DNA of 35,219 bases from Ilumatobacteraceae bacterium (GTDB taxonomy: Bacteria > Actinomycetota > Acidimicrobiia > Acidimicrobiales > Ilumatobacteraceae): NCBI GenBank assembly GCA_009694565.1, contig SHUR01000006.1:1-35219 (forward strand), read 5' to 3'. The position numbers and the translations under genes were made by a program. The notes under the pieces are model-generated. The model ran no database searches. It saw nothing but the letters and a program-made list of their open reading frames with translations, and was not told where the DNA came from. Position 1 is the stretch's first letter. Each line of letters starts with the position of its first letter. Of this stretch, positions 1-35,219 are shown one piece after another.

Positions 1-1101
1 TCCTTCGAGAACGGCCCGCACAATGTGCGCACGAGTGGTGCCGCGTGTGATTCCGAACAGTGCACCACGTGCGCCGTAGTCCCAGAAGGGTGTGCCAAGG
101 CCGAGAAGTGCAGGCACGTACGCCACCCCTTCTGTTGTCGGAACTGACGAAGCAAGCGTGTGAGATTCTGTGGCGTTTGCAATGAGACCCATATCGTCAC
201 GCAACCAATCGATATTTGTGCCGGCCGACAACATGATTGCTTCTGTTCCGTATGAAATTTGTCCGCCACGACTAAACGCAACGATTGGAAATGTTCCGCC
301 TGAATTGCGTTGTGCAGATTTAGGGGGATTCTCTCCCACGAACATGTCCAGCATGCCGCCAGTGCCGAATGTAATTTTTGCCATTCCTGGAACGATGCAA
401 CCTTGACCGACCAATGATGCTTGTTGGTCGCCGGCAATGGCGAGAATCGGTGGTGCGCCGGGCAGGTCGGTGGCGTCACCAATGAAGCCCATGGAATCGA
501 CGATGAGAGGCAGTTGATGTTTCGCGATTCCGAGAGTGGAGAGCATTGCAGTGTTCCACGATGTTCCGTCAGGAATAGTGAGGCCGGTAACAGCAGCATT
601 GGTGTGGTCTGTGACATGGTGCGCGCCCTGTGTGAGGTTGTACACAATCCACGACTCGACGGTGCCGATGCGAAGATCATCACTGAAGCGTTCCTGCGGG
701 TCTGAGATGTAATTAGCAAGCATCCAAACAGCCTTCGTAGCGGTCTGGTTCGGCGCAAAGGTAAATCCGTGTTCAGCACGGGCGGATATGCATTCGCCAA
801 CTGTGCGTAGGTCTTGCCAGCCGAGTGATGGTCCGATGGGTTTGCCTGTTGATACACGCCAAATGACGGTGGATGCACGCTGGGTGGTGATGCCAATAGC
901 AGTGACGGGACCAGAAGTTAACGCCGCTTTTGAGACGCGATGGACTGCTGCATACATCGCTGTTGCATCAAATTCAACAAGACCTGCATAAGGGGTGCTG
1001 GGAGTGAATTCTTCGTAGTGAAGATCGGTAACAGTCGCGTCATCGTGCACGATTGCGGCGCGGAGTCCGCTTGTTCCTACATCGATGACAAGTGTTCTCA
1101 T
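1..1101 (-). CDS. FGGY-family carbohydrate (glycerol/xylulose-type) kinase, truncated by left window edge
   Basis: Reverse-strand ATG at 1101 opens a frame, MRTLVIDVGTSGLRAAIVHDD...GPVTAIGITTQRASTVIWRVSTGKPIGPSLGWQDLRT..., with FGGY N-terminal motifs. It is absent from the ORF track because no stop lies inside the window. ATGA overlap with the upstream CDS. Confidence 0.85.
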   Translation of the reverse strand, partial: MRTLVIDVGTSGLRAAIVHDDATVTDLHYEEFTPSTPYAGLVEFDATAMYAAVHRVSKAALTSGPVTAIGITTQRASTVIWRVSTGKPIGPSLGWQDLRTVGECISARAEHGFTFAPNQTATKAVWMLANYISDPQERFSDDLRIGTVESWIVYNLTQGAHHVTDHTNAAVTGLTIPDGTSWNTAMLSTLGIAKHQLPLIVDSMGFIGDATDLPGAPPILAIAGDQQASLVGQGCIVPGMAKITFGTGGMLDMFVGENPPKSAQRNSGGTFPIVAFSRGGQISYGTEAIMLSAGTNIDWLRDDMGLIANATESHTLASSVPTTEGVAYVPALLGLGTPFWDYGARGALFGITRGTTRAHIVRAVLEG

Positions 1102-2576
1102 AATCCGAGTTTGCCCGGATTCAAGATGCCGTTCGGATCGAGCGCTTTTTTGACCGCGCGCAGGACATCCATGCCGGTTCCGAGAGCCTGTTCCATAAAT
1201 TGAGATCTGCTGTATCCGATGCCGTGGTGGTGCGACAAATTAGCTCCGGACTTAAGGCCAGCTTCTTGACCTGCTTTCCACATCGCTAAGTAGGTGCTTT
1301 CAAAATCTGCTTCTTCAGGAGTCGCTGCAAATGTGAAATACACACATGCACCTTCGATGTAGCTGTGAGACAAGTGGCATGTAGCGGAGCGTGCGTGAGG
1401 AACTGCAAGCATTGCTGATTCAACTGCGTCTACGACTGCATCAAGGTGACCCCAATTGGCCGCCACTTCCATAGTGTCAACAACGAAGCCCTTACGTGTC
1501 AAAGATTGTAATGCGCTGGTGTCATTGCGGTGGTGCATCCATGCTTCGATCAGTGCGACGTCGCCATCGGCTGCTCCCATCTCCTTGCAAGTGTCAAACA
1601 CGACACTCATTGTTCCGTCGACGATTGATTCAGTTCCTTCGTCTAGCACGAGAAGTGTGCATTGCGTGCCGTCGCCACCATGAGAACGCTTACTTTCGGC
1701 TCCGTCATACAAACGCAATACTGCAGGCGTTGCTCCGGCGCGAATAATGCGACGACACGCCTCGATACCTTCAGAAAATGATGTGAACACAAATGCTGCA
1801 CGACGCTCGACTTCAGGCAGTGGATGAGCACGCAACCATACGCGTGTAATCACTGCAAGAGTTCCTTCGCTACCAAGAAGAAGTTGGGAAATATCTGGTC
1901 CCACTGCACCGGCCGGAGCACCGCCTGTACGAATGATTGTCCCGTCGGCAAGCACGGCTTCAAGAGCGTGCACCATGTCTTCAATTTTCCCGTAACGCGT
2001 CGAGTACTGACCGGCGCCACGGCACGCAACCCATCCGCCAACAGTGGCGATGTCGAAAGACTGTGGGTAATGCCCGATAGTGAGTCCGTGGGTGCGAACT
2101 GCCTTTTCTAGATCGGGGCCAAAGGTGCCAGACAATGTTTCAACAATGCCAGACACTTCGTCAATTGATTCGATTCCTTGCATCTGGGTCATGTCGAGTG
2201 CGACTCCACCAAAAAGGGGAATCGCTGCTCCACATACTCCGCTTCGTCCGCCAGATGGTGTGACAGGAATTTTATGATCATTGCAATACGCCAACAAGAT
2301 GGATACTTCTTGTGTGTTCTTTGGGCGGCATACAACAGCCGGAATTTGTGGAACTTCATTGTGCAACGACCACCGAAGCGACAAAGGCCACCAGTCGCGA
2401 CCATGTTGCACGCGTTCTGTCGCATCAGCTGTGGTGTCACAGATTGCACCGAGCTCTTTAGTTTCTATTGCAGTTAATGCACGACCAGGGCTGGGCAGGT
2501 GGGAGGTTGCAAGAGCAGGGTCACCACTAAATTCGATTGGCTCAGTGGCCCGAGTAGAAAATGTATGGATGCTCAT
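1098..2576 (-). CDS. FAD-binding oxidase, alkyldihydroxyacetonephosphate synthase-like
   Basis: 492 aa; FAD_binding_4-type core (VCRPKNTQEVSILLAYCNDHKIPVTPSGGRSGVCGA, LLLGSEGTLAVITRVWL) and C-terminal LSHHHGIGYSRSQFM...ALDPNGILNPGKLGL, typical of AGPS/FAD-linked oxidases. Confidence 0.85.
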   Translation of the reverse strand: MSIHTFSTRATEPIEFSGDPALATSHLPSPGRALTAIETKELGAICDTTADATERVQHGRDWWPLSLRWSLHNEVPQIPAVVCRPKNTQEVSILLAYCNDHKIPVTPSGGRSGVCGAAIPLFGGVALDMTQMQGIESIDEVSGIVETLSGTFGPDLEKAVRTHGLTIGHYPQSFDIATVGGWVACRGAGQYSTRYGKIEDMVHALEAVLADGTIIRTGGAPAGAVGPDISQLLLGSEGTLAVITRVWLRAHPLPEVERRAAFVFTSFSEGIEACRRIIRAGATPAVLRLYDGAESKRSHGGDGTQCTLLVLDEGTESIVDGTMSVVFDTCKEMGAADGDVALIEAWMHHRNDTSALQSLTRKGFVVDTMEVAANWGHLDAVVDAVESAMLAVPHARSATCHLSHSYIEGACVYFTFAATPEEADFESTYLAMWKAGQEAGLKSGANLSHHHGIGYSRSQFMEQALGTGMDVLRAVKKALDPNGILNPGKLGL

Positions 2577-4255
2577 TTTTGTGCCTTATGTGAGTCGATG
2601 AATTCCTGCTCTGTCACCATTGCTGCAGCGTCTTCGCGAGCGCATGCGTCAATGAACTCAGCGATACTCGCTGAGCTCTGTGCATCGTCCCACCCAAGAA
2701 GTGGAGAAATGAGCTCTGCTGTGGCGCGTGCCGCAGTAACGCTTGCACGTCGATTAAGCAAGCGGGCGCGAGTGCGACGGCTGAGTACGTCGTCAATAGA
2801 AGTGGCCATTTCATGTGTGACTGCGTACACCGCTTCGGCGCGTAGATAGGGAAGTCCGTCTACTAATGGTCCAGAGAGTGATGCATCGTTTTCAATAAGG
2901 GACGCTATGTCTGCAGCATCGCTTCCGTAACGACCGTCGAGGTGATGGTCGCGTTGCGACGCGCGGATGCTCCGGCCTTTCGCGCCGTGAAGAGACAGCG
3001 ATTGAGTGCGGCAACGTGTCTTGATGCCTACGACATCAGAGACGGCATCGACAGCATCCTCTGCCATCTCGCGATAAGTGGTGAGTTTGCCACCAGTTAC
3101 TGTGACAACTCCGTTGTCGGACGTGAATACTCGATGTCGGCGACTCAGGTCAGCTGTACGACCAGCTTTTGCAGAAGACTCATCCATCTTTACAAGAGGA
3201 CGAAGGCCAGACCATACGCCTGTTACGTCTTCAAATGTGACATCAGTGTTGACGCTTGCGTTCAGTGCTGCAAGAACATATTCAATGTCATCACGTGTGC
3301 ACTGTGGATCATTCACAGGGCCTTTGTAATCAGTGTCGGTGGTGCCGATGTAGGTGAATTGGTATGTGCCGTCGCCACGAGAGATCCAGGGAACAACGAA
3401 CAAACTGCGCTTGTCGCTCGGTACGGGAATCACAACAGCAATGTCATTACGTACTTTTTCCCAGGGCACCGTGAGGTGAACGCCCTTTGCCGGTCGAATG
3501 GTGTCTGGGTGAGACGCCTCATCAAGGGCGCGAACATCATCGGCCCAGACGCCTGTTGCGTTGACTACTGCTTTGGCACGAATAGTGAAATGGGTGTCAC
3601 CGACTATGTCGTGTACTCGAACGGAGTGTTGAGTGCGATTAACTGAATCAATTCCCTCAACGCGGCACTGATTTGCAATGGCCGCTCCATTGTCTGCAGC
3701 ACTGCGCAAAACTGCAAGGGTGAGACGAGCATCGTCTGCCTCGGCGTCGTAATACAGGTAAGCAGAAGAGAGTTTTTCACGCGACATTGTGGGCAAGTGG
3801 GCAAATGCTGTGTCGGCAGAAAGTCGGCGATGGAGTCGACCGATGCGCCATCCACCTGTTAGGTCATACATCCACATGGCAGAACCAAGCGCACGAGCAA
3901 TTTTTTTTGACACGACGCTGTTCTTCGTGAGAATGGGAATCATGAAGGGAAGTACGTGTACTAGGTGCGGAGCGTTGCTACGCAAGCGTTTACGTTCGCG
4001 CAATGCTTGATAAACAAGACGAACGTCGCCTTGTTGGAGGTAGCGCAATCCACCGTGGATCAATTTCGACGACTTTGATGACGTGCCTGATGCAAAGTCG
4101 TCCCGTTCGAGAAGGCAGGCGCGAAGGCCGCGCGAAGCAGCATCGAGCACCACGCCAGCTCCCGTGATTCCTCCGCCAATAACGACAACATCAAACTCTT
4201 CGGTGGAAAGGCGGGAAAGGGACAAGGAGCGTGAGAAATTATGAGGGGTTGACAC
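2573..4255 (-). CDS. glpD: Glycerol-3-phosphate dehydrogenase (FAD)
   Basis: 560 aa; FDVVVIGGGITGAGVVLDAASRGLRACLLERDDFASGTSSKSSKLIHGGLRYLQ; GTG start; ATGA overlap with the next gene. Confidence 0.93.
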   Translation of the reverse strand: MSTPHNFSRSLSLSRLSTEEFDVVVIGGGITGAGVVLDAASRGLRACLLERDDFASGTSSKSSKLIHGGLRYLQQGDVRLVYQALRERKRLRSNAPHLVHVLPFMIPILTKNSVVSKKIARALGSAMWMYDLTGGWRIGRLHRRLSADTAFAHLPTMSREKLSSAYLYYDAEADDARLTLAVLRSAADNGAAIANQCRVEGIDSVNRTQHSVRVHDIVGDTHFTIRAKAVVNATGVWADDVRALDEASHPDTIRPAKGVHLTVPWEKVRNDIAVVIPVPSDKRSLFVVPWISRGDGTYQFTYIGTTDTDYKGPVNDPQCTRDDIEYVLAALNASVNTDVTFEDVTGVWSGLRPLVKMDESSAKAGRTADLSRRHRVFTSDNGVVTVTGGKLTTYREMAEDAVDAVSDVVGIKTRCRTQSLSLHGAKGRSIRASQRDHHLDGRYGSDAADIASLIENDASLSGPLVDGLPYLRAEAVYAVTHEMATSIDDVLSRRTRARLLNRRASVTAARATAELISPLLGWDDAQSSASIAEFIDACAREDAAAMVTEQEFIDSHKAQK

Positions 4256-4295
4256 GGTTTAGAGCCTAGGTGGTCTGGAGTATTGAAAGAATTCT

Positions 4296-4472
4296 GTGAT
4301 CAGCGATGTGACCGCTGCTGTTCATTACCTCACCTTTAATTTCACTGATGTACAAGTCAATCAACTTGCCTTTGGTTCTGTATTCATCGTGAGCGATCAG
4401 CCCAGTTATTTGGAAGTTACAGCCCTGTCTGACGCAACCGCTGGCGATCTCCTCACTGATTCGTGCTCCTAA
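4296..4472 (+). pseudogene. Possible remnant of a DUF3501-family gene (C-terminal portion only), or a small protein
   Basis: Short GTG-initiated frame below the ORF-track length cutoff: VISDVTAAVHYLTFNFTDVQVNQLAFGSVFIVSDQPSYLEVTALSDATAGDLLTDSCS*. It resembles the DUF3501 C-terminal pattern (SAVHFLRFEL...VDHPAY...LxxxxxxxLLxDL) recalled from memory. Confidence 0.35.
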
Positions 4473-4513
4473 AGCCTGTAATTCAAGGTGCCGAGCGGCC
4501 CATCACTTGGGAC

Positions 4514-4543
4514 TGGACAGGTGTGACACCCGACACATACAAT
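4514..4543 (+). promoter_or_regulatory. Candidate whiB promoter with two GACAC boxes
   Basis: TGGACA (4514-4519), 18-nt spacer, TACAAT (4538-4543). GACAC at 4525-4529 and 4532-4536; palindrome GGTGT-G-ACACC at 4520-4530. Confidence 0.45.
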
Positions 4544-4580
4544 GCGGATGCGGGGATTCCCGTGACTAAGGGGGGTTTCG

Positions 4581-4820
4581 ATGTACGGAACAGATCTGTC
4601 GTGGCGCCATCAGGGAGCTTGCAATGGTTTAGACCCCGAACTCTTTTTCCCTGACTCAGATGTAGCAGCTGATGAGGCAAAGTCAATTTGTGCCACCTGC
4701 ATGGTGAGGGCCTCGTGTCTTGAGCACGCTATTGCTGTTCGTGAAAAAGATGGAGTCTGGGGAGGCGCTACAGAACGTGAGCGTCGCAGAATTATTCGTC
4801 AAAGGCGTCGCACAGCGTAG
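4581..4820 (+). CDS. WhiB-family [4Fe-4S] transcriptional regulator
   Basis: 79 aa; four-Cys pattern GAC...ICATCMVRASCLEHA, then GVWGG turn and basic tail ERERRRIIRQRRR. Confidence 0.93.
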   Translation: MYGTDLSWRHQGACNGLDPELFFPDSDVAADEAKSICATCMVRASCLEHAIAVREKDGVWGGATERERRRIIRQRRRTA

Positions 4821-4831
4821 ATACTTGGTGC

Positions 4832-5896
4832 ATGGCCCATTCCCAAGAATTCATCGGCTGGCCCACGTTGCTGGCTCACATTTTGGATCGGCAGGATCTT
4901 GACGCTCCTCAAGCAGAGTCTGCAATCACACAAATTCTTAATGGCAGCGCCACTCCGTCACAGATGACAGCGTTCGTTGTTGCGATGCGGGCGAAGGGAG
5001 AAACGATTCAGGAACTTGAAGGCATGTTGCACGCGGTGCGTTCTGCTGGCATGAAAGTTCATCTCAACACTGAGATTGCATCACGCGCCATTGACATTGT
5101 TGGAACAGGTGGGGACAAGAGCAACACAGTGAATGTGTCAACGATGTCAGCGTTGGTTGTTGCCGCTGCCGGTGTGCCGGTGTGCAAACACGGCAATCGA
5201 GCAGCATCATCAAAGTGTGGCGCAGCTGATTTGCTCGAGGCAGCTGGAGTTGCAATCGAACTCGATCCACAAGGAGTTGAAGCATCAATTGCTGCAACTG
5301 GGTTTGGCTTTTGCTTAGCGGCCTATTTTCATCCTGCTTTTCGCTACACAGGTCCGTCGCGTCGTGAAATCGGAGTGCCAACCGTGTTTAACTTGCTGGG
5401 GCCGATGGCGAACCCAGCGCCGATCTCAAACATGCTGGTGGGCGTTGCAATGCCAAACATGATGGAGGCAATGGCGGGGTCATTGACCTCTCGTCATGTC
5501 ACCAGCGCATGGGTTGTGCATGGTCATGGCGGACTTGATGAACTTGCTGTCAGTGGTCCAAACATTGTGTATGAATTGCGAGATGGCAACATTTCTCGAT
5601 TCGAAATCGACGCTGCTGATTTTGGAATCGCTCGTTCCTTGCTTGCAGATATTCGAGGGGGAGACGCCACGGAAAACTTGGCCATTATGAATGGTTTGTT
5701 CGCTGGTAAAACGGGAGCAGTTCGTGACATCGTGACGTTTAATGCTGGGAGCGCACTTTTTGTCGCCAACCATGTTGGGTCAGTGGCTGACGGTATCGAT
5801 ATGGCTCGTGCCACCATCGATTCGGGTGCGGCAGCAAGCATGTTGCTGAATGTTGTGGCCGTAACCACGGCTGAATCCGAGCGTATGCAGGTCTAA
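4832..5896 (+). CDS. trpD: Anthranilate phosphoribosyltransferase
   Basis: 354 aa; DIVGTGGDKSNTVNVSTMSALVVAAAGVPVCKHGNRAASSKCGAADLLEAAG, VFNLLGPMANPA, VHGHGGLDEL. Confidence 0.95.
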   Translation: MAHSQEFIGWPTLLAHILDRQDLDAPQAESAITQILNGSATPSQMTAFVVAMRAKGETIQELEGMLHAVRSAGMKVHLNTEIASRAIDIVGTGGDKSNTVNVSTMSALVVAAAGVPVCKHGNRAASSKCGAADLLEAAGVAIELDPQGVEASIAATGFGFCLAAYFHPAFRYTGPSRREIGVPTVFNLLGPMANPAPISNMLVGVAMPNMMEAMAGSLTSRHVTSAWVVHGHGGLDELAVSGPNIVYELRDGNISRFEIDAADFGIARSLLADIRGGDATENLAIMNGLFAGKTGAVRDIVTFNAGSALFVANHVGSVADGIDMARATIDSGAAASMLLNVVAVTTAESERMQV

Positions 5897-5905
5897 CAAA
5901 CGGAA

Positions 5906-5940
5906 CCATGTCACACCCTTTCGTCACTCTTGTGACATGG
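5906..5940. repeat. Perfect 9-bp inverted repeat overlapping a start codon
   Basis: CCATGTCAC (5906-5914), 17-nt loop, GTGACATGG (5932-5940); the right arm contains the ATG (5937) of the next gene. Confidence 0.7.
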
Positions 5941-6173
5941 ACATCACGCCTCTCACCCCCACCGAAGCCCCACAGTACGAACCTGTTCTCATGATTTCGT
6001 GTGCCACCTGTGTCATGGCAAACACCGATGCCTGCGGTGATTGCATCATGAGTTTTCTCTGCGATGCTCCATCTGAAGGGGCTGTCGTTCTTGATCTTCA
6101 GGAACTTAGGGAAATTAGGTTGCTCGCTCAGGCCGGTTTGGTGCCTACGCTTCGGCACCGTGCCGTTGGCTAA
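5937..6173 (+). CDS. Small conserved Cys-rich protein of unknown function
   Basis: 78 aa; CATCVMANTDACGDCIMSFLCD cluster and a REIRLLAQAGLVPTLRH tail. Confidence 0.7.
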   Translation: MDITPLTPTEAPQYEPVLMISCATCVMANTDACGDCIMSFLCDAPSEGAVVLDLQELREIRLLAQAGLVPTLRHRAVG

Positions 6174-7317
6174 ATCTTCCTCCCGTAATCCCGCAGTCGT
6201 CTCCCCAGAGGCCCCTCATGGATCTGAGTATTGGGCACAACTGCATGCCATTGGGCAAGATGCTGGCCTTCATTCACTCGGAGTTGCTCCTGCAGACGTG
6301 ATGCATCGCGCACGTCAGCAGATTCAGAACCGCATCGATCATGACTTGGTCAACGACATGAAATTTACGTTCTTGCGTCCGGAACGTTCAACTACACCGA
6401 TTCAACATCTTGACGGAGCACAATCAATCATTGTCGGAGTTCGCTCGTACGCAATTAGCGATCACCCTGATGTCGGTTCGACATCTCCGTTAGCCAGAGT
6501 CGCTCGTTATGCGTGGCTAGATCATTATGGTCACCTTAAGGATTCACTCTCTGTTGTTGCTGAACGCTTACGGCATGATGGTCATCGCGCTGTCGTATTC
6601 GCAGATGACAATGCAATGGTTGATCGCGAAGCAGCGTGGCTCGCAGGTATTGGTTGGTATGGCAAGAACGCAAACATTTTGTTGCCAGGACATGGAAGCT
6701 TCTTTGTTATTGGTTGCGTCATAACAACTGCAGTTCTTCCAGTGTCCACCCCTATTGATGATGGATGTGGTGCGTGTTCTCGCTGCATACCCGCATGTCC
6801 AACGGGAGCCATATTGAAAGATGGCGTCATTGATGCAAATAAGTGTTTGTCATGGTTGCTGCAAAAGCCGGGAATATTTGATCGCAACTATCGCGTGGCC
6901 TTGCACGATCGCATCTATGGATGTGACGATTGCCAAACTGTGTGTCCTCCGACACGACGAACAGTGTTGAGCGAATCAACTGAACAACTCCAGTCAGTTA
7001 TTGAAGTCTTGACATGGTTGTCAATGGATGATGAGCCATTGAACGCATCATGTCAGGGTTGGTATGTGCACAAACGTGACATGACATGGATTCGGCGAAA
7101 CTTACTTATTGTTCTTGGCAATATCGGTAGCCCAAGTGACCCCGAAGTAGTTGATGCCATACACAGATATGTCTCGCACCCCCGAAGCGAATTGCGTGCG
7201 CATGCGGTGTGGGCTGCAGCCAGATTGGGTCTTGGTCATCTCATCAATCATGAAGATTCTGACCCTATGGTGCGCGATGAGTTGCTGCATCTGCCAACCT
7301 TGCGAGAAGGCCTATGA
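6166..7317 (+). CDS. queG: Epoxyqueuosine reductase
   Basis: Two ferredoxin-like 4Fe-4S motifs (CGACSRCIPACPTGAI, CDDCQTVCPP) and HEAT-like C-terminus. The track start at 6064 adds an implausible N-terminus overlapping the previous gene; TTG at 6166 is preferred. Confidence 0.87.
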   Translation: MAKSSSRNPAVVSPEAPHGSEYWAQLHAIGQDAGLHSLGVAPADVMHRARQQIQNRIDHDLVNDMKFTFLRPERSTTPIQHLDGAQSIIVGVRSYAISDHPDVGSTSPLARVARYAWLDHYGHLKDSLSVVAERLRHDGHRAVVFADDNAMVDREAAWLAGIGWYGKNANILLPGHGSFFVIGCVITTAVLPVSTPIDDGCGACSRCIPACPTGAILKDGVIDANKCLSWLLQKPGIFDRNYRVALHDRIYGCDDCQTVCPPTRRTVLSESTEQLQSVIEVLTWLSMDDEPLNASCQGWYVHKRDMTWIRRNLLIVLGNIGSPSDPEVVDAIHRYVSHPRSELRAHAVWAAARLGLGHLINHEDSDPMVRDELLHLPTLREGL

Positions 7318-8435
7318 AGCATCTTCTCGTCACGAATGATTTTCCTCCCAAAATTGGCGGCATTCAGTCGCTGTTGTGGGAATGGTGGCGTCGATTGCCG
7401 CCTGACTCCTTTGCTGTGCTCACAAGCCCTCATGCTGACGCCGCGACATTCGATGCAAGTGAGCCGTATCGCATTGAACGAACGCGCGAACGAGTGTTGT
7501 TGCCACATCCGTGGATGGTGCAACGCATCAACGCAATGGTCAAAGAATTCGGTGCGGACTTCGTTGTGCTTGACCCGGCCTTGCCATTAGGTCTTGTGGG
7601 GCCACGACTGTCGGTTCCCTACATGTTGGTGTTGCACGGTGCAGAAGTAACGGTGCCTGGCAGACTGCCGTTGTCTCGCCAAGTCTTAGGCCATGTATTG
7701 CTGGGCGCTGAACACATCATCGCCGCTGGTGGATATCCGGCAACAGAAGGTGACCATGCAGCGGGGCGCGCTTTGCCCTCCACTATTGTTCCGCCAGGCG
7801 TCGACACACAGAGATTTGTTCCGTTGGATCCTCTGAGCAAAAAGGCGGCACGTGCGCGATTTGGTTTTGATGCCGATGACGAAATAATTCTCGGAATTAG
7901 CAGGCTTGTGCCCCGCAAGGGATTCGACACTGTGATTCGGGCTGTTGCACAACTGTCCCCACACCGACCACGATTACGCTTAGCAATCGCCAGCACGGGT
8001 CGCGATGAAGATCGCTTGCGAAAATTGGCTGGTGAATTGCATGCTCCGGTGACGTTCTTGGGGCGCGTTGATCATGATGATGTTCCAGCGTTGTACGGAT
8101 GCGCAGATATTTTTTCCATGATGTGTCGTAATCGCTGGGCTGGTCTCGAGCAAGAAGGGTTTGGCATTGTTTTTGTTGAAGCGGCCGCATGTGGAGTGCC
8201 GCAAATTGCAGGCAATAGCGGGGGAGCAGCAGAGGCAGTTCTTGACGGCGTCACTGGCTATGTCATGGCTGACCCCTCCGATGCTTCTGGTTTGGCTGCT
8301 CGCATCGCCACAATTCTTGATGATGATTCACTACGTGCCTCGATGGCCATTGCCTCGCGTGCTCGTGCAGAGGCTGAATTTGAATATTCGGTTCTCGCGG
8401 CACGTTTGGGACAAGTGCTGAAGGTTGGGCAATGA
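7314..8435 (+). CDS. Family 4 glycosyltransferase, PimB-like (phosphatidylinositol mannoside type)
   Basis: 373 aa; TNDFPPKIGGIQSLLWE, IVPPGVDTQRFVPL, GISRLVPRKGFDTVIRA, EGFGIVFVEAAACGVPQIAGNSGGAAEAV. Confidence 0.85.
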   Translation: MKHLLVTNDFPPKIGGIQSLLWEWWRRLPPDSFAVLTSPHADAATFDASEPYRIERTRERVLLPHPWMVQRINAMVKEFGADFVVLDPALPLGLVGPRLSVPYMLVLHGAEVTVPGRLPLSRQVLGHVLLGAEHIIAAGGYPATEGDHAAGRALPSTIVPPGVDTQRFVPLDPLSKKAARARFGFDADDEIILGISRLVPRKGFDTVIRAVAQLSPHRPRLRLAIASTGRDEDRLRKLAGELHAPVTFLGRVDHDDVPALYGCADIFSMMCRNRWAGLEQEGFGIVFVEAAACGVPQIAGNSGGAAEAVLDGVTGYVMADPSDASGLAARIATILDDDSLRASMAIASRARAEAEFEYSVLAARLGQVLKVGQ

Positions 8436-8932
8436 TGGAGGTCATGCCAGGATCGATGCTTGTCAAATGCAATCTCGCTTTAACCGCTGTCTTTGTCGCG
8501 ATGTCAATCATTGCTGCAGTCACTTTCACATCTCCGTGGAAGGGCATTGGCGTCGCAGTGAGTCTGAGCTGTTTTACAGTCGGCATCATTGCGTTTTTGT
8601 GGGGCTACTGGACAGCAGTACAACGAAGTCGTACCGACAATATTTCTGTAGCAGCACTTTATTTTTTGGTTGACAATTGTGCGCCACAATCAGTTGCACG
8701 ACTGATGAATGGCGCCCTCGGAGTTCAGGTAGTGGTTGCGGTTGCTACGGCAATTAGTCGCACAACCACAGATGGTCGCACGGGGAGTACCTTGGCTTTT
8801 GGGGTCTTGGCTCCCATGATGGGCCTTGGTCTCAATGGTCTATGGGGAGCCACCCACGGCACATTTGCCCCTCGCCAATTCCTTGATTCCAGCGAGGTGC
8901 CACTTCAGGGGTCCGCGAGCGGTCAAGATTAG
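8432..8932 (+). CDS. Membrane protein of unknown function (about four predicted TM segments)
   Basis: 166 aa with several hydrophobic stretches; ATGA overlap with the upstream CDS. Confidence 0.65.
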   Translation: MMEVMPGSMLVKCNLALTAVFVAMSIIAAVTFTSPWKGIGVAVSLSCFTVGIIAFLWGYWTAVQRSRTDNISVAALYFLVDNCAPQSVARLMNGALGVQVVVAVATAISRTTTDGRTGSTLAFGVLAPMMGLGLNGLWGATHGTFAPRQFLDSSEVPLQGSASGQD

Positions 8933-8936
8933 AACT

Positions 8937-9371
8937 ATGACAGACCGCGCTGCACAGACCGCCCTCATCTCGGCCCCACTCAATGCATGTTGGGATGTCG
9001 TTCTCGAATTTGAGAAATACCCCGATTGGGCAAAAGATGTCAAGGAAGCAAAGGTGTTGACACACGACAATGAAGGTCGTGGTCTTCGAGTCGAGTATCG
9101 CGCATCAGCTCTTGGTCGCAGCACTCGTTACACACTTGAGTATGACTATTCAGAAAAGCCATCACGTCTGTCATGGCATCTGGTGGAAGGCGACATCATG
9201 CATGCGCTCAACGGCGCGTATTCATTTGTTGAAGTTGACGGCGGCACTCAAGTCTTTTATGAACTGGAACTGGAACTTGTTGTTCCGTTGCCTGGTTTTG
9301 TGAAGCGTCGCGCAGAGGCACGTATTCTCGTCGAAGCAGTCAAAGAACTGAAGGCTCGCACCGAGTCGTGA
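8937..9371 (+). CDS. SRPBCC-family (polyketide cyclase/START-like) protein
   Basis: MTDRAAQTALISAPLNACWDVVLEFEKYPDWAKDVKEAKVL...; ATG at 8937 preferred to the track start 8826. Confidence 0.82.
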   Translation: MTDRAAQTALISAPLNACWDVVLEFEKYPDWAKDVKEAKVLTHDNEGRGLRVEYRASALGRSTRYTLEYDYSEKPSRLSWHLVEGDIMHALNGAYSFVEVDGGTQVFYELELELVVPLPGFVKRRAEARILVEAVKELKARTES

Positions 9372-10228
9372 GTTTTGTCGGAATTGATGTTGGTGGCACA
9401 AAGTGTCACGGCGTGAGCGTTGACGATCGTGGAGTTGTTCTTGAAGAAATCAGATATCCGACACCACATGCGTCGGACTTGGTTGATCTGCTTGAGTCAA
9501 TGTTTCATGAACTATCCGGAACACAAACTCTTGGTGTCGGAGTTCCTGGACTAATTACCCCAGATGGAATAGTGCGGGCGTCTCCCAACATGAAGGGTGC
9601 ACACAACATTGCAGTCGGGCCTGAACTTCGTTCCCGTCTCGGCATCAGCGTGCATGTTGAAAACGATGCAACGATGGCGGCATTCGGAGAATGGAAAGCT
9701 GGTGCTGCGCTTGGAGCCCTGAATGCAGTAATCGTCACGCTTGGTACTGGTATTGGTGGTGGCATTGTTATGGGTGGTCAGTTGCAACGTGGCGCAAATG
9801 GGTTTGTGGGCGAAATAGGGCACATGGTTGTACAACATGGAGGCGAATTATGCGTGTGTGGCAGGCGAGGATGTTGGGAACGATACGCATCAGGTTCTGC
9901 ATTGCGAATGTTGAGCGGCGGTATGAGCGGCGAAGACGTATTTGCGGCAGCTAGTTCAGGTGACAGTCATGCACTATCTGTCGTTGCTACTTTTGCAGAT
10001 TGGGTTGCGGTTGGACTCGCAAGTCTTACGAACATCTGTGACCCAGAAGTAATTGTTATTGGCGGTGGAGTCGTGCAGTCCTTCGGACATGTACTGGAGT
10101 CCGTGTCAAAAAGTTTTTCTTCCGCGTTGTATTCATCTGAATCACGGCCTCATCCATCTTTGCGTGTCGCGGCATTGGGTGAACGCGCTGGTGCAATCGG
10201 GTGCGCCCTTTTTATGACTCAGGGGTAG
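9368..10228 (+). CDS. ROK-family kinase, probable glucokinase
   Basis: 286 aa; FVGIDVGGTKCHGVSV, GTGIGGGIVMGGQLQRGANGFVGEIGH, ROK zinc motif CVCGRRGCWERYASG. Confidence 0.88.
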   Translation: MSFVGIDVGGTKCHGVSVDDRGVVLEEIRYPTPHASDLVDLLESMFHELSGTQTLGVGVPGLITPDGIVRASPNMKGAHNIAVGPELRSRLGISVHVENDATMAAFGEWKAGAALGALNAVIVTLGTGIGGGIVMGGQLQRGANGFVGEIGHMVVQHGGELCVCGRRGCWERYASGSALRMLSGGMSGEDVFAAASSGDSHALSVVATFADWVAVGLASLTNICDPEVIVIGGGVVQSFGHVLESVSKSFSSALYSSESRPHPSLRVAALGERAGAIGCALFMTQG

Positions 10229-11675
10229 CCCAACTGCGAGAGCGTTCAACGGCTCGTAGCCATTGCGCATGTGAGCCATCGGGAATGCCGGGCTCGAATT
10301 GTTTGTCAAGTGTCCACATCGAATCAATTTCATCAAGGTTCGCCCACACGCCTTCTGCTAACCCAGCTAAGTATGCAGCACCTAGTGCAGTCGTCTCATG
10401 ATCTGTTGGTCGCAAAACAGGCACACCCAGTGCATCTGCTTGACGTTGCAACATTGCATCCATGACAGAAGCACCGCCGTCAACACGTAGCTCGGCAAGA
10501 GTGATTCCACCAGCGAGAGTCATTGCATCAATAGCATCGCGAGTTTGATGAACCATTGCATCAATCACGGCACGAGCAATGTGTGCCTTAGTGGTCCCAC
10601 GAGTAATGCCAATGATTGAGCCGCGCGCGTACGGATCCCACCATGGACTTCCTAAGCCTGTAAAGGCAGGCACCACACAGACGCCGCCCGAATCCGACAC
10701 GGACTCGGCCAATGGTCCAATCTCAGAAGAATTGTTGATGATGCCAAGTCCGTCACGTAACCACTGAACGGCAGCTCCAGTAGCAAAGATTGCTCCCTCA
10801 AGTGCATAGACGGGTGCACCATCACCGAGGTCCCATGCGACAGTAGTGAGCATTCCATCTGCAGGTGGCGGACATGTTGTACCGATATTGAGAAGAACAA
10901 AACTTCCCGTTCCGTACGTGTTCTTTGCCATGCCAACGCTCATACATGCTTGTCCAAATAATGCTGCTTGTTGGTCACCGGCAATTCCAGAAATTGGTAT
11001 TCCGTCCGGCACACCAGGAACATCAGCGGTGACACCGAATCGTCCACTTGATGGTTGGACCGTGGGCAGTACTGACATGGGGACACCGAGTAGTTCACAC
11101 ATTTCAGCGCTCCATTGCAATGTGTTGATGTCGAACAACATGGTGCGACTTGCATTGGAAGGGTCTGTGACGAATGCGGCGCCAGCAGTCAGTTTCCACA
11201 CCAGCCATGAGTCAATTGTTCCGATACATAAATGCTCGATAGGGGGAACTGCTGTGTGTTGCAACAGCCAAGCAGCTTTTGTTCCTGAAAAATACGGATC
11301 GAGTACTAGACCGGTGACTGCGCGAACACGATCAATGTGCGGCAGTAATTCTTCGCATCGTCCTGCCGTTCGACGGTCTTGCCAGACAATTGCATGTGCG
11401 GTTGGCTGTCCCGTTCGTTTGTCCCAGGCCAATACGGTCTCTCGTTGGTTGGTGATACCAATGGCCGATACGGGTTGAGTGAGTTGGCCACATACCTCTT
11501 GCAACGTGGCCACAATTGCATTCCAAATTTCGTGTGCATCATGTTCAACCCAACCTGGTTGGGGAAAGAATTGAGTGAATTCTCTGTATGCAGAAAAAGA
11601 CTTTTTCCCGTCATCAAAGACGGCACGAGTGCGAACCCCGGTAGTGCCTGCATCAATCGCGAGCACCACGCTCAT
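10212..11675 (-). CDS. glpK: Glycerol kinase
   Basis: 487 aa; LAIDAGTTGVRTRAVFDD, GITNQRETVLAWDKRTGQPTAHAIVWQDRRT, SGIAGDQQAALFGQ, DGGASVMDAMLQRQADALGVPVLRP. Confidence 0.93.
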   Translation of the reverse strand: MSVVLAIDAGTTGVRTRAVFDDGKKSFSAYREFTQFFPQPGWVEHDAHEIWNAIVATLQEVCGQLTQPVSAIGITNQRETVLAWDKRTGQPTAHAIVWQDRRTAGRCEELLPHIDRVRAVTGLVLDPYFSGTKAAWLLQHTAVPPIEHLCIGTIDSWLVWKLTAGAAFVTDPSNASRTMLFDINTLQWSAEMCELLGVPMSVLPTVQPSSGRFGVTADVPGVPDGIPISGIAGDQQAALFGQACMSVGMAKNTYGTGSFVLLNIGTTCPPPADGMLTTVAWDLGDGAPVYALEGAIFATGAAVQWLRDGLGIINNSSEIGPLAESVSDSGGVCVVPAFTGLGSPWWDPYARGSIIGITRGTTKAHIARAVIDAMVHQTRDAIDAMTLAGGITLAELRVDGGASVMDAMLQRQADALGVPVLRPTDHETTALGAAYLAGLAEGVWANLDEIDSMWTLDKQFEPGIPDGSHAQWLRAVERSRSWATPES

Positions 11676-12478
11676 GAAGTGCCTGACCCCGATGTTGCAA
11701 TGAGATGAATAAGGTCCGCATGTACTCCGGGAGTTGCAGCAAGCACTTGCGAGGGCGTAACAGCATTGCCGAAGTAATCGGAAACGATTGCACCAGCTTC
11801 AGTTGCTATGACCTGGCCAGCAATCAGGTCCCAGGAATGAAGGTGTTCTTCGAAATACGCATCGAGGCGACCGCACGCGACGAAACACAAATCTACGGCT
11901 GCAGCACCAAACCGACGAATGTCTCGTACCTTCATCACAATGTCTGCAACGCGTTTGGCGTGTACTTCACGTTCGCTGATCCGATAGCTGTATCCGGTGC
12001 ACACGAGAGCGTCTGAAATGTCCTTGTTGTCGCGGACACAGATGGGCATTCCGTTGACGGTGGCTCCTTCTGTGCGGGCGCCACTAAACATCTCGCCAAG
12101 TACTGGAACGTACACGGCCCCTGCTAGTGGACCATGTTCGTCAACCGCACCAATTGACACGGCCCACATCGGGAGATCGAAATAGAAATTCGTTGTTCCG
12201 TCGATTGGGTCAATGTGCCACGTAATTCCAGAGGTGCCCTGCTTGGCTGAGCCTTCTTCTCCGATAATTGCATCATCAGGACGAACCTGAGCCAGGCCCT
12301 CTGTAATCATTGCTTCACTTGCTCTATCGAACTTCGTGACCATGTCAATCGGTGAAGACTTTGTTGTCGCAGTGAGTGGGCCACTTTTACGTCCGTGAAG
12401 TGCCATGTCGCCTGATTGGCGAGCAAGCGATTCTGCAATCTGACGCAGTTGAGAACCGATTGACAACGATGTACTCAT
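11672..12478 (-). CDS. Inositol monophosphatase / histidinol-phosphatase family protein
   Basis: IIGEEGS, WHIDPIDGTTNF, LHSWDLIAGQVIATEAGAIVSDYFG. ATG at 12478 preferred to the track start 12613. Confidence 0.88.
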   Translation of the reverse strand: MSTSLSIGSQLRQIAESLARQSGDMALHGRKSGPLTATTKSSPIDMVTKFDRASEAMITEGLAQVRPDDAIIGEEGSAKQGTSGITWHIDPIDGTTNFYFDLPMWAVSIGAVDEHGPLAGAVYVPVLGEMFSGARTEGATVNGMPICVRDNKDISDALVCTGYSYRISEREVHAKRVADIVMKVRDIRRFGAAAVDLCFVACGRLDAYFEEHLHSWDLIAGQVIATEAGAIVSDYFGNAVTPSQVLAATPGVHADLIHLIATSGSGTS

Positions 12479-12738
12479 GAAGGGTCCGAAATCTCTCGCC
12501 ATTCGCCGTGAGCTCGTAACACAAGGACTGCAATGATGGCTGTTCCACCAGCGCCGATCAGGCTGCAGATCAACATTCCCGAACCCGTCTGCACGGTGCA
12601 GCGAACGTCGCATTGTGCATCAATGAGGCCGTAACCAAGAAGCCCACCTGCGAGTCCACCAAGGAGAATTGAGCAAAAGGCAATGACCCGTGCAGTGACG
12701 GACGGCAAAGCAGAAAGAGAAGGGGTGGAATCTGGCAC
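12475..12738 (-). CDS. Small membrane protein of unknown function
   Basis: From GTG at 12738: (V)PDSTPSLSALPSVTARVIAFCSILLGGLAGGLLGYGLIDAQCDVRCTVQTGSGMLICSLIGAGGTAIIAVLVLRAHGEWREISDPS; two hydrophobic segments. Confidence 0.55.
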   Translation of the reverse strand: MPDSTPSLSALPSVTARVIAFCSILLGGLAGGLLGYGLIDAQCDVRCTVQTGSGMLICSLIGAGGTAIIAVLVLRAHGEWREISDPS

Positions 12739-12761
12739 CTGTCCATCGTAGGCGTGGAGGC

Positions 12762-14051
12762 ATGACGAGTGCAGTAGCGTTCGGTGAAATGACCACTGAA
12801 CGTTCGATTCTTCACATTGATATGGATGCCTTCTATGTGTCGGTTGAGTTATTGCGTCACCCCGAACTGCGCGGACTGCCAGTAGTTGTAGGTGGAACAG
12901 GAGGTCGCGGTGTTGTGGCCGCCGCTTCGTATGAGGCTCGACGGTATGGGATTCACTCTGCGCTGTCATCAGCGGTTGCACGCAAGTTATGCCCTGACGC
13001 TGTGTTCATTGCACCTGATATTTCTCACTATGTCGAATTCAGCCAAAAGTTACACACCATCTTTGAGTCGTTCACGCCGCTCGTCGAGCAGATCTCTATC
13101 GATGAAGCATTTCTTGATGTCACCGGGGCATCGCTATTGATGGGGGATGCTGTGTCTATTGCTTGGGCACTGCGTAAGCGTGTGGTGTCGGAAACACAGT
13201 TGACATGCAGTGTCGGAGTTGCACCGAACAAATTTCTCGCCAAGCTCGCATCAGAACATGCCAAGCCTCGAGCAATGGCTGGCGGAGTGCAGCGCGGGTA
13301 TCAAGTATTTGAAGTGAAGCGCGGGTCTGAATCTGAATTCTTGTTGCCGCTTCCGGTGCAATCACTGTGGGGTGTTGGGCCTGCAACGCTGGCAAAACTT
13401 GAAGCTATTGGCGTGCGTCTTGTTGCTGATTTGGCCGAACTTGATGTTGAAATCGTGTGTGCCGCTGTTGGAGACGTGAACGGACGACATCTCCATTCGC
13501 TTGCGCAAGGTATTGATGACCGGACAGTCGAATCAGAACGAATCGCCAAATCAATCGGGCATGAAGAGACGTTCTCTACAGACCTCACTACGCACGAGGA
13601 ACTGCGAGTCCAATTAGTGCGCCTATGTGATGCGGTGGCACGTCGCACTCGTGATGCTGGTGTCGCTGCCGGCACTCTGTTGTTGAAAGTGAAATTTTCA
13701 TCGTTTGAGTCGGTCACTCGGTCAGTGACCCCTGCCGTGCCGTTGACGACAGGGCCTTCAATGGTGGCAGCCCTCGAGCCACTGTTGGCGATGCTGGATT
13801 ATGCACAAGGTGTTCGACTGCTTGGCGTCCATGCTCAAAAATTGGCCGAGCAAAGTGAGGGGATTCCACGGTTGTTCGACGATGGGGGAGACACTCCAGA
13901 AGACATTGAAGAACAATGGAAACCAGCCAGCAAGGCAGTTGACCTCATCGTCGATCGATTTGGAGCCGGGATAATCGGGCCCGTCAGCGGACTCAATAGC
14001 CGACAGCCTGGTCAGAGCCCTGCCGGGCCAGTCCTCGACGACCGCCCCTGA
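12762..14051 (+). CDS. dinB: DNA polymerase IV (Y-family)
   Basis: 429 aa; ILHIDMDAFYVSVE, VAAASYEARRYGIHSALSSAVA, ISIDEAFLDVTG, CSVGVAPNKFLAKLASEHAKP. Confidence 0.93.
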   Translation: MTSAVAFGEMTTERSILHIDMDAFYVSVELLRHPELRGLPVVVGGTGGRGVVAAASYEARRYGIHSALSSAVARKLCPDAVFIAPDISHYVEFSQKLHTIFESFTPLVEQISIDEAFLDVTGASLLMGDAVSIAWALRKRVVSETQLTCSVGVAPNKFLAKLASEHAKPRAMAGGVQRGYQVFEVKRGSESEFLLPLPVQSLWGVGPATLAKLEAIGVRLVADLAELDVEIVCAAVGDVNGRHLHSLAQGIDDRTVESERIAKSIGHEETFSTDLTTHEELRVQLVRLCDAVARRTRDAGVAAGTLLLKVKFSSFESVTRSVTPAVPLTTGPSMVAALEPLLAMLDYAQGVRLLGVHAQKLAEQSEGIPRLFDDGGDTPEDIEEQWKPASKAVDLIVDRFGAGIIGPVSGLNSRQPGQSPAGPVLDDRP

Positions 14052-14107
14052 CACAGAACACACCGAGGCGCATTGCGTTTAGGTCAGCGAGGTGAGACAA
14101 TACATCT

Positions 14108-14437
14108 GTGCCATTGTCAGATGAAGAACAAAGAATCCTGCGCGAGATTGAAGATCAGCTCAAAACTGATGAGAAGTTCGCTAACGCTGTGTCCTCATCA
14201 GGGTTGTATCGCCATTCTGCTCGCCGTGTTTGGTGGGCCCTAGTCGGCGTCATTGTGTCGCTTGTGGCAGTCGTTGCCAGCCTGCAGATTCATTTCTTGG
14301 TTGCATTTGCTGCCTTTGTCGTGATGATGGGCTTTGCTTTGGTCATTGAACGGCAAGTTCGGTTGATTGGGCGCGCGGGGGTACAAGACCTTGCCCAGAC
14401 AATTCGTAAGCCTCGCGTCAAGTTTCCCCACAATTAG
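14108..14437 (+). CDS. DUF3040-family membrane protein
   Basis: 109 aa; MPLSDEEQRILREIEDQLKTDEKFA N-terminus, then two TM segments. Confidence 0.85.
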   Translation: MPLSDEEQRILREIEDQLKTDEKFANAVSSSGLYRHSARRVWWALVGVIVSLVAVVASLQIHFLVAFAAFVVMMGFALVIERQVRLIGRAGVQDLAQTIRKPRVKFPHN

Positions 14438-14465
14438 TCGGGATTTGCCCACTACTGTTGGCGCT

Positions 14466-14756
14466 ATGCAAAACGCAGGTTCCTCTTCGAAAAACGACCC
14501 TGCCTTCTTGTCTATTCTTGGGGCAATCATTGTCCGACCGTGGCTGTGGGTCACTGCACTTGCCCAGGCCTATCGGTTAGTGCCGCGTGGTTGGTGGCGC
14601 ACGTCGCCATTCCTGCCTGTGCCGCCCCGGGACTATATGGAGTTTCGTCTGGTGACTCAATACGGCGGCGGGCACGGTGTAGCGCGCGACCCTATTCGAT
14701 CACGAGATGTAGTCGACTACTTGCAGTGGTGCAGACGCTGGAGTAGCGAAAACTAA
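14466..14756 (+). CDS. Hypothetical protein, actinobacterial type
   Basis: From ATG at 14466: MQNAGSSSKNDPAFLSILGAIIVRPWLWVTALAQAYRLVPRGWWRTSPFLPVPPRDYMEFRLVTQYGG...; overlaps the HNH gene start. Confidence 0.65.
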   Translation: MQNAGSSSKNDPAFLSILGAIIVRPWLWVTALAQAYRLVPRGWWRTSPFLPVPPRDYMEFRLVTQYGGGHGVARDPIRSRDVVDYLQWCRRWSSEN

Positions 14757-15253
14757 TGAGAAGTGCGCTCGTTCTCAATGCAACATATGAACCTCTCAGT
14801 GTTGTGTCGGCACGACGTGCGATATGTCTTGTCCTGTGCGATAAAGCTGAAGTCATCGCAGACGACGGAACGGTCGTTCATTCTGAACGGCTTACCTTGG
14901 CGTCACCAATCGTCATTCGTTTGCGGTACGTAGTGAAAGTTCCGTATCATCGCAATGCAACCATGTCACGACGCGCTGTGTTTGCTCGCGATCATCATCG
15001 TTGCGGGTATTGCGGCGGAACCGCCGACAGCATCGACCATGTCATGCCCCGCTCTCGCGGTGGAAAAAATGTTTGGGAAAATGTCATTGCCGCATGTCGT
15101 GGATGCAATCTACGAAAGCGCGATCGCACGCCGGAAGAAGCCGGAATGCAGTTATCGAGCATTCCCCGTGCACCCCGCGAGATGTCATGGATTATGTATG
15201 CCGTGCCACGCGTTCCTGAACAGTGGAAGCCGTACTTGGCTGAGGCCAGTTAA
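14756..15253 (+). CDS. HNH endonuclease family protein
   Basis: 165 aa; FARDHHRCGYCGGTADSIDHVMPRSRGGKNVWENVIAACRGCNLRKRDRTPEEA. Confidence 0.9.
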   Translation: MRSALVLNATYEPLSVVSARRAICLVLCDKAEVIADDGTVVHSERLTLASPIVIRLRYVVKVPYHRNATMSRRAVFARDHHRCGYCGGTADSIDHVMPRSRGGKNVWENVIAACRGCNLRKRDRTPEEAGMQLSSIPRAPREMSWIMYAVPRVPEQWKPYLAEAS

Positions 15254-15271
15254 CACGAATCGAATTCCCCA

Positions 15272-15961
15272 ATGATTACGCCTTCAATGGAGTGGGGCCG
15301 CCATGACTGGACAGGTGCCGCTGCAGAGTTTCATGCAACGGAGTTGCCTGCGGAGCGTGCAATGTGGTGGTGCCACGTTGAGACACCGACTGTGATTCTT
15401 GGATCAACTCAATCAGTTGATGATGTTAATCAGAACATTGCAGAGGAAAGTGGTGTGTTGGTGTCGCGACGGCGCAGTGGTGGGGGAGCAGTATTTGTGC
15501 ACCCTTCAGATTCTGTATGGATTGACATAACAATCAGTCGAGCTGATCCATTGTGGAAAGACGAACTCGCACAGTCAATGCTGTGGCTTGGTGAATGTTT
15601 CGTTGAAGCACTGTCACCGTGGGTGGAGGCTGAGGTGTATCGCAACTCGTTCTCAACAGGGGTTGACGGTCGTGTCGTGTGCTTTGCGAGTTCATCTCCT
15701 GGTGAAGTTTTTGTGGGAGCCAAGAAGCTTGTGGGCATTAGTCAACGACGCGGTCGAGACGGCGCCAGATTTCAATGTGTGTTGTATCGACACTGGCGAC
15801 CAGATGAGTGGTCGGCAATCCTTGCTTCGGCCGAAGTGCGGTCACGGGTTGCAGATATTGCCGTGGCGACCCTCGATGTCCCGGCTCTCACCCTCGTACA
15901 AGCCATCTCTAAACAGCTCGCTGGCATCGGTGGGGAAGATAGTGGAGCGATTTGGGGATAA
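15272..15961 (+). CDS. Lipoate-protein ligase A-like (BPL/LplA family)
   Basis: 229 aa; VILGSTQSVDDVN, VSRRRSGGGAVFVHPSDSVWIDI, GAKKLVGISQRRGRDGARFQCVLY. Confidence 0.83.
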   Translation: MITPSMEWGRHDWTGAAAEFHATELPAERAMWWCHVETPTVILGSTQSVDDVNQNIAEESGVLVSRRRSGGGAVFVHPSDSVWIDITISRADPLWKDELAQSMLWLGECFVEALSPWVEAEVYRNSFSTGVDGRVVCFASSSPGEVFVGAKKLVGISQRRGRDGARFQCVLYRHWRPDEWSAILASAEVRSRVADIAVATLDVPALTLVQAISKQLAGIGGEDSGAIWG

Positions 15962-15994
15962 ATGGTTGACAGTGGGGCATAGTGGGGATACTCT
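15943..15994 (+). promoter_or_regulatory. mraZ promoter with a phased array of MraZ-type boxes
   Basis: TGGAG 15943, TGGGG 15953, TGGTT 15963, TGGGG 15973, TGGGG 15983 (exact 10-bp spacing) overlapping TTGACA (15966-15971), N17, TACTCT (15989-15994). Confidence 0.75.
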
Positions 15995-16039
15995 GTCCCA
16001 CGGGAGAGGCGGAGAACTTCACCCGGGAAGGCAGAGATT

Positions 16040-16456
16040 GTGTTTGTTGGAGTGCATGAGCGACAGCTCGACCCAAAAGGTCGACTCGCGCTCCCTGCTG
16101 CATTTCGTCCCCGTCTCGAACCTCGCTGTTACTTGGCCTTTGGTCGCGATAAATGTATAGACGTTCTTACGGCTGAAGCCTTCGAGCAAGTTGCTGAGGA
16201 CATGCTCCAAAAAGTACGGAGCGGAGAGATGGACCGCAACGAACAGCGAGCACTTGCTGCAAACACGATTGAGGTAACCATTGATGCTCAAGGTCGCGTG
16301 AACCTTGATGAAAAACTTCGCGAGTACGCAGGAGTGCTGTTGGGCTCACGAGTGATTGTCGCTGGTTCCTTTGACCGCGTCGAAATCTGGGAACCAGATC
16401 GTCATGATCGCAACATCAGTTCGGGTACCGAACAAATAGCTGGAGCGGGCGCGTGA
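16040..16456 (+). CDS. mraZ: Transcriptional regulator MraZ
   Basis: 138 aa; GTG start; FVGVHERQLDPKGRLALPAAFRPRL, IDAQGRVNLDEKLREYAGV. Confidence 0.95.
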   Translation: MFVGVHERQLDPKGRLALPAAFRPRLEPRCYLAFGRDKCIDVLTAEAFEQVAEDMLQKVRSGEMDRNEQRALAANTIEVTIDAQGRVNLDEKLREYAGVLLGSRVIVAGSFDRVEIWEPDRHDRNISSGTEQIAGAGA

Positions 16457-16534
16457 TTCTCGATGCTCCACATGTCTTTTCAATCAGTCAGTGGCCGACG
16501 GTCTCTGGCAGTCTCCCGGATGGCACGGTGGTTA

Positions 16535-16612
16535 GCTCCAACTCCGCCCGCTACCATCGCGCACATTCCGGGGATACATCCGGGTGGCAATTGCTTTCCG
16601 GGAGGCTGCCAG
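16535..16612 (+). ncRNA. Candidate cis-regulatory RNA leader of rsmH (possible mraW RNA motif)
   Basis: Stem CCGCCCG (16544-16550) / CGGGTGG (16581-16587, one G-U) around a loop with CCGGGGATACATC. Second hairpin GGCA...TGCC with inner GCTTT/GAGGC (16586-16611). Lies just upstream of the likely rsmH ATG at 16630. Confidence 0.4.
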
Positions 16613-16629
16613 GGACCGTCCGTCATGAC

Positions 16630-17592
16630 ATGGGTACCAACGTGAACGCGGTTTTTGCTCACCTGCCAGTGATGTTGGAACAAATTACCGATGTCTTTTC
16701 CAACATGAACGCCGGTGTTTTTCTTGATGCAACACTCGGTGGCGCTGGACATAGCACGGCAATACTGACGGCGCATCCCCAAGTGTCATTGCTGGGAATC
16801 GATCAAGATGACATGGCTCTTGAATCAGCTGAACAAGTTCTTGCAGCCGCTGGTTGTAGCGGACGCGTTGCCCTCCGACGTGCCCGGTTCGATGCAGCGG
16901 CGCTAATCGTGGCGAAAGAGGGCATCGGCTCGTTGTCCGGTGCCCTCTTCGACCTCGGTGTTTCTTCTCCACAATTCGATGTTGCTGAGCGTGGATTTTC
17001 ATATCGATTCGATGCGCCGCTTGATATGCGCATGGACCGCTCCCAAACTTTGAGTGCAGATGTGATTGTTAACACTTATGACGAAGATGCGTTAACGAGC
17101 ATGTTGCGTCGAAATGCGGACGAGCGTCATGCTTACCGAATTGCAAAGGCGATTATTGCCGCACGTCCGGTCCATTCCACTGCGCGATTGTCAGATGTCG
17201 TGAGTTCAGCAATCCCTGCGCCAGCGCGACGTCGCGGAGGACATCCTGCGAAAAGGACCTTTCAGGCTATTCGTATTGAAGTCAATGCAGAGCTTGAAAT
17301 TCTTCCGGGTGCTTTACGGAACGTCATTTCACTATTGGCTCCGGGCGCTCGATTGGCAGTTCTTTCGTATCACTCTGGCGAAGACCGCATCGTGAAGTCC
17401 GTGATGAGATCAGCAGAGACTGGCGATTGTGATTGCCCACCAAATCTTCCCTGCGGATGCGGTGCTATGCGGTCAGTCGTTCGTGTCCGTGCACCTCGTG
17501 ATGCAAGTAGAGCCGAATTGGCGCTTAACCCCAGGTCTTCTTCGGCACGTTTGCGAGTCGTCGAGAAAATACCTATCGAGAGCCAGAAGTAA
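16630..17592 (+). CDS. rsmH: 16S rRNA (cytosine(1402)-N4)-methyltransferase
   Basis: HLPVMLEQITDVF, LDATLGGAGHSTAIL, FDLGVSSPQFDVAERGFSYRFDAPLDMRMD, LSYHSGEDRIVK. The track start at 16453 (GTG) would add 59 aa over the candidate RNA leader. Confidence 0.93.
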   Translation: MGTNVNAVFAHLPVMLEQITDVFSNMNAGVFLDATLGGAGHSTAILTAHPQVSLLGIDQDDMALESAEQVLAAAGCSGRVALRRARFDAAALIVAKEGIGSLSGALFDLGVSSPQFDVAERGFSYRFDAPLDMRMDRSQTLSADVIVNTYDEDALTSMLRRNADERHAYRIAKAIIAARPVHSTARLSDVVSSAIPAPARRRGGHPAKRTFQAIRIEVNAELEILPGALRNVISLLAPGARLAVLSYHSGEDRIVKSVMRSAETGDCDCPPNLPCGCGAMRSVVRVRAPRDASRAELALNPRSSSARLRVVEKIPIESQK

Positions 17593-17594
17593 TC

Positions 17595-18062
17595 ATGGCT
17601 GTCGCTATCAAATTTCCAACAGTTCTGGCGCCACGTGAGGACCGAGATAATCGGCCCAAGTTGGCGTTGGTTCCTCAGAGCGAGCGACGCTATTTCCGAG
17701 TAATCACCGCGGTGGCTCTCGTCGTAACAGTGATGTTCTGCATCGTGGCGCTTCGTGCACATATGGCTCAACAAGAGATGCATCTAGATAAATTGAACTA
17801 CGACATCACCCGTGCGCGAGCACATTTCGAAACCTTGCGCGCCGAACGTGCAAATCTTCAGTCACCTGGCCAATTGATGAATCAGGCAAGTCTCATGGGT
17901 CTCGTTCCGAGTTTTCCAATTCGCATGGTAGGTATTCCGACAGCTGTTGCCGCTGAAGTAGCAGCAACAGTGGGCAAAGTCGATTCTGACGTCGTGGCTC
18001 GTACTGAATCGCCGCTTGACGAGTTCGGTCGGATGAAAGCAGTCGTGGTCGGATCACCATGA
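17595..18062 (+). CDS. ftsL: FtsL-like septum formation protein
   Basis: 155 aa; short cytoplasmic N-terminus, one TM (VITAVALVVTVMFCIVAL), then coiled-coil segment; position between rsmH and ftsI. Confidence 0.75.
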   Translation: MAVAIKFPTVLAPREDRDNRPKLALVPQSERRYFRVITAVALVVTVMFCIVALRAHMAQQEMHLDKLNYDITRARAHFETLRAERANLQSPGQLMNQASLMGLVPSFPIRMVGIPTAVAAEVAATVGKVDSDVVARTESPLDEFGRMKAVVVGSP

Positions 18063-20137
18063 CTGGGCCAGAAAGTTCACATCGCGGCACGCGTTCACAC
18101 GCAACGCCGTCGTCATCAGGATCAACAACTTCTCGTTCTGCATCATCTCGTTCAAAGTCGTCTCGCGTAACGAGTAATGGCGGTGCTTCGTCTGGTCGTT
18201 CACGTTCGACAAGTCGACCACCGGTAGCAAAGAGGCCAAGTCGGCCCCCAGTTCGCAGTTCGGCAGCAACTCGCGGGCCGGCATCAACTGTGTCACCCTT
18301 TGAATCTCTTATGGCATCTGCATGGCATTGGACCAAGATGAGTTTCACTGGGGAAGTACCAGCGTCATTGCGCTCAAGCAAGATTCCATCATCAGAAGCT
18401 CACCACAGGGTCAAGCATCGTTTACGAATCATGGTGGGACTTTTCATCCTTGCCCTAATCTCGTTGCTTGGTCGAGTGGTGCTTTTGCAAACGGTTCAAC
18501 GGCATTCGTACTTCGAAGCAAGCGTAGATCAGCGCACCAGAGTGAATATTCTGCGTGCAGCTCGCGGGGTCATCTTCGATCGCAACGGTCATGAGCTGGC
18601 ACTGTCTGTCCCAAGTACAACCGTGTATGCGGATCCTCGTGATATCACTGATGTTCCTGCTGTTGCGCACGCATTATCTGTTGCACTGGCGCACACCCCG
18701 GAACAAGAGGCCCGACTGCTCACAACTCTCAGCGCTCCCGGTTCAAAATTCACTTACATCGCGAGAGGCCTGAGTAAAGAAAATGCTCAAACTCTGCTTG
18801 GTCTCGCACTACCTGGTGTGTATTCGTACAAGGAACCGTCTCGACAGGTAGAAGGCGGAGTTGCGGGCGCTGTCATTGGTCGAACAGATCCTGACGGGCT
18901 AGGAACGTCTGGCCTTGAAAAGCAATTTAACAAAATTCTCACAGGGGTTGACGGCAAAGGTATTCGTGAAGTTGATAAGAATGGCCGTTCAATCGCCGGA
19001 GTACAGAGCACCACAGCGGCGCCAGTTGCCGGCGATGACATTGTTTTAACGCTTGACAAGAATATTCAGTTTCAAACTGACACAGCTCTCCTTGACCGTG
19101 TTGGACAACTCAGTGCCAAAGGAGGCACTGCAATTGTGATGAATACAACGACGGGCCAGGTGTATGCGATGTCGAATGTGCGACGGAATACTGCAGGCTC
19201 TGCAGTTCTTGCATCAGGAAACTTTGCAGCTGTTGAGGCGTATGAGCCTGGATCTGTGGCAAAAGTGTTCTCAATCAGCGCTGCATTGAATGAAGGAACC
19301 GTGACTCCAGAAACAGTCTTAAGGGTTCCAGGTGCAATCGTTGTTGACAAATTTCCCATTCGTGATGCATGGCCTCACCCTCCCATGGACATGAATGTGC
19401 GAAGCATTATTAGTGAGAGTTCAAACATTGGAACCCTCATGACAGCGGGAACAATCAGTTCTAATTCCTTGCACGATTATTTGTCTGCATTTGGTTTTGG
19501 TCAGAAAACGGGTCTGGATTATCCAGGTGAAAGTCGGGGAACCTTACGAAACGCGAACAAATGGCGAGGCACGGAAAAGGTAACTGTGTCGTACGGTTAT
19601 GGAATGGCCGCAACCGCACTCCAAATGATCGCAGGTGTGAATACTGTGGCGAACAAGGGAACTTATGTTGCTCCACAGTTAGTGAGTGCCACCATTGATA
19701 AGACGGGGAAACGGCATCCTGTAGCCCCGTCTAATACTCGATCAGTTCTTAAACCTGAGACAGCTGCAGCTATGACCGAGATGTTACGAGAAGTTATCTG
19801 TACAGGAACTGGAGAACTCGCTCAAGTAAAGGGCATGGAAATCGCTGGCAAAACGGGTACTGGCTACAAGGTGCAGGCGAATGGAACATATTCAACAGAT
19901 ACTGGCGGGCGTAAGTATTTTGCATCGTTCGTCGGATATTTTCCAGCTACTAATCCTCAAGTAACGATCTTGATCAGCATTGACGAACCGAACGCGTCAT
20001 CTCGGGACCGTTTCGGTGGTACTGCCGCAGCTACGGTCTTTGCTCGTTTGGTTCCAGGAGTAATGCACGAATTGGGTATCCAGGCAACTGGTTCAGGCAC
20101 TGGTTGTAAGGCGGGCGCTAAGTCTGCTGGACACTGA
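18059..20137 (+). CDS. ftsI: Peptidoglycan transpeptidase FtsI / PBP3
   Basis: 692 aa; PBP dimer domain; SVAK, SSN and KTGTG catalytic motifs; Ser/Arg-rich cytoplasmic N-terminus. Confidence 0.94.
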   Translation: MTGPESSHRGTRSHATPSSSGSTTSRSASSRSKSSRVTSNGGASSGRSRSTSRPPVAKRPSRPPVRSSAATRGPASTVSPFESLMASAWHWTKMSFTGEVPASLRSSKIPSSEAHHRVKHRLRIMVGLFILALISLLGRVVLLQTVQRHSYFEASVDQRTRVNILRAARGVIFDRNGHELALSVPSTTVYADPRDITDVPAVAHALSVALAHTPEQEARLLTTLSAPGSKFTYIARGLSKENAQTLLGLALPGVYSYKEPSRQVEGGVAGAVIGRTDPDGLGTSGLEKQFNKILTGVDGKGIREVDKNGRSIAGVQSTTAAPVAGDDIVLTLDKNIQFQTDTALLDRVGQLSAKGGTAIVMNTTTGQVYAMSNVRRNTAGSAVLASGNFAAVEAYEPGSVAKVFSISAALNEGTVTPETVLRVPGAIVVDKFPIRDAWPHPPMDMNVRSIISESSNIGTLMTAGTISSNSLHDYLSAFGFGQKTGLDYPGESRGTLRNANKWRGTEKVTVSYGYGMAATALQMIAGVNTVANKGTYVAPQLVSATIDKTGKRHPVAPSNTRSVLKPETAAAMTEMLREVICTGTGELAQVKGMEIAGKTGTGYKVQANGTYSTDTGGRKYFASFVGYFPATNPQVTILISIDEPNASSRDRFGGTAAATVFARLVPGVMHELGIQATGSGTGCKAGAKSAGH

Positions 20138-20151
20138 TCGGATCATGAAGC

Positions 20152-21594
20152 ATGTCGCGCCATTCAGTTTCTCCGTTGACTGTCGACAGCCTTGTCATGC
20201 ACGCCGACATTGCTGCCACGATTGTCGGAAGTAAGAACGCTGTATTCTCTGGGATAACTCAGGATTCTCGTAATGTTGAACCGGGTGACATCCTGTGTTG
20301 CGTTCGGGGACAGTTGTTCGACGGCCATCAGTTCATCTCTGAAGGAATCATGCGTGGAGCCGTGGCGGTACTTGTCGACCATATTGATGAATCAATAGCA
20401 TCGTCCGTCGTACAAATCATCGTGCCTGATGTACGCAGAGTTCTTGGTCGCATCGCATCTGCTGCTTTTCGGCACCCTGCATCCTCTTTGAAGATGGTTG
20501 GGATCACCGGAACAAATGGCAAAACAACAACTGCGTCAATTCTTGGGTCGTTGTTGACGGCTCATGGCGGATCTGTGCATGTGATGGGAACATTGACGGG
20601 AGCGCGGACAACCCCTGAGTCAATAGATCTGCACGCCCAATTACGTTCATGCGTGGACTCAGGGGTTGATCATGTAGTCATGGAAGTGTCGTCGCATGCG
20701 TTGGAGCATCACCGCGTAGATGGAATCGCTTTCGATGTGGCTGTCTTCACAAATCTCGGTCATGACCACCTTGACTTTCATGGCACCATGAAAAATTACT
20801 TTGCGGCCAAGAGAAAGTTGTTCACATCTGAACATGCAAGAGCGGCTGTAGTCAATGCAGATGACCCCTATGGGCTCCGCTTGCAAACGGAAGCTGTTGT
20901 TCCAACATCTTCGTATTCTTTATCGAATGTAAGCAATGTGATGGTCGCTGCGTCCCATGTTTCCTTTACCTGGAAGAGTCTTGACGTTCGTCTTCCAATT
21001 GGTGGCTCTTATGCAGTGATGAATGCACTCGCTGCCATTACTGCTGCCAATGAACTTGGTGTTCCTGATGAGCGCATCATCAGTGGATGTGCCTCCGTGC
21101 AGACCGTGCCTGGTCGGTTTGAATCAGTCCCTAATGATGTTGACATCGATGTTGTGGTCGACTTTGCGCATACGCCTGAAGCGTTGCAGGGCCTGTTGAT
21201 TAGTGCGCGAGAAATTGCTCGCGCAGGATTGATAGTGGTTTTTGGATGCGGCGGAGATAGGGACCATGCAAAGCGCCCACTCATGGGGGACATCGCATCT
21301 CGCGGGGCGGACATCGTGATTGTTACCTCTGATAATCCACGTAGCGAAGACCCAGAGCTCATACTGGCCGAAGTCATGTCAGGCGTTGTGGTCAATCATG
21401 CGTTGGTTAGTTCCATCGTGAACAGAGAAAAAGCAATTGAATCCGCCATCTTGGGTGCAAAGCGTGGTGACATGGTGGTTATAGCTGGCAAGGGTCATGA
21501 AACAACTCAGGAAATTAATGGTGTGATGACACCTAGCAGCGATGTAGCGATCGCTGCCGGAGCGCTTCGGATGCGAGAGGAGAAAACGAAATGA
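20152..21594 (+). CDS. murE: UDP-N-acetylmuramoyl-tripeptide synthetase (meso-DAP type)
   Basis: 480 aa; GITGTNGKTTTASI, MEVSSHALEHHRVDGIAFDVAVFTNLGHDHLDFHGTMKNYF, DNPRSEDP. Confidence 0.95.
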   Translation: MSRHSVSPLTVDSLVMHADIAATIVGSKNAVFSGITQDSRNVEPGDILCCVRGQLFDGHQFISEGIMRGAVAVLVDHIDESIASSVVQIIVPDVRRVLGRIASAAFRHPASSLKMVGITGTNGKTTTASILGSLLTAHGGSVHVMGTLTGARTTPESIDLHAQLRSCVDSGVDHVVMEVSSHALEHHRVDGIAFDVAVFTNLGHDHLDFHGTMKNYFAAKRKLFTSEHARAAVVNADDPYGLRLQTEAVVPTSSYSLSNVSNVMVAASHVSFTWKSLDVRLPIGGSYAVMNALAAITAANELGVPDERIISGCASVQTVPGRFESVPNDVDIDVVVDFAHTPEALQGLLISAREIARAGLIVVFGCGGDRDHAKRPLMGDIASRGADIVIVTSDNPRSEDPELILAEVMSGVVVNHALVSSIVNREKAIESAILGAKRGDMVVIAGKGHETTQEINGVMTPSSDVAIAAGALRMREEKTK

Positions 21595-22649
21595 TTGCAG
21601 TTCTTATCGCTGGAGCAGTGGCCATGGTGTTGTCTCTGTTTGGTACGCGCGCGTTGATCTCATTTTTTGATTCGATTGGGAAAGGTCAGCCGATTCTCGG
21701 TTCTGACGACCATGGACCCGTTCATCACATGAAAAAGCAAGGGACAGCCACGATGGGCGGAATTGCCATCATGGTGTCCGCATTCATTGGTTGGGTTGCG
21801 GGACATCTGCGCGGTGGAATAGCTCTCTCTGACCAAGCAATGATTATGTGGGCCATCTGTGGAGTCTTGTCAGTCATCGGTTTCCTTGATGACTTCTTGA
21901 AAGTGCGTCACGCGCATAATCGCGGAATCTTTTGGAAGAAAAAGGGATACATCACCTTCGGACTGGTTGTCGCCATGATGACGTGGCTACTCGTGGGAAC
22001 AGGTGTTAGCGAAACGTTGTCGTTCACTCGCCTGGATTTCCCCGGATGGCAGTTGTCGCCCGTTCTGTGGGTCGTATGGACATCAGTGATGGTGTGGGCA
22101 ACAACAAATGCTGTGAACGTGACGGACGGTCTCGACGGTCTCGCCGCTGGCTCAGCCTTGTTCGGATTTCTAGCCTTCACGGTGATTGCATATTGGGGAT
22201 TTCGAAATCCTGATATTTATCATTTGGTCAACCCTCTTGACTTGGCTGTTTTTTCTGCCGCAATGGCAGGTGCATGCGGTGGGTTTCTGTGGTGGAATGC
22301 TGCGCCAGCGCGAATTTTTATGGGAGACGTTGGAGCGTTAGGAATTGGCGCAGCCTTGGGCTTATTGGCGGTGACCACCAATACGCACATGTTGCTTCCA
22401 CTGATCTGTGCACTCAATGTGATGGAAGCTGGCTCAGTTGCTTTGCAGATGGGTGTATTCAAGGCATCGGGTCGAAAGAAACGATTGTTTCGTATGTCGC
22501 CAATTCATCATCACTTTGAACTTCTCGGGTGGCCAGAAACTACTGTCATTATTCGATTTTGGATCTTGTCTGGAATATGTGTGGCTGTCGCGGTCGGAAT
22601 GTTTATTGCAGACTTCACACACATAGCCGATTCCTTTGCCGGGCGGTGA
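21591..22649 (+). CDS. mraY: Phospho-MurNAc-pentapeptide transferase
   Basis: 352 aa; KKQGTATMGGIAI, GFLDDFLKV, TNAVNVTDGLDGLAAG, SPIHHHFELLGW. Confidence 0.95.
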   Translation: MIAVLIAGAVAMVLSLFGTRALISFFDSIGKGQPILGSDDHGPVHHMKKQGTATMGGIAIMVSAFIGWVAGHLRGGIALSDQAMIMWAICGVLSVIGFLDDFLKVRHAHNRGIFWKKKGYITFGLVVAMMTWLLVGTGVSETLSFTRLDFPGWQLSPVLWVVWTSVMVWATTNAVNVTDGLDGLAAGSALFGFLAFTVIAYWGFRNPDIYHLVNPLDLAVFSAAMAGACGGFLWWNAAPARIFMGDVGALGIGAALGLLAVTTNTHMLLPLICALNVMEAGSVALQMGVFKASGRKKRLFRMSPIHHHFELLGWPETTVIIRFWILSGICVAVAVGMFIADFTHIADSFAGR

Positions 22650-22650
22650 C

Positions 22651-23997
22651 ATGAAACGGGTAGCGGTTTTTGGTCTGGCCCTTGCTGGAGCAGCAGCAGC
22701 GCGTGCCTTGGCGGCGCGAGGCATCGAAGTGGTTCTCTCAGATGATGTGATCATCGACGAACATCGTCATCTCGCGCGTGAGCTTGGCTGCACAATTGTT
22801 CCTGTGGCTACTCAGTCCGATGTTGTTGCTTTTCTTAACGGCGTTGATGTGTTAATTCCTGCACCGGGCGTGGCACCACTTCACCGTGTCGTCGTTGAGG
22901 CACTCGCGCGTGACATATCTGTTCGTACTGAAATTGATATTGCATACGAATGGGAACAGCAGAGAAGTGGTGGACCTCGGCCTATTCTCGGAGTCACGGG
23001 TACAGACGGTAAGACAACAACCACAATGATTACCGCAGCGTTGTTGCGTGGCGGTGGGCGTTCGGTCGGTGAGGTGGGGAACACTGACCTTCCGTTTATG
23101 GCGGCTGTTGACCTACCATTTGATGCTTTTGTTGTGGAGTGTTCAAGTTTTCGATTGCAATTCACAGACGTTTTTCGCTGTGACGCGTCGGTATGGCTCA
23201 ATCTGGCGCCTGACCATCTTGATTGGCACGGTTCAATTGAAAAATACACTGAGGCAAAGCGTCGACTATGGGCATATTCAAGAAATAGCGACGTAGTGAT
23301 CGCTCCTACAGACAATGACGTGATTCTTAAATCAGCCCGTGCAACGCCAGCACGTTGTGTCACCTTTGGACTTGATGCAGGCGACTACATGGTGTCGTCG
23401 GGATCTTTGATGAGTCCGCACGGAGTCATCTGCTCGGTTGATGAATTATGGCGTGCACTTCCGCATGACATTACTAACTCGCTGGCTGCTGCGGCATTGG
23501 TCATCGAATCTGGGTTAAGTGTTGTGGGGGATGTAGCAGCGCCACTACACAATTTTGAATCAGCACATCACCGCATTGAACTCGTCGGCCATTTCGATGG
23601 GTCAGCATGGTACGACGACTCCAAGGCAACGAGTCCTCACGCAGCACTCACCGCTATACGGTCTTTTGAGCACATCGTGTTGATAGCTGGAGGCCGCAAC
23701 AAGGATTTAGATCTGACACAGATGGCTACAGAACCCAAACGAATGGCCGGAGTTGTTGCAATCGGGGATGACGCTGGCGCAATACGACAGGCTTTTGAAG
23801 GAGTGTGCGTCGTGAGTGATGCCACGTCAATGGATGAAGCGGTTGCTCTTGCACACGGCATGGCGAAGAATGGCGCAACGGTTTTATTGTCTCCCGGGTG
23901 TACTAGTTATGACTGGTACAACAATTACAACGAACGTGGTGACGACTTTCAAGACAAGGTACGAAAGTACTTCAACCGAACAGAATCGAGTTCATAA
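22651..23997 (+). CDS. murD: UDP-N-acetylmuramoylalanine-D-glutamate ligase
   Basis: ATG at 22651 follows the mraY stop; GVTGTDGKTTTTMITAAL, ECSSFRLQFT, LAPDHLDWHGS, WYDDSKATSPHAALTAI. Confidence 0.94.
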   Translation: MKRVAVFGLALAGAAAARALAARGIEVVLSDDVIIDEHRHLARELGCTIVPVATQSDVVAFLNGVDVLIPAPGVAPLHRVVVEALARDISVRTEIDIAYEWEQQRSGGPRPILGVTGTDGKTTTTMITAALLRGGGRSVGEVGNTDLPFMAAVDLPFDAFVVECSSFRLQFTDVFRCDASVWLNLAPDHLDWHGSIEKYTEAKRRLWAYSRNSDVVIAPTDNDVILKSARATPARCVTFGLDAGDYMVSSGSLMSPHGVICSVDELWRALPHDITNSLAAAALVIESGLSVVGDVAAPLHNFESAHHRIELVGHFDGSAWYDDSKATSPHAALTAIRSFEHIVLIAGGRNKDLDLTQMATEPKRMAGVVAIGDDAGAIRQAFEGVCVVSDATSMDEAVALAHGMAKNGATVLLSPGCTSYDWYNNYNERGDDFQDKVRKYFNRTESSS

Positions 23998-25193
23998 TGG
24001 CCACAGATAAACGAACTGCCCCAACTCTCAAGGAACGCCGACTTGCAACCCTTCGCCGAACCGGAGTTGCTGATCGTCATCGTGTTGCATTGGAGAAACC
24101 GTCTGCCGCATTCTTCTGGATCCTCATCATTGTCATTTCGTTTGTCATGTTGGGTCTGGTCATGGTGTTGTCGTCATCTTCAGTAACAAACTTGCACTCT
24201 GGTGGGTCAGCGTGGGAAATGCTTCAACGCCAATTGATTTGGGCAGCCTTGGGAGCATTTGCGATGTGGGCGGCGTACGAGCTGCCGTACGAAACTTGGC
24301 GTAATCCTCGACTACTAATGCCGGTAGTTCTAACAGTGGCGGGTTTGAACGCCGCAGTGATTTTGAAGGGCGCTTGGTTGAATGGTGCACGCGCATGGCT
24401 AGACATTGGTCCGTTCCGAATGCAGCCTTCTGAATTCATGAAAATCGCTGTGGTTCTTTTCTGCGCAAACTTGCTGTCGCATCGACATCGTTCGGTTCAG
24501 ATCACGAGCATTGTGTTGTGGCCCATGATTGCAGCATTGACAGTCAGTGCAGGATTGTGCGCCTTTCAAAAGGATTTCGGTGGAAGTTTGATTTTTGGTG
24601 GCGTCGTGCTTGCCATGATGTTTATCGCTGGGCTTCCACTGCGACAGTTAGCTGCAACTACAGTAAGTGTTGCGATTCTCGGAGTTTTCGTACTTAAGTT
24701 TGCAAGCAACGCCAGTGCGCGAATGCTTGCCTTTATGCATCTTGATGCCACAAAAGAAGACAGTGGATATCAGGTGTATCAGTCACTATTGAGCATTGCG
24801 AACGGCGGCTGGTCGGGTACTGGAATCGGATCTGGCACTAGTAAATGGGGTTACGTGCCCCTTGCTTACAGCGATTTTATTTTCTCAGTCATCGCAGAAG
24901 AGCTGGGGATTTTTGGTTCATTGATGGTCATTGGCGGATTTTTAGCATTGGTCATCTTCGGCTTGCAGGTTGCACTGTCAGCGCCAGATACCCACGGCGC
25001 ATTTATTGCAGGAGGTATATCTGCATGGTTCGGCGTTCAGGCATTAGTCAATGTCGGCGGAGTAGTGGGCGCACTGCCGATGACAGGATTAACTCTTCCT
25101 TTCTTGTCGTACGGCGGCTCTTCTCTGATCGCTTCGATGGCAGCGGCAGGATTATTGTTGAACGTGGCTCGAGATGTAAAGACTTCGCATTAA
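23997..25193 (+). CDS. ftsW: SEDS glycosyltransferase FtsW
   Basis: 398 aa polytopic protein; GARAWLDIGPFRMQPSEFMKIAVV, FIFSVIAEELG, GLTLPFLSYGGSSLI. Confidence 0.93.
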   Translation: MATDKRTAPTLKERRLATLRRTGVADRHRVALEKPSAAFFWILIIVISFVMLGLVMVLSSSSVTNLHSGGSAWEMLQRQLIWAALGAFAMWAAYELPYETWRNPRLLMPVVLTVAGLNAAVILKGAWLNGARAWLDIGPFRMQPSEFMKIAVVLFCANLLSHRHRSVQITSIVLWPMIAALTVSAGLCAFQKDFGGSLIFGGVVLAMMFIAGLPLRQLAATTVSVAILGVFVLKFASNASARMLAFMHLDATKEDSGYQVYQSLLSIANGGWSGTGIGSGTSKWGYVPLAYSDFIFSVIAEELGIFGSLMVIGGFLALVIFGLQVALSAPDTHGAFIAGGISAWFGVQALVNVGGVVGALPMTGLTLPFLSYGGSSLIASMAAAGLLLNVARDVKTSH

Positions 25194-25195
25194 CC

Positions 25196-26326
25196 GTGGT
25201 GTACGCAGTCGTAACCGGTGGCGGAACAAGTGGCCATGTCATTCCGGCGATAGCAATTTGTGAGTTACTCGTTGAAGCTGGTCATCCAGTGTCCGATATT
25301 CGCTACGTGGGTTCTCGGCGGGGCGTTGAGCAAGAGTTGATGCGATCGTTTGAAGTTGCTGCTGAATATCTTCCAATCTCTGGATTACAGCGTTCGTGGA
25401 CCATTCGGGGCATGGCACGAAATGTTTTGCTCCCGTGGCGCTTATTACGAAGCCGGATTCTTGCTCGTGGGCTCCTTAAATTGTGGAGCCCCGGCGTTGT
25501 GGTCTCGGTTGGTGGATATGCGAGCGAACCAATGTCGCGGGCAGCTCTTGCAGCACATGTGCCATTGGTATGTGTGAGTTACGACAGGATTCCTGGTTTG
25601 GCGACTCGTCGTCAAGCTAAACGAGCCACAATTTCTGCAGTTGCGTTTGAGGGTAGCTCTCTTCCTCGCTCGGTATTGACGGGTGCGCCAGTTCGTGAAC
25701 AATTACGCGGATTAGATGTCTCTGCTTCCCGCGCACTGTCGCGTTCCATGCTCGGTATTTCTCTGGACGCACGCATGGTAGTTGTAATGGGTGGGTCTTT
25801 AGGTTCTGGTGTGTTGAATTCGATGGTTGCTGATCTGTTACTTGAAATGGCAGGAACTCAATCGGTTGTTTACCACATATGCGGTCAGCGCTTTGCACGT
25901 GATTCCATGCCGCACATACCCGCGGGGGTGCAATATGTGCGCGTTGGCTACGAAGACCGAATGGCAGATGTCTACAGCGCACTCGATGTCTTAGTTTCAC
26001 GAGCAGGCGCAAGTTCAGTAGCTGAAATCGCCACAGTTGGTGTTGCTGCAGTTTTGATTCCGTGGCCTGATGCAGCAGATGGGCACCAAGAACTCAATGC
26101 CAGATGGTTGACAGATGCCGGAGCAGGAATTCTCATGGATGATGCGGCGTGTGTTGACGGGCGGGCGGTGGCTCAGGTCACTCAATTGTTGGCAGATAGT
26201 GATCGTGTGTCAATAATGGCCCGCACTGCTTATCAATTAGGTGCCATACATCGAAGCACAGCATTAGTTAAAGCAATCGAGGGGGCCGCTCACGCGACCG
26301 TCGCGCGTGGAACAATGGACGACTAA
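25196..26326 (+). CDS. murG: UDP-GlcNAc:lipid I GlcNAc transferase
   Basis: GTG start at 25196; TGGGTSGHVIPAIAI, VVSVGGYASEP, VVVMGGSLGSGVLN, SRAGASSVAEIATVGVAAVLIPWPDAADGHQELNA. The track start at 24845 lies within ftsW. Confidence 0.92.
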   Translation: MVYAVVTGGGTSGHVIPAIAICELLVEAGHPVSDIRYVGSRRGVEQELMRSFEVAAEYLPISGLQRSWTIRGMARNVLLPWRLLRSRILARGLLKLWSPGVVVSVGGYASEPMSRAALAAHVPLVCVSYDRIPGLATRRQAKRATISAVAFEGSSLPRSVLTGAPVREQLRGLDVSASRALSRSMLGISLDARMVVVMGGSLGSGVLNSMVADLLLEMAGTQSVVYHICGQRFARDSMPHIPAGVQYVRVGYEDRMADVYSALDVLVSRAGASSVAEIATVGVAAVLIPWPDAADGHQELNARWLTDAGAGILMDDAACVDGRAVAQVTQLLADSDRVSIMARTAYQLGAIHRSTALVKAIEGAAHATVARGTMDD

Positions 26327-27732
26327 TGAACGTCTCTCGTCGAACCGCTGAACCGCTCATTGGGCTCAATGTGCCTATTCGATGTCACGTCGTTGGCATT
26401 GGGGGTCCTGGCATGAGCGCAATCGCTCGCTTGTTGATTGAAATGGGTCATGAGGTGACAGGCTCAGACCTGCACGAATCAGCGGCCATTGATGATCTTC
26501 GTCAGCGCGGCGCAGAAATTTCTATTGGCCATCACGAGGCAGCCGTCCACGGTGCTGATGTCGTTACATACTCGACGGCAATTCCTTCTGCCAATGTTGA
26601 ATTGGTAGAGGCGCTGCACGGTGGAATACCAACTCTTCATAGGTCTGGAATATTGGCATCGTTATGCGCTGTCACAAATGCTGTTGGCATTGCCGGTACC
26701 CATGGAAAGACAACTACTACAGCGCTCGTCACTGCGATGACTACGGCTGGTGGTCTGCATCCCTCGTCGATAATCGGTGCGGATGTTCTCGGCGGTAATG
26801 AGACTGTCCACGGGGACGGTTCACTTCTCATAATTGAGGCAGATGAAAGTGATGGGACTCTTGATGTTCTTCCATTGACATCTCTCGTGGTGACCAATAT
26901 TGATATTGATCATCTTGACTATTTTGTAACGTTCGAAGCTATTAAGGAATGTTTCGCTGATGCAATCGAGCGTGCTCGCGGAGTTGTAGTGCTGAATGCA
27001 GATGATGCAGGGTCCGCTGATCTTGTGAGGGCACTTGGTCGAGATATTCGTGTGACAACTTTCGGACGGTCAGAGAATGCAACGGTCCGCATTATGTCAG
27101 TTGAGCAAAACAGTGGAGGCACATTGGTTGAAGTATGTGTCGCCGACCAGACGTACGGGTGTGCATTAAATTCACGCGGTGAACATAATGTTTTGAATTT
27201 TGCTGCTGCTCTTGCGGTGGCAATTCGTCTTGGTGTCGACCCGTCTGTCGCGTGTACGGCAGCTGCGGCTTTTCGTGGCGTCGCCCGTCGGTTCACCGAA
27301 CGTGGTGATTTCCGTGGATCGTTATTAATTGACGACTATGCGCATTTGCCTGCCGAGATTTCCACCACAATTGATGCAGTGCGTTCACACCCAGCATTGA
27401 CGGGTCGTGTGATTGCAGTGTTTCAACCGAATCGATACCACCGCATCGCCACGATGGCTGATTCGTATGCCGATTGTTTTGTGCAGGCAGATCGAATTGT
27501 GATTACTGACGTATATGCATCAGGTACTCAGAAGATAGACGGAGTCACAGGAGAGTTGGTGGTCGATGCCATTCGTCGTGCACATCTAAAAGCTGATGTG
27601 GTGTGGGCGCCGTCGCGCACTGACACGGTGGCTGCCGTTGAGTCATGGATCTCCCCTGGCGACATCTGCATCTCGATGGGTTGTGGCGATATTGAATCAT
27701 TTCCTGATGATTTGCGAGGAGTGGCGAAATGA
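26326..27732 (+). CDS. murC: UDP-N-acetylmuramate-L-alanine ligase
   Basis: 468 aa; HVVGIGGPGMSAIARLLIEMGHEVTGSD, GIAGTHGKTTTTALV, DESDGTL, VAVFQPNRYHR-like IAVFQPNRYHR. Confidence 0.95.
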   Translation: MNVSRRTAEPLIGLNVPIRCHVVGIGGPGMSAIARLLIEMGHEVTGSDLHESAAIDDLRQRGAEISIGHHEAAVHGADVVTYSTAIPSANVELVEALHGGIPTLHRSGILASLCAVTNAVGIAGTHGKTTTTALVTAMTTAGGLHPSSIIGADVLGGNETVHGDGSLLIIEADESDGTLDVLPLTSLVVTNIDIDHLDYFVTFEAIKECFADAIERARGVVVLNADDAGSADLVRALGRDIRVTTFGRSENATVRIMSVEQNSGGTLVEVCVADQTYGCALNSRGEHNVLNFAAALAVAIRLGVDPSVACTAAAAFRGVARRFTERGDFRGSLLIDDYAHLPAEISTTIDAVRSHPALTGRVIAVFQPNRYHRIATMADSYADCFVQADRIVITDVYASGTQKIDGVTGELVVDAIRRAHLKADVVWAPSRTDTVAAVESWISPGDICISMGCGDIESFPDDLRGVAK

Positions 27733-28745
27733 CCACAGGTGCGCTCATTGCTGAGATGGCTGCAGTTGGTCTTGATGTTCATGGTGATAGGGCCCTTGCC
27801 CCACTCACCACGTATGGAGTCGGCGGTAACGGCGCATGTGTTGTCAAGGTGTCGTCGTCAGAACAAGTAATCGCAGTTTCTGAGGTCTTGCGTCGTCATC
27901 CAGGAGTAGAAACTCTGGTGATGGGTCGCGGGAGCAATATTCTTATTGCAGACCAAGGTTTCGATGGCGTTGTCGTTGTAATGTCGCCGTCAAGTGGCGA
28001 AAATGCAGTCACCGTTGACGGTGACATTGTGGAAGCTGGTGGTGCAATGTTGATGCCAGTGTTGGCCCGTCGATCTGTCGGTGCTGGGCGTGGTGGTCTT
28101 GAATGGTGTGTCGGAATTCCTGGCACTGTTGGTGGCGCAGTCCGAATGAACGCGGGCGGTCATGGAGCCGATATGGCTTCTTCTGTGGTTGATGCCACAG
28201 TGTTATCTCTTGGTAGTGGACAACTCATGCGTGTGTCCGCAGAACAACTCGGTTTCTATTTTCGCGGTTCGGCATTGTCAAGCAATCATGTAGTGCTGAC
28301 GGTTCGAATGAGAACTGCAGTTCAAGAGGCAGCCAGCGGTACAGCCGAAATAAACGCAGTTGTCGGATGGCGGCGCGAGCATCAACCAGGCGGCCGCAAC
28401 GCCGGCTCGGTATTTGTCAATCCTGGTGCAGGTGATGAGAGTGCTGGTGCTCTGATTGATGCATCGGGGCTTCGTGGTTTCACAATTGGTGCGGTGAGTG
28501 TTTCAGAAAAGCATGCAAATTTTATTCAAGCGGGAGAAGGGTCGACTGCAGCTGATATTGCTGCGGTGATGGCACATGTGCAAAGTACTGTAGATCGCGT
28601 TCATGGCATTCGTATCTACAGCGAGGTGTGTCTAGTCGGATTCTCTGCAGACCTTATGACTCGTTTCTCCCATCCCTCTCACTCTTCTGCGCGGCACGTT
28701 GCAGCCAAAGAGCACTTGCAAAGTCTCCTTGGAGACAACGTATGA
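27729..28745 (+). CDS. murB: UDP-N-acetylenolpyruvoylglucosamine reductase
   Basis: 338 aa; LMGRGSNILIADQGFDGVVV, WCVGIPGTVGGAVRMNAGGHG, NAGSVFVNP. Confidence 0.94.
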   Translation: MTTGALIAEMAAVGLDVHGDRALAPLTTYGVGGNGACVVKVSSSEQVIAVSEVLRRHPGVETLVMGRGSNILIADQGFDGVVVVMSPSSGENAVTVDGDIVEAGGAMLMPVLARRSVGAGRGGLEWCVGIPGTVGGAVRMNAGGHGADMASSVVDATVLSLGSGQLMRVSAEQLGFYFRGSALSSNHVVLTVRMRTAVQEAASGTAEINAVVGWRREHQPGGRNAGSVFVNPGAGDESAGALIDASGLRGFTIGAVSVSEKHANFIQAGEGSTAADIAAVMAHVQSTVDRVHGIRIYSEVCLVGFSADLMTRFSHPSHSSARHVAAKEHLQSLLGDNV

Positions 28746-29875
28746 CAGATTCAGATAACACAAGTTCCAAAGATCGGCTAGAGGAAATCTCTGTCACCGA
28801 AGTGTCTGATCAAGTCCTACAAGAGTTGTCGGGTCTCTTTGGCAGTCGCGAATCCGAGATGGTGGTGGAACCAGATGGGATCATCGAACCAAGCGGGGCC
28901 TCTGTGACGGACATTGTTGGCTCTGCCAACGCTGTGCCTGAGAACGACACACCACGTAACTTTGATTTGCCAGATGCAGAGAACATAGTCATTATCGACC
29001 CAAGTGTTGAGGAGATTCTTCGGTTAGAACTAATTGATCCGTTACTCAATGGAATGGCTGAAGACACTGGCACTTTGGTGGTAATCGATGACGACCTAGA
29101 CCGAGTTGTCATTGTTGATGACGACAGGCCAGACCCAACCTTCGAAGAGAGACAACGACGTTCGCGACGACGTGAACGCTTGCAAAAGGTCAAGTGGTTG
29201 AAACTTGCTGGTGCGATTGCCGCATCTGTAGTTGTGGTGATTGCAGTTCTGGCCTCACCAATTTTTGCTATCCGGTCAGTGACCGTAGAAGGAAATGTCT
29301 ACACGTCCAAAGAGGTTCTTGTATCGGTGACAAAAACGTTGAAGGGTGCGTCAGTATTCACCGTGGATACCCACCGGGCACGCGAGTTGTTGCTCGCAGA
29401 TTCGTGGGTGTCTGACGTGCGGATCACCACCCGTTTCCCGGGCAAGGCACTTGTAGAAATCGCAGAAAGAGTGCCCATCGTTTGGTACGTCGGAGATGAT
29501 CAGAAGGCGCGCATCGTGGACGCACGAGGTCACGTCATCGCAGTACTTGCTGGTTGGCCGACAAAGTACCTGCGTGTAGCGGGTGTCGGTCCATCACTTG
29601 AGGCAGGCGCTGTGGCCGACGATGTCTACAGGGCTGCGGCGCAACTTGTGTTGGCATTGCCTGACGAACTTCGACCATTGGTGAAATCACTTGAGGTCAG
29701 TGGGGGTGGGGAGCTCGCAATGACTCTTGCAGGCGGGACCCTCGTTCGTTTCGGGCCACCCAATGACTTGCAGAGCAAATTGGTCGCAGTCGTTGTGCTC
29801 TTACGGCGTCAGAATCCATCGACCTTGGCAGTTATTGACGTTTCAACGGGTGAACCGACCGTCCAGGTCCGCTAA
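28742..29875 (+). CDS. ftsQ: Cell division protein FtsQ (POTRA domain) with long acidic N-terminus
   Basis: ATGA overlap with murB at 28742; one TM, then IRSVTVEGNVYTSKEVLVSVTKTLKGASVFTVDTHRARELLLADSWVSDVRITTRFPGKALVEIAER. Confidence 0.9.
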   Translation: MTDSDNTSSKDRLEEISVTEVSDQVLQELSGLFGSRESEMVVEPDGIIEPSGASVTDIVGSANAVPENDTPRNFDLPDAENIVIIDPSVEEILRLELIDPLLNGMAEDTGTLVVIDDDLDRVVIVDDDRPDPTFEERQRRSRRRERLQKVKWLKLAGAIAASVVVVIAVLASPIFAIRSVTVEGNVYTSKEVLVSVTKTLKGASVFTVDTHRARELLLADSWVSDVRITTRFPGKALVEIAERVPIVWYVGDDQKARIVDARGHVIAVLAGWPTKYLRVAGVGPSLEAGAVADDVYRAAAQLVLALPDELRPLVKSLEVSGGGELAMTLAGGTLVRFGPPNDLQSKLVAVVVLLRRQNPSTLAVIDVSTGEPTVQVR

Positions 29876-29938
29876 ACGATTGCCCGAAACGGGGATTGCC
29901 ACATATATCGCTCGTGATGTGGGAAACTTAAGAAACTC

Positions 29939-29963
29939 AGTCCTTACGGACTCCTTACTGGAG
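29939..29963 (+). promoter_or_regulatory. Candidate RNA hairpins upstream of ftsZ
   Basis: AGTCC-TTAC-GGACT (29939-29952) overlaps CTCC-TTACT-GGAG (29951-29963); the second pairs with the ftsZ Shine-Dalgarno GGAGG. Confidence 0.3.
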
Positions 29964-29974
29964 GTAAATGGTCG

Positions 29975-31078
29975 ATGGCCGGTGCACCACAGAATTATCT
30001 CGCCGTTATAAAGGTGATTGGTATTGGCGGAGGTGGCGTTAACGCTGTCAATCGCATGATCGATGCTGGTCTTCGAGGTGTTGAATTTGTCGCAATTAAC
30101 ACAGACGCGCAAGCCCTTCTTATGAGCGATGCTGATGTCAAACTTGATATCGGCCGCGACCTCACTCGTGGTCTTGGCGCAGGCTCCGATCCTGACGTTG
30201 GTCGCGCAGCAGCCGAAACGCATCGTGAGGAAATTGAAGAACTCATTAACGGTTCGGACATGGTTTTCATTACCGCAGGTGAAGGTGGGGGTACCGGAAC
30301 AGGTGCTGCTCCAGTTATCGCGGAAATTGCGAAGTCTCTCGGCGCTCTCACTATCGGTGTTGTAACTCGTCCGTTCCAATTCGAAGGTCGTCGTCGTGCT
30401 GTTCAGGCAGATAACGGAATTCAGCGTCTAAAGGAAAAAGTTGACACTTTGATTATTATTCCGAATGATCGACTTCTCACCGTTGCGAATGACAAAACAT
30501 CACTGGTCAATGCCTTCAAGATGGCAGATGAGATTTTATTGCAAGGTGTAGCAGGTATTACAAACCTCATTACGACTCCTGGCCTCATCAACACGGACTT
30601 CGCAGACGTCAAGATGATTCTCACTAGCGCAGGCTCTGCTCTGATGGGAATTGGTATCGCCAGTGGAGACAATCGTGCAGTTGTTGCAGCAAAAGATGCG
30701 ATTTCGAGCCCAATGCTCGAGGCAGCTATTGATGGTGCACGCGGCATTTTGCTTAATATCACTGGTCCATCCAGCATGGGTCTTTTCGAAGTGAACGCTG
30801 CAGCCGAAGTGGTTCACGGTGTTGCACATCAAGATGCAAACATTATTTTCGGAACTGTTATCGACGATGAAATGGGTGATGAAATTAAGGTCACTGTTAT
30901 TGCGGCAGGTTTCGAACGTTGGGATGCAGGTTCAAGTGGGTCATCCATTGGTACTCGCACATCTACTCGTCCAGCTGATGCGCGACCTTCCACGAGCAAC
31001 GTGCGTGACATTTTCTCTGACAGCGATCCGTTGTCAGACGATGACGATGATTTCGACGTTCCATCTTTCTTGAAATAG
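29975..31078 (+). CDS. ftsZ: Cell division protein FtsZ
   Basis: 367 aa; [42 protein letters not shown]-terminal peptide [11 protein letters not shown]. Confidence 0.97.
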
Positions 31079-31088
31079 AAGTTCACCC

Positions 31089-31742
31089 ATGATCGACGCC
31101 AACGCGGTGGCCGATCGCGTGGCACAGGTGCGCTCGGTTATCAGCAATGCTGGCGGGACCGATGTCTCGCTTGTTGCCGTCACAAAATCATTCGGAATCG
31201 ATGCTCTTCGCGCTGCATTAGCAGCTGAATGTGATGCAGTGGGTGAGAACTACGCCCAAGAGTTACTGGAAAAAACTGCAGAAGGTATGCCTCTGATTGA
31301 TGTCCACTTCATCGGAGCACTGCAGTCAAACAAAGTGCGGTCGCTCGCAGGGCACATTGCATTGTGGCAGTCCGTTGACAGGGAATCAGTTGTTGACGAA
31401 TTGGGACGCAGGGCTTCGGGTGCGTCTATTTTGATTCAGGTCGACACGACAGGGGAGCCCTCTAAAGGCGGGGTGACACCTGCTCAACTAGGAGCACTGA
31501 GATCGCGAGCTGAGTCTCGTGGTCTCATTGTGAAGGGGTTGATGACAATTGGTCCGACGGACGGGACACGGCAGGAATGTGAAAAATCCTTTGGTATGTT
31601 GCGCCATTTGGTCAATGAACAAGGCTTATCAGTCTGCTCCATGGGCATGTCGGCTGACTATCCAATTGCTGTTGCATGTGGTTCCACAATGGTCAGGGTT
31701 GGAAGTGGGCTTTTTGGTGACCGAGAACGTGTCACTCACTAG
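31089..31742 (+). CDS. YggS-family pyridoxal phosphate homeostasis protein
   Basis: 217 aa; SLVAVTKSF, GENYAQELLEK, VHFIGALQSNKVR, SMGMSADYPIAVACGSTMVRVGSGLFG. Confidence 0.93.
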   Translation: MIDANAVADRVAQVRSVISNAGGTDVSLVAVTKSFGIDALRAALAAECDAVGENYAQELLEKTAEGMPLIDVHFIGALQSNKVRSLAGHIALWQSVDRESVVDELGRRASGASILIQVDTTGEPSKGGVTPAQLGALRSRAESRGLIVKGLMTIGPTDGTRQECEKSFGMLRHLVNEQGLSVCSMGMSADYPIAVACGSTMVRVGSGLFGDRERVTH

Positions 31743-31779
31743 CCGTGTCCCACATCTGCTATTCGAAGTGCATTAGCCT

Positions 31780-32319
31780 ATGGATATGTCATTTTTCCGC
31801 CGTGCAATGGATTACCTCGGTCTGAGTGGGGAAGAAGCCTACGACGACTACGACATGTCGATGGAGTACGAACGTCCGCAACGTGCCGGACGCCCTGCAC
31901 CTGACCAAGGTCGTCGCTCTAATTTTGATCCTGAGTACTCGTCGGAAACGCAACGCCCAACTGCGCGGCCGATGCGTGTTGATGACACCGGAGCTGCGCG
32001 TCGTACTGATGATTCAGGTCTGCAGGTACGTCCAGTCGGCACGGCACGGACGTCTCCGACTGTACGAACAATCCCTTCTTCCGGAGAAACTGTTACGGTT
32101 CGCCCACGCAACTTCAATCAAGCGCAAGAAATTGCTGACCACTTCAAAGATGGTGTACCTGTCATTGTGAACCTTGAAGGTGCCGATCGGGAAATGTCTC
32201 GTCGTATTATCGACTTCGCAAGTGGCATGTGTTACGCACTCAGCGGCACAATGGAAAAAGTAGGCAGCGGTGTCTACTTGTTAAAGCCAGCTGTGAGTTT
32301 TGACTCACCTCGTTACTAA
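31780..32319 (+). CDS. sepF: Cell division protein SepF
   Basis: 179 aa; amphipathic N-terminus FFRRAMDYLGL; RPRNFNQAQEIADHFKDGVPVIVNLEGADREMSRRIIDFASGMCYALSGTMEKVGSGVYLLKP. Confidence 0.94.
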   Translation: MDMSFFRRAMDYLGLSGEEAYDDYDMSMEYERPQRAGRPAPDQGRRSNFDPEYSSETQRPTARPMRVDDTGAARRTDDSGLQVRPVGTARTSPTVRTIPSSGETVTVRPRNFNQAQEIADHFKDGVPVIVNLEGADREMSRRIIDFASGMCYALSGTMEKVGSGVYLLKPAVSFDSPRY

Positions 32320-32328
32320 GGATTCATT

Positions 32329-32571
32329 GTGGGAATTGTGTGCGCCATTGCAAATATCTATGTCTTAATTGTGATTGCTCGCACAATTTCGACATTCTTT
32401 CCTATCTCGCCAGGTAGTCCGTTTCTTCCGGTGGTCAACTTTCTCTACAAGGCCACAGAGCCAGTGTTTACTCCCATTCGTCGTGTACTTCCCACCATGG
32501 GGCCGTTTGATTTCACACCATTGGTGGTTCTCATCGGTGTTCAAGTCATCGCACGAATCCTTGGGTGCTGA
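32329..32571 (+). CDS. YggT-family membrane protein
   Basis: 80 aa; IARTISTFFPISPGSPFLPVVNFLYKATEPVFTPIRRVLPTMGPFDFTPLVVLIGVQVI. Confidence 0.92.
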   Translation: MGIVCAIANIYVLIVIARTISTFFPISPGSPFLPVVNFLYKATEPVFTPIRRVLPTMGPFDFTPLVVLIGVQVIARILGC

Positions 32572-32597
32572 GCCCCTTACGCCCCTAGCCTTACTGC

Positions 32598-35219
32598 GTG
32601 ACGTATCCAAAGGTTGACTCCCAGCCGAATTTTCCACATCTGGAAGAAGGCGTTTTGGCGCGTTGGGAACGTGATCGGACTTTCGCAAAGAGTCTTGCCG
32701 CACGACCTGTAGGCACAAACGGCGACAATGAATTCATCTTTTACGATGGTCCTCCCTTCGCAAACGGAATGCCTCACTACGGGCACCTGCTGACCGGCTT
32801 TGTGAAAGATGCTGTACCGCGTTATCAAACGATGCGTGGTCATCACGTTGATCGCCGTTTTGGTTGGGATTGCCATGGTCTCCCAGCAGAGGTAGAAGCC
32901 GAAAAAGAACTGGGCATCGCCGGGCATCCTGCGATCGCCGCATTCGGAATCGACAAGTTCAATGATGCGTGTCGCACAAGTGTGTTGCGATACACCGATG
33001 AATGGCAGCGTTACGTCACGCGACAGGCTCGTTGGGTTGATTTTGAAAATGACTACAAGACGCTTGACACCCCGTATATGGAAAGTGTCATGTGGGCTTT
33101 CAAGACACTTCATGACAAGGGTCTGATCTATGAAGGTTTTCGCGTGCTTGCCTATTGCTGGCGCTGCGAGACTCCGTTATCTAATACGGAAACCAGAATG
33201 GATGATGTGTATAAAGATCGTCAAGATCCGGCACTAACCGTTTCTTTCACGCTTGATTCAGGGGAAAAGATTCTTGCCTGGACCACGACTCCATGGACTT
33301 TGCCGTCCAACTTGGCGCTCGCTGTTGGCCCAGATATTGATTACGCCGTCCTCCAACATGCAGACGGCAATATCTACATTGTGGCTGATGCTCGCTTGGG
33401 CTCATATGAAAAAGAACTCGAGGGCGCAGAGGTACTGCGAAAAGTGAAGGGTCGCGACCTAGTTGGGCGTCGCTACATGCCACTGTTTCCGTTCTTTGTC
33501 GGAACTAATAACGCGTTCCAAATTCTGGGTGCCGACTTTGTGACCACTGAAGATGGAACGGGTGTTGTGCATATGGCGCCAGGGTTCGGTGAAGACGACC
33601 AAATTGAATGCAATGCAGCTGGTATTCCCACGTTGTGCCCCATGGACGAACATGGGTGCTACACCTCTGAGATCACACCATGGGTTGGTCGACATGTGTT
33701 TGAGGCCAACCCAGATATCGTGCGCACGCTGAAGGACATGGGTGTTGTTATTCGCCACGATTCATACAACCACTCGTATCCACATTGTTGGCGTTGTGCT
33801 GAGCCCCTCGTCTATCGTGCCATTTCTTCGTGGTTCGTAGAGGTCACAAAATTCCGTGATCGCATGGTCGAACTGAATGAACAAATTACGTGGTCGCCTG
33901 AGCACATTAAAGATGGTTCGTTCGGTAAGTGGATAGCCAATGCGCGTGACTGGGCAATCAGTCGTAATCGATTCTGGGGTTCACCCATTCCTGTTTGGAA
34001 GAGTGACGATCCAACGTATCCGCGCCTTGATGTGTACGGAAGCCTCGCCGATTTGTCTCGTGATTTCGGCGTGGAAGTAACAGATTTACACCGTCCAAAT
34101 ATTGACCACTTGGTACGACCAAACCCAGACGACCCAACCGGTCTGTCAATGATGCGTCGTGTTCCTGAAGTGCTTGACTGCTGGTTTGAGAGCGGCTCAA
34201 TGCCATTTGCTCAAGTTCACTATCCGTTCGAAAACAGGGAATGGTTCGACAATCACTATCCGGGCGACTTCATTGTTGAATACATCGGTCAAACGCGCGG
34301 ATGGTTCTACACATTGCACGTTCTAGCGACGGCACTTTTTGACCGGCCATCTTTCTTGTCGTGCATAAGTCACGGAATCGTTCTTGGTGACGATGGCGCA
34401 AAGATGTCAAAGAGTCTGCGTAATTATCCAGACCCAATGGCAGTGTTTGATTCTCACGGTGCCGATGCAATGCGTTGGTACCTGCTGTCGTCACCCATCT
34501 TGCGTGGTGGTGATTTCGCGGTCACTGAACAGGGCATGCGAGAAACCGTACGTCAAGTTCTGTTGCCGCTATGGAACTCGTATTACTTTCTTGCTCTGTA
34601 TGCGAATGCTGATGGCATTTCTGGTGTCGTTCGGACTGATTCGTCGAATGTGCTTGATCAATACGTGCTTGCCAAACTTGCTGACACAGTTGAATCGGTT
34701 ACGACGTCAATGGATGTGTACGACCTGTTCGCAGCGTGTCAAACAATCAGAAATTTTCTTGATGTTTTAACTAATTGGTACATCCGCAGAAGTCGTGACC
34801 GGTTTTGGGCTGGAGACCAAGACGCAATTGATACTTTGCATACCGTGCTTGATTATGTAGTGCGGATAGCTGCGCCGCTGCTTCCGCTCGTCACCGATGA
34901 AGTATTCCAGGGACTCCACGGAGCCGAGGAGGGAAGTGTCCACCTCACTGATTGGCCGTCCTCCGCAGAACTCCCACGCAATGCGGTGTTAGTCACGGCA
35001 ATGGATATGGTCCGCGATGTCTGCTCATCGGCGTTGTCAGTGCGTAAAGCACATGGTCGTCGAGTTCGGTTGCCGCTTACATCTCTCACTATTGCTGCAG
35101 CGAATGCTGCATCACTTGACGGTTTCCTCGACATTGTGCGCGACGAAGTAAATGTGCGCACCGTTGTGCTCACAGTGGATGTGGATTCAATTGCGTCGCA
35201 CGAATTGCAGGTTGTGCCG
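32598..35219 (+). CDS. ileS: Isoleucyl-tRNA synthetase, truncated by right window edge
   Basis: GTG at 32598 opens a frame uninterrupted to the window end (missed by the ORF track). [70 protein letters not shown]. Confidence 0.96.

Follow-up and report, generated by a model that had tools for sequence, protein, structure and literature searches.

The window considered here is a stretch of 35,219 nucleotides from a bacterium of the family Ilumatobacteraceae (GCA_009694565.1, contig SHUR01000006.1); all genes and sites described below lie on its forward (+) strand. It contains an mraZ gene (16040..16456) that starts with GTG and encodes a protein of 138 aa. The protein matches the MraZ domain PF02381 in two stretches (E=2.2e-17, 63.2 bits, cut-off 23), in agreement with the MraZ domain repeat. 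With the NCBIfam model of the MraZ repressor, TIGR00242, it scores 74.9 bits (E=5.9e-21), which is under the cut-off of 98.35, and thus as an ortholog of MraZ it is above the Pfam cut-off and below the NCBIfam one. It also resembles the solved MraZ chains 1n0e, 9qlr, 9sx6 and 9qlg from PDB (E 1e-9 to 4e-8). There is one DxxGR motif in each half of the protein, DPKGR at residues 11-15 and DAQGR at residues 82-86; the counterparts in MraZ of E. coli are DSKGR and DGAGR.

The mraZ gene is the first gene of a dcw cluster. By Pfam and NCBIfam scans, it is followed on the same strand (16453..31078) by rsmH/mraW as the next gene, and then by ftsL-like, ftsI, murE, mraY, murD, ftsW, murG, murC, murB, ftsQ and ftsZ. 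This is the gene order characteristic of mraZ, and the dcw operon named in the initial annotation does follow on the same strand. Since the genes abut or overlap, we infer that they are co-transcribed, and they are presumed to form the regulated operon. Upstream of mraZ lies an LplA-like ORF of the lipoate/biotin ligase family (15272..15961, PF21948, E=4.7e-13), whose stop codon TAA occupies 15959-15961. A gene for a possible DUF3040 / SCO2097-family "morphological" protein (14108-14437, NCBIfam score under the cut-off) precedes the dcw promoter by roughly 1.5 kb.

The region immediately upstream of mraZ contains an array of five boxes at exact 10-bp steps (15943-15987, that is, 53-97 nt upstream of mraZ) superimposed on a candidate promoter. 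Counting from the first T of the -35 hexamer TTGACA (15966..15971), the boxes are box 1, TGGAG, at -23 (15943..15947); box 2, TGGGG, at -13 (15953..15957); box 3, TGGTT, at -3 (15963..15967); box 4, TGGGG, at +7 (15973..15977); and box 5, TGGGG, at +17 (15983..15987). Boxes 1 and 2 fall within the last codons of the LplA-like ORF. The TGG of box 3 abuts the -35 hexamer, and the final two bases of this box are the first two bases of TTGACA. Boxes 4 and 5 lie wholly inside the 17-nt spacer (15972-15988), and box 5 ends one nucleotide before the -10 hexamer TACTCT (15989..15994). Three of the five boxes match TGGGN exactly, whereas TGGAG and TGGTT match TGG only. Direct repeats of the TGGGN type with 5-nt spacers and a 10-bp period at the mraZ promoter are what is expected of an MraZ operator.

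The initial annotation had given the same five TGG starts (15943, 15953, 15963, 15973 and 15983) over TTGACA-N17-TACTCT, with two perfect boxes in the spacer and two boxes in the lplA-like gene, and all these assignments are confirmed. It had also described the promoter as near-consensus. This holds for the -35 hexamer (6/6), but not for the -10 hexamer, which has only 3/6 matches to TATAAT; hence a scanner for consensus promoters did not report the mraZ promoter, and the weak -10 hexamer is a point against the reading proposed below. The list of boxes, correct as regards the five, omitted one further TGGGG (15931..15935), although the interval given for the operator included it.

The array is well beyond chance expectation. 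The five-box pattern with at most one mismatch has two overlapping matches in the window, both at the array, compared to a mean of 0.01 per shuffled window. Across the 1.42 Mb of the draft genome, the only perfect match to five boxes is at the mraZ promoter, and the four-box pattern has two overlapping matches at the array and one unrelated match.

We collected the upstream regions of mraZ from the family, the order, the phylum, and E. coli. Of 88 non-redundant promoters from the family, 73% have at least three perfect TGG in 10-bp phase, so that the array is conserved upstream of mraZ in relatives, the point on which the initial annotation had made its reading depend. The share was 41% for the order (29 promoters) and 73% for the phylum (30 promoters), both samples being the best-scoring MraZ loci, with further loci added later. 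In dinucleotide shuffles three or more phased TGG appear in 0.2-0.6% of cases (0.6% in the family test). No other period (6-9 and 11-15 bp) produced anything comparable in the mraZ promoters.

The family promoters could be aligned on TTGAC in 68 of 88 cases. In this alignment TGG is found at -23 in 69%, at -13 in 78%, at -3 in 81%, at +7 in 69% (NGG in 93%), and at +17 in 72% (NGG in 87%), compared to a TGG background near 3-6%; this sharpness of the register is somewhat inflated, because the location of the boxes guided the choice among copies of TTGAC, and a promoter entered the alignment only if at least two of the scored positions held a box. The array test on 88 promoters is independent of this alignment step. 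On average, 3.69 of the five core positions per family promoter are occupied by TGG, whereas sliding the positions by 1-9 bp yields at most 0.24. An xAxxxT hexamer occurs 16-18 nt from the -35 hexamer in 65 of 68 promoters. Thus, besides being conserved upstream of mraZ in relatives, the boxes have a set position with respect to the promoter, again as expected of an MraZ operator.

The remaining 20 of 88 family promoters have no TTGAC or fit poorly to the -23...+17 register. TTGAC is absent upstream of mraZ in the family members L112-L115, L122-L124, L128, L150, L151, L157, L160 and L169. In the genomes of two of these, L151 and L157, a five-box TGG array was observed near mraZ in a different setting (L192, L193), hinting at a further rearrangement of the promoter. 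Four records of metagenome-assembled genomes entitled "Bifidobacterium breve" (L033, L035, L038, L056) encode MraZ proteins 72-98% identical to that of the window. In three of them (L033, L035, L038) the identity is 97-98%. The records have a matching mraZ promoter, and their titles look mislabelled.

The additional TGGGG (15931..15935) precedes box 1 by 12 bp, which corresponds to position -35 when counted, as before, from the first T of the hexamer TTGACA. Judged by its conservation, it belongs to the array. Indeed, among 47 non-redundant family promoters with the -23 box, TGG at the 12-bp step is present in 13, where the local background would give about 1.4, whereas the 10-bp step occurs in 5 and the 11-bp step in 3. 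Among the 19 promoters most similar to that of the window, 68% have TGG at this position. Several relatives have further boxes at about 10 bp above the 12-bp step box. The alternative is that the upstream box is the degenerate GGGAA at 15933, which is in phase with the other five. The 12-bp step would partly restore the helical phase, since over five steps of 10 bp the boxes move out of phase with a helix of 10.5 bp per turn.

The mraZ promoters of the order and phylum have the same 10-bp phased TGG arrays as the window, but mostly in a different register. Modulo 10, class 7 is dominant in 52 of 63 family promoters with a dominant register, whereas class 8 is dominant in 22 of 33 order promoters. 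The dominant register of the order and phylum is +8/(+18)/+28/+38 and continues through the -10 hexamer, while the array of the window extends from -23 to +17. In the order promoters TGG is present at +8 in 59%, at +28 in 77%, and at +38 in 74%, and +18 mostly has GG only. A smaller share of the promoters in the order and phylum also uses register 7, and thus the shift is recurrent rather than unique to the family.

The comparison yields a simple rule for how a 10-bp array of boxes may share bases with the promoter hexamers. Judged by base sharing alone, boxes in register 7 could flank TTGACA (TGG directly followed by TTGACA) and would have to stop before the -10 hexamer, since at +27 a box and this hexamer would be incompatible. 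In register 8 the final T of the -10 hexamer could double as the first base of a box (TAnnnT directly followed by GG) and the array could continue downstream, but no box could directly precede TTGACA. What supports two registers is how often each of them, 7 and 8, is occupied. The zero counts found for -2 and +27 are largely a consequence of how promoters were selected and illustrate the logic, being no evidence for it. The comparison also shows that lineages have moved the array along the promoter. The lineage-specific novelty is the register over the -35 hexamer and spacer, the length of the array, and the 12-bp upstream step, while the general system is known.

The region upstream of mraZ in E. 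coli K-12 contains TGGGA-TGGGG-TGGGA with the same 10-bp step, again as TGG(G) boxes phased at the promoter of the first dcw gene. Hence the initial annotation was right that E. coli has three repeats and that the array here is longer. However, the E. coli boxes, as read from the sequence, are at +38/+48/+58 from the -35 hexamer, in register 8 modulo 10 as in the order but wholly downstream of the -10 hexamer. This arrangement of three downstream boxes was not found in the array of the window, which has five boxes from -23 to +17 over the -35 hexamer and spacer, plus the box at -35 after the 12-bp step. The type of switch is therefore known, and the form in the window is longer and situated further upstream than in E. 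coli.

MraZ of E. coli is reported to be an autorepressor of dcw (Eraso et al. 2014, described in PMC8475190). The operator in Mollicutes is given as direct repeats AAAGTG[T/G] (Fisunov et al. 2016, cited in PMC8475190). The family consensus AAAGTGGGG, which consists of the box core and an A-rich upstream flank, contains AAAGTGG; on the other hand, the genomes of Mollicutes are AT-rich and their dcw cluster is shorter. According to PMC8475190, in M. genitalium MraZ represses the dcw cluster and its loss raises dcw expression; the mraZ promoter is described as the only MraZ site (Fisunov et al. 2016, cited there). MraZ is among the most widespread bacterial regulators, yet studies cover only a small number of its operators.

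Taken together, the adjacency of mraZ, the retention of arrays with period 10 in the family, order, phylum and E. coli, and the sharp register make it very probable that the array is the operator by which MraZ autorepresses the dcw operon; the binding itself is predicted from sequence. An MraZ ring would set successive DNA-binding units on successive boxes along one face of DNA. Occupation of boxes 3-5 would keep sigma and RNA polymerase off the -35 hexamer and the spacer, and with initiation blocked, MraZ would repress its own gene together with the division and cell-wall genes behind it. We infer repression by occlusion from this geometry and from published accounts in which MraZ represses the cluster that it heads (PMC8475190). 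The boxes further upstream (-13, -23, -35), beyond the -35 hexamer, probably add binding strength or cooperativity, which would make repression steeper.

A bipartite, graded operator is conceivable but rather unlikely. In such an operator, initiation would be blocked by one ring seated on the -35/spacer core, and the upstream block, set apart by the 12-bp step as a correction of the helical phase, would be occupied by another ring or by the same ring in a different state. If this operator exists, dcw expression would respond to the level of MraZ steeply or in two steps, and the switch between registers 7 and 8 would be an evolutionary change from blocking of the -10 and start region to blocking of the -35 region.

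One rival possibility is that MraZ activates the promoter, or does both, the upstream boxes recruiting or stabilising polymerase at low MraZ and the spacer boxes repressing at high MraZ. Indeed, the boxes at -13, -23 and -35 are upstream of the -35 hexamer, where activators bind, and in Mycoplasma gallisepticum overexpression of MraZ was reportedly accompanied by an increase in FtsZ (cited in PMC8475190), so that the sign of regulation is not universal. However, two perfect boxes are inside the spacer, the conserved core covers the -35 hexamer in the family promoters, and the accounts of M. genitalium and E. coli in PMC8475190 are of repression; thus we consider activation improbable. The involvement of another regulator is considerably less probable still. 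One candidate is MtrA, for which binding to 100 bp of the mraZ upstream region is reported in Dietzia (PMC9602371), but 10-bp arrays of TGG like that of the window are found ahead of mraZ in E. coli and throughout the phylum, and the box matches the MraZ repeat reported in Mollicutes (PMC8475190).

It is just as improbable that the G-rich repeats are conserved as a G-quadruplex controlling mraZ, as proposed for the mraZ promoter of Staphylococcus aureus (PMC11796246), where the upstream motif reportedly forms such a structure and influences a reporter. The canonical quadruplex pattern is present in 26 of 88 family promoters, but not in the window, where no pattern of four G-tracts was found with loops of up to 12 nt allowed, and in none of 50 phylum-level promoters, although these retain the 10-bp phase of TGG. 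Moreover, folding requires neither T before the Gs nor the exact 10-bp phase, and the relaxed match in E. coli (L067) falls on the three MraZ boxes. Conversely, the reported conserved quadruplex motif may in part consist of MraZ boxes. Least credible is an array due to chance or to the coding constraint on the last part of the LplA-like gene. The final codons of this ORF do run through the boxes at -35, -23 and -13. However, the alignment of relatives contradicts this: in more distant relatives that have a ligase-sized upstream frame (for example, L040-L046, L062, L063), this frame stops 83-152 nt before TTGACA, and still the boxes persist in non-coding DNA; the 10-bp phase is not a multiple of a codon, and the chance expectation is the 0.01 given above.

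The most likely target of this MraZ array is mraZ and the dcw operon behind it, as no second promoter with the array/-35 architecture was seen in the genomes searched for strong patterns, a search that leaves room for weaker or shorter sites. In 61 family genomes the strict five-box pattern outside mraZ falls almost always on simple tandem repeats, and the reversed control of this pattern is about equally frequent. The pattern TGGTTGAC-N3-GG-N7-TGG retrieved mraZ promoters and a handful of other sites, no more than the reversed control. A wider regulon built on such strong patterns was rejected on these grounds.

A structured leader RNA of a known family was considered and rejected, as there is no Rfam match in the window. 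Between the promoter and mraZ, different relatives have differing short hairpins (L048, L054, L059), and the hairpins of the mraZ leaders fold only slightly better than shuffled sequences, with the exception of L059 (z -3.2).

Finally, in the window and seven close relatives (L033-L039) the LplA-like ORF crosses the upstream boxes and stops at -7 from TTGACA. Reading through the boxes produces protein tails such as GGEESGEIWG. The probable operator DNA has thus become coding in this ORF, presumably after a loss of intergenic DNA.
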